In this document: piece by piece, positions 1 through 64,000 of the stretch
Numbering within the stretch: position 1 is the stretch's first letter
How the letters are laid out: each line of letters starts with the position of its first letter
NCBI GenBank assembly: GCA_003280605.1
Contig: QCEM01000007.1
Span: 1 to 64,000, forward strand
DNA: 64,000 nucleotides
DNA from: SAR116 cluster bacterium AG-355-O21
GTDB taxonomy: Bacteria; Pseudomonadota; Alphaproteobacteria; Thalassobaculales; Thalassobaculaceae
Direction of reading: 5' to 3'
Program-made: the position numbers and the translations under genes
Notes under the pieces: model-generated
Database searches by the model: none
What the model was told of the DNA's origin: nothing
What the model saw: the letters and a program-made list of their open reading frames with translations, nothing else

Positions 1-1072
1 TGCGCTCGCCGATGCCGGTGTGGCCCCGGACGATATCGATGCTATTTATGTCGGTCAATTTGGCCGCTTTGAACGCCAGGAATTTACCTCAAGCTTGGTT
101 CTCCAAGCAGCTGATGCGTTCCGTTTTAAGCCATCAACACGGGTTGAAAATGCCTGTGCCACAGGTTCCGCAGCGGTCCACCAAGCAGCCAATTATATCG
201 ACGCCAAACGGGGCCGGATGGTGCTCGTCGTCGGGGTTGAAAAAATGACCGCACTGCGCGGTGTTGAGGTTGGCGAAACTTTGCTGACGGCAAGCTATCT
301 GAAAGAAGAAGGTGATACCGAGGGCGGCTTTGCCGGGGTTTTTGGCCAAATTGCCCAGCAGTATTATCAACGTTACGGCGATCAGACCGACGCTTTGGCG
401 ATGATTGCTGCAAAAAATCATAAAAACGGCTGTGCCAATCCTTGGGCGCAGATGCGTAAGGATTTTGGCTATGAATTTTGCCGGACGGAATCTGACAAAA
501 ACCCGATTGTTGCAGGGCCGTTAAAGCGGACCGATTGCTCGCTTGTATCGGACGGGGCCGCGGCTGTTGTAATGGCCGATGTTGAAACGGCGTTATCGAT
601 GAGCAAGGCCGTTGCTATTCGCGCCCATGCCCATGTGAATGATTATCTGCCGCTCTCTAAACGCGACATCATTCAGTTTGAAGGGTGCCAACAAGCCTGG
701 CGGCAAGCCTTGCAAAGCGCCAATTTGACCCTTGATGACCTGGATTTCGTCGAGACTCACGACTGCTTCACGATTGCCGAGTTGATCGAGTACGAAGCCA
801 TGGGGTTGACCGCCCCAGGTCAAGGCGCAACGGCGATTGCTGAAGGCTGGACACAGAAGGACGGTAAATTGCCGATCAATCCTTCCGGTGGCCTCAAAGC
901 CAAAGGCCATCCGATCGGCGCAACCGGCGTCTCAATGCATGTGCTGACAGCGATGCAATTGCGCGGTGAGGCAGGGGACATGCAAATCCCTGGTGCCAAG
1001 CTTGGCGGTATTTTCAATATGGGCGGTGCGGCGGTTGCCAATTACGTCTCAATTCTGGAGCCGATTAAGTAG
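1..1072 (+). CDS. Thiolase family protein (acetyl-CoA acetyltransferase/SCP2 type), 5' truncated by window
   Basis: The frame is open from base 2 (ALADAG then VAPDDIDAIYVGQ), so the true start lies upstream of the window. Thiolase landmarks are present: nucleophilic Cys in ENACATGSAAV, a His in VETHDCFTIAE, and the HPIGATGVS loop near the C-terminus. The terminal block is FNMGGAAVANYVSILE, where classical degradative thiolases carry a second catalytic Cys (CxGGG); here Met-Gly-Gly replaces it, as in SCP-x/acetyltransferase-like members. It probably cleaves or transfers acyl groups of CoA esters in the cytoplasm. The gene ends with TAG at 1070-1072, followed by a strong hairpin. Its operon partners are outside the window; it faces the convergent MFS gene. 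Family assignment is firm; substrate is unknown. Confidence 0.85.
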   Translation, partial: ALADAGVAPDDIDAIYVGQFGRFERQEFTSSLVLQAADAFRFKPSTRVENACATGSAAVHQAANYIDAKRGRMVLVVGVEKMTALRGVEVGETLLTASYLKEEGDTEGGFAGVFGQIAQQYYQRYGDQTDALAMIAAKNHKNGCANPWAQMRKDFGYEFCRTESDKNPIVAGPLKRTDCSLVSDGAAAVVMADVETALSMSKAVAIRAHAHVNDYLPLSKRDIIQFEGCQQAWRQALQSANLTLDDLDFVETHDCFTIAELIEYEAMGLTAPGQGATAIAEGWTQKDGKLPINPSGGLKAKGHPIGATGVSMHVLTAMQLRGEAGDMQIPGAKLGGIFNMGGAAVANYVSILEPIK

Positions 1073-1104
1073 GCACCGGCAACAAGCCAGACGGCAACGC
1101 CTGC

Positions 1105-1142
1105 AAAAAACCCTCAGGTCACGGCGTGACCTGGGGGCTTTA
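1105..1142. terminator. Intrinsic terminator between convergent thiolase and MFS genes
   Basis: Bases 1111-1122 pair with 1126-1137 in a 12-bp stem with one G-U pair and a GGC loop. The stem is preceded on the plus strand by AAAAAA (1105-1110), which becomes a U6 tract for minus-strand transcripts, and followed by CTTT. It should work best for the minus-strand MFS gene, whose stop lies at 1217, and also close the thiolase transcript. Confidence 0.75.
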
Positions 1143-1216
1143 AGACCATTGCCGCCATCGCCGAACAGAATGCTGCAGTCATGCTCGATGGCGCAGCCCG
1201 CGCCACCTTGCGGCGC

Positions 1217-2452
1217 TTAGGCGACGCCAATCTGCCGGCGGCGCCCGATCAGTAACCACAAGGCAATCCCGAAATTTAAGAGGTTCCAGGCAATACCGTT
1301 TAAAAAGGCCATTTGATATGAGCCGGTCAGGTCATAGATTTCCCCAGACATCCAACCGCCAATTGCCATGCCGACGATTGTCGCCATCAGCACCAAACTG
1401 ACTTTTGAGGCCGCTTCACGGGCCGGAAAATAATCCCGCACGATCAAGGCATAGCTGGGCACGATACCGCCCTGGGCAAGGCCAAAGAAGGCCGACACCA
1501 GATACAACGACACCAGACCGTCAAAAGGTAAGTAAAACAGCAACGCCAAAGTTTGCAGAAATGAGCCAAGAAGTAAGGTGCGCAGGCCGCCGATACGATC
1601 GGCAATCACCCCCGAGACAAGCCGGCTGACAATCCCAAAACCAAGCATCACAGCCAACATCTGAGCCCCCAGGGCCGGACCGAAACCAAGGTCAACACAA
1701 TAGGCCACGATATGCACCTGCGGCATGGCCATGGCGATACAGCAAGCAAGCCCGGCAACCACCAACAGAATCTGCAACCGCCGCGAGCGGCCTTTGTCAC
1801 CTGCGGTATTTTCATCTTCGCTGCGCACTTCGGCACTATCCTGCCGCGGTGACGGCCGACGCATAAGTAATGTCAGCGGGATCATTGTGAGAATGCAAAA
1901 CACCCCCACCACCACATGCGCTTGCCGCCACCCAATTTCCTCGACCAAATACTGCAAAATGGGCGGCCAAATCGTCCCCGATAGATAATTGCCGCTGGCC
2001 ACAATCGCCACCGCGATCCCACGCCGCCGCTGAAACCACAGCGACAGATCACCAACCAATGGGCCAAAGGTAGCCGAGCTGCCGAGCATGCCGATCAAGA
2101 CGGCTTGGGCAAGCACAAATTGCCAGAACGAGGTCGCCGTGGCGGCGGCTAAATAGCCGACGCAAATCATCACCGCACCAAAAATGATCGGCCGGCAAAC
2201 CCCTAACCGATCGGCCACACGGCCCATCAAAATACCGCCACAAGCAAAGCCAATCATGGTCGCGGTATAGGCGAGAGACACCTCGCCACGATCAACCCCG
2301 AACTCCTCTTGGATGGCCGGCAAAATGACCACGGCGGACCACAAGCCGATGCCACCAATCGTGGCCAAGGTGAGTGAAACCAAAAGCCGATACCAGGCAT
2401 AAGGCCCGTCAATATCAGCTGCATCACCGGCGGCAATCTGCGGCATGTTCAT
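1217..2452 (-). CDS. Major facilitator superfamily transporter
   Basis: A 411-residue, very hydrophobic protein of normal MFS_1 length (about 12 membrane segments). The hallmark loop between segments 2 and 3 is present (GILMGRVADRLG), with a related motif in the second half (SRLVSGVIADRIGG). It resembles monocarboxylate/oxalate-formate type permeases in overall layout, but the substrate cannot be inferred. It lies 21 bases downstream of apt on the same strand, so the two are probably co-transcribed; that may hint at a purine-related or simply opportunistic pairing. No Shine-Dalgarno is visible ahead of the ATG at 2452; an alternative ATG lies two codons in. It ends 75 bases from a strong terminator. 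Confidence 0.85.
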   Translation of the reverse strand: MNMPQIAAGDAADIDGPYAWYRLLVSLTLATIGGIGLWSAVVILPAIQEEFGVDRGEVSLAYTATMIGFACGGILMGRVADRLGVCRPIIFGAVMICVGYLAAATATSFWQFVLAQAVLIGMLGSSATFGPLVGDLSLWFQRRRGIAVAIVASGNYLSGTIWPPILQYLVEEIGWRQAHVVVGVFCILTMIPLTLLMRRPSPRQDSAEVRSEDENTAGDKGRSRRLQILLVVAGLACCIAMAMPQVHIVAYCVDLGFGPALGAQMLAVMLGFGIVSRLVSGVIADRIGGLRTLLLGSFLQTLALLFYLPFDGLVSLYLVSAFFGLAQGGIVPSYALIVRDYFPAREAASKVSLVLMATIVGMAIGGWMSGEIYDLTGSYQMAFLNGIAWNLLNFGIALWLLIGRRRQIGVA

Positions 2453-2473
2453 TTAAACTTTATTTAGGAGGGT

Positions 2474-2989
2474 TTATGCATCGTAACTAATCAGTGATGT
2501 GAACGGGATGTCCAACGCAGCCCGGCCATTTAGGAAACTAAGCTCCATAATACACGCCGCACCAACAACCTCACCACCGACTTTACGAACCAGGTCGACA
2601 GCCGCGCGCATGGTCCCGCCGGTGGCCAAAAGGTCATCCAAAATAACAACCCGTTGGCCAGGGCTGATCGCGCCTTCCTGAACTTCAACAATATCCGACC
2701 CGTATTCGAGATCGTATCGCAACGGCACTGTCTTGCCCGGCAGCTTACCCTGCTTACGGACCATCTGAAAACCCAGCCCCAGTTGCATCGCCAAAGGCGC
2801 GGCCACAAGAAAGCCCCGGGATTCAATACCAATCAGAATGTCTGGTTGAAAGTCGTTGACTGCCTCGGCCAGGCGCTGGACCGTTACCTTCCAGGCCGAA
2901 GGATCTGCTAGAAGCGTGGAAATATCATAAAATAAAATGCCTGCTTTGGGAAAATCTGGCACTTCGCGAATATATGCCTTCAGGTCCAT
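2474..2989 (-). CDS. apt: Adenine phosphoribosyltransferase
   Basis: Converts adenine plus PRPP to AMP in purine salvage. The 171-residue product has the usual Apt length, the N-terminal [23 protein letters not shown] block, the GIESRGFL motif and the PRPP-binding site [15 protein letters not shown] start it at the ATG at 2989, which has AGGTGG five bases upstream, rather than the in-frame GTG at 2998 that would overlap that site. The stop lies 21 bases before the MFS gene, suggesting a two-gene transcript. A perfect TTGACA (minus strand, 3038-3033) lies upstream but without a convincing -10 element. Identification is firm. Confidence 0.95.
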
Positions 2990-3083
2990 GACCACCACCT
3001 ATGTGAAACGTTGCCCGCATGGGTTTAACGTTTGTCAAAGGTGGTGGCCAGGAATTTGATTGCCGCCAGCTGCGGCCTTGCGA

Positions 3084-3284
3084 TCATTCGGCCGCGACCT
3101 TATTGCCGGCGCTTTGGCCACCGAATTGCCGCCGCAGATCGCTTAGGCCACGACCTAAGGCGGCGAAGGTTGCTTTGATCAAGCCGGCAAAAACCTGCCC
3201 GCGGATCTGATGTGCCCGGCGCATGCCGGCGCGGATGGTTGCGTCATCGATGGTGGTTTGGGTTAAGTCAAAATCATTGGTCAT
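3084..3284 (-). CDS. Small RSP_7527/DUF1127-neighbour-type protein
   Basis: A 66-residue basic protein: an acidic, Thr-rich head (MTNDFDLTQTTIDDATIR) followed by an amphipathic basic helix region (AHQIRGQVFAGLIKATFAALGRGLSDLRRQFG). This resembles the small alphaproteobacterial proteins annotated RSP_7527, related in style to DUF1127 proteins, some of which are RNA-binding or stress-linked; function here is unproven. I chose the ATG at 3284 because GAGGAAA sits seven bases upstream; the longer frame from 3320 lacks a site. It is divergent from a GcvA-like LysR gene, a pairing common for DUF1127 genes, and lies upstream of apt on the same strand. Confidence 0.6.
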   Translation of the reverse strand: MTNDFDLTQTTIDDATIRAGMRRAHQIRGQVFAGLIKATFAALGRGLSDLRRQFGGQSAGNKVAAE

Positions 3285-3318
3285 TTCTGTTTTCCTCATG
3301 TTTGCGTCTTTCGATGAC

Positions 3319-3360
3319 ATATAATTTGCTTTAAAATTTGACTAAAACAACAGATTATAT
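3319..3360. promoter_or_regulatory. Divergent promoter region between small gene and LysR regulator
   Basis: An AT-rich stretch bounded by a perfect inverted repeat, ATATAAT (3319-3325) and ATTATAT (3354-3360), 28 bases apart. Each arm reads as a plausible -10 element directed outwards towards its gene (minus for the small gene, plus for the LysR gene). The -35 matches are weak. A LysR-type site between the arms would allow joint control; this is inference. Confidence 0.35.
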
Positions 3361-3385
3361 CTCAAAAATGACTTGAGGTTTTCTC

Positions 3386-4348
3386 ATGCATCAAGCTTTA
3401 CCGGCGCTTAACGCTTTACGGGCCTTTGAGGCAGCCGCGCGCCATCTCAGCATGTCGAAGGCGGCAGCGGAGCTGTTTGTCAGCCCCAGCGCCTTAAGCC
3501 ATCAAATTCGCGGATTAGAAGCGTTTCTGGATGTTAAATTATTTGACCGCAAGGGACGTCAGATCGTTCTTACCACTGCCGGCAAACAGCTTTATCCCGG
3601 CCTGCGACTTGGTTTTGGGCAGATCCTTGACGCCGTTGAAGGGCTGCGGGCCTTAGACACAAGTCATGTTCTTGTGGTCAGCACACCACCAGGGTTTGCC
3701 GCCAAATGGTTGGCACCGCGGCTGTACCGGTTCTCCAGTGCCAATACCGACATTGACACCCGGTTGTCCTCATCCATGGTGCAGTCAAATTTTCAAAGTG
3801 ACGGGGTTCACATATCAATCCGTAATCTGCCCGACAGTGCGCCGCGGGCCGATGAGCTGACCTATGAAAAATTGATTGATATCGACTATATCGCCGTTTG
3901 CAGTCCACGTATCCTCGGCAATGGCGGCGACGGCCCGGATTACAGCTTGCTGCAGCGGTTGCCGCTGATCCATGACGAAACCCTTAGCGGCCGCAGTGAC
4001 ATTCTGCGCTGGCAGGAATTTCTCGAGGCCATTGGCCATCGTCGGGCAGATGTTGACCGCGGCCTCCGCTTCAATGTCGCCGATCATGCGCTAGATGCCG
4101 CCGTCGAGGGCGCCGGGCTGCTTTTGACTCACGCACTTTTAGCCCATGATGATATCCGCACCGGTCGCTTGGTGATGCCCCTGCCGGACCGCTGCGAGGT
4201 CCGCCGCGCCTATCATCTGGTCTACCCCACGGCCAATGCCGGGATGCCGAAGTTAGTCGCCTTTCGGAAATGGATTTTGGCGGAAATGGGCGCCACCGCA
4301 GCGCGAATGATCGCGCCGCCGGCACGCGACCCGACATTCGGCGGATAA
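3386..4348 (+). CDS. LysR-family transcriptional regulator, GcvA-like
   Basis: 320 residues: N-terminal winged helix (residues about 5-65: LPALNALRAFEAAARHLSMS, then AAAELFVSPSALSHQIRGLE) and a C-terminal LysR substrate-binding domain. The opening and helix sequence match the GcvA group of LTTRs. Translation starts at the ATG at 3386 with TGAGG eight bases upstream; an upstream in-frame ATG at 3368 runs into a stop after two codons. It is transcribed away from the small gene at 3284, so that gene (or its own promoter) is the likely target. It converges on the Lrp gene across a CAC-rich 60-base spacer. DNA-binding role is firm; the effector is unknown. Confidence 0.85.
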   Translation: MHQALPALNALRAFEAAARHLSMSKAAAELFVSPSALSHQIRGLEAFLDVKLFDRKGRQIVLTTAGKQLYPGLRLGFGQILDAVEGLRALDTSHVLVVSTPPGFAAKWLAPRLYRFSSANTDIDTRLSSSMVQSNFQSDGVHISIRNLPDSAPRADELTYEKLIDIDYIAVCSPRILGNGGDGPDYSLLQRLPLIHDETLSGRSDILRWQEFLEAIGHRRADVDRGLRFNVADHALDAAVEGAGLLLTHALLAHDDIRTGRLVMPLPDRCEVRRAYHLVYPTANAGMPKLVAFRKWILAEMGATAARMIAPPARDPTFGG

Positions 4349-4408
4349 CCGACGGCGGTCGCCGGCATGACGGCCACCACCACCAACACCGCCGCCACCA
4401 TCCAATGC

Positions 4409-4870
4409 TCACAGCGGTAAGGCGGTTTTATAGACAACCTGTTTCAAGGCAAAACTTGAGCGGATACTGGCAACCCCTGGCACGCGGGTAAGCTGATCCA
4501 TCAAAAAGCGCTCATATGCGGCCAGATCCGCCGCCACCACACGCAGCATATAATCAGCATCGCCTGTCATCAGATAACATTCCATGACCTCCGGCCAACC
4601 AGCCACCGCCGCCTCAAAAGTTCGCAGTGCATCTTCAACCTGTCGCTCTAAAGAAACATGTAAAAAAACACTTACCGGCAGGCCAACGGCGTTCTGGTCA
4701 AGCAAGGTCACGTGATTGGCGATGACCCCAAGGTCTTGCAACTTTCGGACCCGCCGAAGACAGGGTGATTGCGACAAGCCGACCTGTTCTGCAAGCTCAA
4801 CATTGCTGATCCGAGCGTCACTTTGCATCACACGTAAAATACGTAGATCTATCGCGTCTAAGTCACTCAT
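4409..4870 (-). CDS. Lrp/AsnC family transcriptional regulator
   Basis: 153 residues with the usual two-domain layout: an N-terminal helix-turn-helix ([21 protein letters not shown] then [17 protein letters not shown]) and a C-terminal RAM domain ([17 protein letters not shown], with [19 protein letters not shown]). Such regulators sense amino acids or 2-oxoacids. It is divergent from the E1-type dehydrogenase at 5004, with 133 bases between them, which makes that gene the likely target. An analogous pairing is known in Pseudomonas putida, where mdeR (Lrp family) sits with mdeA and the E1-like mdeB; no mdeA (methionine gamma-lyase) is seen here. Confidence 0.88.
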
Positions 4871-4900
4871 AAATAGATTCCACCTGTAAACGGGTAAAAT

Positions 4901-4915
4901 TGGCAGGATATGCTA
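4901..4915. promoter_or_regulatory. Candidate Lrp-type operator
   Basis: The minus strand reads TAGCATATCCTGCCA, which fits 12 of 15 positions of the general Lrp box YAGHAWATTWTDCTR as I recall it. It lies 31 bases upstream of the lrp start and 88 bases upstream of the E1 gene. No clear sigma-70 promoter was recognised beside it, so this is a weak call. Confidence 0.3.
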
Positions 4916-5003
4916 ATTTTGACGTATTTTTTAACAACAACGCAAGAACTTACGTTTTCGGTAATGCTATCGTAGGGACGGTCCAATCATAGGGAAGCAC
5001 GAC

Positions 5004-7439
5004 ATGGCCCATACCACAGCTGCGAACGACATCGGCAATGCCATATCGCGTTTACCGTCCGCCGATGACTTACATTGCCTGCAGAAGTTGGAGCGAAAGG
5101 TTTTATGGCTGTCCAGTTGGATTGTGCATAACGCCAATCATGAACGACCAGGCGATGACCAATTAAAAGTCGGTGGCCATCAAGCGTCCTGCGCCTCGAT
5201 TAACACCTTGGCAACGGCCTTATACTTCCATGAACTCTCCTCCCGCGACCGAGTCGCCGTGAAACCTCATGCCAGCCCGATTTTCCATGCCATTCAATAT
5301 TTGCTTGGCCAGCAAAGCCGCGACAAGCTTGAGAATTTTCGCTCCTTAGACGGCGCCCAAGCCTATCCGTCGCGCACCAAAGACAGTGATGACGTTGATT
5401 TTTCCACCGGCTCGGTCGGTCTTGGGGTGGCGATGACCAGCTTCACCAGCTTGGTACAAGACTACATCCATGCCCATCAATGGGGCCACAATAGCGATGG
5501 CCGGATGATCGCGTTGGTCGGTGACGGTGAGCTTGATGAAGGCAATATCTACGAAGCGTTGCTGGAAGGTTGGAAACATGACCTGCGCAACACATGGTGG
5601 GTGATCGACTATAACCGGCAAAGCCTTGACGGTGTTGTCTCCGAAGGTTTGCGCGAACGTATCGATGATATTTTCAGCTCCATGGGCTGGCAGGTTGTGA
5701 CCATCAAATATGGCCACAAGCTCACCGCCGCTTTTGCGCAACCCGGCGGCGATCGACTGCGCCAGTGGATTGATGAATGCCCGAATGATTTATATGCCGC
5801 GCTCTGTTTCCAAGGGGGCAGCGCGTGGCGGGAACACCTTAACCGCGATCTGGCCGACTCACCGCCAACAATTGCCATCATTAAGCAATGCGATGACGAC
5901 CAGTTAGCCGAATTGATGACCAATCTCGGCGGCCATGATTTAACCGCCGTTATCGAGGCTTTTGCCGGCATTGATCATGACCGCCCGGTATGTTTCGTGG
6001 CCTATACGGTGAAGGGATACGGCCTGCCGCTGGCTGGGCACAAAGACAATCACGCCGGTCTTATGACACCGGCGCAAATCGACGCCTTGCGCACACAAAT
6101 GAATGTTCAAACCGGCGAAGAATGGGAAAAATTTGCAGGCTTAGAGCTTGGTGCCGAACGCTTGCAGCGGTTCCTCACGGCCAACCGCTTCAGTGCCGAC
6201 GGGGCCCGGCGCTACAACGCACCGACAATCCCCGTGCCGGAAAGCCTGCCTTTCGATGCCGCCCGTGAAGCTTCAACACAGGAAGGTTTTGGCCGCATTT
6301 TGCACCTTTTGGGGCGCGGTGACAGCCCCTTGGCAGACCGCATCATCACCACCTCGCCAGATGTGACCGTGTCAACCAACCTCGGTGGCTGGGTCAATCA
6401 GCGGGGTCTATTTGCCCGTAATCCACATGCCGATACGTTTCGCATTCGGCACATTCCATCGGCACAAAAATGGGAACGTTCCGAGCGCGGCCAACACTTG
6501 GAGCTTGGCATTGCAGAAAATAATCTTTTCATTGCGCTCGCGGCCATGGGGCTATCGCATTCGCTGTTTGGGGAGCGGTTAATCCCCATCGGCACTGTTT
6601 ATGATCCGTTTATTCAGCGCGGTCTGGATGCCCTCAACTACGCTTGCTATCAAGACGCGCGCTTCATGTTGGTTGCCACCCCCTCAGGGGTTAGCCTGGC
6701 GCCGGAAGGGGGTGCCCATCAGTCAGTGGGCACACCGATGATCGGCATGGCGCAGGACGGCTTGGCGGCATTTGAACCTGCCTTTGTTGATGAGCTTGCC
6801 GAAATCATGCGGTGGTCATTTGATTATATGCAACGTGACAGCAATGCTGCCGATGACGGCGATTGGCCGCGCGACCAAAGCGGCGGCTCGGTCTATCTGC
6901 GCTTATCGACTCGCAAACTTGAGCAAATCCAGCGACCGTTTGATGACGATATTCAACACGGCACCGTCATGGGCGGTTATTGGCTGCGTCGGCCAGGCCC
7001 AAATTGCGAAGTTGTGATTGCTTACCAAGGGGCCGTGGCGCCGGAGGCCATTCACGCCGCCGGCCTCATTGGTGAAGACCGCCGTGACATTGGGGTTTTA
7101 GCTGTCACCTCAGCTGACCGTCTGTCAGCCCATTGGCATGCTGCCCAACGAGCCCGCCGCAATGGCGATCACAGCGCAATGTCACATGTCGAAAAACTGC
7201 TGGCACCCTTACCCAGGCAAACAGGTTTGGTGACGGTGATTGATGGCTACCCGACAACCTTGTCATGGCTTGGCGGGGTTTATGGACATCGGGTCCAACC
7301 GCTTGGCATCGATCATTTTGGGCAATCAGGGACGCTTGATCAGGTTTATCGTCGCTACGAAATTGATGCCGCTGCAATCATTCAGGCGGCGCAGGACGTT
7401 TTTGTCTCGCGGCCTATTTTCCGAGCCAGCCCAGTATAA
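5004..7439 (+). CDS. Homodimeric-type 2-oxoacid (pyruvate) dehydrogenase E1 / AceE-MdeB-like
   Basis: An 811-residue ThDP enzyme of the single-chain AceE/transketolase type, slightly shorter than AceE (about 890). Seen: the opening ERKVLWLSSWIVHNANHERP, the substrate-channel VGGHQASCASI region, and the ThDP site from residue 173, GDGELDEGNIYEALLEGW, closing with DYNRQSLDG. The transketolase-like pyrimidine domain carries the ELGIAENN motif. It would decarboxylate a 2-oxoacid and pass the acyl group to an E2, but no E2 or E3 gene is in the window. Start ATG follows AGGGA. The divergent Lrp regulator suggests induction by an amino acid or its oxoacid, perhaps 2-oxobutyrate by analogy to MdeB; that is inference. 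A GC-rich hairpin (about 7481-7496) follows the stop. Confidence 0.85.
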   Translation: MAHTTAANDIGNAISRLPSADDLHCLQKLERKVLWLSSWIVHNANHERPGDDQLKVGGHQASCASINTLATALYFHELSSRDRVAVKPHASPIFHAIQYLLGQQSRDKLENFRSLDGAQAYPSRTKDSDDVDFSTGSVGLGVAMTSFTSLVQDYIHAHQWGHNSDGRMIALVGDGELDEGNIYEALLEGWKHDLRNTWWVIDYNRQSLDGVVSEGLRERIDDIFSSMGWQVVTIKYGHKLTAAFAQPGGDRLRQWIDECPNDLYAALCFQGGSAWREHLNRDLADSPPTIAIIKQCDDDQLAELMTNLGGHDLTAVIEAFAGIDHDRPVCFVAYTVKGYGLPLAGHKDNHAGLMTPAQIDALRTQMNVQTGEEWEKFAGLELGAERLQRFLTANRFSADGARRYNAPTIPVPESLPFDAAREASTQEGFGRILHLLGRGDSPLADRIITTSPDVTVSTNLGGWVNQRGLFARNPHADTFRIRHIPSAQKWERSERGQHLELGIAENNLFIALAAMGLSHSLFGERLIPIGTVYDPFIQRGLDALNYACYQDARFMLVATPSGVSLAPEGGAHQSVGTPMIGMAQDGLAAFEPAFVDELAEIMRWSFDYMQRDSNAADDGDWPRDQSGGSVYLRLSTRKLEQIQRPFDDDIQHGTVMGGYWLRRPGPNCEVVIAYQGAVAPEAIHAAGLIGEDRRDIGVLAVTSADRLSAHWHAAQRARRNGDHSAMSHVEKLLAPLPRQTGLVTVIDGYPTTLSWLGGVYGHRVQPLGIDHFGQSGTLDQVYRRYEIDAAAIIQAAQDVFVSRPIFRASPV

Positions 7440-7561
7440 GATTAAAAACGGACAATTTGCCGCGCTTGGGGAGTTGACCCGGGCCCTATTCCGGCCCAAT
7501 TTGATCCATAGACGGGCAGCGTTCGCTGCTCCCTCCGCAGACCTTTTCTGGAGTTGATCCT

Positions 7562-9919
7562 ATGGCGCCCGACGACGCAGCTTCGCTATTCTCTGTTGAT
7601 AAATATGGTATTGGGCAATCGGTTAGCCGAATGGAAGACCCGACGTTGCTGACCGGAAAAGGCCGCTACACCGATGACATTAACTCGCCAGGCCAAGCCC
7701 ATGGAGTGATGGTGCGCAGTCAAATCGCCCATGGCGTCATCAACAGCATTGATCTGGACGGCGCCCGCGAGATGCCAGGTGTGCTTGCCGTCTACACCAT
7801 TGAAGATATGGACGCCGCCGGTTACCGCAACTTGCAGTGCGGGGCGGTAGCTACCAATCGCGACGGCACGCCGATGCACAAACCATCGCGGCCAACGCTG
7901 GCCCGTGGCCGGGTTCGTCATGTGGGTGATCCAATCGCCTTTGTGGTCGCGGAAACCCGCGTCCAAGCGCGCGATGCAGCGGAAGCTATCTATGTCGATA
8001 TCACGCAATTGGCAGCGGTCACTGACCCGCTTGCCGCCGTAGCTCCGGACGCCGAGCAAATTTGGCCGGAGGCGGCCAATAACATCGCCCTCGACTTCCA
8101 TTTCGGCGATGCCGATGCGGTTGCCAAAGCGTTCACCGACGCAGCCCATGTGACCCGACTTGAGCTGGTCAACAACCGCGTCGTGGTCAGCGCCATGGAA
8201 CCGCGTGTGGCGGTGGTTGAATTTGATGCGGCCGCTGAAAAGTGGACAGTACATGCAGGCTGCCAAGGCGTCTTCGGGCTGCATAACGGCCTTGCAGCAT
8301 TGATGAATGTTGCCCCCGAACAAGTTCGTGTCCTGACCGGAAATGTTGGCGGCTCATTTGGAATGAAGGGCGCACCTTACCCGGAATATGCACCGATGAT
8401 GCATGCTGCCCGCCACCTTGGCCGGGCCATCAAATGGCGCGACGAACGCTCCGAAAGCTTTCTTTCTGACCATCAAGGCCGGGCCAGTCACGCGGCCGTC
8501 GAGCTGGCGCTTGATCACGATGGCCGCTTCCGCGCCGTGCGTGTCGTCACCCATGCCGACATGGGTGCTTATCTGACCGCCGTCGCCGTCAATCCGCAAA
8601 CCGGCAACATGGTGAAAAATATCACCAGCTTGTATCAAATTCCCCTGCTGGAGGTGATCACCAAATGTGTTTTCACGACCACAACGCCAACAGGTCCATA
8701 TCGCGGCGCCGGGCGACCGGAAGCAAACTATTACATGGAACGCTTGATTGACACGGCGGCACGCGAGATGGGGCTTGACCGGATTGAGCTGCGCCGACTG
8801 AACGCAATTCCGCCATCGGCGATCCCGTACAACGCCGTCTCCGGGATGGTTTACGATAGCGGTGATTTTCCGGCCATCATCGAGCGCACTTTGAAGGCTG
8901 CCGACTGGGACGGCTATGCCGAGCGGGCCGCTGAAAGCGCCGCTAAGGGATTGCTGCGCGGCCGCGGATTTTGTTCATATCTGGAAGTCACAGGGCCACC
9001 GGCAACCGAGATGGGTGGGATCCGCTTTGACAACGACGGCGGGGTTACCATCGTCACCGGCACCCTCGACTACGGGCAAGGCCATTTGACCTCGTTTGCA
9101 CAAATTTTGTCGAACCGTTTGGCGATCCCATTGGACCGTGTGCGACTGCTTCAGGGAGATAGCGACGAACTGATTGCCGGCGGCGGCACCGGTGGTTCCA
9201 AATCGGCCATCAGCAGCGGCAATGCCATTGACGAGGCAGCCATTGCCGTCATCGAAAAAGGCCGCCAAGCGGCTGCCCATGTGCTGGAAGCCGCCAGCGC
9301 TGACATTGAGTTTAGCAATGGGCAGTTTGAAATCGCCGGCACCGACCGGCGGATCGCCCTGCTTGACCTGGCAAGCGAATTACGCCGGGGCGCGGCCCTG
9401 CCGGCCGACGTGCCGGATAGCTTGGATGTTGAACTCACCAATGAAGCAGGACCCTCGGCATTTCCCAATGGCGCGCATGTCGCCGAGGTCGAGATTGATC
9501 CTGATACCGGCGTGGTCAGTATTGCCAAATACACGGCGGTTGATGATTTTGGCGTCATCCTCAATCCGATGATTGTTGAGGGACAAGTCCATGGCGGCGT
9601 TGCCCAAGGCCTCGGACAAGCGCTGATGGAACAGGTTGTCTTTGATGATCAAGGCCAGCCGTTGACAGGCTCGTATATGGATTATGCGATGCCGCGTGCA
9701 GATCTTATGCCGCCGATTGACTTAAGCTTTCACTCGGTGCCGGCAACCAGCAATAAGCTCGGCGTTAAAGGCTGCGGCGAAGCAGGCTGCTCGGGGTCCA
9801 TTGGCTCGGTGATGAATGCCATTGTTGACGCCCTTGCTGAGCACGGCATTGAGCACATCGACATGCCGGCAACACCGGAACGGGTGTGGCAAGCTTTGCA
9901 AAATAGCAAACAAGCATGA
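7562..9919 (+). CDS. Molybdenum hydroxylase large subunit (CoxL/xanthine dehydrogenase family)
   Basis: 785 residues, the usual length for a stand-alone large (MoCo) subunit: N-terminal a/b-hammerhead domain ([32 protein letters not shown]) followed by two MoCo-binding domains ([22 protein letters not shown]). The active-site loop is PYRGAGR (residues 379-385), which is the form II type, not the AYRCSFR loop of true aerobic CO dehydrogenase, so CO oxidation is unlikely. The catalytic Glu is in GVKGCGEAG (about residue 740). Neither the FAD (medium) nor the 2Fe-2S (small) subunit is adjacent, which is unusual for this family. The substrate is likely an aldehyde or N-heterocycle; unproven. Confidence 0.87.
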
Positions 9920-9971
9920 CGACAACTCGTTGATTGTTTATATTACTTCCAACGAGGCAAGGAGAGGCGTG

Positions 9972-10925
9972 ATGAACAATCAAATTAGAGATGTTGAAAT
10001 TGTCGAAGTCGGCACCCGTGACGGGTTGCAAAACGCCAAAGGCGTGATGTCAACCGCAGCAAAAAAAGCCTGGGTTGACCAGGCTGTGGCAGCAGGTTTC
10101 CCAGAGCTGGAAGTGTGCTCATTTGTGTCCCCAAAATTAATGCCGGCGATGCATGATTCCCCGGAAATCACCGATTATGCGGTTGCCATTGACGGCTTAA
10201 CGGTGTCGGTCTTAGCGCCCAATCTGCGCGGCGCGCAAAACGCTGCGGCACATCGTCCCGACAAAATCGTCATGCCGATCTCGGTCAGCCGCAGTCACTG
10301 CCTCTCGAATATTCGAAAAACCCCCGAAGAAGCAGTTGAAGATCTCCGTGCCATTGCTGAATTTCGTGCCGGCCTGCCGGCCGATGATCAATTCATTCTG
10401 GAAGTTGGCCTGTCAACCGCCTTTGGGTGCACGATGGAGGGTCAAGTGAGCGATGATGACATCATCCGTTTGGGGCTGATGTGTTTGGAAGCCGGTGCTG
10501 ATGAAGTGGCACCATCGGATACGGTTGGCTATGCCAATCCGGCGCAGGTGACGCGTGTTTACAAACGCTGTTTTGAAGAATTTGGCGTCAAACAAACCGG
10601 CGGGGCGCATTTCCACAATACCCGCGGCCTTGGTATTGCCAATTGTCTGGCCGCCTTTGAGGTTGGTATCAAATCATTTGATACCTCGCTGGCCGGCCTC
10701 GGCGGTTGCCCGTTTGCACCTGGTGCGAGCGGCAATGTGGTGACCGAAGACCTGGTCTTTATGTTTGAAGCCATGGGCGTGCGGACAGGCATCGATATTG
10801 ATGCCATGATGGCCTGCCGGCCGATCATCGCCGAGGCCCTGCCGGAAGACATGCTCTATGGCCATCTCTACGAAGCTGGCCTTCCAAAGGGGCATGACGG
10901 TGGATTGGTTGCCGCAGCTGAATAA
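9972..10925 (+). CDS. mvaB: Hydroxymethylglutaryl-CoA lyase
   Basis: 317 residues, a DRE-TIM metallolyase. The N-terminus VEIVEVGTRDGLQNAKG carries the catalytic Arg-Asp pair, HFHNTRGLGIAN supplies metal-binding His residues, and GLGGCPFAPGASGNVVTED is the HMG-CoA lyase signature with its active-site Cys. It cleaves HMG-CoA to acetoacetate and acetyl-CoA, the last step of leucine and some acyclic-terpenoid catabolism. I start it at the ATG at 9972, preceded by AAGGAGAGG, instead of the longer open frame from 9816. It lies 52 bases after the molybdenum hydroxylase, same strand. A related specificity (another 3-hydroxy-3-methyl acyl-CoA) cannot be excluded given the odd neighbours. Confidence 0.9.
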   Translation: MNNQIRDVEIVEVGTRDGLQNAKGVMSTAAKKAWVDQAVAAGFPELEVCSFVSPKLMPAMHDSPEITDYAVAIDGLTVSVLAPNLRGAQNAAAHRPDKIVMPISVSRSHCLSNIRKTPEEAVEDLRAIAEFRAGLPADDQFILEVGLSTAFGCTMEGQVSDDDIIRLGLMCLEAGADEVAPSDTVGYANPAQVTRVYKRCFEEFGVKQTGGAHFHNTRGLGIANCLAAFEVGIKSFDTSLAGLGGCPFAPGASGNVVTEDLVFMFEAMGVRTGIDIDAMMACRPIIAEALPEDMLYGHLYEAGLPKGHDGGLVAAAE

Positions 10926-10933
10926 CCATTTGA

Positions 10934-10961
10934 ACCGCGCGGCGCTCTGTGACCGCGCGGT
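10934..10961 (+). terminator. Strong GC hairpin after mvaB (possible terminator)
   Basis: ACCGCGCGG (10934-10942) pairs perfectly with CCGCGCGGT (10953-10961) around a 10-base loop. It sits 9 bases after the mvaB stop and 24 bases before the DUF2062 start. There is no U tract, so it may be a pause, an mRNA-stabilising 3' end or a factor-dependent terminator. Confidence 0.4.
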
Positions 10962-10985
10962 CGCAACTTCCATTTAGGATCAAAG

Positions 10986-11546
10986 GTGCAGCGTCGCATG
11001 TCTCCAATTAGCCGACTGCTGCGTTATAAGTTGATCGTGCCGATTCTTCGGGGTCGGCGCAAGGCGCAGTCGACGGCCCGCGGGGCCGCCGTTGGCCTGG
11101 CCGTCTGCATGACCCCTACCGTTGGCGTGCAAATGATTGCGGTGACAGCCATTTGGCTGATGCTAAAAGCCTTGAAGCCAAGCTGGGGATTTAATTTATT
11201 TGTTGCCTGCGCCTGGACTTGGGTGTCCAATGTGATCACCATCGGCCCGTTTTACTATGTGTTTTTGATCACCGGTCAATTCATGCTTGGCGGCTGGGAC
11301 GCAACCACAGGCTTTGCAAATTTTAAAGATGACCTGGCGCGGGTGCTGGCAATTGAGACAGAGGGCATCGAATGGCTATGGATCTATTCCTTCGAGTTTT
11401 TTAATTTATGGGGTGTTCCAATGTTCATCGGCTCGGTGCCATGGGCCATCCTGGCCGCCTGGCTCGGGTACTATGGCAGTCTGCGTTTTCTGGAAAAATT
11501 CAGGTCTACGCAGCGCCACAAACTGGTGAAAGACACCGAGACTTAA
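10986..11546 (+). CDS. DUF2062 domain membrane protein
   Basis: 186 residues matching the DUF2062 family: a basic N-terminus (RLLRYKLIVPILRGRRKAQS) then the conserved stretch ARGAAVGLAVCMTPTVGVQM and hydrophobic segments around residues 35-55, 65-95 and 125-155. The family is found widely in alphaproteobacteria; its function is not established. A GTG start at 10986 has AGGA seven bases upstream; the ATG at 10998 is the alternative and would remove four residues. It is a housekeeping-style gene set between mvaB and an enoyl-CoA hydratase, with a hairpin on its upstream side, so it need not share their pathway. Confidence 0.75.
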   Translation: MQRRMSPISRLLRYKLIVPILRGRRKAQSTARGAAVGLAVCMTPTVGVQMIAVTAIWLMLKALKPSWGFNLFVACAWTWVSNVITIGPFYYVFLITGQFMLGGWDATTGFANFKDDLARVLAIETEGIEWLWIYSFEFFNLWGVPMFIGSVPWAILAAWLGYYGSLRFLEKFRSTQRHKLVKDTET

Positions 11547-11651
11547 CACATCTGCGGCCATCAGCCATTGCCTGCCGGACTGTTTTGGTCGCAGACTTGT
11601 CATTGGGCGGCCGTCACCGGCGCTGCCGCGATAACAAAATAAGGGGGCCAC

Positions 11652-12461
11652 ATGACCGATCGCTATGCCGCCTACACGCGCCTAGACATCGATTATCCAG
11701 CTGAACGTGTCCTGCGCATCACCTTTAACAGACCGGAAACCTATAACTCGGTTGACCAAGAAACCCATGGCCAACTCACCCATATTTGGCGCGACATCGA
11801 TGCTGATCCAGACATTGCGGTGGTGATCGTGACAGGCGCTGGAAAGGCGTTCTCGGCAGGTGGCGATTTTGAGATGATCGAAAATATCATCGCCAATGAA
11901 ACCGACCGATTGAACACTTGGAAAGAAGCACGCGACCTGGTCTACAACGTTATCAATTGTAACAAGCCGATCGTTTCCGCAATCAACGGCGTCGCTGTTG
12001 GTGCCGGGCTGGTGGTTGGTATTTTAGCGGATATCTCGATCGCCGGAAAATCTGCGAAAATCGTCGATGGCCATACCCGACTTGGCGTCGCTGCAGGTGA
12101 TGTTGCCTGTGTGATCTGGCCGCTGTTATGCGGCATGGCAAAAGCTAAATATTATCTCATGACCTGTAAGCCTGTCTCCGGGCCGGAGGCCGAACGCATT
12201 GGCTTGGTGTCTCTATGTGTCGACGATCAGGAACTGCAAACAGTTGCCCTTGAAACCGCCGTTGAGCTTGCCAATGGTGCCCAAAGTGCAATTCGTTGGA
12301 CAAAATATGCCCTCAACAACTGGCTGCGCCAAGCAGGTCCGATTTTTGATACCTCGACAGCGCTGGAAATCCTCGGTTTTACCGGCGATGAAGCACGCGA
12401 AGGATTAGCTGCACATCGTGAAAAACGGCCGCCGAATTTCCCCAAAGGCAGTCCGGTCTAA
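11652..12461 (+). CDS. Enoyl-CoA hydratase/isomerase family protein
   Basis: 269 residues, crotonase fold. The oxyanion-hole motif AGKAFSAGGDFEMI and the second block NGVAVGAGLVVGILADISIA are clear, followed by DGHTRLGVAAGDVACVIWP. The usual catalytic Glu positions are not both evident: the second-block segment reads HTRLGVAAGD where classical hydratases show a P-E pair, so the exact reaction (hydration, isomerisation or other CoA-ester chemistry) is open. The C-terminus EAREGLAAHREKRPPNF is typical. ddaH begins 16 bases downstream on the same strand, so ECH-ddaH-leuCDB likely form one transcript. Confidence 0.85.
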   Translation: MTDRYAAYTRLDIDYPAERVLRITFNRPETYNSVDQETHGQLTHIWRDIDADPDIAVVIVTGAGKAFSAGGDFEMIENIIANETDRLNTWKEARDLVYNVINCNKPIVSAINGVAVGAGLVVGILADISIAGKSAKIVDGHTRLGVAAGDVACVIWPLLCGMAKAKYYLMTCKPVSGPEAERIGLVSLCVDDQELQTVALETAVELANGAQSAIRWTKYALNNWLRQAGPIFDTSTALEILGFTGDEAREGLAAHREKRPPNFPKGSPV

Positions 12462-12477
12462 CCAACGGAGTACGTCA

Positions 12478-13284
12478 ATGCTCGGTGTCCAGGCCTATCA
12501 GTTTAACCATGCTTTAACCCGCAGCCCGGCCAAATCGGTGATTGACGGGCTACGGGCAGGTGACGGTCCCAACCCTGTTTTCAGCCATTTTCAGAGCCAA
12601 CACCAGGCCTATCAAAAAGCCCTTGAAGACGCCGGCTTGATGGTGAATTGCCTCGCCGCAGATGAAGACTTTCCAGATTCCGTGTTTGTCGAAGACCCGG
12701 CCCTATGCATCGGCGGCAGCGTCATCTTGCTGAGCCCCGGCGCGCCATCACGGTATGGTGAAGCTGGCCGCCTGGCAGCGCATGGGCAGAGGTATTTTGA
12801 CACCCTGATTGATCTGCGGCCGCGCCTTGCCGCTGGCGGGCGCATTGACGGCGGCGATATCTTGCTGACCGGTCGGGAAGCCTTGATCGGTTTATCGGTC
12901 CGCACCAACCAGGCCGGATTTGATGCTTTGGCCGCGGTTTTGCAGGATTTTTCGATTATCGCCCGACCGCTTGAGACCCCTGCCGACATTCTGCATTTCA
13001 AAAGTGACTGCGGGCTGCTTGATGCCGAGACCATCTTTTGCACCGAACAATTGGCCAAAAGCGATTGTTTCAAGGGTTACCGCGTGATCACGGCGCCGGC
13101 CGGCGATGAGCCGGCGGCAAATTTGATCCGGGTAAACGATTGGGTGTTGTTAGCCCATGGCCATCCACGATCTGCAGAATTATTGGACTACCACGATTAT
13201 CAGGTTAAGCTGCTCGACATCAGTGAGGCGGCGAAGATTGATGGCGGCCTTTCCTGCATGTCACTGCGATATCATCGCCAATAA
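12478..13284 (+). CDS. ddaH: Dimethylarginine dimethylaminohydrolase
   Basis: 268 residues, guanidino-modifying enzyme fold. It matches bacterial DDAH along its length: FPDSVFVEDPALCIGG (residues 65-80), GRIDGGDILLTG, the catalytic His in LHFKSDCG (H173) and the nucleophile Cys in IDGGLSCMSLRY (C260). DDAH hydrolyses N-omega-methylated arginines to citrulline and (di)methylamine. The ATG at 12478 follows ACGGAG; the longer frame from 12418 would overlap the upstream gene. Its location between an enoyl-CoA hydratase and a leuCDB-like set is unusual, and suggests either a shared transcript by chance or a related amidino substrate. Related arginine deiminases are longer, so DDAH is preferred. 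Confidence 0.88.
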   Translation: MLGVQAYQFNHALTRSPAKSVIDGLRAGDGPNPVFSHFQSQHQAYQKALEDAGLMVNCLAADEDFPDSVFVEDPALCIGGSVILLSPGAPSRYGEAGRLAAHGQRYFDTLIDLRPRLAAGGRIDGGDILLTGREALIGLSVRTNQAGFDALAAVLQDFSIIARPLETPADILHFKSDCGLLDAETIFCTEQLAKSDCFKGYRVITAPAGDEPAANLIRVNDWVLLAHGHPRSAELLDYHDYQVKLLDISEAAKIDGGLSCMSLRYHRQ

Positions 13285-13340
13285 AATCAACGCGCTGTTT
13301 CAGCTGCACCAACAGGTAAAATTTGTAACGGGAGGGTTCC

Positions 13341-14744
13341 ATGGATGCACCACGGACGCTAGTCGATAAAATTTGGGATCAACATGTGATTGCCGACCTT
13401 GGCGATGGCGTAGATCTGCTGCATGTTGACCGGCATTTGCTGCATGACTTAAGCGGCGCACGGGCGCTCGCGGAGGTGCGTGACAAGGGCCATAAAGTCC
13501 ATAGCCCGCAATTAACCATCTCAACCCCCGATCACACCATTTCAACAGCGACCGGGCGGCGCGAAGATTCCACCGAAAATAGCCGCAAGCTGGCAACCTT
13601 GCTGCGCACCCAATCAGATGTGCATGGGATCGCACATTTCCCTGTCGGCGATCCACGCCAGGGGATCGTGCATGTGGTTGGCCCGGAGCTTGGCTTTACC
13701 CTGCCAGGCTGCCTGCTGGTATGCGGTGACAGCCACACCAGCACTCATGGGGCCCTTGGGGCGTTGGCTTGGGGCATCGGCTCGAGCGAGGTTGTGCACG
13801 TGCTGGCAACGCAAACAGTCCGCCAACGGCGGCCCAAGCGGATGCGGATAAACGTCAATGGTAATCTTGGTCCAGGGGTGACCGCCAAAGATTTGATTTT
13901 GCATATTATCGGCCGCTTAGGAGTCGATGCCGGCACTGGTTACGCTGTTGAATATGCCGGTAACACCATTACCGGACTGAGCATCGAAGAACGGATGACG
14001 ATTTGTAATCTATCGATCGAATTTGGTGCCCGCATGGGGCTGATCGCACCTGATGCTACCACCCTCGCCTATCTTCAGGGTAAAGCCTTTGCACCAAAAG
14101 CTGCCGACTGGGACGCAGCGACCGCTGCCTGGGCAGAATTGGCCACTGACCCTGATGCTGTGTTTGATCACGAAGAGCAGATCAACGCCGCAGATATCGC
14201 CCCACAAATCACCTGGGGAACCAGCCCTGAGCATACTGTGGCTATTGATCAAAAAATCCCTGCGTTGGCGCAAATCGTCGATCCGATCAAACGCTCGCTT
14301 GCCGAAGCTGCGCTCAGCTATCAAGGCTTAAGCGCCGGAAGCAGCATTGCCGGCACGCCTGTCGACTGGGTATTTGTTGGCAGTTGCACCAATGGTCGGT
14401 TAAGCGATCTGGAAGCTGCCGCTGAAATTGCCAAGGGCCGGCAGGTCGCAAAAGGTGTGACGGCACGCATCGTGCCTGGCTCCATGGCGGTGAAAAAAGC
14501 TGCCGAAGAAAAAGGCTTGGATCGCATTTTCACTGCTGCCGGCTTTGAGTGGCGGGAGCCAGGCTGCGCCCAATGTGTTTCCACCAATGGTGAATATGTG
14601 CCACCCGGTGCCCGCTGCGTGTCCACCTCAAACCGGAATTTTGTGGGCCGCCAAGGCCCCGGCGCACGGACCCATTTAGCCAGTCCTGCAATGGCTGCCG
14701 CCGCCGCCATCGCCGGACACATCACTGATTCCCGCAAAATCTAA
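13341..14744 (+). CDS. leuC: 3-isopropylmalate dehydratase large subunit (LeuC-like)
   Basis: 467 residues, aconitase superfamily. N-terminal TLVDKIWDQHVIADLGDG and HVDRHLLHDLS are LeuC-like. The 4Fe-4S ligands are the Cys in FVGSCTNGR and the pair in EPGCAQCVSTNGE; canonical LeuC reads GCSMCLxMN, so the residues around the last two ligands differ, while the tail (CVSTSNRNFVGRQGPGARTH) is standard. With LeuD it should isomerise a 2-alkylmalate to a 3-alkylmalate. The gene opens a tight leuC-leuD-leuB run with GGGAGGG at its start; no leader peptide or attenuator is visible in the 56-base gap, and leuA is absent. It could be a paralogue serving a catabolic branched acid rather than leucine synthesis. 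Confidence 0.85.
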   Translation: MDAPRTLVDKIWDQHVIADLGDGVDLLHVDRHLLHDLSGARALAEVRDKGHKVHSPQLTISTPDHTISTATGRREDSTENSRKLATLLRTQSDVHGIAHFPVGDPRQGIVHVVGPELGFTLPGCLLVCGDSHTSTHGALGALAWGIGSSEVVHVLATQTVRQRRPKRMRINVNGNLGPGVTAKDLILHIIGRLGVDAGTGYAVEYAGNTITGLSIEERMTICNLSIEFGARMGLIAPDATTLAYLQGKAFAPKAADWDAATAAWAELATDPDAVFDHEEQINAADIAPQITWGTSPEHTVAIDQKIPALAQIVDPIKRSLAEAALSYQGLSAGSSIAGTPVDWVFVGSCTNGRLSDLEAAAEIAKGRQVAKGVTARIVPGSMAVKKAAEEKGLDRIFTAAGFEWREPGCAQCVSTNGEYVPPGARCVSTSNRNFVGRQGPGARTHLASPAMAAAAAIAGHITDSRKI

Positions 14745-14762
14745 TCGCCAGGACCCAAAGCA

Positions 14763-15410
14763 ATGGAAAAACTTCAACAAATTGATGGTGTCGCGGCGCC
14801 CCTGATGCGGGCCAATATCGACACCGATATTATCACCCCCGGAAAACGCATTGCGACCACAGAACGCGAGAAAATGGGAGAGATCGCGTTCGAGCCGTTG
14901 CGCTTTAACGACGATGGCAGCGAAAACCCTGATTTCGTCCTCAATCAGGACCGTTATCGGGATGCACAGGTGCTTATTACCGGCCCAAACTTTGGCTGCG
15001 GCAGTTCCCGAGAAACCGCTGTCTGGGCCTTGCGTGGTTTGGGCATTCGCTGCGTCATCGGTGAAAGCTTTGGTGATATTTTTTATAATAATTGCTTTCA
15101 GAATTCGGTTTTGCCGGTCCGGTTGAGCGCTGAGGAAATTGCTGAGCTGGCCACGGAAGTCGGCCCGGACCGTAATAACTTGAGCGTGCAAATCGATGTT
15201 GCCGCCAAGACCATCACGGCACCGTCCGGGCGGGTGATGCATTTTGAGCTTGCGCCAGACCGCCAGCAGGCTTTGCTGCAAGGCCTCGATGATATTGCGC
15301 AAACCTTGCAGCATGCTGAGGCAATCGCCAAATTCCAAGCCAATGATCGCACGTCTCGGTCGTGGATACATGCCACCCCGTGGCAGTCAAACCCGTCTGC
15401 GGAGGCGTGA
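14763..15410 (+). CDS. leuD: 3-isopropylmalate dehydratase small subunit (LeuD-like)
   Basis: 215 residues, the swivelling domain that completes the LeuC active site. Core motifs: ANIDTDIITPGKRI (residues about 18-31), NFGCGSSRETAVWAL and GDIFYNNCFQNSVLPV. The segment GKRIATTEREKMGEIAF differs from typical LeuD (ARFLKTIKRTGLG), and this loop is near the substrate side chain, consistent with a paralogous specificity. The gene begins 18 bases after leuC and stops three bases before the leuB ATG, so the three are translated as a unit. Family is firm; whether isopropylmalate is the real substrate is not. Confidence 0.85.
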   Translation: MEKLQQIDGVAAPLMRANIDTDIITPGKRIATTEREKMGEIAFEPLRFNDDGSENPDFVLNQDRYRDAQVLITGPNFGCGSSRETAVWALRGLGIRCVIGESFGDIFYNNCFQNSVLPVRLSAEEIAELATEVGPDRNNLSVQIDVAAKTITAPSGRVMHFELAPDRQQALLQGLDDIAQTLQHAEAIAKFQANDRTSRSWIHATPWQSNPSAEA

Positions 15411-15413
15411 GCG

Positions 15414-16526
15414 ATGAGTAGCAGCAACACAAAATCTGTCGTCATCCTGCCAGGTGACGGCATTGGCCCGGAAGTTATCGCCCAGGCCCGCCGAGTCCTT
15501 GCCTGGGCCAGTGATCAAAGCAGTGTTGCCCTCAGCTTAAGCGACCGCCATTACGGCTTAGAGAGCTATCAGCGCAGCGGCGAAGTGCTCACCGCGGAAA
15601 CCTTAGCCGATGTGCTGGCCGCCGACGCGGTGCTGTTCGGCGCCTCAGGTACCAATGATCACAATGACATTCCGCGAGACGTCAAACGCCGCGGCAGCTT
15701 GCTGCGTATGCGCAAAGAAATGGATGTTTTTGCCAACCTCAGACCTGTGCGCATGCCTGATGCCTTGCTTGATGTCTCGCCGTTGGCGGGCGGCCGCGCC
15801 CGCGGCATTGATCTGATCTTCGTGCGTGAATTGACCAGCGGACTGTACTTCGGGCAACCAAAGTTAATCGAAGATTTACCCGATGGCAGCCAACGCGGTG
15901 TTGATACGCAAAGCTATACAACCCCGGAAATTGCCCGAGTGGCCGAGTTTGCCTTGGAACTGGCCCGCAGCCGTAGCGGTAAGCTGCACTCGGTTGATAA
16001 ATCTAATGTCATGGAGTCCGGCCGACTTTGGCGACAAGTGGTCACCGATGTGCATCGCAACGGACATGACGATATCGCCCTCAACCATATCCTCGGCGAT
16101 AATTGCGGCATGCAATTGGTCATCAATCCTGGGCAATTTGATGTCATCCTGGCCGACAACATGTTTGGTGATATCCTCTCGGATGTGGCCGGTGGGGTTC
16201 TTGGCTCGCTTGGCATGTTGCCGTCGGCATCGCTCTCCGCAGCTGATGCTAGCGGTCGACGGAAATCATTTTTTGAACCGGTGCACGGCAGCGCCCCGGA
16301 CATTGCCGGGAAAGGTATTGCCAATCCCTTGGCGGCGATCCAGTCGGTTGCAATGATGTTGCGGTTGGTCTTGGACGCCCCGGAACTGGCCGACCGTGTT
16401 GACGGCGCCATCGATCAGGTTTTGGCGCGCGGCGTGCGAACCGCCGATATCGCTGTCCCCGGCAGCATCCCTGCCACTACGGTTGAGGTTGGTGATGCGG
16501 TGCTGGCGGCCTTGACCAAAGACTAA
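15414..16526 (+). CDS. leuB: 3-isopropylmalate dehydrogenase-like (LeuB family)
   Basis: 370 residues, NAD-dependent beta-decarboxylating dehydrogenase: VVILPGDGIGPEVI at the N-terminus, ELTSGLYFG, DKSNVMES, ADNMFGDILSD and HGSAPDIAGKGIANP. In the substrate-binding helix GSLLRMRKEMDVFANLRP, the Leu-Leu pair that holds the isopropyl group in classical LeuB is kept, while the Glu that normally precedes it is replaced by Arg. DKSN-V likewise fits a hydrophobic side chain. So it oxidises an isopropylmalate-like 3-alkylmalate to a 2-oxoacid. It ends overlapping the convergent rraA-like gene by four bases. A divergent paralogue is as likely as the biosynthetic enzyme, since leuA is missing. Confidence 0.85.
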   Translation: MSSSNTKSVVILPGDGIGPEVIAQARRVLAWASDQSSVALSLSDRHYGLESYQRSGEVLTAETLADVLAADAVLFGASGTNDHNDIPRDVKRRGSLLRMRKEMDVFANLRPVRMPDALLDVSPLAGGRARGIDLIFVRELTSGLYFGQPKLIEDLPDGSQRGVDTQSYTTPEIARVAEFALELARSRSGKLHSVDKSNVMESGRLWRQVVTDVHRNGHDDIALNHILGDNCGMQLVINPGQFDVILADNMFGDILSDVAGGVLGSLGMLPSASLSAADASGRRKSFFEPVHGSAPDIAGKGIANPLAAIQSVAMMLRLVLDAPELADRVDGAIDQVLARGVRTADIAVPGSIPATTVEVGDAVLAALTKD

Positions 16527-17239
16527 GTCTGGCCGTCCTCCGGGCGGCCACGCCAGGCGTCGTATTCTGCTTGAGTTGCCGCATCCGGGGGATACAGACC
16601 AAGTGTTTTCCGGCCCGCCTCAACCTGCTGCTGGACCCACGCTTCAAAGCGTTCTTGGTCAATCGCCGCGGCGGCAACGTCAGCTGCCAACGCAGCCGGC
16701 ACCACCACCACACCGTCGCCGTCAGCGACAATAATGTCATCTGGGATGACCGTCACATTACCGCAGCCGACCGCCACCTGCAGGTCACCGCCAACATGTT
16801 CACCCAAACTGGCCGGGGCGGCACTGCCGGCACACCAAACCGGCAATCCGGTCGCGGCAACACCACTGCCGTCACGGACCGCGCCATCGGTCACTAACGC
16901 AGCGACACCGCGATATTTCAGTCGCGCCGCCAGAATGTCGCCGACGACGCCGGCGCTGGTCACACCACGCGCTTCAATCACCAAAACCGAATCGGCGGGC
17001 GCTTCTTCGATCACTCGCCGCGGGCCATAACCTAGTACAGCTAACACCGCTGGATCGGCCAAATCTTCCCGCAACGGTAAAAACCGCAGGGTATAGGCCG
17101 GGCCAACCAGCCGCCCCTGATCGCCTACCAACGGCTTCACCCCCGCCATGGCGACCCGTCGGATGCCGCGCTTCAGCAGCTGCAGGGACAATGTCGCCGT
17201 GCTGACCTGGGTCAGCAGAGATTTAATTTCCGGGTCCAT
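16523..17239 (-). CDS. RraA-like 4-hydroxy-4-methyl-2-oxoglutarate aldolase family protein
   Basis: 238 residues. The family core is seen as GVVGDILAARLKYRGVAALV followed by TDGAVRDGSGV; the Gly-Asp and the Arg-Asp of DGAVRD are the metal/pyruvate site residues in HMG/CHA aldolases. Such enzymes split 4-hydroxy-2-oxoacids to pyruvate or decarboxylate oxaloacetate; some members act only as RNase E inhibitors, but the retained site argues for an enzyme. I start at the ATG at 17239 with AAAGG nine bases upstream rather than the TTG at 17260. It is divergent from the ThDP enzyme and convergent with leuB, so it may act on a 2-oxoacid made nearby; that is inference. Confidence 0.8.
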   Translation of the reverse strand: MDPEIKSLLTQVSTATLSLQLLKRGIRRVAMAGVKPLVGDQGRLVGPAYTLRFLPLREDLADPAVLAVLGYGPRRVIEEAPADSVLVIEARGVTSAGVVGDILAARLKYRGVAALVTDGAVRDGSGVAATGLPVWCAGSAAPASLGEHVGGDLQVAVGCGNVTVIPDDIIVADGDGVVVVPAALAADVAAAAIDQERFEAWVQQQVEAGRKTLGLYPPDAATQAEYDAWRGRPEDGQT

Positions 17240-17321
17240 AGCAGCGGGCCTTTTTTCCAACAGCTAATCGAGATAACCTGCAACCTTACCCTGAAGTAAC
17301 CCAAAAAAGCGAGCCTGCCCA

Positions 17322-19019
17322 ATGAGTGAGTTACCCGGAAACCAGTTAAATGGCGGCGCCGCCATGGTCGCTATGCTGCAAGCGCATGGTGCTGATCATA
17401 TCTTTGGTCTCTGCGGTGATACCAGCCTGCCGTTCTATGACGCATTGTTTCAAATCGGCGGTAAGATAAATCATGTGCTGACACGTGATGAACGTTCTGC
17501 CGCGTATATGGCCGATTGCTACGCGCGCGTGACCAACCGTGTCGGGGTTTGCGAAGGCCCCAGCGGCGGCGGCGCAACCTACATTTTGCCGGGTGTGGTT
17601 GAGGCCAATGAAAGTTCCATACCGATCTTATCGATTACCACCGATATCTCGGTGTCAGCCCGCGGTCGCTATGCGTTAACTGAGCTTGATCAAGGGGCTT
17701 TATTTCAACCACTGACAAAGTGGAACAAGGTTCTTGATAACGCCGCCGAAATTCCCGCCACCTTGCGGGCGGCGTTCCGTAATTTATCAACCGGCCGGCC
17801 AGGCGCCGGGCATATCGGCCTGCCTTTCGACGTCCAGCGCGGCGCCGTTGACGAGAATGATATTTGGGCCGATCCAAACCATGGCCAGTTCCCAAGTTGG
17901 CCGGTCGGCGCCGATCCTGATGCGGCGGCGGCGGCGGCAGCGGCCCTGCTATCGGCGAAGTCACCGCTGATCATCGTTGGCGGCGGCGTGGTAATCTCTG
18001 CGGCGCAAGCCAGCTTGCAAACTTTGGCGGAAGCTTTAGATGCACCTGTTGCAACCACCATCAGCGGTCAAGGGGCGATTGCCGAAGATCATCCGTTGGC
18101 GGTTGGTGTGGTTGGCAGTAATGGCGGCGTCATTGAAACCCGCGAATTGGTTGAAGCCGCCGACCTGGTGTTTTTCGTCAGCTGCCGGGCCGGTTCGGTC
18201 ACCACCGAACGCTGGCGCTACCCAGCTGCCGGTAAAACCCGGATCGTCCATCTGGATAGTGATCCAGGGGTGATCGGCGCCAACTATCCAACCGAGGTCG
18301 CAGTGGTTGCCGATGCCCGTCTTGGCCTTGATGCCATTGTTGCCGCCATCGGTAGCGCCACCCGCAGCAGTGATGCCGCAAGCCGCATTGCGGCGGCTAA
18401 AAAACGCAAGTTCGATGGCTTTAACGAATTGGCGTTTTCAGATGCAACGCCGATTCGTCCCGAGCGTGTCATTGCCAGCTTACAGCGCAATTTACCGGCC
18501 GATGCCGTGATCGTAGCGGACCCAGGCACACCTTGCCCATATGTCTCAGGTTATTATGAATTTCTTGAACCTGGCCGGCATTTCATTTCCAACCGCGCCC
18601 ACGGCGCACTTGGGTATTCAATGTCGGGAGCCGTCGGTGCGCAGCTTGGCCGCCCGAATGCCATGGTTGTCGCCTTAATGGGTGACGGTAGCTTTGGGTT
18701 TACCGCCGGCGAGCTTGAAACCATTGTCCGCCTTGGGGTTCCGATCACCATGGTGGTGTTTTCAAACAGTGTTTTTGGATGGATTAAAGCCGGTCAAAGA
18801 GCCGGCTTTGGTGAACGCTATTTCTCGGTTGATTTTAACCGCACCGATCACGCCAAGGTCGCCGAAGCCTTTGGTGTCAAAGCCTGGACGGTCGCGGATC
18901 CAAATGATTTGGATGCGACCTTAAAAGCAGCTTTGGCCCATGACGGCCCAAGCCTGGTTGATATTATTGCCCAGCCGCTGAATGAGGCGCGGGCCCCTGT
19001 TTCTGAATGGATCGCCTAA
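17322..19019 (+). CDS. Thiamine diphosphate-dependent enzyme (acetolactate synthase/decarboxylase-like)
   Basis: 565 residues with the three-domain POX-type layout: N-terminal pyrimidine-binding domain with the catalytic Glu in LTRDERSAAY (E57), a central domain (about residues 190-330) containing an eight-Ala run, and a C-terminal diphosphate domain with GDGSFGFTAGELETIVRLG (from residue 454) ending in FSNSVFGW. The family includes acetolactate synthase, benzoylformate decarboxylase, oxalyl-CoA decarboxylase and 2-oxoacid decarboxylases. No small regulatory subunit follows, which argues against IlvB. It starts 82 bases from the divergent rraA-like gene and is followed 36 bases later by an enoyl-CoA hydratase, so a catabolic role on a 2-oxoacid is likely. 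Confidence 0.85.
   Translation: MSELPGNQLNGGAAMVAMLQAHGADHIFGLCGDTSLPFYDALFQIGGKINHVLTRDERSAAYMADCYARVTNRVGVCEGPSGGGATYILPGVVEANESSIPILSITTDISVSARGRYALTELDQGALFQPLTKWNKVLDNAAEIPATLRAAFRNLSTGRPGAGHIGLPFDVQRGAVDENDIWADPNHGQFPSWPVGADPDAAAAAAAALLSAKSPLIIVGGGVVISAAQASLQTLAEALDAPVATTISGQGAIAEDHPLAVGVVGSNGGVIETRELVEAADLVFFVSCRAGSVTTERWRYPAAGKTRIVHLDSDPGVIGANYPTEVAVVADARLGLDAIVAAIGSATRSSDAASRIAAAKKRKFDGFNELAFSDATPIRPERVIASLQRNLPADAVIVADPGTPCPYVSGYYEFLEPGRHFISNRAHGALGYSMSGAVGAQLGRPNAMVVALMGDGSFGFTAGELETIVRLGVPITMVVFSNSVFGWIKAGQRAGFGERYFSVDFNRTDHAKVAEAFGVKAWTVADPNDLDATLKAALAHDGPSLVDIIAQPLNEARAPVSEWIA
17922..17938 (+). repeat. GCG trinucleotide run inside the ThDP enzyme
   Basis: Five to six tandem GCG units, continuing as GCA-GCG-GCC, encode eight consecutive alanines (PDAAAAAAAALL). 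It is in frame and lies in a probable linker before the central domain, so length changes by whole units would be tolerated. Confidence 0.8.
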
Positions 19020-19055
19020 CCGGCATTATCATTATTTTTTTCAAAGGAGTGCAAA

Positions 19056-19856
19056 ATGGCTGACCATTTATTAATCGATATCGCTGACGGCGTTGCCACT
19101 TTAACCATGAACCGGCCGGAAATGCGTAACGCCCTGTCAGAGGAAATGCGCGAGACAATGTCGGCCTTCTTGGATGCGCACCGCGATGACCCGGATGTGC
19201 GCTGCATTGTTTTGAAAGGTGCCGGCAGCCATTTCATGGCAGGCGGCGACGTGAAGAGCTTTGCCGAGTTTGCGCAGGAAATGACACCGGTTGAACGCCG
19301 GACGTATTTTGAAAAACGGATTCATAATGGTCACCGGATGATCCTACAATTGCGCGACCAACCGCAACCTGTGATTTCCGCCATTCGCGGTGCAGCAGCT
19401 GGTTTTGGAGTGTCATTGGCACTTGCGGCGGATCTGTCACTTGCCGCTGAAGATGCTTTTTTCACCCTTGCCTATGTGCATATCGGGACCAGCCCCGACG
19501 GCTCCTCCAGTTATTTCTTGCCGCGTGCGGTCGGTTTGAAAAAAGCGATGGAAATCGCCCTGTTAGGTGACCGCTTTGATGCCGCCGAAGCAGCACGCCT
19601 AGGGTTGATAAACAGGGTCGTGGCGACCGCCGATCTTGACGGCGAGGTTGATAAACTGGCCCGCCGGCTGGTCAATGGCCCAGCAACCGCCTTGAAAAAC
19701 ATCAAGCGCTTGGTGCATGCATCTTTGGAGAATGATGTTGATCGGCAATTACGGATGGAAGCGGAAACTTTCGCTGCCTGTTCCATGACCGCCGATTGGG
19801 CCGAGGGCGTCACCGCCTTCACCGAGAAGCGTAAACCTGCTTTCGGTGAAGGCTAA
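19056..19856 (+). CDS. Enoyl-CoA hydratase
   Basis: 266 residues, crotonase superfamily, with AAAGGAG just ahead of the ATG. Oxyanion-hole motifs GAGSHFMAGGDVKSF and IRGAAAGFGVSLALAADLSLAA are clear, followed by YVHIGTSPDGSSSYFLPRAVG. The position usually held by the first catalytic Glu is Ala/Gly (GAAAGFGVSL) and the second region shows SPDGSS with an acidic residue, a pattern shared with enoyl-CoA isomerases (PaaG-like: Asp in the second block). It may therefore be an isomerase rather than a hydratase. It lies 36 bases after the ThDP enzyme on the same strand and meets the thiolase-like gene tail to tail. Confidence 0.82.
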   Translation: MADHLLIDIADGVATLTMNRPEMRNALSEEMRETMSAFLDAHRDDPDVRCIVLKGAGSHFMAGGDVKSFAEFAQEMTPVERRTYFEKRIHNGHRMILQLRDQPQPVISAIRGAAAGFGVSLALAADLSLAAEDAFFTLAYVHIGTSPDGSSSYFLPRAVGLKKAMEIALLGDRFDAAEAARLGLINRVVATADLDGEVDKLARRLVNGPATALKNIKRLVHASLENDVDRQLRMEAETFAACSMTADWAEGVTAFTEKRKPAFGEG

Positions 19857-19865
19857 GGGCGTCGG

Positions 19866-21005
19866 TTAGGTAACATTGCTCATGACAATGGTTCCGGAGG
19901 CGGCGAACATGCCGCCAACGCCGTGAACCACCGAAATTTCGGCATCTTTGATTTGCGCGGGCGAGGTCCCGCGCATTTGCCGCACGCCTTCTTGTAAAGC
20001 GTACATGCCATACATCCCGGAATGCATATAAGACAGCCCGCCGCCATTGGTATTGAGCGGCAATTGGCCGCCGGGGCGGGTGTTGCCGTCGGCGATAAAA
20101 GCGCCTGCTTCACCGCGGCCGACAAAGCCAAGATCCTCGAGGCCATAGAGCGGCAAATGCGCAAAGGCGTCATAGATCATCAGGTGATCAACATCACCAT
20201 GGCTGATGCCAGCATTTTCAAAGGCTGTCGCACCGGCAACACGGAAGGCCTGCGAGCTGGTGAAATCAGCCATTTGACTAATTAAGGGTGTCTCCGCACT
20301 TTCCCCCGTGCCACGAATATAAACAGGCTTGTTTGGAAAATCTTTGGCCCGCTCGGCAGAGGTCATAATCAACGCCCCGCCGCCATCGGTGACAAGGCAG
20401 CACATCAACAGCCGAAAGGGATAGCAGATCATTTTTGAGCCGAGAACGTCGTCAACGGTGATGGGATCCCGGAAGCTGGCGCGGGGATGGAAGCCGGCCC
20501 ATTCCCGCTGCACCACCGCAACCGAGGCCAGCTGCTCCTCCGTTAGGCCATAATCAGCCATATAGCGCATCACCGGAATAGTGAACATGGTCGGCGGCCG
20601 AGAGACGCCGTAAGGTTGTTCAAACTGCATTTGAAACAACGACGGAAAAATTGGACTGCCATGACGGCCAATCCAATGGCGGCCACTTTCCCCATGGGTG
20701 ATCAGGGCGGTTGTGCACAAGCCTGCTTCGATGGCCGCTGCCGCATGGCGGACATGCAGCATGAACGAACAACCACCAACCGACGTGCCGTCAACCCAGG
20801 TCGGGGTAATACCCATGTAATGGGCCAGTTCAACAGCGTTATGACCAGCGGTCGCAACACCATCAATATCGTTGATGGTCAGACCACAATCGGCCAACGC
20901 GTTGAGCGCTGAATCAGCATGAATTTGAATTTGCGACATATTGGGCAGCTTGCCCATATTGGTCGATTCCGCAGCACCGACGATCGCTGTAGCATTACGT
21001 TTCAT
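19866..21005 (-). CDS. Thiolase-like lipid-transfer protein (Ltp2/ChsH2-partner type)
   Basis: 379 residues in a thiolase fold that lacks the normal nucleophilic Cys motif: the segment reads TSVGGCSFMLHVRHAAAAIE. C-terminal blocks PLNTNGGGLSYMHSGMYGMY and EISVVHGVGGMFAASGT match SCP2/Ltp-type proteins. Such proteins pair with a DUF35 protein to form a retro-aldolase (Ltp2-ChsH2 type in steroid side-chain breakdown) or an acyl-CoA thiolase. The DUF35 gene lies 17 bases upstream in the same operon, which supports the complex. The substrate would be a beta-hydroxy or beta-keto acyl-CoA made by the neighbouring hydratase and dehydrogenases. The aldolase reading is an inference from context. Confidence 0.8.
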   Translation of the reverse strand: MKRNATAIVGAAESTNMGKLPNMSQIQIHADSALNALADCGLTINDIDGVATAGHNAVELAHYMGITPTWVDGTSVGGCSFMLHVRHAAAAIEAGLCTTALITHGESGRHWIGRHGSPIFPSLFQMQFEQPYGVSRPPTMFTIPVMRYMADYGLTEEQLASVAVVQREWAGFHPRASFRDPITVDDVLGSKMICYPFRLLMCCLVTDGGGALIMTSAERAKDFPNKPVYIRGTGESAETPLISQMADFTSSQAFRVAGATAFENAGISHGDVDHLMIYDAFAHLPLYGLEDLGFVGRGEAGAFIADGNTRPGGQLPLNTNGGGLSYMHSGMYGMYALQEGVRQMRGTSPAQIKDAEISVVHGVGGMFAASGTIVMSNVT

Positions 21006-21022
21006 AATCTTACGCCCTTCCG

Positions 21023-21430
21023 TCAGGATGCCGGCTTGAATTGCGGCAAGGTGATCTCATCGTTCAACGTCTCGAAGGTGACCTCTAACGGCATATCAAT
21101 TTTCAAAGCCTCAGGGGTTTGCGGACAACCGACAATATTGCTCATCAAACGCGGCCCTTCATCTAACTCGACCACCGCAATCGCAAACGGCGGCTCAAAA
21201 CCGGGCGTCGGCAAATGGTTGATGACATAGCTGAACAATCGACCGCGACCGGACGCTTTCATAACCACCACGTCACGCGACCCGCATTCCGGGCAGAAGG
21301 GGCGCGGCGGGAAATATACTTTGCCGCAGGAATTGCAGCTTTGCAGGCGAAGCTCACCTATTTTGGCGCCATCCCAATAATGTTGGGTTTCGGGGGTTGG
21401 TGTTGGAATAACGCGGCCATCGCTACTCAT
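21023..21430 (-). CDS. DUF35 OB-fold/zinc-ribbon protein (acyl-CoA-associated)
   Basis: 135 residues: an N-terminal helix (TPETQHYWDGAKIGELRLQ), a rubredoxin-like zinc ribbon with two Cys pairs (CNSCGKVYFPPRPFCPECG) and a C-terminal OB fold (GRGRLFSYVINHLPTPGFE, with PPFAIAVVELDEGPRLMSNI). This is the DUF35/ChsH2 architecture. It binds acyl-CoA and activates thiolase-fold partners, here almost surely the adjacent Ltp-like protein 17 bases downstream. It belongs to the SDR-maoC-marR-caiB-DUF35-ltp minus-strand operon. Firm at family level. Confidence 0.88.
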   Translation of the reverse strand: MSSDGRVIPTPTPETQHYWDGAKIGELRLQSCNSCGKVYFPPRPFCPECGSRDVVVMKASGRGRLFSYVINHLPTPGFEPPFAIAVVELDEGPRLMSNIVGCPQTPEALKIDMPLEVTFETLNDEITLPQFKPAS

Positions 21431-21470
21431 TTATCGTCTCCTCGGATGATCAATTCAGGGTCAAATGCGG

Positions 21471-22619
21471 TTAACTAGGGTCTGCCAGGGCACCCTTGGC
21501 TTTCAGCGCCGCAATATCTGCGTCAGCAAAACCCCATGCGGATAAAACCTCATCATTATGTTCACCGGCAAAGGCCGGCGATGATTGAATTTCCGGGGTT
21601 GTCCGGCTAAAGCGCGGGGCCGGGGCGGGTTGCAACACATCATCTGCATGGATGAAGGTTTGCCGGGCGGCAATATGCGGATGGTCAAGCACCTCATCCA
21701 TGGCCATAACCGGGGCAAAGCAAATATCGGTATCACCCATGATCTCGGTCCATTCGGCACGGCTTTTGGTTTTAAAAATATCCACCAGCTTTTGTTTCAA
21801 CGCCGGCCAACCTTCCGGCGTCCATTGGTCATCCCACTCGGCGCCGTCCAGGCCAAGCGTTTGCCGCAAAAGCGCGTAGAATTGCGGTTCAATCGAGCCG
21901 ATGCAGATCCAGTTGCCATCGGCGCATTCATAACTGCCATAGAAATGCGCGCCGCCATCAAGCCAATTTTCGCCACGCGGTCGATTGGGCCAGCGACCAA
22001 CACCCTTGGCGGAATAAATACCTGCCATCAACGCTGCGGCACCATCCACCATGGCGGCGTCAACCACCTGTCCTTTGCCCGAGCTTTTGGCTTCAAGCAG
22101 TCCGCAAACCATCCCAAAGGCGAGCATCATGCCGCCGCCGCCAAAATCCCCAACCAAGTTTAACGGCGGCACCGGGCCGCGTTCTTGGTCGCCAATGGAA
22201 TCCAGCGCACCTGTTAATGCGATATAGTTAATGTCGTGTCCGGCACGCTTTGCCAGTGGTCCGTCCTGACCCCAGCCGGTCATCCGGCCAAACACCAGGC
22301 GCGGATTACGGGCGAGGCAAACCTCCGGCCCCAAGCCTAAGCGCTCCATCACCCCTGGACGGAAGCCCTCAACCAAGCCGTCGGCATTTTCAATCAGCTT
22401 TAAAACCGCCTCAACGGCGGCCGGGTTTTTCAAATCTAAGGCAATCGATTTACGGCCACGATTAAGGACCGCACCACGGCTTGACCCGCCGAGCGCATTG
22501 CCGCCGGGGCGGTCAACGCGGATGATTTCTGCACCCATATCAGCCAGCATCATGCAGCCGTGTGGAGCCGGGCCAATACCCACCATTTCAATAATTTTCA
22601 GGCCTTTTAAGGGTCCCAT
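21471..22619 (-). CDS. CaiB/BaiF CoA-transferase family protein (alpha-methylacyl-CoA racemase-like)
   Basis: 382 residues, family III CoA-transferase fold. The opening [20 protein letters not shown] and the block [30 protein letters not shown] are characteristic; the latter holds the GHD-N-Y motif and His of alpha-methylacyl-CoA racemases (AMACR). AMACR epimerises 2-methyl-branched acyl-CoAs so that (2S)-specific acyl-CoA dehydrogenases can act, which suits the steroid-side-chain-like gene set around it. A CoA-transferase role is the alternative. It lies between marR and the DUF35 gene, with gaps of 20 and 40 bases, in one operon. Confidence 0.87.
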
Positions 22620-22639
22620 ATTAACCTCCCATATTGCCG

Positions 22640-23101
22640 TTATTGCGGCTTGCGCTCATTTTCGGCAGCAATCAAGTTACGCTTGATGACGTTTAAGGTA
22701 TCGACCAGCGCATCGATTTGGTGTTCATCCAGGCCGGCCAAACTTATCTCGTTAAGGCTATCGACCCGGCGTTGCATTTGCCGGCGCACATCAACAACTT
22801 TTTCCGTCAGCCAAACCCGATTGGCGCGCCGATCGTTTTCGTCTTGCGACCGCCGCACCCAGCCGGCAGCTTCCAAACGGTCAATAATGCCGCCCAATGA
22901 CACCCGCCCAAGATCCAATCTTTTCGCAAGTTCTGCCTGTGTTAAACCGTCGTCACGATACAGAAACCCAAGCACCACCCACTGCGCACGGGTAATCCCC
23001 AACGGCTTCATCATCTGGTCAAACGAGGTGCTGCGCAATCGCGCTACATCATGCAGTAAAAAGCCAAGATGGTAATCTGGATCACGCTGTGAGCGGGCCA
23101 T
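22640..23101 (-). CDS. MarR family transcriptional regulator
   Basis: 153 residues with a winged helix-turn-helix: [20 protein letters not shown] then [20 protein letters not shown], and the wing [19 protein letters not shown]. Such regulators are usually repressors released by a small ligand, often an acyl-CoA or aromatic compound in catabolic clusters. The gene is embedded mid-operon (maoC 17 bases upstream, caiB 20 bases downstream), so it would be autoregulated. A palindrome covering both divergent promoters at 24996-25013 is its likely operator. Confidence 0.9.
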
Positions 23102-23118
23102 CGATATCCAACCGCCGC

Positions 23119-23985
23119 CTAGTTGGCGACAACAGCCTTGCCATTATTCAGGACCACCTGATCCCGTTCCAAGACCCGCGCCCGAAACGATACCACCTCG
23201 CCGTCACGCCAAATTTCGGTGCGAATGGTCTCCCCTGGGTAAACAGGTGCTGAAAACCGCAACCCTAAGCTTTTAAAACGACTTGGATCATAATCACAGC
23301 AGGTCTTGAGAATCGCATGCCCGGCCACACCGAGGCTACACAAACCATGCAAAATTGGTGCTTTAAACCCTGCTGCCGCCGCCACCGCCGGATCAGCATG
23401 CAGGGGATTTGGATCACCTGACAGCCGATAGATTAAGGCTGCCTGCGGCAGTACCGGCAGGTCACAAAACCCATCCGGGGCCGAATCCGGCAAGCTGTGA
23501 ACAGGGCGTGTCGGCCCGGTTGGGCCGCCGAAACCGCCATCTGCGCGTGCAAAGGTTGTCGAGTATAACGTCGCCACCTTGGTCCCGCTGGTCTTTTCCA
23601 CAAGTGTGCGTTGCTGGTAAAGCAAAGCCCCCTTATCCGCGCCCTTGTCGATGATTTCAGTTATTTTAGTCTCGGCAACCATGGTGGCCGCCGGCGGTAC
23701 CGGTGCATGCAGGACAATTTCCTGCTCACCATGCAGGACTTTTTGCCAGCTGATCCCGCTGTTCGGATCGCGGGCCCAGAAGCCCGGCCCGGCAAGCACC
23801 ACCGCCATGGTCGGCAAAGCTGCAAAACCTGCCGCTTCTTCAAACACATAACGCAGTTGATCGGTATCTAAGGGATCAGCGCCGAGGCCCAAGCCAAGGG
23901 CATAAAGAATACTGTCCTTCGCGGTATAGGTCTGTTCAACCTGACCAAACGGCCAGTTCATCAGTTTATCGTAATCGATTGCCAT
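23119..23985 (-). CDS. MaoC-type enoyl-CoA hydratase 2 (double hotdog)
   Basis: 288 residues in two hotdog halves, as in the (R)-specific hydratase domain of peroxisomal multifunctional enzyme type 2. The hydratase 2 motif is intact in the second half: YRLSGDPNPLHADPAVAAAA then GFKAPILHGL, with the catalytic Asp and His. It hydrates 2-enoyl-CoA to (3R)-hydroxyacyl-CoA. The start is the ATG at 23985 (MAIDYDKLMNWPFG), not the long upstream extension. It is directly downstream of the SDR gene; together the two proteins rebuild the dehydrogenase plus hydratase modules of MFE-2, a sign of beta-oxidation of bulky or branched chains. Confidence 0.9.
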   Translation of the reverse strand: MAIDYDKLMNWPFGQVEQTYTAKDSILYALGLGLGADPLDTDQLRYVFEEAAGFAALPTMAVVLAGPGFWARDPNSGISWQKVLHGEQEIVLHAPVPPAATMVAETKITEIIDKGADKGALLYQQRTLVEKTSGTKVATLYSTTFARADGGFGGPTGPTRPVHSLPDSAPDGFCDLPVLPQAALIYRLSGDPNPLHADPAVAAAAGFKAPILHGLCSLGVAGHAILKTCCDYDPSRFKSLGLRFSAPVYPGETIRTEIWRDGEVVSFRARVLERDQVVLNNGKAVVAN

Positions 23986-24022
23986 CGGCGCTCTCCGGTG
24001 TCGCTTTGTCGTCGTTAGTCGC

Positions 24023-24943
24023 TTAAATCGGATCCCAGCTGAAAACGTCTTGGGAGCGATCAAGCGGATAGAAGCTGCCTTTGAAAGCAGGGAATGCCGT
24101 GTTGACAACAGCTTCCGGGTTCCAACCTTCGGCCGTATGCACCGAACGGATCGGCCGCGACTGACCCATTAAGTAGATCTCATTATTCCGGACCGCAAAA
24201 ATTTGACCCGATACTTCTTTGCCGGCATCGGAACCAAGAGCAACGGCTAACGGTGCGATCTTTGCCGGCGTCATCGCTTTCAGTTTATCGACGCGGGCGC
24301 GCTGGGTTTCATCGGCAATCGGAATGGTGCCGATCATGCGGCTCCAAGCGAAGGGAGAAATACAGTTCGAGGTCACACCAAAACGCGACATATCCAGCGC
24401 GATTGACTTGGATAAGCCAACAATCCCTAATTTGGCCGCAGCATAATTTGCTTGCCCAAAGTTGCCGATCAAGCCCGAGGTGGAGGTGAAATGGATAAAA
24501 CAACCACTGCCTTTTTCGCGGAAATGAGTCGCCGCCGCCCGGCTTACGTTGAAGCTGCCCTTCAAATGCACATTGATCACGGCATCCCAGTCATCTTCGG
24601 TCATTTTGTGGAAAATAACATCGCGTAGAATCCCGGCGTTATTGACCACAATATCCAGGCCGCCGAACTGATCAATTGCTTGCGCGACCATCGCTTCACC
24701 GACCGCAAACTCGGAAACACTGCCAAAGTTGGCCTCAGCTTCGCCGCCCGCATCACGAATTTCCTTAACCACTTCCATGGCCGGCACCTGGTCCGCGCCT
24801 TCACCTTTTTCCGTGCCACCAAGATCATTAACAATGACTTTCGCGCCGTTTGCCGCCATCATGATGGCCATATCGCGGCCAATCCCCCGGCCAGCGCCTG
24901 TGATCAAAGCTACTTTGCCGTCAAGCAATTTGCCCTCGCTCAT
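24023..24943 (-). CDS. Short-chain dehydrogenase, MFE-2/17-beta-HSD4-like
   Basis: 306 residues, NAD(P)-binding Rossmann fold: ALITGAGRGIGRDMAIMM, the NNAGILRD motif, the catalytic Ser in HFTSTSGLIG and YAAAK. The C-terminal extension (after about residue 230) resembles the D-3-hydroxyacyl-CoA dehydrogenase domain of MFE-2, so it likely oxidises (3R)-hydroxyacyl-CoA to 3-ketoacyl-CoA. The ATG at 24943 (MSEGKLLDGK) is preferred to the upstream in-frame start. It opens the minus-strand operon and its leader contains an 8-bp-arm inverted repeat. Promoter elements are shared with the divergent acyl-CoA dehydrogenase gene. Confidence 0.88.
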   Translation of the reverse strand: MSEGKLLDGKVALITGAGRGIGRDMAIMMAANGAKVIVNDLGGTEKGEGADQVPAMEVVKEIRDAGGEAEANFGSVSEFAVGEAMVAQAIDQFGGLDIVVNNAGILRDVIFHKMTEDDWDAVINVHLKGSFNVSRAAATHFREKGSGCFIHFTSTSGLIGNFGQANYAAAKLGIVGLSKSIALDMSRFGVTSNCISPFAWSRMIGTIPIADETQRARVDKLKAMTPAKIAPLAVALGSDAGKEVSGQIFAVRNNEIYLMGQSRPIRSVHTAEGWNPEAVVNTAFPAFKGSFYPLDRSQDVFSWDPI

Positions 24944-24962
24944 CTCTACCCCCCGATTTTTA

Positions 24963-24986
24963 AACCACACCATAATTTGTGTGGTT
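24963..24986 (-). promoter_or_regulatory. Perfect inverted repeat in the SDR operon leader
   Basis: AACCACAC (24963-24970) and GTGTGGTT (24979-24986) are perfect 8-base arms around an 8-base AT-rich spacer, 20 bases upstream of the SDR start codon. It could be a second operator or an mRNA hairpin; there is no U tract, so it does not look like an intrinsic terminator. Confidence 0.55.
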
Positions 24987-24987
24987 G

Positions 24988-25037
24988 TTGCGAATTAGTA
25001 AGCATGCGTACTATAAGAAGGTATCCGAGTTTGTCAC
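24988..25037. promoter_or_regulatory. Overlapping divergent promoters with MarR-type palindrome
   Basis: Plus strand: TTGCGA (24988-24993), 18-base spacer, TATAAG (25012-25017) for the acyl-CoA dehydrogenase. Minus strand: GTGACA (25037-25032), 16-base spacer, TATAGT (25015-25010) for the SDR operon. The 18-base palindrome TAGTA-A-GCATGC-G-TACTA (24996-25013) fills the plus-strand spacer and overlaps both -10 boxes, the classic place for a repressor. The marR gene in the minus operon is the obvious candidate binder. Sequence features are seen; regulation is inferred. Confidence 0.65.
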
Positions 25038-25091
25038 CTCAAATCTGGCTTCCAAAATCGTCCGAATTAACCACAGGGAGATGTCACGATC

Positions 25092-26234
25092 ATGTTTGCA
25101 CGCAGTGTTTTTTCTGAAGAGCATGAAGTTTTCCGGCAATCCGTTCGGCGCTTTTGCGAAACCGAAATCGCCCCCCATCACGCAGAGTGGGAGCATAACG
25201 GCGCCGTCAGCCGAGAGGTCTGGTTAAAGGCAGGCGAGCAGGGCTTATTATGTTGCTCTGTGCCGGAAGAATTTGGCGGCCCCGGCGGTGATTTTTTAAT
25301 GTCGGCGATTGTGGTTGAAGAATTATCGCGGATTGGCGCCACCGGCCCAGGTTTTTATCTGCATTCCGAAATTGTCGCCCCTTATCTAGTTCATTACGGC
25401 ACCGAAGACCAACAGCGCGAGTGGCTGCCCAAAATGGTGCGCGGCGAAACCATTGGTGCCGTCGCGATGTCGGAACCGGCCGCCGGTTCCGACCTGCAGG
25501 GGATCAAGACCACAGCGATCCGCGATGGTGATGATCTGGTTATCAATGGCTCCAAGGTATTTATTACCAATGGACAATTATCTGACCTGGTCATCGTTGT
25601 CGCCAAGACCGATCCCAATGCCGGCGCCAAAGGCACCAGTCTGGTCCTGGTGGAACGCGGCCGCGAAGGCTTCAACCGTGGCCGTAATTTGGAAAAGATC
25701 GGCTGGAAGGCACAAGATACCTCAGAGCTGTTTTTTGACAATGTGCGGGTCCCGGTCACCAATCTTCTGGGCGGCGAGAATCGTGGTTTCATTCAGCTGG
25801 TAGAGCAGTTACCACAGGAGCGTTTGCTGGTTTCCATGCGCGCCGCAACAGCCATTGAGACGGCCCTGGAATGGACCGTCAAATATACCAGCGACCGCAA
25901 AGCCTTTGGTAAATCAATCGCCGAGTTTCAAAACACCCGTTTCAAATTGGCCGAAGTGAAAGCCAAAGCAACCATGATGCGGGTTTTCATCGACCATTGC
26001 ATCCAGCAGCACATGGACGGTGAATTAGACGCTACCGATGCCGCCATCGCCAAACTACAAAGCACCGAGATGCTCAGTGACGTCCTTGATGAATGCCTGC
26101 AATTGCATGGTGGCTATGGCTATATGTGGGAATATCCGATCGCCCGCGCGTGGGCCGATGCGCGGATGTCACGTATTGCCGGTGGCACCAGTGAAATCAT
26201 GAAGGAAATTATTGGCCGTTCACTGTTTGCATAG
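25092..26234 (+). CDS. Acyl-CoA dehydrogenase
   Basis: 380 residues, standard ACAD length: N-terminal helical domain, FAD/substrate beta domain (GAVAMSEPAAGSDLQGIKT) and C-terminal domain with LHGGYGYMWEYPIARAWADA and GGTSEIMKEIIGRSLF. The residue before GGTSEI is not the Glu of medium-chain enzymes; the Glu in LPQERLLVSM is the likely catalytic base, as in isovaleryl/long-chain types. It introduces the 2,3-double bond into an acyl-CoA, passing electrons to ETF. The gene is the first of a pair with the acyl-CoA ligase (17 bases downstream) and is divergent from the SDR operon, sharing its regulatory region. Confidence 0.9.
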   Translation: MFARSVFSEEHEVFRQSVRRFCETEIAPHHAEWEHNGAVSREVWLKAGEQGLLCCSVPEEFGGPGGDFLMSAIVVEELSRIGATGPGFYLHSEIVAPYLVHYGTEDQQREWLPKMVRGETIGAVAMSEPAAGSDLQGIKTTAIRDGDDLVINGSKVFITNGQLSDLVIVVAKTDPNAGAKGTSLVLVERGREGFNRGRNLEKIGWKAQDTSELFFDNVRVPVTNLLGGENRGFIQLVEQLPQERLLVSMRAATAIETALEWTVKYTSDRKAFGKSIAEFQNTRFKLAEVKAKATMMRVFIDHCIQQHMDGELDATDAAIAKLQSTEMLSDVLDECLQLHGGYGYMWEYPIARAWADARMSRIAGGTSEIMKEIIGRSLFA

Positions 26235-26251
26235 GCGCAAGGGGTTTTCCG

Positions 26252-27811
26252 ATGGATGACTACGCACAACTGCACCCCGGTGCCTTTGCCGCCCGAACGC
26301 CGGACCGGCCGGCGGTCATTATGGCCAATGGCGGCCGGGTGATTAGCTTCAGCGAATATGAAGCCCTATCGAACCAATGTGCGCATCTGTTGCGGCAACT
26401 GGGATTGGTGCGCGGCGACAGACTTGCGATTTTCATGGAAAACCACCCGCTTTACCTGCCTCTGACTTGGGGTGGTATGCGCGCCGGCTTGCGGGTGACG
26501 GCGATCGCAACCCACCTTAGCGCCGCTGAAATTGACTATATTTTAGACGATAGCGCAGCACGTGCGCTATTCACCAGCGCCGCCAAAGCTAATATTGCCG
26601 GCACCTTGGTCGCCGCAACAGTTGCGCCGGCAGCACGCTTCATGCTCGATGGTTCGATTGCCGGTTTTGGTGATCTTGACCAGGCCCTTGCGGCCCAACC
26701 CATAACGCCGATCGCCAATCAATCTGAAGGGGTTGAGATGTTGTATTCCTCCGGCACCACCGGGCGGCCCAAAGGCGTCAAAAAAGTCTTACCCGAGCTG
26801 CCGTTTGGCGAGCCTGCCAATTGGCATCGTGAGATGATGGCGCTCTATGGTGTGGATGAAAATGCTATTTACCTGTCGCCGGCGCCGCTTTATCACGCCG
26901 CACCGCTGATGTTTAACATCCGCAACAATCGCTTTGGCGGCACCTCGGTGATCATGGAGAAGTTTGACGCCGAACAGGCTTTAGCTCTGATCGAAAAATA
27001 TAAAATCACCCATAGCCAATGGGTGCCGACGCATTTCATTCGCATGTTGCGCCTTGCCGCCGAAATTCGCGGTAAATACGATCTATCCAGTCATAAGGTC
27101 GCGGTCCATGCAGCCGCCCCCTGCCCAATTGATGTGAAACGGCAGATGATTGAATGGTGGGGACCGATCATTCGTGAATATTATGCTGGTTCCGAAGGCA
27201 ATGGCTATGTCGCGATTGACAGCCATCACTGGCTTCAGCGCCCCGGCTCCGTGGGCAAAGCCCTGATTGGCACCTTGCGAATTTGTGATGAAGACGGTGC
27301 GGAGGTGCCGACCGGCACCCCAGGCACCGTTTATTTTGAGGGTGGACCGGTTTTTGATTATCACAATGACCCGGAAAAAACCGCGCAATCGCGTCATCCA
27401 AAAGGCTGGAGCACGCTGGGCGACGTTGGGTATGTTGATGCCGACGGGTATTTATTTTTAACCGACCGGCGCGCCTTCACGATCATCTCCGGCGGCGTCA
27501 ATATCTACCCCCAGGAATGTGAAAATCTGCTCACCGGCCATCCCCGGGTGATGGATGCAGCCGTCATTGGCGTGCCGAACGCAGAGTTCGGCGAAGAGGT
27601 AAAAGCCGTGGTCCAGCCTGTTGATATGGGCGACGCAAACGCTGATCTGGAAGCCGAGCTTATGGCCTATTGCCGGCAGCACTTAAGCCATGTCAAATGC
27701 CCTCGGACAATCGATTTTGTTGAAAAACTGCCTCGACAAGAAAACGGCAAGCTCTATAAACAAAAGCTCCGCGACACCTATTGGGTTGGCCACGCAAACC
27801 AAATCGTTTAA
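26252..27811 (+). CDS. AMP-dependent acyl-CoA synthetase/ligase
   Basis: 519 residues, ANL superfamily. The P-loop-like motif is MLYSSGTTGRPKGVKK, the A5 region is REYYAGSEGNGY, the hinge motif GDVGYVDADGYLFLTDRR, and the C-terminal catalytic Lys lies in LPRQENGKLYKQKLR. It activates a carboxylic acid to its CoA ester at the expense of ATP to AMP, supplying substrate to the adjacent acyl-CoA dehydrogenase. Layout resembles FadD3/FadD17-like ligases of side-chain acids. It is followed by an AT-rich segment with a T7 run. Confidence 0.9.
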   Translation: MDDYAQLHPGAFAARTPDRPAVIMANGGRVISFSEYEALSNQCAHLLRQLGLVRGDRLAIFMENHPLYLPLTWGGMRAGLRVTAIATHLSAAEIDYILDDSAARALFTSAAKANIAGTLVAATVAPAARFMLDGSIAGFGDLDQALAAQPITPIANQSEGVEMLYSSGTTGRPKGVKKVLPELPFGEPANWHREMMALYGVDENAIYLSPAPLYHAAPLMFNIRNNRFGGTSVIMEKFDAEQALALIEKYKITHSQWVPTHFIRMLRLAAEIRGKYDLSSHKVAVHAAAPCPIDVKRQMIEWWGPIIREYYAGSEGNGYVAIDSHHWLQRPGSVGKALIGTLRICDEDGAEVPTGTPGTVYFEGGPVFDYHNDPEKTAQSRHPKGWSTLGDVGYVDADGYLFLTDRRAFTIISGGVNIYPQECENLLTGHPRVMDAAVIGVPNAEFGEEVKAVVQPVDMGDANADLEAELMAYCRQHLSHVKCPRTIDFVEKLPRQENGKLYKQKLRDTYWVGHANQIV

Positions 27812-27841
27812 CTTTTTCAACGTATAATAATATTTTTGCGG

Positions 27842-27867
27842 TGCTGCCGAGACGGATGCATTTTTTT
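27842..27867 (+). terminator. Possible weak intrinsic terminator after the acyl-CoA ligase
   Basis: TGC (27842-27844) and CCG (27847-27849) can pair with CGG (27853-27855) and GCA (27858-27860), with a 2x2 internal loop, followed directly by seven T residues (27861-27867). The stem is weak, so this is tentative. Confidence 0.3.
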
Positions 27868-27910
27868 GCCGTAAACTACCATTCGGTGAAAATGACATGC
27901 TGCTCTTGGA

Positions 27911-28473
27911 ATGCATAAAATCCTGAGAAAGTTTAAACGCGAGCATAAGTCGAGTGCCGAATTGCTAAATATATTCGAGCATCAAATCGATTTGATTGCT
28001 GCCGCCGAGCATCCTGATATCGACATTGTCGACGGGGTGATTGAGTATTTCGCAAGCTTTTTGCTGCATGTGCACCACCCCAAAGAAGAAATCGTCTTAG
28101 CGGCCTTAAAGGCGCGGGTGGCAGATGAAATTGCCGAATTGTCGGCGATCAACAACGAGCATTTCGCCTTTCACCAACGCATTCACAACTTCGCCGAGAC
28201 GGTTCGGGGGGGGGGTTGGGAGAAGGCTCATTGGTGATGGAACGCCAAGCTTTTGTTGATTTAGCGCATGAGTTCATAGACCTGGAGCGCGCCCATATGG
28301 CGTTGGAGGAAAAAGTTTTTTTCCCGCTCGCCCGTGAATGCCTGACGGCGGAAGATTGGCAGGCCATTGAGGCTAGCATCGCCGCCGACCCGGCCTTCAA
28401 GCCGGCGGTGAACCGCCGCCATGCCCAGCTGCGTCGAGAAATTCGTGTCTGGCAAAAAGAAAACGACGGTTAA
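27911..28473 (+). pseudogene. Hemerythrin-like protein split by a frameshift at a G10 tract
   Basis: Two frames together make one hemerythrin (HHE) domain protein of about 187 residues. The first (27911-28237) has the helices with LLHVHHPKEEIVLAAL and INNEHFAFHQRIHNF, then runs through the G tract and stops. The second (open from 28216) continues with FVDLAHEFIDLERAHMALEE and KVFFPLARECL, supplying the last His and Glu iron ligands. The tract at 28206-28215 has ten G; eight or eleven would join the frames as TVR-GG-LGEGSLVMERQ. Such proteins bind a non-haem di-iron centre and sense or store O2 or NO. The break may be a sequencing error, a true inactivation, or phase variation. The tail overlaps the convergent synthetase gene by four bases. 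Confidence 0.75.
28206..28215 (+). repeat. Homopolymeric G10 tract in the hemerythrin gene
   Basis: Ten consecutive G residues inside a coding helix-helix linker. It is the longest mononucleotide G run I noticed in the window and marks the exact point where the reading frame is lost. Confidence 0.95.
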
Positions 28474-30608
28474 TCAACAACAATCAAAGCATCAACCACC
28501 GTCACACCTGCGCCGTCAGCATGCACGATCACAGGGTTAAGATCGATTTCGGCAAGATGATCACGGTGGCCAACCGCCAAGGTTCCAAGATCAACAATTA
28601 ATTGGATCAGCGCCGCCCGGTCCGCTGCCGGCTGGCCGCGATAGCCGGCAAGCAAATCCGCCAGCCGGCTTTCGGCCAGTAAAGCTGCGGCATCGGCTGG
28701 GGAAATCGGCAGTGGCGCGGTGCGGGTATCATCGACCAATTCTGCCAACACGCCCCCTGGCCCAACCGTCACCATCGGCCCAAAGGTCGGATCTCGGTAA
28801 ACCCCGACGATGACCTCAACGCCAGGGGCGGCCATCGCTTGCACCAAAACCCCATCGACCTGGATCGCTGCGGCATCAGCAGTCTGCATAAGTTTTTCAA
28901 ACTGCCGGCTCACGGCCACATCACCGATGACATTCAGCGCCAACAAGCCAACATCACTTTTGTGCGCCAGGTCCCTTGCCTGCCCTTTCAACGCGACGGC
29001 ACCGTCAATCTTGGCCGCTGCCGCGACGGCCGCATCGGCGGTCCGCGCCAAGCTGCCTTCGGCGATCGCCAAACCGTGTTGCCGCAGCCAGTCATGTGCC
29101 TGGTATTCAGCCAGCGGGCCAGGGTCTGTCAAAGCTGCCGGGCGGGCCACGGGCGGGACCGGAACGGCACTTTGGAAAGCCTTTCGCCGACAGCCATAAT
29201 CATAAAGCGCACGCGCCGCTGCGGCGCAGTTAAGTGGGTTGGTGAACAGCGGAAACCCCGAACTGGTCAACACCTCGACAGCGGTTGGATGTGGCACCGT
29301 ATAGGACCAGAAAAAAACCGGCTTATCGGTCGCGGCACGGACAGCTTGCAAGGCGCTGCGATCTTCTTCAATCCGTCCCGGCAAACGTGCCGAGGCGACA
29401 GCGATCACACTGCCAATGCCCGGGGCATGGCGTAACAGTTCAACCAGCCCGGCATAGCCAAGGTGATGGATCGCCTGGGCCGTCGCATCAACAGGGTTGT
29501 GCGAGCTGCCATAGGCCGGCAAATGGGCGTCAACAGACCTGCGCGTGGCCGCATCTAAAACCGGCACATCCAGGCCGGCCGCAGCGGCGTTATCGGCCAT
29601 CCAGCCACCGGCACCGCCTGAGGCGGTGAAAATCGCGGTGCTGGCATTGGCCGGCAATAGATCACCCATGAAGGCAAACCCGGCGGCCAGATCAACGGCC
29701 TGTTCAGGGGTTTCCGCCTCGATGATGGCATAATGCCGGAACATCGCCCGATAACTGCCATGGGCACCAGCAAGGGCGGCAGTGTGGGACAGGGCAGCAC
29801 GTTCACCTGCTGCCGACTTACCAACTTTGACGGCAATAATCGGCTTGCCGGCGCGCAGGGCCTTTTCGGCGGCACGCCGAAACACGGCGGCGGTTTTTAC
29901 ATTTTCTAAAAACAGGATGAAAACATCTGCTTCGTCCTGATCAACCAACCATTCAACCAGCTCGAAACTTTCGACCTGCGCTTCATTGCCCGTGGTGACC
30001 ACATGGCTAAAGCGCAGCCGCTTTGCCCGTCCTTGATCCAAAAATGAAAATCCGACACCGCCTGACTGGCCGATCACGGCAACACGGCCACTCCGCGAGC
30101 CTGCGGGCGGGTCAAGCGCACCATCAAGGTCAACAACCGGCGAAAAAGTCGGGGCCAGTTTGCTTTGTAAATTCGCAAACCCTTCAGAATTGGGGCCAAT
30201 AATCAGCATCCCGGAACGCGCTGCAATGGCCGCAATTTCGGCTTGCAAGTCGCGCCCCCCAGCGCTGCTTTCTTCTGCAAATCCGGAGGTAATAATTTGC
30301 GCCGCCTTGACCCCTTTGGCGGCACAATCATCAAGCACTGCCGGCACATGCGGTGCCGGCACGATGATGATCGCCATATCCACGTCGCCAGGCACCTCAG
30401 ATACGCTGGCATATGCTTTCCGGCCGGCCACCTCGGCGGCGCTGCGACTGATCGGGATAAGTTCGGCAGCAAAGTCATGGCGATCCATGACCGCAATGAG
30501 CCGCCCGCGCAGCGACGACATATCATCGCTGGCCCCAACAACCGCAAACCGGCGCGGCTGCAACAAGGCCCCAAAATCACGCTGGGGCAGGTCGGATGCG
30601 CCTGTCAC
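28470..30608 (-). CDS. ADP-forming acyl-CoA synthetase (fused alpha/beta, NDP-forming type)
   Basis: 712 residues: a CoA-binding domain (RFAVVGASDDMSSLRGRLI), two succinyl-CoA ligase-like domains with the phospho-His region, and a C-terminal ATP-grasp domain (from about residue 500: AEYQAHDWLRQHGLAIAEGS; DVGLLALNVIGDVAV). This is the single-chain acetate/pimeloyl-CoA ligase (ADP-forming) arrangement. It makes CoA esters reversibly. The GTG start lies six bases downstream of the acyl-CoA dehydrogenase stop, so it is the last gene of the PrpD-ECH-ACAD-ACAD-synthetase operon. Substrate is unknown; some family members act on lactate-, pimelate- or feruloyl-like acids. Confidence 0.88.
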   Translation of the reverse strand: MTGASDLPQRDFGALLQPRRFAVVGASDDMSSLRGRLIAVMDRHDFAAELIPISRSAAEVAGRKAYASVSEVPGDVDMAIIIVPAPHVPAVLDDCAAKGVKAAQIITSGFAEESSAGGRDLQAEIAAIAARSGMLIIGPNSEGFANLQSKLAPTFSPVVDLDGALDPPAGSRSGRVAVIGQSGGVGFSFLDQGRAKRLRFSHVVTTGNEAQVESFELVEWLVDQDEADVFILFLENVKTAAVFRRAAEKALRAGKPIIAVKVGKSAAGERAALSHTAALAGAHGSYRAMFRHYAIIEAETPEQAVDLAAGFAFMGDLLPANASTAIFTASGGAGGWMADNAAAAGLDVPVLDAATRRSVDAHLPAYGSSHNPVDATAQAIHHLGYAGLVELLRHAPGIGSVIAVASARLPGRIEEDRSALQAVRAATDKPVFFWSYTVPHPTAVEVLTSSGFPLFTNPLNCAAAARALYDYGCRRKAFQSAVPVPPVARPAALTDPGPLAEYQAHDWLRQHGLAIAEGSLARTADAAVAAAAKIDGAVALKGQARDLAHKSDVGLLALNVIGDVAVSRQFEKLMQTADAAAIQVDGVLVQAMAAPGVEVIVGVYRDPTFGPMVTVGPGGVLAELVDDTRTAPLPISPADAAALLAESRLADLLAGYRGQPAADRAALIQLIVDLGTLAVGHRDHLAEIDLNPVIVHADGAGVTVVDALIVVD

Positions 30609-30614
30609 AACAGC

Positions 30615-31760
30615 TTAACGCAGGCCTAACCCACGGGCGATAATGCCGCGCAAAATCTCCGTCGTACCGCCTTGGATGGTGAGTTTCGGTGCAATCAACA
30701 AATTGCTGGTGAGCGCCATTTCAAAGCGGCTGCAAGCCGCTGGATCATTGTCGATCAGGCTGCCGAGATCCCGGCAAATCCCCGGCAGTTTCTGCATCCA
30801 AACCGTGCCGAGATCCTTGACGATTGAGGCCTCTAAAACAGGTTCTTTGCCTGCCGCCAACATGCCGGCAACCGAAATTGACATTCGCCGCATGGTGAAC
30901 AACTGCGCCACCAATCGGCCAAGACCTTCAGCGGCCCGAGAATCTGGACTTGGGCCAACCAAATTGACCAATTCGATCAACACCGCGATGGTTTCTAAGA
31001 AACGCTCGGGTCCGGAACGCTCATAGGCAAGTTCCGCCGTCGCCTGCGCCCAGGCATTATCTTCTTCGCCAAGCAGATGGTTGGCCGGCATGTCGACGTC
31101 TTCAAAAACCACCTCATTGAAGTCGTGATCACCATTTGGCCAGAAGATCGGCCGCACGTTGATGCCGGGCTTTTTCATATCGACCAAAAACTGCGTCAAG
31201 CCATGACGGCGGTTTTCTTTGGTTGGCGGTGAGGTGCGGAATAAGCCGATCATATAATCAGCTTCATGCGCCGCAGTGGTCCACACTTTCGTGCCGTTTA
31301 AGCGCCACCCTTCATTGGTCCGCTCGGCGCGCGCTTTAGCGGCGAAGAGATCGGAACCTGAGTCAGGCTCGCTCATGCCGATCGCAAACGTGCACTCACC
31401 AGCGATAATCCGGGGCAGCACATCACGCTTTAAAGCTTCATCACCATATTTCAAAATCACTGGTCCGCTTTGCCGGTCGGCGGTGAAATAAACTTGGCTT
31501 GGGGCCCGCGCCACCAAGAATTCCTCGGTGATCACATAACGTTCCAGAAAGCTGCGCTCTTGACCGCCATATTCCTTTGGCCAGGTCAGGCCGATCCAGC
31601 CCTTGGCAGCGACCTTACGTGAAAATTCATGGTCAAAACCGCGCCGCGACGGACGGTCCAGATGATCGCTGTTCTCGGCCAAGAAGGCTCGAACTTCGCT
31701 GCGCAAATCCTCGGCAGCGTCTGGCAAACGAATGGGATCAAATTGAATGGCTTGGCTCAT
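30615..31760 (-). CDS. Acyl-CoA dehydrogenase (large partner of a pair)
   Basis: 381 residues with the complete ACAD layout: WIGLTWPKEYGGQERSFLER near the N-terminus, the FAD-loop FAIGMSEPDSGSDLFAAKA, WTTAAHEADYMIGLFRT and the C-terminal IQGGTTEILRGIIARGLGL. The segment AYERSGPERFLE is shared with the acyl-CoA dehydrogenases that form heteromers in steroid side-chain breakdown (FadE26/ChsE4-like). The next gene upstream (31782-32837) is a shorter ACAD; the two are 21 bases apart and probably form an alpha2-beta2 enzyme. Conclusion on heteromer formation is inference from context and length. Confidence 0.88.
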   Translation of the reverse strand: MSQAIQFDPIRLPDAAEDLRSEVRAFLAENSDHLDRPSRRGFDHEFSRKVAAKGWIGLTWPKEYGGQERSFLERYVITEEFLVARAPSQVYFTADRQSGPVILKYGDEALKRDVLPRIIAGECTFAIGMSEPDSGSDLFAAKARAERTNEGWRLNGTKVWTTAAHEADYMIGLFRTSPPTKENRRHGLTQFLVDMKKPGINVRPIFWPNGDHDFNEVVFEDVDMPANHLLGEEDNAWAQATAELAYERSGPERFLETIAVLIELVNLVGPSPDSRAAEGLGRLVAQLFTMRRMSISVAGMLAAGKEPVLEASIVKDLGTVWMQKLPGICRDLGSLIDNDPAACSRFEMALTSNLLIAPKLTIQGGTTEILRGIIARGLGLR

Positions 31761-31781
31761 TATCTTAGCTCCGGTTTTGCT

Positions 31782-32837
31782 TTAAGCAGCAGTAATAGTT
31801 TTCCAAAAAGCGTCGCCGCCTTGGGCAGCAAAATGTCGTCCCAGGCGCTCCGCCCACTGGGCCTCACGACCGAATTGATCGCGCCAGGCCCACATCCGTT
31901 GGACGTAACGGTGCAGCGGGTGATCAGCGGTAAAACCAATTGCCCCGTGAACCTGGTGGGCAATCAAGCCGCCTTCGTTGACGGCCTCACCGGCGCGAAT
32001 TTTCGCACTGGCGATGTCCACAAAGGCTGCCGACGGACGGTTCGCTTGCTCCAGCGCAAAAGCCGCCGATGCGGCAGCCGCAACCACCGCCGCCGTTTCC
32101 TCGGCAAGCCGGGCCAGTAAATGCTGAACCGCTTGAAATTTAGCGATCGGACGACCAAACGCGATACGATCTTGTGAATAGCTGACGCACATCTTCAGGG
32201 CGCCTTCAAAGGCACCGGCCACAGCCATTGCCGCCATCGCCGCCCCAAGCAGTTCAAGCTCATCATGCTCCAGATCAACGGCCGCTGCCGATATCGCCGG
32301 CACGGCATTCAGCGTGACGGTATCAAAGCTGTCACCGGCCGCATCGACGCCGGGCTCAATGCCGACATTGTCTAGTGCCACCAATGCCGCTGTCGGGCCT
32401 GCGGTACCGTCGGCCAAAACAGCGAGGAACTGCGCATGTTCGGCAAAAGCGACAGCCGATAAGCGGCCACTTACACGGCCTTCGGCATCGATGCTGACGG
32501 CAGCACCATTGCTGGCCGATGAGACTGTCATGATGCCCTCAGGTAAGGCGATATTGGCACGGTCCAACAACCACACCGCCAATAAATGTGGCACCAACGG
32601 CAGGGCCACCGCATGGGCCCCTGCAACGCGAATGATCTCGAAGGTATCGGCAACCGACAAGGCGGCCCCACCGGCAGCTTCGCTGGCCCAAGCGCGTGTT
32701 AACCCGCCCTCGTCCAAGGCTTGCCAAAGACTATCGCGCCAAGCTTCATCCTTGGCATTGATAATCGTCTGTGGGTCACCCAAATCTTCAAAGATTTTGC
32801 GGGTGGTATCGACGATGATGTCTGTCATTTCGCTCAT
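31782..32837 (-). CDS. Acyl-CoA dehydrogenase (short partner)
   Basis: 351 residues, shorter than usual. The C-terminal domain is recognisable (FEGALKMCVSYSQDRIAFGR then PIAKFQAVQHLLARLAEE; VHGAIGFTADHPLHRYVQRM) but the usual GGTSEI motif is replaced, and the middle FAD/substrate domain is degenerate (no clear SEPxAGSD). This matches the non-FAD-completing partner of heteromeric ACADs (FadE27/ChsE5 type). It lies between the ECH gene (64 bases) and the large ACAD gene (21 bases). A second ATG three codons in is possible. A role as partner is inferred. Confidence 0.83.
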   Translation of the reverse strand: MSEMTDIIVDTTRKIFEDLGDPQTIINAKDEAWRDSLWQALDEGGLTRAWASEAAGGAALSVADTFEIIRVAGAHAVALPLVPHLLAVWLLDRANIALPEGIMTVSSASNGAAVSIDAEGRVSGRLSAVAFAEHAQFLAVLADGTAGPTAALVALDNVGIEPGVDAAGDSFDTVTLNAVPAISAAAVDLEHDELELLGAAMAAMAVAGAFEGALKMCVSYSQDRIAFGRPIAKFQAVQHLLARLAEETAAVVAAAASAAFALEQANRPSAAFVDIASAKIRAGEAVNEGGLIAHQVHGAIGFTADHPLHRYVQRMWAWRDQFGREAQWAERLGRHFAAQGGDAFWKTITAA

Positions 32838-32901
32838 AAAAGGGGCTCCATCCCTTGTCGTGGTAACTGCTCTTGCCCTACGGCAGACGGCAAGACCTGC
32901 G

Positions 32902-33687
32902 TCAGCGGCCCTGGAAGTTTGGCACCCGGCGCTCGGAGGTGGCCTTCACGCCTTCGCGAAAGTCCTCCGTCGCCTGTAACCATTGTTGTTGTTTTAATTC
33001 ATGTGCGGTGGCGGCCGCAACCCGCTCCGCCAGACCTGCACGCAAGGTATCCCGGGTGGCAACAACCGCCAGCGGTGCATTGGTGGCAATTTCGCGGGCC
33101 AGCTCAATGGCGGTCGCACGCACGTCGGCCAGCGGCACCAACATATCTGCCATGCCCATCTCAACAGCTTCTTCGCCTTTAAAGCGGCGGCTGGTGTAAA
33201 ACACCATCGAGGCTTTTTGCCTGCCGATCAGCTCCGGCAAGGTGGTGGTCAAACCAAATCCGGGATGAAACCCAAGGCGGGTAAAGTTTGCCGCAAACCG
33301 GCCTTCCGGGCACGTGACACGAAAATCAGCCGAGATCGCCAAACCAAGGCCGCCACCAATTGCAGCCCCTTGCACGGCGGCAATAATCGGCTTGCGGCTG
33401 CTAAAGATGCGCACCGCTTCTTCATAGAGATGTGCGGTATTGCGATCACGGGTGTGCTGGGTGCCGGAGCCGTCGCCAAAATTGGCGCCCGCGCAGAATG
33501 ACTTACCGGCGGAACACAGCACAATCGCCCGGCAATCACTGCGCTCGCCAAACACGTCACAAGCTGACGACAGCTGACTGATCAACTCGAAGTCGAAAAA
33601 ATTATGTGGCGGTCGATTGATTTCCATCACCGCGACATTCTGATCGATGTCGATGTTTAATTCCGAGAAGTCGTTTATGGTTTTCAT
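32902..33687 (-). CDS. Enoyl-CoA hydratase/isomerase family protein
   Basis: 261 residues, crotonase fold: SAGKSFCAGANFGDG (oxyanion hole), VQGAAIGGGLGLAISADFRV and FTRLGFHPGFGLTTTLPELI. The second block lacks the typical catalytic Glu pair of hydratases (position reads GLGL with FHPGFG), so it may be an isomerase or another CoA-ester enzyme. It sits in the operon between MmgE/PrpD (32 bases upstream) and the paired acyl-CoA dehydrogenases. Four crotonase-fold proteins besides this one occur in the window, which fits a region devoted to acyl-CoA breakdown. Confidence 0.83.
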   Translation of the reverse strand: MKTINDFSELNIDIDQNVAVMEINRPPHNFFDFELISQLSSACDVFGERSDCRAIVLCSAGKSFCAGANFGDGSGTQHTRDRNTAHLYEEAVRIFSSRKPIIAAVQGAAIGGGLGLAISADFRVTCPEGRFAANFTRLGFHPGFGLTTTLPELIGRQKASMVFYTSRRFKGEEAVEMGMADMLVPLADVRATAIELAREIATNAPLAVVATRDTLRAGLAERVAAATAHELKQQQWLQATEDFREGVKATSERRVPNFQGR

Positions 33688-33719
33688 CTGTTGGCGTCCC
33701 TCACCTTCATATTTCTAAT

Positions 33720-35108
33720 CTAGTGCATTGAGGTTGGTTTGGCGAGCCATCCGGCCAACCGAGAGAACACCGCCGCGGCGTCGTTCAAACCGTCAAAACG
33801 CAGCAGATCCTCGCACAACCCCTGGCTCTTTTCTGAGCCCAATTGTGGCTCCACCAAACTGTTGAATTTGGCCTGCAAACGGCGGTCCTGGTCCTTTAGA
33901 TCGGTTGCCGGCACGCCAACATCGAATTGCTTTTCAAAGCGCCTACCGTCGTTGGTTTCGATGACGGCGCCGGCGAGCGTGAAAGGCCCGCCGTTCTCTT
34001 CAACCGTGACCTTACGTCGCAGATCAACCAAATCCGCGCGCACCGCATTGGCATCGCTGTAGGTCTCAATCTGCGCGGTATCATCCCCGGCGAGTGCAAA
34101 AGCGGCGGTGTGGCGGAGGCTAAATTTCGTTTGCAAGCCATCCTCAGGTTCCAAAATATGGCAAACTTTCAGATGCCCCGGGTCAACCGACAGCTTAACC
34201 GCTTTGATATCTGCCGCCGTCAACGAGGCCTCGGCGGCAATGTCGCGGCTCAGCTCAATGGTAGAATGGGTGAGATAGCAAGCGGCGTGATATTTGAACA
34301 GATTTTCACGGATATAAAAGTCACGCGGCGGCGCTGCCCGGGCAGCATCGGGATCAAAGTCATCGCTCATTGCATCGGCCAGGCCTTGAGCTGCTTCCAA
34401 CATATCGCCGCGACCGGTAAATCCGCGCCCAGCCAAGCGCGCCGCGAGCAAGCCGCTACTCGCCGCTTTACCCACATGCAGCGGTTTACACATGGTCCCG
34501 AACTGCGATTTCAGCCCCGCCGCCTGGGTTGCAGCAATCCCAATTGCCGTCGCCATCTGATGCTGATCCAGGCCCAGCAACCGGCCGGCGCCAACGGCAG
34601 CGCCAACGGTGCCAATTGTGGCTGTAGAATGAAAGCCGCGACCATAATGGCCACCTTGAATGAGTCGTCCGATCCGACATTCGATCTCATAGCCGGCGAC
34701 AAAGGCCGTCAATAAATCCATGCCACTGGTCGGTTGCGCACTTGCCAGCGCCAAAAGCGCGGTTGCGACAGGCACGGTCGGGTGACCGATCATGGCACTG
34801 TGCACATCATCGTAATCCAGCGCATGCGATGCCGCGCCATTCACCAAAGCTGATTGTTGCACCGTCGCCTTGCGGCCATGACCAATGATCAAGGCTTGCG
34901 GATTACCACCCTCAACGGCGACCTCATCGTTTAGTATATCAACCAGCGGCTCGCCGGCACCAGCAATCGTCACGGCAAACCAGTCGAGCAGGCAATGGCG
35001 GGCCATGGTGATCGCATCAGGCGTCAAATCACTGGCCTTCAGGGTTGCAGCAGCATCTGCCAATTCAGCTGTTAAACCAGCACCGGCAGCAAGATTTTTC
35101 GTCGACAT
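33720..35108 (-). CDS. MmgE/PrpD family protein
   Basis: 462 residues from the ATG at 35108 (MSTKNLAAGAG), which is preceded by GGAGG; the upstream in-frame extension of 82 codons is rejected. Family features: HCLLDWFAVTIAGAGEPLVD, GAASHALDYDDVHSAMIGHP, GRGFHSTATIGTVGAAVGAG and KPLHVGKAASSGLLAARLA. The family includes 2-methylcitrate dehydratase, cis-aconitate decarboxylase and uncharacterised members; neighbours such as prpB/prpC are absent, so methylcitrate is not supported. It is the first gene of the five-gene minus operon ending with the ADP-forming synthetase and would dehydrate or decarboxylate a tricarboxylate-like acid. Specific role unknown. Confidence 0.85.
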   Translation of the reverse strand: MSTKNLAAGAGLTAELADAAATLKASDLTPDAITMARHCLLDWFAVTIAGAGEPLVDILNDEVAVEGGNPQALIIGHGRKATVQQSALVNGAASHALDYDDVHSAMIGHPTVPVATALLALASAQPTSGMDLLTAFVAGYEIECRIGRLIQGGHYGRGFHSTATIGTVGAAVGAGRLLGLDQHQMATAIGIAATQAAGLKSQFGTMCKPLHVGKAASSGLLAARLAGRGFTGRGDMLEAAQGLADAMSDDFDPDAARAAPPRDFYIRENLFKYHAACYLTHSTIELSRDIAAEASLTAADIKAVKLSVDPGHLKVCHILEPEDGLQTKFSLRHTAAFALAGDDTAQIETYSDANAVRADLVDLRRKVTVEENGGPFTLAGAVIETNDGRRFEKQFDVGVPATDLKDQDRRLQAKFNSLVEPQLGSEKSQGLCEDLLRFDGLNDAAAVFSRLAGWLAKPTSMH

Positions 35109-35211
35109 GAGGACCTCCATGACGAATGTCGGGAGAAGATAACGGCTAATCTTGGCGAAAAACCACCGCGACGTCCAGCAAGCTTGCACATACGCTTGTG
35201 TTGCGCGCCAA

Positions 35212-35239
35212 TTGACCGCATCCAGAACCACTCTATAGT
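35212..35239 (+). promoter_or_regulatory. Sigma-70-like promoter for the enoyl-CoA hydratase at 35278
   Basis: TTGACC (35212-35217), a 16-base spacer and TATAGT (35234-35239) lie 39 bases upstream of the ATG, which has AGGGGAAA as ribosome-binding site. Both hexamers match five of six consensus positions. Confidence 0.6.
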
Positions 35240-35277
35240 GCCCGCTGGAGAGCCATGAATTTGCTGAGGGGAAAGCT

Positions 35278-36066
35278 ATGACGACAGATAAAATGTTGTC
35301 CGAAAAACGCGGCGCAATTGGCGTCATGACCTTTAATAACGTCGCCCGGCACAACGCCGTTTCGCTTGAGATGTGGGATGCTGCCGAGGAAATATTAAGT
35401 GATTTTATGGCAGATGATGCGATCCGCGTGATCGTCTTAACAGGCGCCGGCGGGAAAGCTTTTGTCTCGGGCGCGGATATTTCGAAATTTGAATCTGAGC
35501 GGGCCGCCGAAGAAGCCGTGACCTATTATAATCAGCGCACCAAGGCTGTTTATGAAGGCATTACCCATCTCAGCAAACCAACCATTGCCATGATTAACGG
35601 TTATTGCATCGGTGGTGGCTTGGCCTTGTCGCTGTGCTGCGACATTCGCATTTGCTCGCCAAAGTCGCGCTTCGGCCTGCCCGCAGCACGGCTTGGGTTG
35701 GGCTACCCGTTCCTGCGGGTAAAACAACTCATCGATACCATTGGCCCAGGGGCGGCCAAAGACATCGCTTTTTCGGCCCGCCGGATTGACGCCGATGATG
35801 CCCACCGGGTTGGCTTGGTTCAACAAATCGTCGATGAAGAAAATCTCGAAAGCCATGTCATGGACTATGCCGGCAGCATTGCCCAAAATGCGCCACTAAC
35901 CTTGAAGGCCCTGAAGTTCGCAGCGATTCAGACCATGAAAGATCCGGCCGATCGGGCTTTGGACGAACTACAAGCGATGGTCGATGGCTGCTTTGCGTCG
36001 GAAGATTACGTGGAAGGCCGAACAGCGTTCATGGAAAAGCGCCCTGCCGACTTTAAGGGTCGCTAG
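35278..36066 (+). CDS. Enoyl-CoA hydratase
   Basis: 262 residues, crotonase fold: GAGGKAFVSGADISKFE (oxyanion hole), INGYCIGGGLALSLCCDIRI and ARLGLGYPFLRVKQLIDTIG. C-terminus is the familiar EDYVEGRTAFMEKRPADF. Promoter TTGACC-16-TATAGT lies just upstream. It is divergent from the MmgE/PrpD operon with a 169-base regulatory gap, and overlaps the convergent pseI-like gene by four bases at its stop, so it is probably monocistronic. It would hydrate or isomerise a 2-enoyl-CoA; substrate unknown. Confidence 0.87.
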   Translation: MTTDKMLSEKRGAIGVMTFNNVARHNAVSLEMWDAAEEILSDFMADDAIRVIVLTGAGGKAFVSGADISKFESERAAEEAVTYYNQRTKAVYEGITHLSKPTIAMINGYCIGGGLALSLCCDIRICSPKSRFGLPAARLGLGYPFLRVKQLIDTIGPGAAKDIAFSARRIDADDAHRVGLVQQIVDEENLESHVMDYAGSIAQNAPLTLKALKFAAIQTMKDPADRALDELQAMVDGCFASEDYVEGRTAFMEKRPADFKGR

Positions 36067-37127
36067 GCAGACGGATCTTTTTTAACCATCGACCAATCGA
36101 GCGGCTCGCCAAATGTCAAATCGCGGGCCGCACGACAGCCCAGGACTCGATCTAATTCAACCGGCGGCAGACCGCGTCCGGGCCGAATTGAGCGAATGTT
36201 GGCGAGGCTAAGCACGGCCCCGGCCGGCACGTCCTGGACCACGTAAAGTGAGCGCCGCAGTTTCAGCATGTCCTGTTCTGCTGCTGTCGGCGCAAAGCTT
36301 GCCGCACCAAGGGCAGCGGCGGCACTGCGGCAATCCTGAACCAACCGCTTCAACTCTGCCGGTTCCAGCGAGAAATCACTGTCGACGCCACCGTCACTGC
36401 GCGCCAAGCAAAAATGCTTCTCAATAATCTGCGCACCGAGCGCCACGGCAGCTGTTGCAACTGTTGTGTCCGGGGTGTGATCCGATAAGCCAATCACACA
36501 GTCTAAGCGCCGCGCCAGCTCGCCAATGGTCGCCAGATTAGCTTCTTCAACCGGCGTCGGATACGCCGACACACAATGCAAAACAGCGATGTCACGTGCG
36601 CCTGCCGCGCGAGCAGTCTCAACTGCGGCGGAAATCTCCGGCCAGCTGGCCATGCCGGTTGAAATGATGATAGGCTTTCCAGCCGCCGCCACTTGCCGGA
36701 TCAACGGCAAATCAACAATTTCCGGCGAGGCGATCTTATAGGCCGGTGCCTGCAGGCCTGCCAACAAGGCCAGCGCGCTGCGATCAAACGGCGCAGAGAA
36801 GACCGTAATCCCGATCTCGCGGCCATAGTCAAACAATGGTTGATGCCAGGACCAGGGTGTATGCGCCTGGGCATAAAGCTCATATAACCGCCGCCCAGCC
36901 CACAGCCCGCCTGCAATGGTAAATTCCGGGCCGTCATGGTCAATGGTGATGGTGTCAGCGGTATAGGTTTGCAGTTTCACCGCATCGGCACCGGCCTCCT
37001 GGGCAGCGCGTAGCAGTGCGAAAGCGCGGTCAATGTCACCATTATGATTGCCTGACATTTCGGCAATGATATATGGCGGCGCAGCGGTGCCGATCGGTCG
37101 TCCAGCGATGGAAAATGCCTGCGTCAT
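36063..37127 (-). CDS. pseI: Pseudaminic acid synthase-like (NeuB/SpsE family)
   Basis: 354 residues: an N-terminal NeuB TIM barrel and a C-terminal SAF/antifreeze-like domain (SLYVVQDVPAGAVLSLANIR). The start of the barrel reads YIIAEMSGNHNGDIDRAF and ADAVKLQTYTADTITID, which is the PseI pattern rather than NeuB or LegI. FSAPFDRSALALL and SPEIVDLPLI follow, and LSDHTPDTTVATAAVALGA closes the barrel. It condenses a 6-deoxy-2,4-diacetamido-hexose with phosphoenolpyruvate to a nonulosonic acid used on flagellin or surface glycans. I start at the ATG at 37127 (MTQAFSIAGRP). pseG lies 22 bases upstream; other pathway genes are not in the window. Confidence 0.85.
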   Translation of the reverse strand: MTQAFSIAGRPIGTAAPPYIIAEMSGNHNGDIDRAFALLRAAQEAGADAVKLQTYTADTITIDHDGPEFTIAGGLWAGRRLYELYAQAHTPWSWHQPLFDYGREIGITVFSAPFDRSALALLAGLQAPAYKIASPEIVDLPLIRQVAAAGKPIIISTGMASWPEISAAVETARAAGARDIAVLHCVSAYPTPVEEANLATIGELARRLDCVIGLSDHTPDTTVATAAVALGAQIIEKHFCLARSDGGVDSDFSLEPAELKRLVQDCRSAAAALGAASFAPTAAEQDMLKLRRSLYVVQDVPAGAVLSLANIRSIRPGRGLPPVELDRVLGCRAARDLTFGEPLDWSMVKKDPSA

Positions 37128-37149
37128 AGCCAAAAGATTAGCAAGTTTG

Positions 37150-38088
37150 TCAGCGCTTAGCGAGGATTGCGGCAAGGATTTTTTCAGCTCCCTCGGCGCC
37201 GATCTGAAGCGTTGGTGGCGGCTGGTATTCAGCCGCGCAGACGGCCGACACGGCAGCAGCCATGGCGGCGCTATCCACATGCCGAAAGGCTGCCAAGCCG
37301 GCCTTTTGAAGGGCGCTTATATTGGCTTGTTGATTGTCAACAATCGCCGCCGTGACAATCGCCCGACCGGCCGCCAGCGCCTCCGTTACAGTGACGCCGG
37401 CAGCGCCGCAATACACCGTCGCCTGGGCCATTAACGCCGCCATATCGGCGCCGTGATGGACGGTAATCCGCCCCCCGCCAAGATCAACCGCATCGCGCAC
37501 AGCAGCTGCCACAGCTAACAGCGGCGAGGTGACCAGATCAATTTCTAGCGGCTCAACCGCTAACAACGCGGTCGCTACCGCCGCGGCAATCTGGCCATCA
37601 TCACTGGCACCAAAAGCGACAAGTGCACGCGCCGTGCTGGGACGCTCTTGGCGAAGTACGAAAAAGCCTGGATCAATCAGCCCATATTGTGGCCCTGCCA
37701 GAATCTGTGCTTGGCTAAGATGGCGGTAGTTAACAGTGTCGGCATTCAGGCCAGGGTTGACCAGCAGATCAACATCCAGAGGCCGGCTGGCGGTATCGTC
37801 AATTGCCGTTATGACCGCAAACTTTTTTCGCCAGGCGCGGAAGTGGTCGGCGTTGAAAATCTCGCCGTCGGCGATCAAGCCGTCGGCAGCCGGTAATTGG
37901 TGCCAATCGTCAACGGCAATGGGCGGCGGTAATCCGTCAGCAACCGCCACATGTTGCGCGCCGGAACTTACATGCAGCGCAACCGTAAAATCGCCGGCAA
38001 GCGCAGCCCGGGCCAGCACCTGCATCCGTCGTAAATGCCCAAGACCAATTTCAGGTCCGGCAGCTATGGCAAAACGCAACATCATCAT
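37150..38088 (-). CDS. pseG: PseG-like UDP-sugar hydrolase
   Basis: 312 residues with a GT-B-like fold. The N-terminal motif GPEIGLGHLRRM matches the family pattern GxxIGxGHxxR of UDP-2,4-diacetamido-2,4,6-trideoxy-beta-L-altropyranose hydrolase; the C-terminal half has CGAAGVTVTEALAAGRAIVT, the glycosyltransferase-like nucleotide-binding end. It removes UDP before PseI acts, so pseG-pseI are consecutive steps. Four nearby start codons exist; I take the ATG at 38088, since no site decides. The gene is divergent from coaBC (78 bases). Similarity is moderate and the N-terminus departs from Campylobacter PseG (RRM for RC), so this is a likely rather than certain call. Confidence 0.7.
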   Translation of the reverse strand: MMMLRFAIAAGPEIGLGHLRRMQVLARAALAGDFTVALHVSSGAQHVAVADGLPPPIAVDDWHQLPAADGLIADGEIFNADHFRAWRKKFAVITAIDDTASRPLDVDLLVNPGLNADTVNYRHLSQAQILAGPQYGLIDPGFFVLRQERPSTARALVAFGASDDGQIAAAVATALLAVEPLEIDLVTSPLLAVAAAVRDAVDLGGGRITVHHGADMAALMAQATVYCGAAGVTVTEALAAGRAIVTAAIVDNQQANISALQKAGLAAFRHVDSAAMAAAVSAVCAAEYQPPPTLQIGAEGAEKILAAILAKR

Positions 38089-38166
38089 GGTCACGAGTGT
38101 AGCTTGCGCGGGCGCTGCTGGCCACGTATCCTGCGGGTGTTTTCAAAAGGGCAGAAAGAAGCACTT

Positions 38167-39396
38167 ATGAGCCAAGCGACACTTGCCGGACGACAGGTTC
38201 TGTTGGTGATTACAGGCGGCATTGCAGCTTATAAATCACTTGAATTGATTCGCCGATTGCGGGAGCGCGGCTGTGCGGTCCGCGCCGTCATGACGGCCGG
38301 TGCCTGCCAGTTTGTCACCCCCTTGTCGGTGCAAGCACTCAGCGAAGATAAGGTTTATAGCGAGCTATTCTCACTGACGGCAGAATCAGAGATGGGTCAT
38401 ATCCGCCTCAGCCGCGAAGCCGACCTTCTGGTGGTTGCGCCTGCGAGCGCTGATTTCATCGCCAAAATGGCCCATGGTGCAGCCGATGATTTAGCCTCAA
38501 CGGTGATGTTGGCCTCCGACAAAGCTGTGTTAATGGCACCGGCAATGAATGCGCAAATGTGGGCTCATCCTGCCGTCCAAGCAAATGTTGCAACCCTGGC
38601 GGCACGTGGGATTCAGCAAATTGGTCCAGATGCGGGCGACCTTGCCTGCGGCGAAGTCGGCGCCGGTCGCATGGCCGAGCCAATGGCGATCTTGGCCGCC
38701 ATCGAAGCGCAGTTAAGCGGCACCGATAGGCAACCCTTGGCCGGCCGTCATGCCTTGGTGACCAGCGGCCCGACCCATGAAGCCATCGATCCGGTGCGCT
38801 ATATCGCCAATCGTTCCTCAGGCAAGCAAGGCCATGCGATTGCCGCCGCCCTGCAGCGGTTAGGTGCCAGAACAACCTTGGTGACCGGCCCAACCAGCCA
38901 ACCTGACCCGACCGGGGTCGCCGTGCATCATATTGAAAGCGCTGTCGACATGCTGGCCGCCTGCCAAACCGCTTTGCCTGCGGATATCGCCGTTTGTGCC
39001 GCAGCGGTCGCTGATTGGCGGGTAAAATCACCGGCAACCGGTAAGATGAAAAAAACCGGCGACAATGAACCACCGTTGCTTGAACTGGTTGAAAACCCGG
39101 ACATCCTTGCTTGCTTGTCTGCAGCCGGGCCGCTGCGTCCTGGATTGGTGGTCGGCTTTGCCGCCGAAACCGATACGGTGCTGGAACACGCAAACCTGAA
39201 ACGCCAGCGCAAAGGCTGTGATTGGATCGTCGCCAATGATGTTGGTCCCAAAACGGGAACTTTCGGCGGCGATAACAATACGGTGCATTTAATCACGGAA
39301 GCCGAGAATGAAAGCTGGCAGCCCATGCAAAAAACCGCTGTAGCCAGCAAATTGGCGGCCCGCATTGCGGCGCATTTTGGAGATGATAATGACTGA
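38167..39396 (+). CDS. coaBC: Bifunctional phosphopantothenoylcysteine decarboxylase/phosphopantothenate-cysteine ligase
   Basis: 409 residues, two steps of coenzyme A synthesis. N-terminal CoaC flavoprotein domain: [40 protein letters not shown] and [15 protein letters not shown]-terminal CoaB domain: [20 protein letters not shown] and [10 protein letters not shown], ending with [16 protein letters not shown]. The ATG at 38167 follows an AAAGAAG; the longer frame from 38035 is rejected as it lies opposite pseG. Its stop overlaps the dut start by eight bases. CoaBC-dut-moeB is a conserved alphaproteobacterial order. Confidence 0.95.
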
Positions 39397-39853
39397 GGTT
39401 AAGGTGACCCGCCTGCCCCATGGTGCTGATTTGCCCTTGCCCGCCTATCAAACTGCTGACAGCGCCGGGATGGATTTAATGGCCGCAATTGCGGCACCGG
39501 TAACATTAGCGCCCGGCGAACGCCGGCTGATCGCCACCGGCTTAGCGATTGCCCTGCCCTCAGGTTACGAGGCGCAAATCCGGCCACGCTCAGGGTTGGC
39601 TTTGCGTGACGGTATTTCCCAGGTCAACGCGCCGGGCACCATCGATGCCGATTATCGTGGTGAAATTGGCATTATCCTGATCAACCATGGCGACACGGCT
39701 TTTGAAATCACCCCTGGTATGCGCATTGCCCAAATGGTTGTTGCGCCCGTGGTTCGGGCCCATTGGCGGGAAGTTGACAGCCTTGATGAAACCGATCGTG
39801 GTGACAGCGGCTTTGGCTCCACAGGCACAGGTAAGGCCGCAGGTCATTCGTGA
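39389..39853 (+). CDS. dut: dUTP diphosphatase
   Basis: 154 residues, homotrimeric dUTPase: the five motifs are visible as [43 protein letters not shown] and the C-terminal arm [12 protein letters not shown]. It hydrolyses dUTP to dUMP, protecting DNA from uracil and feeding thymidylate synthesis. The ATG at 39389 overlaps the coaBC stop by eight bases (ATGACTGA), and its TGA overlaps the moeB ATG (TGATG), so translation is coupled on both sides. A long-form dCTP deaminase gene is elsewhere in the window (49251). Confidence 0.96.
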
Positions 39854-40641
39854 TGGAGCTGACCGACGCCCAGTTTGAGCGCTATGCCCGCCATCTGATT
39901 CTTGATGAAGTCGGTGACGCCGGACAGGAAAAATTGTTGCAGGCCCGGGTCTTGGTTGTTGGTGCCGGCGGCCTTGGGGCACCGATGTTGCTGTATCTGG
40001 CAGCCGCCGGTGTCGGCACCATTGGCATCATCGATGATGATCATGTTGACCTGTCAAATTTACAGCGCCAAGTCATCCACATGACCGAGCGCGTTGGCAG
40101 CGCGAAAACACAGTCGGCGGCCGCAACCATTGCAGCCGTCAACCCGGACATTGTTGTTGAGCAGCACGCCACCCGCCTGACGGCCGACAATGTTATGGCC
40201 TTAATTAATGATTATGACGTGATTGCAGATGGCTCCGACAATTTCAGTACCCGCTATTTGCTGAATGACGCCTGCCACCTGGCCGGAAAAACTTTGGTTG
40301 CAGGCGCATTGCTGCGCTTTGAAGGCCAACTTTCAACCTTTCGCAGCGGCGTGAGCGGCCATCAAGATGCGCCGTGTTATCGATGTCTGTTTCCGGCAAC
40401 GCCGGCCGCCGGCACGGTGCCGCGCTGTGATGAAGCCGGCATTCTTGGGGCCGTCGCCGGAGTCATCGGCACGTTGCAAGCAACCGAAGTTATCAAGGAA
40501 ATACTGTCTTTGGGGGACAGCATGGCAGGCAGGCTGATGCTGTATGATAGCCTCAGCGGCAGTTTCCGGACGGTCAAGTTTAAGCGCAATCCGGAATGCC
40601 CGCTGTGCGGTGATGCCCCGCAAATTCAGGCCGTCAGCTAA
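39853..40641 (+). CDS. moeB: HesA/MoeB/ThiF family adenylyltransferase
   Basis: 262 residues, E1-like activating enzyme: YARHLILDEVGDAGQEKL, the nucleotide site VVGAGGLGAPMLLYLAAAGV, the Arg finger and DLSNLQRQVIH, and the zinc ligands CYRCLFPAT and CPLCG. It adenylates the C-terminal Gly-Gly of a ThiS/MoaD-type sulphur carrier for molybdopterin or thiamine synthesis. ATG at 39853 shares the dut stop (TGATG), indicating coupled translation; the alternative GTG at 39850 would overlap more. The molybdopterin link fits the molybdenum hydroxylase at 7.5 kb, though moeB is general. Confidence 0.9.
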   Translation: MELTDAQFERYARHLILDEVGDAGQEKLLQARVLVVGAGGLGAPMLLYLAAAGVGTIGIIDDDHVDLSNLQRQVIHMTERVGSAKTQSAAATIAAVNPDIVVEQHATRLTADNVMALINDYDVIADGSDNFSTRYLLNDACHLAGKTLVAGALLRFEGQLSTFRSGVSGHQDAPCYRCLFPATPAAGTVPRCDEAGILGAVAGVIGTLQATEVIKEILSLGDSMAGRLMLYDSLSGSFRTVKFKRNPECPLCGDAPQIQAVS

Positions 40642-40660
40642 GCGTTGGTGAAATCTCTAG

Positions 40661-40681
40661 CGGGCCGCGCGAAAAGGCCCG
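40661..40681. terminator. Hairpin between convergent moeB and peroxiredoxin
   Basis: CGGGCC (40661-40666) pairs with GGCCCG (40676-40681) around a nine-base loop; outer bases AGCGGG/CCCGCT (40659-40688) give an alternative stem. No U tract, so termination strength is uncertain. Confidence 0.4.
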
Positions 40682-40699
40682 ACCCGCTGGTTGCCAAGC

Positions 40700-41182
40700 T
40701 TAAAGATTGGCAAGAATGTTTTCTGCTGTCGACACTTCAAAAGCACCTGGCGCTTCAACCATCAGCCCTGTGACCGTGCCGTCTTCGACGATCATCGCAT
40801 AACGCTGGGAGCGAACACCCATGCCGCGCGCGACTAAGTCCAACTCCAAACCAAGCGATTTGGTGAAGGCGGCGCTGCCGTCGGCGATCATCATGACTTT
40901 ATCAGCAACTGACTGATCTTTGCCCCACGCATCCATCACAAAGGCATCGTTCACAGACACGCACGCAATGGTGTCAACGCCTTTGGCTTTGATGGCATCG
41001 GCATGCTGCACAAAACCTGGCAAATGTTTGGCGGAACAGGTTGGTGTGAATGCGCCAGGTAGCGCGAAAACAACAACTTTTTTGCCACCAAACATCGCAT
41101 CGGTCGAGATTTCATCAACCCCATCAGCGGTTTTGTGATGTAAGGTACCGGCTGGAATTTTATCTCCAACATTGATCGTCAT
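40700..41182 (-). CDS. Peroxiredoxin (Prx5/AhpE-type)
   Basis: 160 residues. The peroxidatic Cys is in LPGAFTPTCSAKHLPGF, and the motif VNDAFVMDAWGKDQ is typical of the Prx5-type (glutathione- or glutaredoxin-dependent) peroxiredoxins; Thr and Arg of the active site are conserved (TPTC; later RGMGVRSQRYAMIVEDG). It reduces peroxides in the cytoplasm. The ATG at 41182 is preceded by AAAGGAG; the longer frame from 41272 is rejected. It is followed on the minus strand by a possible terminator and sits downstream of the DsbD-like reductase. Confidence 0.93.
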   Translation of the reverse strand: MTINVGDKIPAGTLHHKTADGVDEISTDAMFGGKKVVVFALPGAFTPTCSAKHLPGFVQHADAIKAKGVDTIACVSVNDAFVMDAWGKDQSVADKVMMIADGSAAFTKSLGLELDLVARGMGVRSQRYAMIVEDGTVTGLMVEAPGAFEVSTAENILANL

Positions 41183-41286
41183 ATTATGAGCTCCTTTGAC
41201 TAAAATGCGCGTGGCGGAACGGCCTTCGCTTTTCGGTGACGCTAATAACTGCCTGTTGACCGTCTCTGTCAAAGGCTAATTTGTGA

Positions 41287-43248
41287 TTATTTTTTTCTCC
41301 CGGCGGCAGCGATCTCTGCCAGCACCCGATCCGCCGACAGTAATTCCGGCAAAGCAATACCGGAAACCGCCCCTGGCCCATAAACCGCGTTAAACGGAAT
41401 GCCGTAACGGCCGAATGAGGCAAGATAGCCGGCAATGACCGGGTCCGGGTTGGTCCAATCGGCGCGCATGCCAATGACCTCACCGGCGCCAAGCAGAGCA
41501 TTCACGGGCCCTTGATCAAGCACCAGGGCTTTATTCACTTTGCAGGTTAGGCACCAATCGGCGGTCACATCCACCAATACGACCTGTCCTGCCGCCACCA
41601 AGGCGGCTAAATCCGCTTGGTCGAACTGCTGCCATTTTACCGCCGTTGCGGCCGGCGCAGCATGGCGGCTGAAGCCTGTTTGTGTCCACATCACGCTGGC
41701 CAGCCAAACCGCCGTTGCCAATAACGCCAGCGCCAGAACTTTCTTCAATTGCAGCATCCATGCCCCCGGCTTTGGCAACCAGCTGACCAGACCGGGGGCA
41801 GCTGCGATCAGCAAATAGGGCAGCGCCAAACCAATGCCCATGACCGAGAACACCGCCAAAATCTCTGCCGGCCCTCGGGCCAGGGCAAAGCCGATGGCGG
41901 TGCCTAAAAACGGCGCTGAACAGGGGGTCGCTAACAGTGTCGCGAACATCCCCGCCAAAAAATGACCGCCTGTACCAGGGCCGGTCCGGGCGACCTTCGC
42001 AGTGCCGAGCCGACTGCCCGCATCAGCGATAAAACGCGGTAGCGGGATCTCAAACCATCCCCATAAATTGGCCGCGAAGCCTAAAATAATCACAATCATG
42101 ATGAGCAAGAAAATAGGCTGTTGGAACTGCATCCCCCAGCCAACCGAGAGACCGGCGAGTTTGAGGCTTAATGCGCCGACGGCGAGCAGCAAAAACGAGC
42201 ATATAATCCCTGCCGCCGAGGCGAGAAAACCGCGCCGTATTTCAGCCGACGCCGCGCCGCCGTAATGCGCGACCGTCATCAACTTCATTGATAATACAGG
42301 TAAGACGCAGGGCATGAGGTTAAGGATCAGACCACCAAGGAGGGCAAAGCCAAGGATCACCACCAGGCCGCTGATTGCAACATTTGTCGGCAGCGCCGCC
42401 GCCGCTTCGGCGATTAAGGTTCGTTCACTGAAACGATCACCATCGGCAACTGTCATGGTATAGCGCGCACCATCAAGGGGTTGGCCGTCAACCGCCCCGG
42501 CCGGAAGGGTAAACACGGCGGATAATCGGTCCGCTGCAAGACGTGTTTCGGGCACGCCAAACCCCACACCAGGTGGACCTTCGGGGAAAATTTCCGGGGC
42601 CGTCATCGCTTGCGCCGCCTGCACGCTGACACGAATAAATTTTGCAGGCTGGCCAACGGCTTCAATTTTTGTGACCGACAAACCTGTTCCGGGCCGATCA
42701 CTTGGCACCCGCGCCTGAAACCGGTTGATGGCCTGCGCCTCGGCCGAGGGCTGCGCTAATCCGGCCGGCAGATCAAAGCGCAAGTCAGCATCTAGCGGCA
42801 CACAAATATCACTGCATACCAGGGCGCTGAGCTTACCGCGCAGCGACAATGGCGCAGCGATTTTTGCCAGCGTGGCGGTGATCGGATAAATCACTTCATC
42901 GCCATAACCAAAACTTTCAAAACCAAGGATCGAGAAGCGCTGCGGTAAGGGAAAGCGCATGCTTGCCTCTTTCAGATTATCCGAGCCGGTCCAATCGATA
43001 CGTGGTGGAAAGCCTGCATCGCCCGGTGACCGCCAATAGATTTTCCAGTCTTTTTTCAGCTGCACCTGCAAGCCTAGCGGCAAACTTTCACGGTTACCTG
43101 TTGCCACAGCGGCGGCGACCAAGCGCACCTTAGCGATATCCAAATCAACCCACGGGGACGCACTGGACGGCCCTGCATCGGCTTTGCCGGCAACCAGCAC
43201 CAGCGCCAAGCCGGCAGCGGCACCTTTGAAGAATGTTTTCCACCTCAT
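41287..43248 (-). CDS. Protein-disulfide reductase, DsbD/ScsB-like
   Basis: 653 residues: signal peptide (KTFFKGAAAGLALVLVAGKADA), an N-terminal periplasmic ScsB-type domain (about residues 30-250, WKIYWRSPGDAGFPP, SDICVPLDADLRFDLP), eight membrane segments with the CcdA-like Cys pair (LMPCVLPVLSMKLMTVAHYG; TLLATPCSAPFLGTAIGF) and a C-terminal thioredoxin domain with DVTADWCLTCK. It carries electrons from cytoplasmic thioredoxin to periplasmic substrates. It is divergent from yqgE by 81 bases and upstream of peroxiredoxin, an alphaproteobacterial grouping. The usual DsbD immunoglobulin-like N-domain is replaced, so ScsB is the nearer family. Confidence 0.9.
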   Translation of the reverse strand: MRWKTFFKGAAAGLALVLVAGKADAGPSSASPWVDLDIAKVRLVAAAVATGNRESLPLGLQVQLKKDWKIYWRSPGDAGFPPRIDWTGSDNLKEASMRFPLPQRFSILGFESFGYGDEVIYPITATLAKIAAPLSLRGKLSALVCSDICVPLDADLRFDLPAGLAQPSAEAQAINRFQARVPSDRPGTGLSVTKIEAVGQPAKFIRVSVQAAQAMTAPEIFPEGPPGVGFGVPETRLAADRLSAVFTLPAGAVDGQPLDGARYTMTVADGDRFSERTLIAEAAAALPTNVAISGLVVILGFALLGGLILNLMPCVLPVLSMKLMTVAHYGGAASAEIRRGFLASAAGIICSFLLLAVGALSLKLAGLSVGWGMQFQQPIFLLIMIVIILGFAANLWGWFEIPLPRFIADAGSRLGTAKVARTGPGTGGHFLAGMFATLLATPCSAPFLGTAIGFALARGPAEILAVFSVMGIGLALPYLLIAAAPGLVSWLPKPGAWMLQLKKVLALALLATAVWLASVMWTQTGFSRHAAPAATAVKWQQFDQADLAALVAAGQVVLVDVTADWCLTCKVNKALVLDQGPVNALLGAGEVIGMRADWTNPDPVIAGYLASFGRYGIPFNAVYGPGAVSGIALPELLSADRVLAEIAAAGRKK

Positions 43249-43329
43249 AGCGAATATATATAAATGTTTTTCAGCATTTTAAGCCTGACAATTGTGGTAT
43301 CACCGGCTGAGGTGACTTATAGAAGTAAA

Positions 43330-43911
43330 ATGATGACTGAAACGCCGACTGATTATCTGACCGGACAGCTGCTGATTGCGATGCCTGCGATGCGCGATCC
43401 GCGTTTTGCGCGCACGGTGATTTTTGTTTGTGCACATAATGACGAGGGGGCGATGGGACTGGTTTTAAATCGCTTGATCGGTTCGATCAGCTTTGAAGCC
43501 TTGCTCGAAGAGCTTGCCATCGGCATTGAAGACACTCCCGAAGCATGGTCGCCGCCGGCAATTCATTTTGGCGGGCCGATGGAAACCGGTCGCGGTTTTG
43601 TGCTTCATAGCGCCGACTATATCTCGGTTGATTCGATCCCTGTCGATGAACATATGGCGGTCACCTCGACAGTGGAAATTCTGCGCGATATCGCCATAGG
43701 TCAGGGCCCAGGGCAAGCCATGCTGGCACTTGGTTACGCCGGTTGGGGACCAGGCCAATTGGATGATGAAATGCAGGAAAACGCCTGGCTGAATGTTGCC
43801 GCCGATGACGGCATCATCTTCGACCACGATCTGGAAAATAAATGGGAACGCGCCTTGGCCAAAATTGGCGTCGACGCCTCGCTGTTATCAACCGAAGCCG
43901 GGCACGCTTAA
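43330..43911 (+). CDS. yqgE: YqgE/AlgH family protein (UPF0301)
   Basis: 193 residues. Family blocks: DYLTGQLLIAMPAMRDPRF then ARTVIFVCAHNDEGAMGLVL, FGGPMETGRGFVLHSADY, and ALGYAGWGPGQLDDEMQENA. The function of YqgE is unresolved (AlgH affects alginate regulation in pseudomonads). I start at 43330 (MMTETPTDYL); the ATG at 43264 would precede an upstream hydrophobic stretch and is less likely, and a further ATG at 43333 is equally possible. It is divergent from the DsbD-like gene and ends four bases from the convergent DsbA-like gene. Confidence 0.92.
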   Translation: MMTETPTDYLTGQLLIAMPAMRDPRFARTVIFVCAHNDEGAMGLVLNRLIGSISFEALLEELAIGIEDTPEAWSPPAIHFGGPMETGRGFVLHSADYISVDSIPVDEHMAVTSTVEILRDIAIGQGPGQAMLALGYAGWGPGQLDDEMQENAWLNVAADDGIIFDHDLENKWERALAKIGVDASLLSTEAGHA

Positions 43912-43915
43912 AAAC

Positions 43916-44518
43916 TTACAGTGTCACCGCCAATTTGCGGGCAACGAAATCGACACGATCCTGGCCCCAGAAAATTTCCCCATCGATCACATAGCTTGGT
44001 GCCCCAAAGACCCCGGCGGCAAGGGCTTGCTCGGTATCAGCCTCCATTTGGGCGTTGACAAGATCGGTTTCGGCCTGCGCCGTTAGGGCGCGGCCATCCA
44101 AACCACAGGCATCGCAGACCTGTGCAACCACCGCCGGATCATCGATATTTCGATCATCTTCCCAGAGCGCCGCCAAGATCGCGTTTGACAGCATCAAAGC
44201 ATCATCACCATTCAGCCGCGCGGCGGTGATGACCTGGCTTGAAATTGGCGCCGTTGATGGAAAATTCTTCGGTTCAAAAATAATGGGGCTGTTCAAATAC
44301 GCTGCCCAGCGTTTCAATTCCATCATCCGGTAAGCAATTCGTTGCGGGGCGCGTTTCGGCAAGGGTAAGCCGCCTGATGCCGGGAAAATTTTGTGATAGC
44401 CAACGGCATAGACATTCACTTTTGCGCCTGCCGCTTGGGCGATTTTGGTCAGCGGACCCGAGCCCAGATACGTCCATGGGCTGCTGGGGCTAAGATAGTA
44501 ATCAATGATCGGTTGCAT
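43916..44518 (-). CDS. 2-hydroxychromene-2-carboxylate isomerase/DsbA-family protein
   Basis: 200 residues with a thioredoxin-like fold and helical insertion. The N-terminal IIDYYLSPSSPWTYLGSGPL has Ser-Pro-Trp where DsbA has CxxC, as in HCCA isomerases (kappa-class GST-like) which use GSH; the C-terminal block GVFGAPSYVIDGEIFWGQDR is the hallmark of the family. It might isomerise an aromatic catabolite or serve as a GST-like protein; there is no aromatic pathway beside it. It sits tail to tail with yqgE. Confidence 0.88.
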   Translation of the reverse strand: MQPIIDYYLSPSSPWTYLGSGPLTKIAQAAGAKVNVYAVGYHKIFPASGGLPLPKRAPQRIAYRMMELKRWAAYLNSPIIFEPKNFPSTAPISSQVITAARLNGDDALMLSNAILAALWEDDRNIDDPAVVAQVCDACGLDGRALTAQAETDLVNAQMEADTEQALAAGVFGAPSYVIDGEIFWGQDRVDFVARKLAVTL

Positions 44519-44616
44519 GCTGGTGCTTTCTTAATCACGGCGGGGCGATTAGTGTACTTCGCTCAGGTCCGGGTGACCAGTGCAAGAGATGCAAATCAAA
44601 GTAAGGTTTGAAGTCT

Positions 44617-45414
44617 ATGAAAGTGTACATCAGCGCCGATATCGAAGGTGTTGCCGGCATTGCTCATTGGGATGAGGCCGGAAAAAAGCAACCTGAGTAT
44701 CAAGAATTTCGTACCCAGATGACAGCAGATGTTGCAGCCGCTTGCCAAGCTGCGGCGGCGGCGGGCGCAACCGAAATTCTGGTCAAAGACGCCCATGGCA
44801 GTGGCCGTAACATCATCGCCGATCAACTGCCCGAAACCGCGCGCGTGATCCGTGGCTGGAGCGGACATCCCTTTGGCATGCTGCAAGACTTAGACGATCA
44901 GTTTGATGCCGTCGTCCTCCTTGGCTACCACGGCGCGGCAACAGATCCGAGGAATCCGTTATCGCATAGCTTCACCGGATATTTTTCCGAACTTCGGTTA
45001 AATGACCTGGTCTGTGCAGAGTTTCACATCGTCAGCTATCTGGCCGCCAGTGTCGGTGTGCCGGTGATCATGGTGTCTGGCGATCAAGGGATTTGTGCCA
45101 CCGCCAAACACTTTAACCCAGCGATTACAGCGGTTGTCACCGGCGGCGGCGCAGGCGCATCGAACACCGGCTTGCATCCAGCCCGGGCACGGCAGGCGAT
45201 CTGCGATGGGATCACGGCAGCCATGGCAGGTGACATCACACGCTGCCAAATCACATTGCCGCCTGAATTTGAGCTAGCGATCCGGTTCAACAATCACGCC
45301 AAAGCCTATCGCAACTCGTTTTATCCAGGCGCCCGATTGGCTGATCACGAAACGGTCGCCTTCAAGGCGCAAACTATTTTTGATATTGCCCGGATGCTGT
45401 CCTTCATGGCCTGA
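44617..45414 (+). CDS. D-aminopeptidase DppA-like (M55 family)
   Basis: 265 residues, zinc-dependent M55 peptidase: KVYISADIEGVAGIAHWDEA, YQEFRTQMTADVAAAC, LVKDAHGSGRNII, YHGAATDPRNPLSHSFTGY and VSGDQGICATAKHF. DppA-type enzymes hydrolyse D-Ala-D-Ala and related D-peptides, for peptidoglycan peptide reuse. I start at the ATG at 44617, ten bases after AAGG; the TTG at 44608 is too close to that site. It precedes the lipoprotein/hslO/arg genes on the opposite strand, so it is a stand-alone transcript. Confidence 0.9.
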   Translation: MKVYISADIEGVAGIAHWDEAGKKQPEYQEFRTQMTADVAAACQAAAAAGATEILVKDAHGSGRNIIADQLPETARVIRGWSGHPFGMLQDLDDQFDAVVLLGYHGAATDPRNPLSHSFTGYFSELRLNDLVCAEFHIVSYLAASVGVPVIMVSGDQGICATAKHFNPAITAVVTGGGAGASNTGLHPARARQAICDGITAAMAGDITRCQITLPPEFELAIRFNNHAKAYRNSFYPGARLADHETVAFKAQTIFDIARMLSFMA

Positions 45415-45439
45415 AGCGACCGACCGCACATATCCTTGG

Positions 45440-46054
45440 TTAACGCAGGAACGTGCCAAGGTCTTTGCGGACTTGCAGTTCCATCTGGGCCGCAAAATCA
45501 GCGAGCAGGCCTTCGACCATTTGGAACCAGACCGCGGTGCGTTGATTAAGGGTGATGTTTTCAGGCACGGTTTGGCTGCGTGTGACTTCCACCTCAACCT
45601 GACCGCGTTGCTGGCCATTAACGTCACGGATTTCCAACGTTGCCCGCAGCCGCGCATCATAGCGCTGGGCTTGATCAAGGGTTAACAGCGCCTTCAAACC
45701 TGGCTTTTGTTGGAGGGAAATTTCTGTCACGCTCGCATCGTGAATTGTTAATACCGCCGTGTTACCGCTGCCACCGGCGCGCAATATATCCATTGCCCAG
45801 CGCTCGACCCCGGCGCCCGGCGCAACCGGCATTAAATGCTCTACCAGCGGCGGTTTCAGGGGCATTTGATAGCGGTTTACGACCTGAATTTTACCGACAT
45901 TTAAGTGAATCGCCGGACGATTCATGAATGTCAGCGACACCTCGGGAGCGGAGGTTGTCTTCACCGCACAACCAGTCAGCAGCATCCCGGCAAACAGAGA
46001 CGGTGCCAAAACCAACAAGGTTAGCGATCGCAGGAGATGGTTTAATTGCCTCAT
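45440..46054 (-). CDS. Putative outer-membrane lipoprotein, conserved hypothetical
   Basis: 204 residues starting with a hydrophobic signal (LLRSLTLLVLAPSLFAGMLL) and the lipobox LLTGC, so it is probably lipidated at the Cys at residue 29. The mature part has no recognised domain; it is beta-rich with SLTFMNRPAIHLNVGKI and a repeat-like DGS/GQQRGQ region. The ATG overlaps the hslO stop by four bases (ATGA), so it is translationally coupled to Hsp33 in the argD-argF-hslO operon. Function unknown; possibly cell-envelope maintenance. Confidence 0.75.
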   Translation of the reverse strand: MRQLNHLLRSLTLLVLAPSLFAGMLLTGCAVKTTSAPEVSLTFMNRPAIHLNVGKIQVVNRYQMPLKPPLVEHLMPVAPGAGVERWAMDILRAGGSGNTAVLTIHDASVTEISLQQKPGLKALLTLDQAQRYDARLRATLEIRDVNGQQRGQVEVEVTRSQTVPENITLNQRTAVWFQMVEGLLADFAAQMELQVRKDLGTFLR

Positions 46055-47022
46055 GATGATTTCGCCATCTGCCGTTCGGAACGCATGCGCGCAATCTCTT
46101 TCTCGCTGTAACGATAATCACTCTTGCAAAACTCACAAGTAACCTCTGCGTGACCATCAATCAGCAGTTCTGATAATTCTGCGGGCACCAAGGAGACGAG
46201 GACATTTTCCACCTTCTCGGCAGAACATCGGCAGCCTGGCTGTAAGGCTTGCGACGGATAGGCACGCACGCCATCCTCATGAAATAACCTGTACAGCAGT
46301 CGGTCCGCCGGCAAACTTGGGTCAAGCAGCTCGCTTGCTTTGGCGCTTGCCATCATCACCATCGCCCGTCGCCAGCCATCTTCATAATCTTCCAGGGTGA
46401 TGTCTTTCGGCACGCTTTCGCCGCCCTCAAAGGGTAAGCGTTGAACCATCATTGCCGCCGCCCGCCAACCACCGCCATTCCGGGGCGCTGTCGTCGCCAA
46501 ATGCAAACCGGCCTCGATTTGTTCAGATTCTCGGAAATAGGCGCGGGCGCAGTCGGTTAAGGTTTCGCCCTCGAAGGCGACAATCCCTTGGTAGCGTTCA
46601 GTATGCTGTCCTTGATCGACCGTAAAGGCCAAATAGCCATCGCCCAGCAAGCCTGGAACAGATGCATTGCCATCATCTGCTACAGCTTTTGCCGCCGCAA
46701 TCATATCGGCATCAAAACCCGCATAGGCCCGCACATCGCCGGCACTTGTGACATCGGCAACGACTGTTCGCACCGGTCCGGCACCCTTTGCTTGGAGGGT
46801 AAAAATACCGTCATATTTTAACGCCCCGGCAAGGCAGCCGGCGAGCGTAATGGTCTCCGCCAGGAGCCTGTTGACAGGTTCCGGATACCCGTGCCGGCGG
46901 ATAACTTCGTCAACCACCGCGCCAAGTCGGACCGATCGCCCGCGCAAGCCAAATGGCCCGATCTGGAACGGCAAAATAAGATCATCGGTGCGGTTATCTT
47001 GGTAAATGCCGGTACTTGTCAT
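46051..47022 (-). CDS. hslO: Redox-regulated chaperonin Hsp33
   Basis: 323 residues: N-terminal domain (DLILPFQIGPFGLRGRSVRL, TITLAGCLAGALKYDGIFTL) and a C-terminal zinc domain with the CRCSAEKV and CEFCKSDYRY motifs, the four Cys that form the redox switch. On oxidation the zinc is released and the chaperone becomes active. It lies 13 bases after argF and overlaps the lipoprotein gene, completing an argD-argF-hslO-lipoprotein transcript, an arrangement common in alphaproteobacteria. Confidence 0.95.
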   Translation of the reverse strand: MTSTGIYQDNRTDDLILPFQIGPFGLRGRSVRLGAVVDEVIRRHGYPEPVNRLLAETITLAGCLAGALKYDGIFTLQAKGAGPVRTVVADVTSAGDVRAYAGFDADMIAAAKAVADDGNASVPGLLGDGYLAFTVDQGQHTERYQGIVAFEGETLTDCARAYFRESEQIEAGLHLATTAPRNGGGWRAAAMMVQRLPFEGGESVPKDITLEDYEDGWRRAMVMMASAKASELLDPSLPADRLLYRLFHEDGVRAYPSQALQPGCRCSAEKVENVLVSLVPAELSELLIDGHAEVTCEFCKSDYRYSEKEIARMRSERQMAKSS

Positions 47023-47035
47023 ATCGCCAATATTG

Positions 47036-47962
47036 TTAAGAAAGGCACCACTTCAAGACCGCCTTTTGCGCATGCAGACGGTTTTCCGCCTCATCCCAGA
47101 CAACCGATTGCGGGCCGTCAATCACCTCCGCCGTCACTTCTTCGCCGCGATGGACCGGCAAGCAGTGCATGAAGCAGGCATTTGGTTTTGCTTGCGACAT
47201 CAAGTCGGCATCAACACGGAACGGTGCCAGCAGATTATGGCGATCTTGTTCGTCATCCCCCATCGAGATCCATGTGTCTGTGGTCACGCAATCAGCGTCG
47301 CGAACCGCTATTCTTGGGTCACTCGAGACATTGACCTTGGCACCGGCTTGCCGCGCCCACTCAAGTATCTCTGCAGGGGGGCTCAAGTGCTCGGGGCAGG
47401 CGATGTTCAAGGTAAAGTCAAACTTTGCGGCAGCATGGATCCACGAGCTGGCCATATTATTACCGTCACCGCTCCAGGCGATGGTTTTGCCGGCAATCGG
47501 TCCCATATGCTCCTCAAAGGTCAACACGTCCGCCATCAACTGGCAGGGATGGGTTCGGTCCGTTAAGCCGTTGATCACAGGAACCGACGCATGCGCTGCG
47601 AGTTCTTTTAACGTCTCATGGCCGAAGGTTCTGATCATAATTCCGTCGACATAGCGCGACAGGACACGGGCTGTATCGGCAACGGTTTCACCGCGCCCCC
47701 ACTGCAGCTCGCTGCTTTGCAAAATAACCACATTGCCGCCCAATTGCTGCATCCCAACTTCGAATGAGACACGGGTTCGGGTTGACGGTTTTTCAAAAAT
47801 CATCGCTAGGGTTTTGCCCGCCAACGGCTTGTCGCTATGACCGGCTTTCATGGCTTTGGCGTCTTCGATCATGGCCCGCAACTTAGTTGGCGCGAATTGA
47901 TCAAGGTCTAAGAAGTGCCGCAGCCCTTCATCATCATGGTTGGCGATATCAATGACGGTCAT
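47036..47962 (-). CDS. argF: Ornithine carbamoyltransferase
   Basis: 308 residues, catabolic/anabolic OTC fold. Carbamoyl-phosphate site [15 protein letters not shown], the second site with [15 protein letters not shown], and the ornithine loop [17 protein letters not shown]. It converts ornithine and carbamoyl phosphate to citrulline for arginine synthesis. The ATG at 47962 overlaps the argD stop (ATGA), so argD-argF are coupled. hslO follows 13 bases downstream. The catabolic version (arcB) is disfavoured by the argD partner. Confidence 0.96.
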
Positions 47963-49137
47963 GCTGCCGCCTCCATTTCACCGGCGACGGCGGCAATCGC
48001 AGCAACAGCTTCATCAATCTCAGCTTCACTCACGGTCAACGGCGGCAGCAGACGGATCGCATTATCGCCGGCACCGACCACCAATAGCCCATGTTCCCGC
48101 AGCCGGCCCCAAACATCCATATTCGGTGCCGTGGTTTTCATACCAACCATCAACGCTTGACCGCGCACTTCTTCCAAAAACCCCGGAAAACGCCCGACAA
48201 CCGATTGCAGTTGTGCCTGCAGATAATCGCCACGGGCGATCACCTGATCCAAAAACCCTGGCGCCAGCATGACATCCAGCACCGCGTTCGCCGCCGCGCA
48301 AGCCAGCGGGTTACCGCCATAGGTGGACCCATGGGTTCCCGGCACCATGCCTAATGCCGCCCGCTCGCTGGCCAACACGGCACCCACAGGGAAACCACCG
48401 CCAAGCCCCTTTGCCAAGGCCATCACATCAGGCGCCACACCGGCCCATTCATAGGCCCAAAGCTTGCCGCTTCGGCCCATGCCGCATTGCACCTCATCGA
48501 AGACCAATAAGGCGCCGAATTCGTCTGCCGCCTCACGCAGCGCGTGCATATATTTGTAATCGGCCGGGAAAATGCCGCCCTCGCCTTGAATAGGCTCGAT
48601 AACAATCGCCGCAACATCATCCCCCATTGCCGCGCGCAGCTCGTTGACGTTGCCAAAAGCAACATGATCAAAACCCTCCGGACGCGGTCCGAAGCCTTCG
48701 CGGTATTTATCATTATCGCCGGCCGAAAGCGTCGCCAAGGTGCGGCCATGGAAGGCCCGGGTACAGCAAATAACCCGTTCACGGCCTGTTTGACCGGCAG
48801 CAAAATGGTATTTGCGGGCCAGTTTCAGCGCCCCCTCCATTGCTTCTGCGCCGGAATTACAAAAGAACACCGTGTGGGCAAATGAGTTTTCAACCAAACG
48901 ATCCGCCAGCCGTTGTTGCTCGGGAATGTGATACAGGTTTGAGACATGCATCAATTTAGCTGCTTGGTCTTGGATCTCTTTCACCAAATGCGGATGCGCA
49001 TGCCCCAATGAATTGGTTGCGATGCCACTGGCGAAATCAAGGAATCGTCGGCCATCGGTCGCATACAGGTAAGAGCCTTCTCCGCGATCGAACGCAATGT
49101 CGATCCGCCCATATGTTGGCATGACCGTGGTAACCAC
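47959..49137 (-). CDS. argD: Acetylornithine/succinyldiaminopimelate aminotransferase
   Basis: 392 residues, PLP class III aminotransferase: [20 protein letters not shown] near the N-terminus, [20 protein letters not shown] with the catalytic Asp, and the PLP Lys region [19 protein letters not shown]. It converts N-acetylglutamate semialdehyde to N-acetylornithine. The GTG at 49137 (V-T-T-V-MPTYG) has AGGAGAGG upstream; the later ATG is an alternative. It is the first gene of the argD-argF-hslO-lipoprotein operon and overlaps argF by four bases. The gap to dcd (113 bases) holds no recognised element. Confidence 0.95.
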
Positions 49138-49250
49138 AATTCCTCTCCTCTAAACAGTTGCAGCGCCGGCGGCCGTTCCGCCAGCGCAATTGCGAGCAAG
49201 GGATACTCCCTGGCCTGACCTGAAATGTCAATCACCGTGGCCGATCGACC

Positions 49251-50381
49251 TTAGGTCTTGAAATGCTTTGAAAGTTTTAAGCCCTGGCGCTGATAATTTG
49301 AGCCGATACCGGCACTGCCATAAAGTTTGTCAGGCACCGCCGTCAAGGCCTCGTAAACCAGCCGGCAAACCACTTGCCCATCTTCGATCAAATACGGCAC
49401 GTCATGAGCACGCACTTCAAGCACCGCGCGGGTGCCGGCACCGCCAACCTGATCATGGCCAAAGCCAGGATCGAAAAAGCCGGCGTAATGCACCCGAAAC
49501 TCGCCGACTTTGGTGTCGTAAGCACGCATTTCAGCAGCGTGGTCCAGGGGTACGGTGATAAATTCTTTCGACGCCAGAATATAAAACTCATCCGGATTAA
49601 GGATCAGCCCATCAGGGCCACTTGCGGTCGCCCGAAGCGGTTCCCAAAACCCATCAATGGCGTAACTGGCCGGGCGGTCAACATCAATCAGACCGGCATG
49701 CGGCTTTGCCCGATAGCCGATCAACCCGTCACCGCCTTGTAAATCAACCGAAACCGCGACGCCCTCGCGGATATCAACATCCGCACCATGCACCAACCCA
49801 ACTTCATTTTGCAGCCGTCGCATGGCGCTATCGGAGGCGGCCGGGGTACCGCGCCGCAACCGCAATTGGTTCAAGCGCGACCCGGTTCGCACCAGAATTG
49901 AAAACGTCCGCGGCGAAATTTCAGTGTAAAGCGGCCCGCGATAGCCTGCTGCGACGGTTTCAAATTCAACCGCGTAATCGGTGATCAGCCGGGTAAAAAT
50001 GTCCAGTCGGCCTGTCGAACTTTTTGGATTGGCCGCCGCCGAAACACGCGCCGGCAGAGCCAATTCTTCCAGCACGGGGACAATATAGACGCAGCCTTTT
50101 TCCAACACCGCACCATCGCGTAGATCAATTTCATGCATCGATAAATCAGCCAGCTTTTCAGCCACTGTGGCATCACGGCCAGGCAAAAAGCTTGCCGGCA
50201 CCCGAAAGGCTTTGCTGCCCAAACGCAGATCAATCGAGGCCGGTTGGATTTGCGCCTCAGCAATCGCGGCCGGCGCGGTTATGTCGCCGCGTGCAATCAT
50301 CTCCCGCAGCACTTGGCTTGGCAAAATCCCTGTGGTGCGGGCAGCTACCGCCGTATTCACTGCGTCAGGCGTATCGGTCAT
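49251..50381 (-). CDS. dcd: 2'-deoxycytidine 5'-triphosphate deaminase, alphaproteobacterial long form
   Basis: 376 residues, about twice the usual Dcd, as in the long form typical of alphaproteobacteria. The first half has ILPSQVLREMIARGDITAPA and IQPASIDLRLGSKAFRVPA; ANPKSSTGRLDIFTRLITDY and YAVEFETVAAGYRGPLYTEI hold substrate-site residues; the second half includes HYAGFFDPGFGHDQ and LEVRAHDVPYLIEDGQVVCR, repeated dUTPase-type barrel. It deaminates dCTP to dUTP, which the dut product then hydrolyses. Its ATG overlaps the ABC permease stop (ATGA), so they are coupled. Confidence 0.92.
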   Translation of the reverse strand: MTDTPDAVNTAVAARTTGILPSQVLREMIARGDITAPAAIAEAQIQPASIDLRLGSKAFRVPASFLPGRDATVAEKLADLSMHEIDLRDGAVLEKGCVYIVPVLEELALPARVSAAANPKSSTGRLDIFTRLITDYAVEFETVAAGYRGPLYTEISPRTFSILVRTGSRLNQLRLRRGTPAASDSAMRRLQNEVGLVHGADVDIREGVAVSVDLQGGDGLIGYRAKPHAGLIDVDRPASYAIDGFWEPLRATASGPDGLILNPDEFYILASKEFITVPLDHAAEMRAYDTKVGEFRVHYAGFFDPGFGHDQVGGAGTRAVLEVRAHDVPYLIEDGQVVCRLVYEALTAVPDKLYGSAGIGSNYQRQGLKLSKHFKT

Positions 50382-51238
50382 GAGGTCAGTTTATATCCGA
50401 TTTTTAACAATCTAAAGCACCAGACAGTGCAGATCACGGCTGTCGCCGCGACCACCAAAGCAGCCGACCAGGGATCCGTATCCGACCAGCCGATGGCCGC
50501 GAAACGAAAACCGTCAATCATGTAAAACAGCGGGTTGATATGCGCCAAATCCTGCCAAAAGCCAGGCAATCTCTGGATCGAATAAAAGGTCCCGGACATG
50601 AACGCAAGCGGGGTGATGACAAAATTCGTGACGGTTGAAAGATGGTCAAACTTCTCTGCCCATAAGCCTGCCATGATCCCCAACAGCGACATCACCATGG
50701 CCCCAATGACCACGAAATAACTGCCCCAAAGCCAGTTAAAATTCGGCAAGCCAACGAAAAAACTGAGGGCAAATGCGGTGCCGAAGGCGACAATCAGAGC
50801 ACGCGTGACGCCACTTAAAACATAGGCGATGAGAATTTCCGCACTGCCCAAGGGGGCCATCAGCGTATCGACAATATTACCGACAATCTTACCGGCGATC
50901 AGCGATGATGACGAATTTGCAAACGCTTGCTGCATCACTGCCATCATGATCAGGCCGGGGGTCAAAAATTTACTGTAGGAAAGGCCGGAAATATCAATTT
51001 GCCGGCCAAAAGCGAGGGTAAAAATTGCTAAAAACAGCAAGCTGGTGATCACCGGTGCCATGATCGTTTGCAGCAGCATTTTCAGAAACCGCCGGACCTC
51101 GCGCAGGTACAATGTCCATAAACCCAACCAATTCACCCGGCCAATCGGCCGGACCGCAATCTGCCAGTCGGCAAATCCATCATCGTCAGCTTCAGCCATC
51201 GCCGAGGGTTGTCCTTCAAGTGCCTTTGTGAGGACCAT
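50378..51238 (-). CDS. ABC-2 type transporter permease
   Basis: 286 residues with six membrane segments starting around residue 60 (TIMAPVITSLLFLAIFTLAF). The ABC-2 signature is present: PGLIMMAVMQQAFANSSSSL and the LVSGVTRALIVAFGTAFAL helix. It would form the membrane part of an exporter, for example for a surface polysaccharide, haem or drug. No ATP-binding subunit is adjacent, so the partner must be elsewhere. It is coupled to dcd by a four-base overlap. Divergent from recX by 34 bases. Confidence 0.85.
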   Translation of the reverse strand: MVLTKALEGQPSAMAEADDDGFADWQIAVRPIGRVNWLGLWTLYLREVRRFLKMLLQTIMAPVITSLLFLAIFTLAFGRQIDISGLSYSKFLTPGLIMMAVMQQAFANSSSSLIAGKIVGNIVDTLMAPLGSAEILIAYVLSGVTRALIVAFGTAFALSFFVGLPNFNWLWGSYFVVIGAMVMSLLGIMAGLWAEKFDHLSTVTNFVITPLAFMSGTFYSIQRLPGFWQDLAHINPLFYMIDGFRFAAIGWSDTDPWSAALVVAATAVICTVWCFRLLKIGYKLTS

Positions 51239-51272
51239 AGTCGGCAGCGACCGTTACTGCAATAATAGGTCG

Positions 51273-51878
51273 ATGAGCGATGAACAAGAAACGCCTCAAA
51301 AACCGGCCAAGCGACGCCAAGTGCGCAAAATCAGTGCGCAGTCACTGAATAATATCGCCCTGCATTATCTGCAACGTTATGCCAGTTCAGCTGAAAACCT
51401 TCGCCGCGTCCTGATGCGCCGGGTGATTCGCGCGGCAAAGCACCATGACAGCGATCCAGCCGATGGCGAACGTTTGGTCGACGCCTTAATTCAGCGTTTT
51501 CGCAGCAATGGTTTGCTCGATGATCAACGCTATGCCGAGGGCCGGGCAGTGAGCTTACGGCGTCGTGGCACCTCGCAGCGGTTGATTGCCCAAGGGCTGC
51601 GTCAAAAAGGCATCGGTGACGACGATATCGCCGCTGCATTGGCGCAGATCAACGCCGATCGAGATGACGATGAGGATATCGAGTTCGTAACTGCCTGCCG
51701 GCTGGCCCAAAGACGCCGCCTTGGACCGTTTCGAGCAGCCGAAAAAAGACCTCAGCACCAGCAACGTGATCTGGCCACTTTAGCCCGTGCCGGATTTGCC
51801 TATGATATCGCCCGCCGGGTAATCAGCCATGAAGATTGTGACGAGCTTACCGATTTGATTGCCAAGGCTGGCTTGTAG
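51273..51878 (+). CDS. recX: RecX-like regulatory protein
   Basis: 201 residues, helical, in the RecX family: ALHYLQRYASSAENLRRVLM then RRVIRAAKHH, DALIQRFRSNGLLDDQRYAE, GRAVSLRRRGTSQRLIAQGL and RQKGIGDDDI. The C-terminus (DLATLARAGFAYDIARRVIS) is the third three-helix unit. RecX binds RecA filaments and modulates recombination. It starts at the ATG at 51273; the upstream extension overlaps the divergent permease gene and is rejected. It is not next to recA here, and acs follows 55 bases downstream. Confidence 0.82.
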   Translation: MSDEQETPQKPAKRRQVRKISAQSLNNIALHYLQRYASSAENLRRVLMRRVIRAAKHHDSDPADGERLVDALIQRFRSNGLLDDQRYAEGRAVSLRRRGTSQRLIAQGLRQKGIGDDDIAAALAQINADRDDDEDIEFVTACRLAQRRRLGPFRAAEKRPQHQQRDLATLARAGFAYDIARRVISHEDCDELTDLIAKAGL

Positions 51879-51933
51879 TTCGTCGGAAATATAGCTACTG
51901 AATAAGGCAAAGCTAAAAGCAGAATGGGGAGAG

Positions 51934-53886
51934 ATGATGATGACTGACGGACATTTGTTTCCGGTCCCGCCTGCGGTCGCCGAAGCCGCGCGTATCGATA
52001 ACGCCAAATATCAAGAAATGTACGCTGCGTCGGTGGCTGACCCAGAGGCTTTTTGGGCCGAGCACGGCCAACGCATTGATTGGATAAAACCTTACAGTCA
52101 AATCAAAGACGTTTCTTATGCGGGCGATGATCTGCACATTAAATGGTTTTATGACGGCACCCTTAATGTGGCGGCGAATTGTCTGGACCGGCACTTAGAA
52201 ACCCGCGGTGATCAAACCGCCATCATCTGGGAAGGCGACGACCCTGGTGACGACAAAACCATCACCTATCGTGAGTTACACGCCGAAGTCTGCCGGTTTG
52301 CCAATGCCCTCAAGGGGCTGGGCGCAAAAAAAGGCGATCGCATCACCATTTATATGCCGATGATCCCGGAAGCGACGGTCGCAATGCTGGCCTGCGCGCG
52401 CATCGGTGCCGTGCATTCGGTTGTCTTCGGTGGGTTTTCACCGGACGCCCTAGCCGGCCGTATCCAAGACTGCGACAGCAGCATGATCATCACCGCCGAT
52501 GAAGGTGTGCGCGGTGGTCGCCCAATCCCATTGAAAGCCAATACCGATAAAGCCCTACAAAGCGCGCCGATGTGCCAGACCGTGGTGGTCGTCAAGCGCA
52601 CCGGCGGCGCGATCGATATGCACCCTGGCCGCGATCACTGGTACCATGACATTGTCGCAGCCGCCGATGCCGATTGCCCGGCCGAAGAAATGAACGCCGA
52701 AGATCCGTTATTCATTCTCTATACATCAGGCTCAACCGGTCAGCCAAAAGGCGTGATGCACACCTCCGGCGGCTATTTGGTCTATGCCTCGATGACGCAT
52801 GAATATGTTTTTGACTATCAACAGGGTGAAATCTACTGGTGTACGGCTGACGTCGGCTGGGTCACCGGGCACAGCTATATCGTTTATGGGCCGCTGGCCA
52901 ACGGGGCCACAACGCTGATGTTTGAAGGGGTGCCTAATTACCCGGATTCGCGCCGCTTTTGGCAAGTCTGTGACAAGCATCAGGTCAATATCTTCTACAC
53001 CGCTCCAACCGCTATTCGGGCCTTGATGCGCGAGGGCGATGCGCCCGTCAAAGCAACCAGCCGAGCAAGCTTGCGTCTACTTGGGTCGGTCGGCGAGCCA
53101 ATCAATCCAGAAGCCTGGATGTGGTATTATGATGTGGTCGGCGACAGTCGCTGTCCGATTGTCGATACCTGGTGGCAGACTGAAACGGGTGGTATTTTAA
53201 TCACCCCATTGCCAGGTGCGACAGCCTTGAAACCAGGCTCAGCCACGCGCCCGTTCTTTGGCATTAAACCGATCATCGTCGATGCCGAAGGCCAAGAGCT
53301 GAGCGGTACCACCGAAGGTAATTTGTGCATTGCGGATAGTTGGCCGGGGCAAATGCGGACTGTTTACGGCGACCATGAGCGCTTTGTGCAGACCTATTTT
53401 TCAACTTTCCCAGGTCGTTACTTTACCGGCGATGGTTGCCGCCGGGATAGCGATGGGTATTACTGGATCACTGGCCGCGTCGATGACGTGATTAATGTTT
53501 CCGGCCATCGCATGGGCACGGCAGAAGTAGAAAGCGCCCTGGTTGCCCATCAGGATGTTGCCGAAGCTGCCGTTGTCGGTGCCCCGCATGAGATCAAAGG
53601 GCAAGGTATTTATGCCTATGTCACCCTGAATGTCGGGATCGAGCCGACAGAAACCCTGCAACGTGAATTGGTGCAATGGGTCAGAAAAGAAATTGGCCCT
53701 ATCGCCAGTCCAGATTGGCTGCAATGGGCGCCCGGCCTGCCGAAAACCCGATCTGGGAAAATTATGCGGCGGATTTTGCGAAAGATTGCCGAAGATGATT
53801 TTTCAAACCTTGGCGATACCTCAACCCTCGCTGATCCGTCGGTTGTTGACGACTTAATCGACAATCGCCAAAACCACATCAACTGA
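51934..53886 (+). CDS. acs: Acetyl-CoA synthetase
   Basis: 650 residues, the normal Acs length. N-terminal ACAS domain ([28 protein letters not shown]), the P-loop [36 protein letters not shown], the hinge [37 protein letters not shown] and the acetylation-site Lys in [19 protein letters not shown]. It converts acetate to acetyl-CoA via acetyl-AMP. GGGGAGAG precedes three consecutive ATGs (51934, 51937, 51940). Glyoxalase I follows 35 bases later, possibly in the same transcript. Confidence 0.96.
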
Positions 53887-53921
53887 TTGATTTGATACCT
53901 GCCCATAAAGGAGCCTGCTTC

Positions 53922-54362
53922 ATGCGCTATTTACACACTATGGTCCGTGTTCGTGACGATAAAGCGGCAATTGAGTTCTATTGCCAACAGCTTGGCATGG
54001 TCGAAATTCGCCGTTACGACAGCGAGCCTGGCCGTTTCACCAATATTTTTCTGGCCGCGCCAGGCGATGCGGATACGGCTGCTGAATCCAAAGCACCGGT
54101 TTTAGAATTGACCTATAATTGGGATCCGGAAGATTACACCGGTGGCCGTAATTTCGGGCATTTAGCTTTCGAAACCGACGATATTTATGCCCTTTGCCAG
54201 AAGTTGCAGGATAGCGGCGTGACCATCAATCGGCCACCACGCGACGGCCGCATGGCTTTTGTCCGCTCACCTGACGGGATTTCAATTGAGCTGTTGCAAA
54301 AAGGTGAGGCCTTGGAAGCAGCTGAGCCTTGGGCCTCAATGGGCAATACCGGCAGCTGGTAA
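53922..54362 (+). CDS. gloA: Lactoylglutathione lyase (glyoxalase I)
   Basis: 146 residues, one VOC-fold subunit: RYLHTMVRVRDDKAAIEFYC, LGMVEIRRYDSEPGRFTNIF, ELTYNWDPEDYTGGRNFGHL and SPDGISIELLQKGE. The metal ligands would be His at the N-terminus (YLHTMVRV), Glu of LELTYNW, His of GHLAFE and Glu of ISIELL. It converts the methylglyoxal-glutathione hemithioacetal to S-lactoylglutathione. The ATG at 53922 follows AAAGGAG, so the earlier in-frame start is rejected. It lies 35 bases after acs and converges on the TauE gene. Confidence 0.93.
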   Translation: MRYLHTMVRVRDDKAAIEFYCQQLGMVEIRRYDSEPGRFTNIFLAAPGDADTAAESKAPVLELTYNWDPEDYTGGRNFGHLAFETDDIYALCQKLQDSGVTINRPPRDGRMAFVRSPDGISIELLQKGEALEAAEPWASMGNTGSW

Positions 54363-54391
54363 GCGGTGCAGATTTAACCGCCGCCGCTGGG

Positions 54392-55153
54392 TCACAAAAC
54401 CAGGCTTGAAATCGCAACCAGCGAAATCAAGCCAAGGGCCAGGCGGCGGTAGGTCTGCTCGCTGGCGAATTTAAACAACCGGGCGCCAAGGTAGAGCGAA
54501 ACACCATATACCGGCGCCAGCATTAGGATCAAAATCCACACCCGCGCGGACATCAAATCACCGGCGAGATAGGCGAGAAAGCTGATGATGCCGGTAAACC
54601 CGAAATAGGTCAGAATATTGTTGCGCGTACGGCTGGCGTTTATTTGGCCGGCCAACCAGAAAATCACAATGATCGGCCCTGCAAGCGAAATAAGACCGCC
54701 GCAAAACCCGGCCGCCCCCCCGATAATGGCAGTCGACGGCAGCGATACCGGCTTGCTATACCGCCAGCCACTGGCAAGCAAGATCACGGCCAGCAAAACA
54801 AACCCCGAAACAATCCACCGGATCAGCATTGGGTCCAAAATAATCAGCGCCCAAATCCCCAACGGGATGGCCACCATACTTCCAACCACCAAAGCGATAA
54901 CAGGGCGCCAATGACAGTGCCGGGCGGCACGAACCGCCATTGGCATGGTTAAGATCGAGTCCATGACCGACAAGGTCGGCACCGCCGCCAATGGCCCAAG
55001 CACGGCAATCAGCACCGGCATCATGACCATGGCCGCGCCAAAGCCCGAAAACCCGCGCATCAGACCGCCCAAAACGGCCGCCCCGAAAAGCAAGGCCGCA
55101 GGCAGCGGTCGCAGGTCAATCAGCGCCAACCAATCTGCCACCACAGGCACCAT
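54392..55153 (-). CDS. TauE/SafE family sulfite/sulfonate exporter-like permease
   Basis: 253 residues, about 7-8 membrane segments, with the duplicated TauE/SafE motifs: AAVLGGLMRGFSGFGAAMVM in the first half and GGAAGFCGGLISLAGPIIV in the second. Members export sulfite, sulfoacetate or other small sulphur anions; many are uncharacterised. It is the last gene of the minus-strand operon with the cupin dioxygenase-like and hotdog proteins (83-base gap to the latter), which strengthens a sulphur link. That link is inference. Confidence 0.85.
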   Translation of the reverse strand: MVPVVADWLALIDLRPLPAALLFGAAVLGGLMRGFSGFGAAMVMMPVLIAVLGPLAAVPTLSVMDSILTMPMAVRAARHCHWRPVIALVVGSMVAIPLGIWALIILDPMLIRWIVSGFVLLAVILLASGWRYSKPVSLPSTAIIGGAAGFCGGLISLAGPIIVIFWLAGQINASRTRNNILTYFGFTGIISFLAYLAGDLMSARVWILILMLAPVYGVSLYLGARLFKFASEQTYRRLALGLISLVAISSLVL

Positions 55154-55236
55154 TTCAGTGGCAATTTTTCACGAAAAAGCCGCCGACTGGCCTTCTAAGG
55201 GTTGATGCTGTGGCCACCGGCGGACGCAGCATGGCC

Positions 55237-56034
55237 TTAATCTGCCGCTGTCTGGCGTGGCTCAAAAATCGCGGTATGGCGAATTTCAGCAACCAAACCA
55301 GCGGCGTTACCAACAGCGACATCCAGCTCGACAAAGCGATGGCCACGTTTTTCATAACTGCCGGCAACCTGCGCCCGCGCCTGCAACTGGTCACCGACCC
55401 ATGCCGGTGCAAAATGTTGCACGGTACTGCCCACATGAATCCAAGGCCCCAACACGACGTTATCTTTCAATGCCGCATTGGCCAGCCGAAGAACCAGCCC
55501 CGGGTGCACATGGCGATCCGTTTGGTACAGCGCCAAATCATCACTGACCCACGCACGATAGTCGCTCAGTGCCGCTGGTGTGCACGCAAAGCCAACAGTC
55601 CCCAAAACCATGCCTTCAGGCAGCGTTTCAAAGCTGGCCGCCGGCCGCGCATCAGCTTTCGGTAACGGCTTTTCAGGCATGTTCGATAAACGCCGGACAG
55701 CCGTTTCAGCGTTTAATCCGGCCCGCCCGGTGGCGCAAATTTTATCGCCCACGCGGACGTCAATGATCATCTGTTCATCGGCGTCCAAAGTTCCGCTGAT
55801 ATGGGTTTCATCACCATCATAAACAGGCTGATTGAAGCGCGCTGATAACCAACCACGGTCAAACCAGTCGGGGCCCCATTGCGCCACCGCCGGGTGCGTC
55901 ATATAGGCGTAAACCTCGACCCCTGGGACCAGACCGCCAACAAAGCCATAACGTTGCGCGACGGTATCATCATGCATCCGGTTTTCGGAATCCTTGGCCG
56001 TATTAAATGCCCTGAGGTGGTGGTTTAAAGTCAT
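55237..56034 (-). CDS. MaoC-like/FAS1-like hotdog protein
   Basis: 265 residues, probably two hotdog halves. The N-terminal segment FNTAKDSENRMHDDTVAQRY then GFVGGLVPGVEVYAYMTHP is characteristic of MaoC-type dehydratases (the His in NRMHDD), and the C-terminal part HVGSTVQHFAPAWVGDQLQA with EIRHTAIFEPR is the second hotdog. It would hydrate, dehydrate or hydrolyse an acyl thioester. The ATG at 56034 shares one base with the cupin stop (TAATG), so the two are coupled. Substrate unknown; in this operon perhaps a sulphur-containing acyl-CoA. Confidence 0.75.
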   Translation of the reverse strand: MTLNHHLRAFNTAKDSENRMHDDTVAQRYGFVGGLVPGVEVYAYMTHPAVAQWGPDWFDRGWLSARFNQPVYDGDETHISGTLDADEQMIIDVRVGDKICATGRAGLNAETAVRRLSNMPEKPLPKADARPAASFETLPEGMVLGTVGFACTPAALSDYRAWVSDDLALYQTDRHVHPGLVLRLANAALKDNVVLGPWIHVGSTVQHFAPAWVGDQLQARAQVAGSYEKRGHRFVELDVAVGNAAGLVAEIRHTAIFEPRQTAAD

Positions 56035-56666
56035 TATGGGTCTACCCTGATCATCTGCGTCGGCGGCGGCATGATAGCTGCCACCGTGTCATAAAAGCCA
56101 TCGAAATGGCCGCAGGCATCATATTTCACCCGCTCGATTTGTTGTTCGACGGCAAGCCCGTATAAATGCAGCGACATGGTCGTTTGCTGACCACCGTCAA
56201 AGCGGATTGAATGCACATCGAGCGGCCCCAGAACCAAGCCGCGGCCGGCACCGACCGGCACCTCGGTACGGGCCTGCACACGAATGTCGGTTGCCGCTTC
56301 TCCAAACTGCTCTCGGGCATATAAGATATTTGTTTCAACACCGCTTATACCGGCGATCACCGCCCAGGTCTTGTGATTATGTGGCGGCACCCAGTCACAT
56401 TGCCGGCCAACCAGCAAGTAGAGGGCGAAACGACCATCATCATCCGCATGCAAGAAATAGGTTTGATCGCTGCCGTCAGCCGCCGTCGGAAAATCTTCGC
56501 AATTGAAAATACCGCTGCCGGCAAGCTTGATCAGCTCCGTCTTCACGGCAGCTAACCGGGCCGGCGCTGCCTCGGCCCCCTGATCCAGGCTTCGAACGCG
56601 GCTTAAGGTTTCCGCAATATGCACTTGGCGTCGCTCGTTAGCATCTTGTTCCGGTATCGTGATCAC
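56034..56666 (-). CDS. Cupin thiol dioxygenase-like protein (cysteine/3-mercaptopropionate dioxygenase type)
   Basis: 210 residues with a single cupin barrel. The iron ligands fit H96 and H98 (VPPHNHKTWAV) and H152 (LGPLDVHSIRF), and the catalytic Ser-His-Tyr triad fits S165, H167, Y169 (TMSLHLYG). Spacing agrees with mammalian cysteine dioxygenase (H86, H88, H140, S153, H155, Y157), including the 13-residue step from third His to Ser. So it should oxidise a thiol (cysteine, 3-mercaptopropionate or another) to a sulfinate in the cytoplasm. Coupled by a four-base overlap to the upstream membrane protein and by one base to the hotdog gene. The exact thiol is unknown; a non-thiol cupin remains possible but less likely. 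Confidence 0.78.
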   Translation of the reverse strand: MITIPEQDANERRQVHIAETLSRVRSLDQGAEAAPARLAAVKTELIKLAGSGIFNCEDFPTAADGSDQTYFLHADDDGRFALYLLVGRQCDWVPPHNHKTWAVIAGISGVETNILYAREQFGEAATDIRVQARTEVPVGAGRGLVLGPLDVHSIRFDGGQQTTMSLHLYGLAVEQQIERVKYDACGHFDGFYDTVAAIMPPPTQMIRVDP

Positions 56667-57385
56667 CTGATCCCCCCATTATTTTTGTTTTTCATTACCT
56701 GTCCGACAGTTTCTTCATCATTCTTTTCCGCCCAGCCTTTGAGCCAGCGGTCCAACAACAACAAACAGCCAATGGCCAGCATACAGGCCACCGACAGACG
56801 CAGCCAAAACGGCCATGCGGAAAAGCTGACCGGTGTAAAGCCAATCGCCATGGTCAAGACGGCAGCGACCATCCGCCCACCGTGATGCCGCAGCTGTGTT
56901 GACCAGCGCCAGGATTGTTGCCGAAATCGTCTAAGGTCACCAATCGCCAGTGTTGCACCGCCAAGGCCTAAGACAATCAATCCCATGGCCTGCGGCTCCC
57001 GGGTCCAGCCGTCCAACCCCCAGGCCGTTGCCGCCGCACTTGCAATCAATACAAACTGCGCACTGCCCTTGTCGATCGGGCCAACCCGCGACCACGTTTT
57101 AAGGTAATCCGACGCCCCTGCCTGCGCGATGGTGTGAATCCGGTACCCTGATAACGCCAGGTAGAATGCCAAAATCCCAACCAACATCATAAAGATGTTA
57201 TTGCGCTCGAAAGCCACGGTCATGCCGGCAATGAAAAAGACCGATATGGCGATTAAAAATCCGCGCCCTGCCAGACGATGCAGACGACCGCCTTTGGCCA
57301 GCACGATCGCTGCCGCTGCAAAGCCAATTGCGGCCAACCCGAAAACCCCGTGAATCTGAAAAATAAGGTCAATTGGCAGCATCAT
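56663..57385 (-). CDS. DUF2306-like membrane protein
   Basis: 240 residues with seven or eight membrane segments. The family-like N-terminal loop GGRLHRLAGRGFLIAISVFF with His residues and the conserved Arg-Gly, and QLRHHGGRMVAAVLTMAIGF later, match DUF2306-like integral membrane proteins. No function is established. It is the first gene of the operon and overlaps the thiol dioxygenase-like gene by four bases (ATGA). The position suggests a role with the sulphur module, perhaps redox or transport; that is speculation. It is 183 bases from the methyltransferase gene, where I see no recognised element. Confidence 0.7.
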   Translation of the reverse strand: MMLPIDLIFQIHGVFGLAAIGFAAAAIVLAKGGRLHRLAGRGFLIAISVFFIAGMTVAFERNNIFMMLVGILAFYLALSGYRIHTIAQAGASDYLKTWSRVGPIDKGSAQFVLIASAAATAWGLDGWTREPQAMGLIVLGLGGATLAIGDLRRFRQQSWRWSTQLRHHGGRMVAAVLTMAIGFTPVSFSAWPFWLRLSVACMLAIGCLLLLDRWLKGWAEKNDEETVGQVMKNKNNGGIR

Positions 57386-57568
57386 TACACGACCTATTTA
57401 TTCAATTCCTGGTTGTTAAAACCCACAGGACACCCCAACACAGCAACCATAAGCTACGCCATTTTCGACACCAAAGGCCGTTTAGAAAGCGTCCTTATAG
57501 AGTTTGATTCTACGCTTATCTCCGGGCCTTGTCACCATCTTGGGTAGTAACGGCGGAAATTTTGATGT

Positions 57569-58477
57569 TCATGTGAGCACAGCGCCCAGCGGGGTTTGTC
57601 CGGAACCGGGTTGCAGCGGCTTTTGTTGGCCGTCGCCCGGTGCCCAAGCGGTCATAAATAAAAGCTCGAAAGTCACACTTAGGCGGCCGTCAGCGGCAGC
57701 AAAACGCTCTTGGTAGAGGTCTGCCATGCGGGCAAAGGTTTGCCGTCTGCTAAAGGTGCGGCGCCGGGCGACCAAGACATTGGTTTCGGCCATCCCGCGA
57801 AGATCGGCAAACAGCGCAAAAACATCGTTATAGGTGACCGTCAGACGATCGGTATCAACCACCGGCAAAGCGAAGCCTGCACGCTGCAGCAAGCCGCCAA
57901 GATCACGAATTTCAACGCTTGGGGCGACCCGCGGGCTAACCCCACCTTCAATTTCCAGCTCAGCGTTCATCATCGCTTGGCGCAGCTCAATCAGGCTCTC
58001 ACCCCCCAACATGGCCCCTAAAAACAGACCGTCCGGGCGTAGACTGCGGCGAATTTGAACCAGGCTGCCAGGTAAATCATTTAGGACATGCAAACCGGAG
58101 GCGGCCAGAATGGCGTCCTGACTGGCCGCCGCGAGCGGCAAAAGCTCACTGTCGGCAACGGCCATTAAGGGCGCATTCATCGACCCCGTCAGCGGTAGCT
58201 GCGGACCCCCCTGGACGGCGGTGCCGAACCTGGCCACCGGGGCCAGAAGCTGAAGCTGTTGAACGCGCCGTTGCACTGCCGGGTGATTGGCCAACAAATC
58301 GTCACGGGCATCAAGTTCCACCGCCGTGCCGAATGTTCGGTCAATATCCAGCAAGCGATCCGCCAGCCGATCAACCATTTCCCGGCGCAAAAAATTATGC
58401 GCTTGCCAATCGGCAGCGGCCCGATGCAGCCGTCGCCGAAGCAGGGCACGATCAAAAATTTTTGGTGGTTGGCTCAT
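57569..58477 (-). CDS. SAM-dependent methyltransferase, NDUFAF5/BioC-like
   Basis: 302 residues. Layout resembles the alphaproteobacterial homologue of the complex I assembly factor NDUFAF5: N-terminal IFDRALLRRRLHRAAADWQA then HNFLRREMVDRLADRLLDI (a helical start), central ILAASGLHVLNDLPGSLVQI and RRSLRPDGLFLGAMLGGESL, and the C-terminal RRRTFSRRQTFARMADLYQE. The SAM-binding glycine motif is weak. In other alphaproteobacteria it neighbours comF-grxC, as here. It may modify an NADH-dehydrogenase subunit; BioC-like malonyl methylation is the alternative. I start at the ATG at 58477. Divergent from comF by 69 bases. Confidence 0.75.
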   Translation of the reverse strand: MSQPPKIFDRALLRRRLHRAAADWQAHNFLRREMVDRLADRLLDIDRTFGTAVELDARDDLLANHPAVQRRVQQLQLLAPVARFGTAVQGGPQLPLTGSMNAPLMAVADSELLPLAAASQDAILAASGLHVLNDLPGSLVQIRRSLRPDGLFLGAMLGGESLIELRQAMMNAELEIEGGVSPRVAPSVEIRDLGGLLQRAGFALPVVDTDRLTVTYNDVFALFADLRGMAETNVLVARRRTFSRRQTFARMADLYQERFAAADGRLSVTFELLFMTAWAPGDGQQKPLQPGSGQTPLGAVLT

Positions 58478-58546
58478 CGCGTGGTTATGCAAAAATCTCT
58501 CTTATCTGTCCATGACCAGAACATGGTGCGTTTACAGAAATCCGCA

Positions 58547-59286
58547 ATGGCGCGGCACATTATCAAACTGTCGCAAAGTTTTGCCGACTTTGTCTTGCCG
58601 CCGCGCTGCTTGCTTTGCCGTGATCTGGTGACGGCCAATAGCGGCCTTTGTCCCGACTGCTGGAACAAACAGCGTTTTATCGCTCCACCGCTGTGCGATC
58701 GTTGCGGCCTGCCATTTGCCTTTGCCGATCAATTGGCCGGCGACGGGGTACAATTTTGCGCCGCATGCCTTGCCAAGCCACCCCTGTTCTCGCGCGCCCG
58801 CGCCGCCCTGATCTATGACGATGCCAGTCGCCCGCTGGTGCTGAACTTCAAGCATGGCGACCAGCTGCATATGGCCAAAGCCTTGGCCATGTGGATGGCG
58901 CAAGCTGGCGCACCGTTATTAACGGACTGCGACATGATACTGCCTGTCCCATTGCACCCCAAACGGCTGTTCTCGCGGCGTTTCAATCAAGCAGCGGTTC
59001 TTGCCAAGCATATTGCACAGATCCATGGAACACCCTTAATCAATTGATTTTGAGACACATTCGGGCAACCCCATCACAGGGCGAACGACGCCGGGCGGAG
59101 CGCCATCGTAATGTAACTGGTGCTTTCAGAGTGACTGCGGCCGGACGGTCGTTAATCGCTGACCGCCGTATTTTAGTGGTCGATGATGTGCACACGACCG
59201 GGGCGACCTTGTCGGCCGTCACGGCAACATTGCTGCAGGCCGGGGCGGCTAAGGTTGATGCACTAACCCTTGCACGAGTGCCTTAA
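58547..59286 (+). pseudogene. comF: ComF family phosphoribosyltransferase-like protein, frameshifted
   Basis: The first frame gives FADFVLPPRCLLCRDL, zinc-ribbon Cys pairs (CPDC, CDRC, CAAC), FKHGDQLHMAKALAMWM and LPVPLHPKRLFSRRFNQAA, then ends with a TGA at 59045-59047 after HGTPLIN. The next frame continues the family sequence LILRHIRATPSQ, ERRRAERHRNVTGAF and the PRPP motif RRILVVDDVHTTGATLS. A single-base deletion (or two-base insertion) around 59030-59047 would explain it. The gene is conserved in this neighbourhood (methyltransferase-comF-grxC-nit), so a sequencing error or a recent mutation is likely. ComF family proteins act in DNA uptake; in alphaproteobacteria the role is unclear. 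Start codon 58547 is tentative (58523 also possible). Confidence 0.8.
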
Positions 59287-59385
59287 AAATCATCAATGCC
59301 CTAGACGATTGACGCGGAAACCCGTAACACTTCACATGCTTGACCGGGTCCACCCGGCAGGCTGTAACCATTAATGAGAGATAAA

Positions 59386-59649
59386 ATGGCTAAAGTTGAA
59401 ATATATACGACCATGCTCTGTGGTTTCTGCTATCGCGCCAAAGCGTTGCTGACCGAAAAGGGTGTCGATTTCATCGAATATGATGTCGATGAAACAGCTG
59501 GCTTACGCCAGAAGATGCGTGATCGTAGCAATGGTGCGCGAACGGTGCCGCAGATCTTTATCAACGATCAGCACGTCGGTGGCTCAGACGATCTGGCCGC
59601 ATTAAACGCTGCTGGCAAGCTTGATGGTTTGTTGGCCGCCGGCAATTAA
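59386..59649 (+). CDS. grxC: Glutaredoxin
   Basis: 87 residues, GrxC-like thioredoxin fold. The active site is CGFC (C12, C15) instead of the common CPYC, a variant also seen in alphaproteobacterial glutaredoxins; TVPQIFINDQHVGGSDDL holds the cis-Pro and glutathione site. It reduces disulfides and mixed glutathione disulfides. It starts at the ATG at 59386, after GAGAG; the longer frame from 59374 adds four residues. It follows comF (gap about 100 bases with a short CCGGGT/ACCCGG hairpin) and precedes the nitrilase gene by 30 bases. Confidence 0.95.
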   Translation: MAKVEIYTTMLCGFCYRAKALLTEKGVDFIEYDVDETAGLRQKMRDRSNGARTVPQIFINDQHVGGSDDLAALNAAGKLDGLLAAGN

Positions 59650-59679
59650 CGCCCGGCAAGGCCCAAAACGGAGGACCGC

Positions 59680-60537
59680 ATGAGCAAACTGACCGTCGCC
59701 TGCGTACAAACAAATTCCAAACGTGAGCCTGCAGACAATATCCGTGAGATCAGCCCGATGATCCGCGAGGCCAAAGCTCGCGGCGCTGATTTGATCACCA
59801 CGCCTGAAATTGTCGGCATGTTTGAGCCGAAACGGAAGCTTGCGTTGCAAACCGCCCAGCCAGAAGCCGAGCATGACGTCCTCGCGTCTTTTCGGGCGCT
59901 GGCGGCCGAACTCTCAACTTGGTTATTGATTGGCTCGATCTCGATCAAGCTGAGCGACGAAAAGCTCTCTAATCGCAGCTATTTGATCGACCCTGATGGC
60001 GCCATCGTCGCCCGTTATTCAAAAATCCATATGTTTGACGTGCAGGTCGGCGACGGCTCTACCTATCGCGAATCCGGCACCTATGAGCCCGGCACAGAAG
60101 CCGTTTTGGCAGCGACGCCCTGGGGTCCACTGGGGATGACGATTTGCTATGATATTCGCTTTCCGCATCTGTATCGCAACCTGGCGCAAGCAGGCGCCGG
60201 CATCATCACCGCCCCGGCCGCCTTCACCAAAGTGACCGGCGAAGCTCATTGGCATGTGCTGCAGCGCGCCCGGGCGATTGAAAATGGCTGTTACATTATT
60301 TCCGCCGCACAAACGGGCGAACACGCCGAAGGCCGCAAGACGTACGGACATTCGGTGATTGTCGCACCTTGGGGCGAAGTGTTGGCCGATGCCGGCGACG
60401 CACCCGGCGTGATTACCGCTGAAATTGACTTAGCGGCGGTCAATAAAGCACGCGGAAAAGTGCCGTCGCTGACCCATGACCGGCCCTATACGGCGGCCAC
60501 ATTGCAGTCTGCCGCCATGGACGCCGCCGACGGTTAG
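59680..60537 (+). CDS. Carbon-nitrogen hydrolase (Nit/omega-amidase family)
   Basis: 285 residues. The nitrilase triad is E43 (TTPEIVG), K115 (RYSKIHMFD) and C156 (GMTICYDIRFPHLYR). This pattern, plus placement after grxC, matches the alphaproteobacterial Nit2-type protein, which hydrolyses omega-amides or deaminated glutathione (repair of dGSH). The latter fits the glutaredoxin neighbour. The gene ends 26 bases before a strong hairpin separating it from metY on the other strand. Family firm; deaminated glutathione amidase is the preferred reading. Confidence 0.9.
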   Translation: MSKLTVACVQTNSKREPADNIREISPMIREAKARGADLITTPEIVGMFEPKRKLALQTAQPEAEHDVLASFRALAAELSTWLLIGSISIKLSDEKLSNRSYLIDPDGAIVARYSKIHMFDVQVGDGSTYRESGTYEPGTEAVLAATPWGPLGMTICYDIRFPHLYRNLAQAGAGIITAPAAFTKVTGEAHWHVLQRARAIENGCYIISAAQTGEHAEGRKTYGHSVIVAPWGEVLADAGDAPGVITAEIDLAAVNKARGKVPSLTHDRPYTAATLQSAAMDAADG

Positions 60538-60555
60538 GTCGGCGCCAAAAGCAAC

Positions 60556-60587
60556 AAAGCGCCGGTGACACGTGCCGCCAGCGCTTT
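60556..60587. terminator. Hairpin between convergent nitrilase and metY genes
   Basis: AAAGCGC (60556-60562) pairs perfectly with GCGCTTT (60581-60587), enclosing an 18-base segment that can pair further (CGG with CCG). The AAA/TTT ends of the stem give short U-like ends for both directions. It is 18 bases after the nitrilase stop, so it likely serves both genes. Confidence 0.55.
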
Positions 60588-60610
60588 GCCGATGGTGTTT
60601 CCAGCAACGG

Positions 60611-61924
60611 TTATTCAGCCGCTGCCGCTTGCGCCGAACTGGCGTCCAAAGCTTGCAATAGATCACCTTCAATGTCGTCGATATGCTCAATGCCGATTGA
60701 TAAGCGGACATATTTTTCCGACACCCCGCTTGCCAGCCGATCTTCTGCCGACAACTGGCTGTGGGTGGTTGTTGCAGGATGGATCGCCAGTGAGCGGGCG
60801 TCACCAATGTTGGCCACGTGATAGAACAGCTTCAAGGCATCGATAAATTGTGCCCCGCTGTGACCATCCTTCAGCTCAAAACCAACCAAGCCTCCGAAAC
60901 CGCCTTGCAGATAGGTCTCGGCGCGGCGCTTAAACTCCCCGTCTTGAACCCCGGGATAAATGACACGTTCAACCGCCGGATGACGCTGAAGAACCTCAAC
61001 AACCTTGGCCGCATTCTGGGCATGAGTTCGGATTCGCAGCGGCAAGGTTTCCAATCCCTGAATGATCTGAAAAGCATTGAACGGCGACAACGCCGAGCCA
61101 AGGTCTCGCAGCAATGTGGTCCGTGCTTTGATGATATAGGCAACCGGCCCAATCGGCTTAACGGCTTCGGTCCAAACAGCACCATGATAGGAAGCATCTG
61201 GCGTGTTCAAGGCAGGTTGCCGGGTTGGAAAATCTTCCCATGGAAAATTACCGCCATCAACGATCAAGCCACCGATTGAGGTGCCATGACCGCCGATATA
61301 TTTGGTGGTTGAATAAACCACCACGGCGGCACCGTGATCAAATGGCCGGCAAAGGATTGGCGCTGCGGTGTTATCGACGATCAAGGGAATCCCAAACGAG
61401 CGGCCAATGTCGGCAACTTCTTTGATCGGAAATACCTGTAGTTTCGGGTTTGGTAAGGTTTCGGCGTAATAGGCTCTGGTTCGCGCGTCGGTCGCACGGG
61501 CGAAAGCTTCCGGATCGGCCGGATCAACAAAGCGAACCGCAATGCCTTGATCCTTCAACGTATTGGCAAACAAATTCCATGTTCCCCCATAGAGGTCCGT
61601 GGAACTGACAATGTTATCGCCGGCCCGCGCAATATTTTGAATGGCCAATGCCGTTGCAGCCTGCCCCGAGGACACCGCCAAAGCAGCGGCACCGCCGTCG
61701 ATTGCCGCAACGCGCTTTTCCAGCACATCACAGGTCGGATTCATGATGCGGGTGTAAATATTGCCAAACTGCTTCAGGCCAAACAGGTCTGCGGCATGGG
61801 CACTATCTTCAAATTGGTAACTGGTGGTTTGATAAATCGGGACTGCAACAGCCCCTGTTGTCGGGTCAGCACGATGGCCGGCATGGAGGGCCAAGGTTTC
61901 TGGGTTGGTGCTATCTGTGGTCAT
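60611..61924 (-). CDS. metY: O-acetylhomoserine aminocarboxypropyltransferase/sulfhydrylase
   Basis: 437 residues, Cys/Met metabolism PLP family. Opening LALHAGHRADPTTGAVAVPI, ALAVSSGQAATALAI, DNTAAPILCRPFDHGA, and the PLP Lys in VVYSTTKYIGGHGTSIGG. It makes homocysteine (or methionine) from O-acyl-homoserine and sulfide (or methanethiol). The ATG at 61924 follows AGAGGAG. The leader of 188 bases contains a SAM-II-type aptamer, an intrinsic terminator and a second aptamer-like fold ending at the ribosome-binding site, so it is probably repressed by S-adenosylmethionine. This is the best regulated gene in the window. The helicase is divergent. Confidence 0.95.
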   Translation of the reverse strand: MTTDSTNPETLALHAGHRADPTTGAVAVPIYQTTSYQFEDSAHAADLFGLKQFGNIYTRIMNPTCDVLEKRVAAIDGGAAALAVSSGQAATALAIQNIARAGDNIVSSTDLYGGTWNLFANTLKDQGIAVRFVDPADPEAFARATDARTRAYYAETLPNPKLQVFPIKEVADIGRSFGIPLIVDNTAAPILCRPFDHGAAVVVYSTTKYIGGHGTSIGGLIVDGGNFPWEDFPTRQPALNTPDASYHGAVWTEAVKPIGPVAYIIKARTTLLRDLGSALSPFNAFQIIQGLETLPLRIRTHAQNAAKVVEVLQRHPAVERVIYPGVQDGEFKRRAETYLQGGFGGLVGFELKDGHSGAQFIDALKLFYHVANIGDARSLAIHPATTTHSQLSAEDRLASGVSEKYVRLSIGIEHIDDIEGDLLQALDASSAQAAAAE

Positions 61925-61930
61925 GGTCGT

Positions 61931-62003
61931 CTCCTCTTTAGCGGAACTCGCTTCGAGTTCGGGTTGAAAACAACGGCTAAAGATGGAAAAACCGAAACGC
62001 CTG
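61931..62003 (-). promoter_or_regulatory. Second SAM aptamer-like element (SAM-V-like) overlapping the metY ribosome-binding site
   Basis: Read on the minus strand after the terminator: CGTTTCG (61999-61993) pairs with CGAAGCG (61955-61949), a 7-bp stem with one G-U. The tail is CCGCTAAAGAGGAG, which repeats the tail of the upstream SAM-II element (GCTAAAGAGG) and contains the metY Shine-Dalgarno. Alternative folds exist: GAACTCG-AAG-CGAGTTC (61960-61944), and TCTTTAGC (61983-61976) pairing with GCTAAAGA (61942-61935). This arrangement, a SAM-II aptamer with terminator followed by a SAM-V aptamer at the ribosome-binding site, is known from marine alphaproteobacteria. Assignment to SAM-V is by analogy; I could not run a covariance search. 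Confidence 0.5.
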
Positions 62004-62017
62004 CTGATTGCGGGCAT

Positions 62018-62051
62018 AAAAAAGCCCCATCACGTTTCGACGTTTGGGGCT
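62018..62051 (-). terminator. Intrinsic terminator (riboswitch expression platform) upstream of metY
   Basis: On the minus strand, AGCCCC (62051-62046) pairs with GGGGCT (62028-62023), with an inner ACGT/ACGT pairing and a following run of six T (62023-62018). The GGGG at 62060-62057 just upstream can pair with the same CCCC (62049-62046), forming a competing antiterminator. This gives SAM-dependent termination a clear mechanism. Confidence 0.8.
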
Positions 62052-62056
62052 ACGAA

Positions 62057-62111
62057 CCCCTCTTTAGCCGTATTTATAAAGCGCCCGCAAGCTGGATCTC
62101 AAATCGGCGCT
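62057..62111 (-). promoter_or_regulatory. SAM-II-type riboswitch aptamer
   Basis: On the minus strand, P1 is AGCGCC (62111-62106) with GGCGCT (62085-62080). The loop begins GATTTGAGATCC (62105-62094), and the tail is TTATAAATA, CGGCTAAAGA, GGGG. Arrangement and sequence fit SAM-II: P1, a GAUUU-rich loop, an AUAAAU linker and the GCUAAA-GG tail. SAM-II elements normally precede met genes in alphaproteobacteria, and metY follows. The aptamer is followed by a terminator, so it should stop transcription when SAM is bound. The pseudoknot was not modelled. Confidence 0.75.
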
Positions 62112-62118
62112 CTTCGGT

Positions 62119-62147
62119 TAAATGAACCAAACGGCGAAAAATGTCAA
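62119..62147 (-). promoter_or_regulatory. Likely metY promoter
   Basis: TTGACA (minus strand, 62147-62142) is a perfect -35; after 17 bases, CATTTA (62124-62119) is a weak -10. A start near 62112 would begin the transcript just at the riboswitch P1. GGTT-AAATG-AACC (62116-62128) overlaps the -10 as a short inverted repeat. Confidence 0.45.
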
Positions 62148-62206
62148 AAAAAAATTATCGCCTCGCGAGCCTTGCCCCAATCTGCCGCACAGGCTAATTC
62201 TGAGGT

Positions 62207-64000
62207 ATGACTACGTTGGTTTCACAATCCCGCATTACCGCTGTTCTCGGCCCAACGAACACAGGTAAGACCTATCTTGCGATAGAACGGATGCTTGGGC
62301 ATAGCACCGGCATGATCGGTTTCCCGCTGCGTTTGTTGGCGCGCGAAAACTATGACCGTGTTGTCGCCGCCAAAGGTCGAGGCGTGGTCGCCCTGATCAC
62401 AGGTGAAGAAAAAATCATTCCGCCGCAGGCGCGCTATTTTATTTGTACCGTTGAAGCGATGCCGCTGGACCGCAGTGTCGAGTTTTTGGCAATTGATGAA
62501 ATTCAACTGGCCGCCGACCCCGAGCGCGGTCATGTCTTCACAGACCGCTTGTTGCATGCCCGCGGCAGCGCCGAGACAATGTTCCTCGGGGCGGCGACAA
62601 TCCGAGGTATCTTGCAGCAATTGGTGCCCACTGCGGCGGTCATAACCCGGCCGCGGTTTTCCAGTCTACGATATGATGGGGCGACCAAAATCACGCGCTT
62701 GCCGCGGCGCAGCGCCGTGGTCGCTTTTTCCGTGCAAGATGTCTATGTGCTGGCTGAAATGGTGCGCCGTCAACGTGGCGGCGCTGCTGTTGTCATGGGT
62801 GCCCTCAGCCCGCGTGCCCGAAACGCCCAGATTGCGATGTATCAAGCCGGCGAAGTTGACTACCTGATTGCAACCGACGCAATCGGTATGGGCTTGAATA
62901 TGGATGTGGATCATGTCGCTTTTGCCGCCGATCGAAAATTCGACGGCCGGTTTCCGCGTAAACTCCTGGCCCCTGAACTGGCCCAGATTGCCGGTCGCGC
63001 CGGCCGCCATATGAATGATGGAACTTTTGGTGTCACCGCAGAGCTAAATGGCCTGGATGAAGATCTGGTGATGGCCATTGAGGCCCATGAATTTGACCCG
63101 ATTAAGGGCGTATATTGGCGGAATCGACAGCTTAGCTTCAATTCCATCCGTGACCTGCAATACAGCCTCGATGACCGGCCCAATGAGGCTGGGCTGATTC
63201 GCAAACGCGAGGCCGAAGATCAACGTGCACTTGACAGCTTGTCGCGGATTCCTGAGGTGCTCGAATTAGCGCAATCATCGGCACGGATTCGGCTGCTGTG
63301 GGATGTCTGTCAGATCCCTGACTTCCATAAAAACATGACCGACAGCCATCCGCGCTTGCTTGCCCAGGTGTTCCAATATCTCGCCTCCGGCAGCGAACGA
63401 CTTCCCAGCCAATGGGTAAATGATCAGATGAGCGGCTTGGACCGAACCGATGGCGGCATCGATACTTTGGTAAATCGAATTTCCCAGGTGCGCATTTGGA
63501 CCTATATTAGTCATCGTAACGAATGGGTTGATGATCCAGCGGAACTGCAACAACGAGCACGGACCATCGAGGATCGCCTCTCCGACGCTTTGCATCAACG
63601 TTTAACCGAACGTTTTGTAGATCGCCGGGCAGCGGTGCTTAGCCAAAAATTGACAGAGCGCGAGGATTTGGTGGCGGCGATAAAAAATGACGGCGAAGTA
63701 ATCGTCGAGGGACATCGGGTTGGCGAAATGCGCGGCCTGTTGTTTTTCCCCGATGATGGTGAAAATGACCGCGATAAAATTGTGCTGGCGGCAGCGCGGC
63801 AGGTTTTACCGCAAGAGCTCGATCGGCGGGTGGCGACCTTGGTCGACGCACCTGACGGTGTCATTAGCTTTGATGAAATCGATGGTTTGGTCTGGCAAAA
63901 AGCCCGGATTGCACGTCTGATCGCAGGCCATGATCGGCTTAACCCTCGGCTTGAGCTGATCTGCTCGGAATTGCTTGAAGCTGACCGACGAGAGCGCCTT
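62207..64000 (+). CDS. SUV3-type RNA helicase, truncated by window end
   Basis: The frame is open for 598 codons to the last base of the window, so the C-terminus is missing. Motif I is GPTNTGKT (residues 15-22), motif II DEIQ (97-100), GAATIRG in motif III, a helicase C domain with ATDAIGMGLNMDVDHVAFAA and motif VI QIAGRAGRH. This is the Suv3/Ski2-like group, found as large (900-1,100-residue) proteins in alphaproteobacteria; mitochondrial SUV3 acts in RNA degradation with PNPase. The region after about residue 350 should contain the SUV3 C domain. The ATG at 62207 follows TGAGGT. Divergent from metY, with the riboswitch leader between. Confidence 0.88.
   Translation, partial: MTTLVSQSRITAVLGPTNTGKTYLAIERMLGHSTGMIGFPLRLLARENYDRVVAAKGRGVVALITGEEKIIPPQARYFICTVEAMPLDRSVEFLAIDEIQLAADPERGHVFTDRLLHARGSAETMFLGAATIRGILQQLVPTAAVITRPRFSSLRYDGATKITRLPRRSAVVAFSVQDVYVLAEMVRRQRGGAAVVMGALSPRARNAQIAMYQAGEVDYLIATDAIGMGLNMDVDHVAFAADRKFDGRFPRKLLAPELAQIAGRAGRHMNDGTFGVTAELNGLDEDLVMAIEAHEFDPIKGVYWRNRQLSFNSIRDLQYSLDDRPNEAGLIRKREAEDQRALDSLSRIPEVLELAQSSARIRLLWDVCQIPDFHKNMTDSHPRLLAQVFQYLASGSERLPSQWVNDQMSGLDRTDGGIDTLVNRISQVRIWTYISHRNEWVDDPAELQQRARTIEDRLSDALHQRLTERFVDRRAAVLSQKLTEREDLVAAIKNDGEVIVEGHRVGEMRGLLFFPDDGENDRDKIVLAAARQVLPQELDRRVATLVDAPDGVISFDEIDGLVWQKARIARLIAGHDRLNPRLELICSELLEADRRERL

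Follow-up and report, generated by a model that had tools for sequence, protein, structure and literature searches.

The question raised by this locus is whether a gene that is interrupted by a long run of a single nucleotide is switched, decayed, decoded in an unusual manner, or simply recorded with the wrong number of letters. In the window, that is, the whole stretch of 64 kb of DNA analysed here, a tract of ten G residues (G10) on the forward strand at positions 28206-28215 divides a hemerythrin (HHE) gene between two reading frames. The upstream part (27911-28237, + strand) encodes 108 amino acids as printed, about 98 of them before the tract, and carries helices 1-3 together with the HHxKE motif. 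The downstream part (28216-28473, + strand) lies in the other frame and comprises 85 codons; these encode helix 4, on which the final conserved His and Glu lie, followed by the C-terminal helices. Both frames are open, and neither reads through the tract into its counterpart. The initial annotation had described this interruption at exactly this position and with halves open in different frames, and the split of the hemerythrin gene at ten G is confirmed. Its arithmetic, according to which eight or eleven G would restore one protein, is also right, as a single frame is kept if the tract is two G shorter or one G longer.

The tract is the longest homopolymer in the window and its sole G/C run of at least 8, in agreement with the earlier description of a long G run in an otherwise mixed sequence; the runners-up are one C7 among all G/C runs and one G6 among runs of G. 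Thus, a long in-gene G/C run sets the frame here while the downstream frame is intact, which is the arrangement looked for in a contingency locus. No other split gene stood out in the 64 kb, as judged from a greedy layout of unaligned open reading frames, and promoter and terminator signals did not exceed those of shuffled sequence.

The identity of the protein bears on what would be lost by the interruption. The upstream half matches the Pfam Hemerythrin profile (PF01814) with 28.9 bits, above the cut-off of 25.3, and the downstream half gives a weak match of 17.7 bits, under that cut-off. The HH and E of the HHxKE motif are conserved in 16/16 homologs, with K or R between them, and the late His and Glu, borne on helix 4, in all 15 unbroken homologs. 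The ligand motifs are present in the two halves, with HHxKE encoded before the tract and the late His/Glu pair after it, and the earlier statement that a rejoined protein would hold all iron ligands stands in outline. By profile and ligand motifs, the product appears to belong to the PF01814 HHE family. Among single-domain bacterial HHE/hemerythrin proteins, the nearest solved chains are YtfE, which the profile reaches at E 3e-4, and NMB1532, at E 0.005; what is shared with both is the character of a helical-bundle HHE protein. The best fold matches of the structure model of the ortholog are PF0695 (3cax, E 1.2e-3) and NMB1532 (2p0n). Identity with the YtfE/RIC iron-sulfur repair proteins was considered and rejected, since the ortholog stays far under the NCBIfam cut-offs (19.4 vs 254 bits for NF008221, the YtfE family, and 16.3 vs 204.7 bits for TIGR03652).

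The ortholog model, with a mean pLDDT of 84, places the bundle helices at residues 4-31, 38-70, 79-105 and 112-144. In this model, the tract codes for the equivalents of residues of about 100-102, where helix 3 ends, before a poorly predicted loop to helix 4. Because of this position, the printed upstream product would be devoid of helix 4 and its conserved His and Glu, and if the printed length is true, an ordinary di-iron site would not be expected from the first chain alone. One way around this would be a hemerythrin of two chains, in which a restart at TGATG (28235-28239, +), where the upstream stop overlaps an ATG of the downstream frame, makes a second chain of 78 amino acids with helix 4 that pairs with the first. 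The ribosome-site-like GGGAGAAGG (28218-28226) ten bases before it and the position of the break, which adjoins the modelled loop between helices 3 and 4, are consistent with such an arrangement. However, the one-chain ortholog has a Met codon at this position too (VMMER), so that the overlap is explained by chance, and no homolog is split at the site (one, L032, loses its frame earlier). A restart at TGATG with GGGAGAAGG is thus possible and chance is likelier, and among the explanations weighed here the two-chain protein is the least credible.

The ortholog itself shows what the gene looks like when it is whole. G001, a genome of the same genus, encodes an intact protein of 192 amino acids at the same place, between the same two neighbours as in the window, namely an AMP-binding acyl-CoA ligase upstream (26252-27811, +) and a convergent CoA-binding/ATP-grasp acyl-CoA synthetase downstream (28470-30608, -). 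In BLASTP comparisons with this ortholog, 45/97 residues of the upstream half (46%) and 46/86 residues of the downstream half (53%) are identical. As both halves match one intact syntenic ortholog, the break is either recent or not real. Synonymous change between the two genes is saturated or nearly so, and pN and identity were therefore used alone; pN is 0.37 in the upstream half and 0.29 in the downstream half. This similarity indicates that both halves have shared one constraint up to recent times, or share it even now, which makes a pseudogene of old date unlikely. The hemerythrin gene is real and, in living cells, most likely one uninterrupted gene.

A fixed pseudogene of recent origin, in which one slip inactivated the gene and decay has begun, is improbable rather than unthinkable. 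It would suit a small gene that evolves faster than its neighbours (46-55% vs 73-79% amino acid identity) and of which most relatives are devoid, a matching homolog having been found in 12 of 61 genomes. Nevertheless, the 85 downstream codons hold neither a stop nor an indel, conservation in this half equals or exceeds that upstream, and its codon bias is kept. The outcome of a dead gene, which had been foreseen from the sequence, is accordingly disfavoured.

Comparison with relatives had also been proposed as a check on the number of G residues. It gave an answer of another kind, as neither eight or eleven nor ten G are found there: in 17 homologous loci (16 genes), all from other species, no G/C run of at least 7 lies near the gene. 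Moreover, the codon covered by the tract is Val in 12 of the 15 readable homologs and Gly in none. Together, these two observations indicate that the tract is peculiar to one sequence, and a contingency tract conserved among these loci was rejected. Among 176 pattern stretches examined for viral copies, no relatives were found. Apart from the tract, one HHE homolog, L032 (JACZQV010000020.1, near 6183), loses its frame right after HHPKEDLVF, without a long run, as seen against its near twin L031.

The principal rival to an error in the printed sequence is real slippage. According to this explanation, which is possible and carries a substantial minority of the probability, the tract is a hypermutable stretch, and the cells either formed a mixed population or were caught in an off state. 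The on state would produce the full predicted di-iron hemerythrin, and the off state the fragment of 108 amino acids without helix 4 and its iron ligands; such a variant may be a selected contingency locus or merely a slippery run. The length of the tract, its place inside the gene and the intact downstream frame all speak for slippage, and a precedent exists in Campylobacter, where the hemerythrin-like Cj0045c carries G(9-11). This gene is assigned to the core phasome, being found in 94.3% of 35 C. jejuni and in all 10 C. coli (PMC6321876), and is described as phase variable and often polymorphic, including among NCTC 11168 isolates (PMC6700657). The C. jejuni hemerythrin HerA is reported to shield iron-sulphur enzymes from oxygen (PMC4257069).

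The likeness to Cj0045c lies in a hemerythrin-like protein and in G tracts whose lengths fall into one class. Unlike Cj0045c, whose tract length varies across many strains, the present locus is known from one consensus and has no conserved tract in relatives. Against slippage, none of the 16 homologous genes has the tract, in a comparison that took in one other genome of the genus and none of the species. In the literature, a search combining hemerythrin, phase variable and homopolymeric found PMC6321876 alone, and one combining homopolymeric tract, phase variation, frameshift and alphaproteobacteria gave nothing on an alphaproteobacterium by title. If slippage were true, it would place a phase-variable hemerythrin outside Campylobacter, in what looks like an environmental bacterium of Rhodospirillales type, which would suggest a hedging of oxygen or redox handling in that setting as well.

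The source genome, a draft of 2.58 Mb in 119 contigs with 84.4% completeness, contains further long runs. There are 47 G/C runs of at least 7 (35 of 7, 5 of 8, 3 of 9, 2 of 10, 1 of 11 and 1 of 12) and 86 A/T runs of at least 8 (78 of 8, 7 of 9 and 1 of 10). Among runs of at least 8, those of at least 9 make up 7/12 for G/C vs 8/86 for A/T (Fisher p 0.0002). The extreme G/C lengths are over-represented, and the tail is heavier than that of A/T beyond chance, which is a point in favour of slippage. On the other hand, G/C runs of at least 9 occur in all 36 family genomes searched, and the source genome is therefore not special. The idea that slippage stems from a lost mismatch repair system was rejected, as MutS and MutL are both present and intact.

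The 12 G/C runs of at least 8 in the source genome comprise 3 that break a frame, 1 in frame inside a glycosyltransferase gene, 2 at gene starts (in frame or ambiguous), 2 directly before an ATG and 4 in other non-coding or unclear places. The frame is broken in 3/4 of the interior in-gene runs, a set that excludes two in-frame or ambiguous runs, a C8 at the N terminus in L036 and a C11 lying before or within the start of an aminotransferase gene. Besides hemerythrin, the broken genes are a glycosyltransferase-like gene split at C9 (C1:107854-107862; L023 7855-7863), in which the part after the tract matches Glycos_transf_1, and a gene for a UgpB-like substrate-binding protein split at C8 (C43:6219-6226; L037 2020-2027), both parts of which match SBP families. 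The C9 of the former lies 2.7 kb from the C11 at the aminotransferase gene start.

Shorter runs and A/T runs behave differently. In-gene G/C runs of exactly 7 break the frame in 0/17 cases (30 of the 35 loci were classified; one called shifted proved to be a gene end on reading), and in-gene A/T runs of at least 8 in 0/8 (27 of the 86 runs were classified; one called shifted proved to be a gene boundary). Only the longest G/C runs thus break frames in the source genome. At a length of exactly 8, the breaks amount to 1/3 for G/C, counting L036, vs 0/8 for A/T, numbers too few to show an effect of G/C.

It is the survey of related drafts that tips the balance towards an error. In G018, the search for rpsI, encoding ribosomal protein S9, yielded no more than a pair of overlapping pieces, which meet at a G10 (L043 2005-2014). 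A search of eight genomes revealed one intact rpsI copy each in G000, G009, G021 and G029, and three genomes, all 59-69% complete, gave none or no match; the intact copies have mixed glycine codons where G018 has the G10. The same assembly shows tadA split at a G11 (L045 1996-2006) and mrdA, encoding penicillin-binding protein 2 (TIGR03423), split at a G9 (L042 2001-2009). In G029, smc is split at a G9 (L056 2006-2014), and a tlyA-like gene and others are split at G9-G10. The genes rpsI, tadA, smc and mrdA are generally regarded as essential, and the run length printed in them is therefore not the working one. Breaks in genes that cells cannot lose, and in comparable assemblies, are what a run-length artefact would be expected to leave, and G018 and G029 seem to present them.

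The survey covered most tracts of 12 genomes, including about half of those in G010, with tracts near contig ends set aside. For runs of exactly 8, a systematic listing covered G000, G001, G003, G005 and G021 only; these runs were examined in full for G000, G001 and G021 and in part for G003, with G005 represented by its runs of 9. As a first pooled codon model was weak for low-GC genomes, group models were used instead. With these, 122 runs of at least 8 were classified, giving 48 in-gene calls, 27 in frame and 21 shifted. These raw counts include a few calls that reading would drop: L067, an automatic shift that reads as a gene end or start, is still counted, and L164 (which looks like an intergenic repeat) and L167 (weak) were kept as shifts in the figure for the better assemblies given below. 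The automatic shifts at L098 and L154 likewise read as gene ends or starts. Shifted calls made up 5/5 of the in-gene calls in G029, 8/10 in G010 and 3/3 (automatic) in G000, and 0/2 each (raw) in G001, G016 and G033. In seven better assemblies (G002, G003, G012, G020, G021, G026 and G027, chosen by completeness and contig count), 12/14 raw calls are in frame vs 15/34 in the others (Fisher p 0.01, with a post hoc grouping). The splits would therefore appear tied to assemblies rather than to genes. In G010, G runs reach a length of 17, and one gene contains a pair of runs within a span of 65 bases (L085 2005-2069); these look like sequence artefacts.

Owing to this family control, in which the same breaks occur in essential genes of related drafts, a run-length error in the draft consensus is favoured over a real slippage variant, at about even confidence. 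In long G/C runs of G-rich codons, the number of G would have been miscounted during reading, amplification or assembly, and the true DNA of the hemerythrin gene would have another run length. The fragmented state of the source draft, the mostly in-frame runs of better assemblies and the lack of a homolog tract at the site add to this leaning, and the same family data count against slippage, as such tracts are widespread among these genomes and frequently out of frame in drafts, needed genes included. Published cases point in a similar direction. In Bifidobacterium, reads through G tracts met an Illumina artefact named 'G's end', and the G-tract length in the database differed from that of the main population (PMC9187656). 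For Propionibacterium acnes, sequencing error was named as a major concern for homopolymeric tracts (PMC4746626). Such tract artefacts of public genomes resemble the frames split at G/C runs in the present drafts. In P. acnes, unlike an artefact, most of the variation among tracts went with clades and was for the larger part genuine (PMC4746626).

Several observations weigh against an error. The essential-gene splits sit in other assemblies than that of the source genome, in which no broken essential genes were seen. Its three broken genes are all of dispensable kinds, with hemerythrin and glycosyltransferase being typical of phase variation; the split glycosyltransferase of the same genome in particular is in line with slippage, although dispensability counts for little, as most genes are dispensable. 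If Illumina reads were used, C8 is a short run for an error in the consensus, the rest of the window is clean, and the effect of G/C is not evident at the matched length of 8. The intact MutS and MutL can be set against an error too, though they neither support nor exclude slippage. Both readings offered by the initial annotation, phase variation and homopolymer error, therefore stay possible, with the comparative evidence leaning to error and phase variation unproven.

A further explanation would reconcile a true G10 with a working protein, namely recoding, in which the DNA has ten G and some transcripts or ribosomes slip, giving some whole protein. Slipping by -1 on the G run would bring the two frames together, and a review reports that slippage on poly-A rescues split genes in insect endosymbionts (PMC5009743). 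Recoding would also account for the G-run splits in essential genes of relatives. Nonetheless, it is quite unlikely: no stable fold was found after the G10 tract, where RNA folding is ordinary (z 0.56), and the frame of the ortholog is ordinary as well. In a study of E. coli and Buchnera, transcription insertions fell chiefly on runs of A and T, G-rich sequence seemed resistant to slippage, and no frame was seen restored (PMC5574713). By analogy with poly-A in endosymbionts, the G-run splits of the whole family, including those of S9, TadA, SMC and PBP2 in relatives, might all be real DNA decoded through poly-G slippage by RNA polymerase or the ribosome, a proposal somewhat more doubtful still than recoding at the hemerythrin gene.

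For the favoured reading, a run-length error, the consequences extend beyond this gene. In view of the splits in essential genes and the clustering by assembly, the printed length of a long G/C run in such drafts is no safe statement about a gene. Genes in drafts of this family that are split at a G/C run of at least 8 should not be taken as off or dead, because genes generally regarded as essential are split likewise. A cheap control is available before contingency loci are called in draft genomes, which is to ask whether core genes of the same assembly are split. This caution is a more useful outcome than a phase-variable hemerythrin.

Beyond the split genes, two further groups of long runs were observed in the source genome. 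A G12 (L024 2766-2777, contig C41) precedes the ATG of a cytochrome c gene by 2 bases, and a G8 (L034 1988-1995, contig C8) precedes that of a dehydrogenase-like gene by 4 bases. At such a ribosome-site position, a change in run length could tune the translation of these genes. Finally, L025 10027-10036 (contig C62) and L026 449-457 (contig C80) show a similar intergenic hairpin-like piece followed by a G run, on opposite contig strands; they are copies of one repeat with run lengths of 10 and 9.

Follow-up and report, generated by a model that had tools for sequence, protein, structure and literature searches.

One SAM-II aptamer and two proposed control steps in series in the metY leader of a SAR116 cluster bacterium

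The control region of metY, a methionine-synthesis gene, lies on the minus strand upstream of the ATG in the 64,000-nucleotide stretch of DNA analysed here (the window, from a SAR116 cluster bacterium). Judged by its sequence, this leader carries one SAM-II sensor, and the window copy is expected to bind SAM. Probably, though by no means certainly, the single aptamer serves two expression platforms in series, the first acting on termination and the second on ribosome access by strand exchange. The proposal builds on the aptamer match, the elements around it, two complementarities shared by one strand, the near-equal predicted energies of the competing pairings and the conservation of an 'anti-tail' block in related leaders. 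Three segments are central (Table 1): the aptamer tail T, a copy of it over the Shine-Dalgarno (S), and strand A. In the first step, SAM would hold T in the P2 pseudoknot, GGGG would be unavailable to the CCCC arm and the terminator would form; without SAM, GGGG:CCCC would act as antiterminator. In transcripts that read through, A would have two mutually exclusive partners, T and S. Without SAM, A would pair with free T (11 bp) and leave S open (ON), and with SAM, T would be occupied and A:S would close a three-way-junction hairpin over the ribosome site (OFF). Both levels would be OFF with SAM. Since the Shine-Dalgarno region is a sequence copy of the tail, one strand can choose between them.

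Table 1. Positions of metY and of the leader features in the window
Feature	Positions	Strand	Basis
metY (P0001), O-acetylhomoserine aminocarboxypropyltransferase, regulated gene	60611..61924	minus	TIGR01326
S: GCUAAAGAGGAG, copy of aptamer tail over Shine-Dalgarno	61931..61942	minus	sequence; same in sister
Hairpin H2, GAACUCG-AAG-CGAGUUC (sister CGGGCC/GGCCCG)	61944..61960	minus	folding
Hairpin H1, GUUG-UUUU-CAAC (sister UGCG-UCAUU-CGCA)	61963..61974	minus	folding
A: UCUUUAGCCGU	61973..61983	minus	complementary to T, and via UCUUUAGC to S
Anti-SD strand GGUUUUUCCAUCUUUAGC, outer stem	61976..61993	minus	MFE/centroid fold, z -5.4
Intrinsic terminator AGCCCC..ACGU-CGAA-ACGU..GGGGCU + U6	62018..62051	minus	sequence, folding
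Antiterminator GGGG-UUCGUAG-CCCC	62046..62060	minus	sequence
T: aptamer L3 + 3' strand of P2 (AUAAAUACGGCUAAAGAGGGG)	62057..62077	minus	
P1 of SAM-II	AGCGCC 62111-62106 / GGCGCU 62085-62080	minus	coordinates from sequence
L1 of SAM-II, GAUUUGAGAUCCAGCUUGC	62105-62087	minus	coordinates from sequence
SAM-II (SAM_alpha, RF00521) aptamer match	62046..62120	minus	Rfam covariance model
-35-like TTGACA, metY promoter	62142..62147	minus	sequence

The metY leader, its aptamer and its terminator

The product of the regulated gene reached 593.9 bits with the TIGR01326 profile (cut-off 495.1), which supports metY as the target named by the first-pass annotation, and the position of its start (ATG 61924-61922, minus) is backed by orthologues. 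Another ATG stands straight after the U-run of the terminator, in frame with metY (62017-61925, minus); starting there gives an ORF of 468 aa, with 31 extra codons across the second element. The frame matching this upstream ATG ends in the sister genome at a UAA within GCUAAAG. The promoter suggested for the leader held up in part: the TTGACA hexamer is present at 62147-62142, but the -10 is weak (CATTTA/TTTAAC 62124-62117) and a consensus promoter scan returned no sigma-70 pair at the metY leader. Most relatives likewise have a TTGAC motif upstream of the aptamer in the family leaders. A divergent helicase-like gene (MTTLVSQSRITAVLGPTNTGKTYLAIERMLGHSTG..., 62207-64000, plus) starts 60 bases from the -35 box of metY, and this neighbour is also present in the sister genome.

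The aptamer is matched over the full length of the Rfam model RF00521 (1-79/79; 62120-62046, minus) with 35.1 bits and an E value of 5.7e-6, about one bit below the gathering score of 36 bits; the copy of the same genus in G001 scores 42.3 bits and lies above it. L1 (GAUUUG..GCUUGC), the tail GCUAAAGAGG and the P1 hairpin of the SAM-II core are all present in the Rfam alignment, and the aptamer precedes a methionine/SAM gene in Alphaproteobacteria, as the gene is metY and the relatives are Alphaproteobacteria. Thus, the SAM-II-like aptamer of the first-pass annotation is borne out. A second RF00521 match was not found in the leader of the window, which is therefore not a SAM-II doublet. A SAM-II aptamer is no ground for the marine origin that had been read from the leader; a relative (L031) does have a true SAM-V, but it is not found here.

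T may pair with L1, with the terminator arm or with strand A. Its GGGG (62060-62057) is able to pair with the CCCC of the terminator arm (62049-62046), and the proposed terminator with its competing antiterminator (AGCCCC...GGGGCU-T6, 62051-62018) was found as described. The sister carries GAGGG/CCCUC at the place of the antiterminator, with equal roles and other letters. A simple terminator consensus scan missed the terminator of the window because its loop is longer than 8 nt. The 3' arm of the terminator can also pair past the U-run (GGGC-UUUUUUAU-GCCC, 62029-62011, minus), where the sister carries GAGGG..CCCUC; possibly, this hairpin forms after read-through.

The element over the ribosome site

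Bases 62019-61916 form a fold on which MFE and centroid agree (z -5.4; none of 200 shuffles as good). Its outer stem, GGUUUUUCC-A-UCUUUAGC with GCUAAAGAGGAGACGACC, encloses two hairpins and covers the Shine-Dalgarno, where UCUUUAGC pairs with GCUAAAGA. The best fold of the sister has the same stem and hairpins (z -3.4), with other standard pairs in place of most of those in H2 and of three out of four in H1. Compared with leaders whose upstream sequence had been shuffled, the Shine-Dalgarno was in many cases not more deeply occluded (percentile 0.18 in the window and 0.68 in the sister, median 0.18); this signal is not strong and was not used as evidence. A second control element overlapping the ribosome-binding site is upheld by this closing stem, and so is the repeat of the aptamer tail (GCTAAAGAGGAG, 61942-61931) over the metY Shine-Dalgarno.

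The first-pass annotation had taken this element for SAM-V-like and the leader for a tandem SAM-II/SAM-V. In that case, a divergent SAM-V would bind SAM and close the Shine-Dalgarno in a P2 pseudoknot. The tail GCUAAAGAGG repeated over the Shine-Dalgarno speaks for it, as do metY being a SAM-V target in Pelagibacter (PMC2704228, PMC6061858) and the true SAM-V of family member L031. However, three Rfam searches with SAM_V (RF01826), covering 1.1 kb (1101 bases), a 116-base stretch and the whole genome, gave no match at E<=10, and SAM-V membership was rejected on these grounds. Of the covariance-model check on both elements, only the SAM-II half returned a match, just under its cut-off. The same Rfam library detects the SAM-V of L031 with 42.3 bits; therefore, the SAM_V search works. 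That SAM-V (1501-1570, minus; G024:C3:118425-118494) is above the Rfam cut-off and lies directly before a short gene (MTKPKATVLEIEKINQEPQDQYYAKIKFKDPDTG...) that does not resemble a methionine gene.

The details of the element also disagree with a SAM-V. The L1 core that makes the SAM-II/V pocket (GAUUUG...CUUGC in SAM-II, AUUUGAACC...CUUGUGC in the SAM-V of L031) is not present in the second element. In SAM-V, a U (U47) pairs with the adenine of SAM and has no RNA partner in P2 (PMC6061858); in the window, the strand opposite GCUAAAG is CUUUAGC, the duplex is gapless, and by comparison of the letters with that paper a paired A fills the ligand gap opposite the U equivalent to U47. Moreover, SAM-V is an H-type pseudoknot in which the 3' strand of P1 directly follows the 5' strand of P2 and is itself followed by the P3 hairpin (PMC6061858). 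This strand order is not found in the window, where H1 intervenes and the 3' strand of the claimed P1 sits inside H2. Bases 61999-61993 and 61955-61949 do allow the claimed 7-bp stem CGTTTCG/CGAAGCG, but a stronger 7-bp hairpin takes in its 3' strand and the sister does not keep its sequence. P1 was rejected as a conserved stem; H2, with which it clashes, persists in the sister by compensatory changes, and a GUGG/CCAC match (4-5 bp) near the same place there was judged too short. By its sequence, the second element is a hairpin that would block the ribosome site, not a SAM-V, and we regard a tandem SAM-II/SAM-V leader as extremely improbable.

Alternatively, the element might be the relic of a second SAM-II aptamer of which only the tail overlapping the Shine-Dalgarno is left, either working by strand exchange or without function. 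There is a precedent in the metY leader of Hwanghaeella (L092), with two SAM-II aptamers at this place (31.9 and 26.2 bits), and doublets occur elsewhere in the family, but the window has no trace of L1 or P1 in the element. We consider this very unlikely; as the history of the element, such an origin would be compatible with the strand-exchange reading. In L092, the aptamers lie at 1221-1298 and 1375-1449 with a terminator between them. Genomes of the same family hold many SAM-II doublets, spaced by about 115-145 nt (L024, L030 and L046-L054); the L024 doublet stands before another sulfhydrylase-like gene.

Predicted pairing of strand A and its conservation in metY leaders

Strand A at 61983-61973 (UCUUUAGCCGU) is an exact 11-bp complement of the SAM-II tail ACGGCUAAAGA at 62071-62061. 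The tail:A duplex of the window (-21.8 kcal/mol) was equalled by one of 200 shuffles; that of the sister is longer, and none of 200 shuffles was as good as its -31.4. When tails were swapped, A of the window, of the sister and of L073 each paired best with its own among 13 tails. Two T:A pairs of the window, A62071-U61973 and G62069-C61975, are replaced by G-C and A-U in the sister. Both compensatory changes fall on positions of A outside the A:S pairing; therefore, the likeness of Shine-Dalgarno and tail alone is an insufficient explanation.

The two states of A are nearly equal in predicted energy, about 2 kcal/mol apart (T:A -53.9 vs A:S -56.4 kcal/mol in the window; -67.1 vs -65.0 kcal/mol in the sister). 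In folding of growing transcripts, A pairs with T until S is made and then moves to S (window) or remains divided (sister). At the full-length equilibrium of the window, A:S is favoured even with T free and access to the Shine-Dalgarno is little changed; opening by T would therefore need folding during transcription. In the models, exchange is thus favoured by folding of growing transcripts, not by the full-length equilibrium.

This persistence bears on a simpler explanation, in which a passive hairpin closes the Shine-Dalgarno and lowers metY translation, SAM acts by the terminator alone, and complementarity to the tail merely follows from the resemblance of Shine-Dalgarno and tail. Indeed, in the window this hairpin is the fold of highest stability and survives in the model when T is free; moreover, as S resembles T, a strand against S would pair with T anyway. 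The related leaders argue otherwise. A homologous 10-nt 'anti-tail' block is found in 25 metY leaders of the clade, and when the second element was aligned with MAFFT leaving T out, the block GC-n-GC-R-U is the most conserved part outside the Shine-Dalgarno region. It pairs with L3 of the tail, mostly beyond the stretch that S copies. In this register, 78.7% of cells pair with T, compared with 22-51% when slid by 1-3 columns. The covariation score of the anti-tail register, counted on related, hand-cut 10-mers with an artificial spacer and with relatedness not removed, is 0.183 and was reached by 8 of 500 shuffles; pairs with two-sided change, taken alone, were not beyond shuffles (61/500). 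Compensatory changes at tail-only positions (window vs sister, and g9) and the lineages that retain aptamer and element without a T-run terminator also count against a passive hairpin, which we consider unlikely.

The complementarity is unevenly distributed. A 10-bp complement to the L3 stretch CAAAUGCAGC is present in g12 (where GCUGCAUUUG pairs with it), g5, g6 and two of the three leaders of g3, and no more than 3 of 400 shuffles equalled it. A conserved A.G mismatch lies in the middle of the complement in g10, g7 and most of g8, where the L3 signal is not significant; the complement of g7 turns significant with a longer tail. T:A complementarity was not significant in g10, three of four g8 leaders, L059 and L091. 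An anti-tail complement is mostly absent from the controls, namely SAM-II leaders from other families, doublet leaders within the same family, and metY leaders of outgroups. The exact pattern of tail, anti-tail and tail copy, searched family-wide, matched only in the two genomes of the genus (window and sister, which make up the genus comparison), because tail and copy differ in letters in other genera. In the MetY tree, window and sister group together (97/90), and the open branch that holds them also contains g3, g5, g6, g12 and a Kordiimonadales sequence. A scan of genome contigs recovered mostly remote metY genes, the majority lacking a recognisable SAM-II.

Leaders of g8, g9 and g10 have no T-run terminator and keep both the aptamer and the element proximal to the Shine-Dalgarno; therefore, the aptamer presumably acts post-transcriptionally there. 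This suggests that the second step is able to carry control alone in g8, g9 and g10. The aptamer core is unchanged in these terminator-less leaders. SAM-II metY leaders without terminator are L067, L069, L073-L078 and L083, several of them in small AT-rich genomes.

It is also conceivable that the 3' strand of the aptamer is supplied by S in place of T: L1 (..UCCAGCUUGC) would pair with GCUAAAGAGGAG, and SAM would clamp the Shine-Dalgarno at a distance. Within the genus, S retains GCUAAAGAGG, the tail consensus of SAM-II, and the letters of L1 and S go together, CUCC in L1 accompanying GCUAAA..GGAG in S (g3, g5, g6, g12, sister) and both lacking in g7, g8, g9 and g10. However, one event in a single clade may account for this correlation, and L1 of the window has AUCC, with just three pairs to GGAG. 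Such a replacement is quite improbable. In a bolder form of the strand-exchange reading, which we hold to be improbable, A would choose between the tail and the copy over the Shine-Dalgarno, the copy perhaps completing the SAM pocket with L1; one aptamer would act on transcription and then on a ribosome site more than 100 nt away, and the wiring would be conserved across a family-level metY clade.

Meaning and relation to known systems

If strand exchange proves true, a Shine-Dalgarno that mimics the tail would offer a compact route, without a second aptamer, to control that works at two levels and saves energy, as has been proposed for SAM-II/SAM-V tandems. The leader would also be a test bed for a downstream strand invading a pseudoknot aptamer, a question raised by Pelagibacter SAM-II/SAM-V (PMC11508383). 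As a caution, finding the aptamer tail repeated over the Shine-Dalgarno is not enough to infer a second aptamer.

SAM-II, SAM-II/SAM-V tandems and SAM-II doublets with mixed platforms are already known, the doublets numbering 44 (PMC9481103). A SAM-II leader whose Shine-Dalgarno copies the aptamer tail, with a complement shared by both, was not found described in the open-access literature. Among single-aptamer leaders, metZ of S. meliloti (PMC9373788) is alike in aptamer, target pathway, a terminator after the aptamer and the OFF response to SAM; to this the window adds an element past the terminator that closes the Shine-Dalgarno and a strand complementary to the aptamer tail. The metA leader of S. 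meliloti (PMC9373788) likewise combines one SAM-II aptamer with a terminator and Shine-Dalgarno control, but there the Shine-Dalgarno lies in P2 of the aptamer itself and the downstream terminator is not predicted to respond to SAM, whereas in the window the Shine-Dalgarno is a distant copy that would be opened or closed through strand A.

The SAM-II/SAM-V tandems of Pelagibacter (PMC9481103, PMC11508383) share the order of SAM-II with terminator first and ribosome-binding-site control second, and metY as a SAM-V target, but the window is without their second aptamer. In the SAM-II doublets (PMC9481103; L092 here), a terminator follows the first aptamer and the second controls the ribosome-binding site; the window keeps one aptamer. 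The SAM-II domain of the bhmT SAM-II/SAM-V RNA is blocked by downstream sequence (PMC11508383), a related idea that in the accessible part of that source is not tied to strand exchange with a mimic of the Shine-Dalgarno. Finally, the c-di-GMP riboswitch Bc1, in what is available of its description (PMC11218506), also joins a single aptamer to dual regulation through a long expression platform with terminators, with another aptamer and another wiring than the window.
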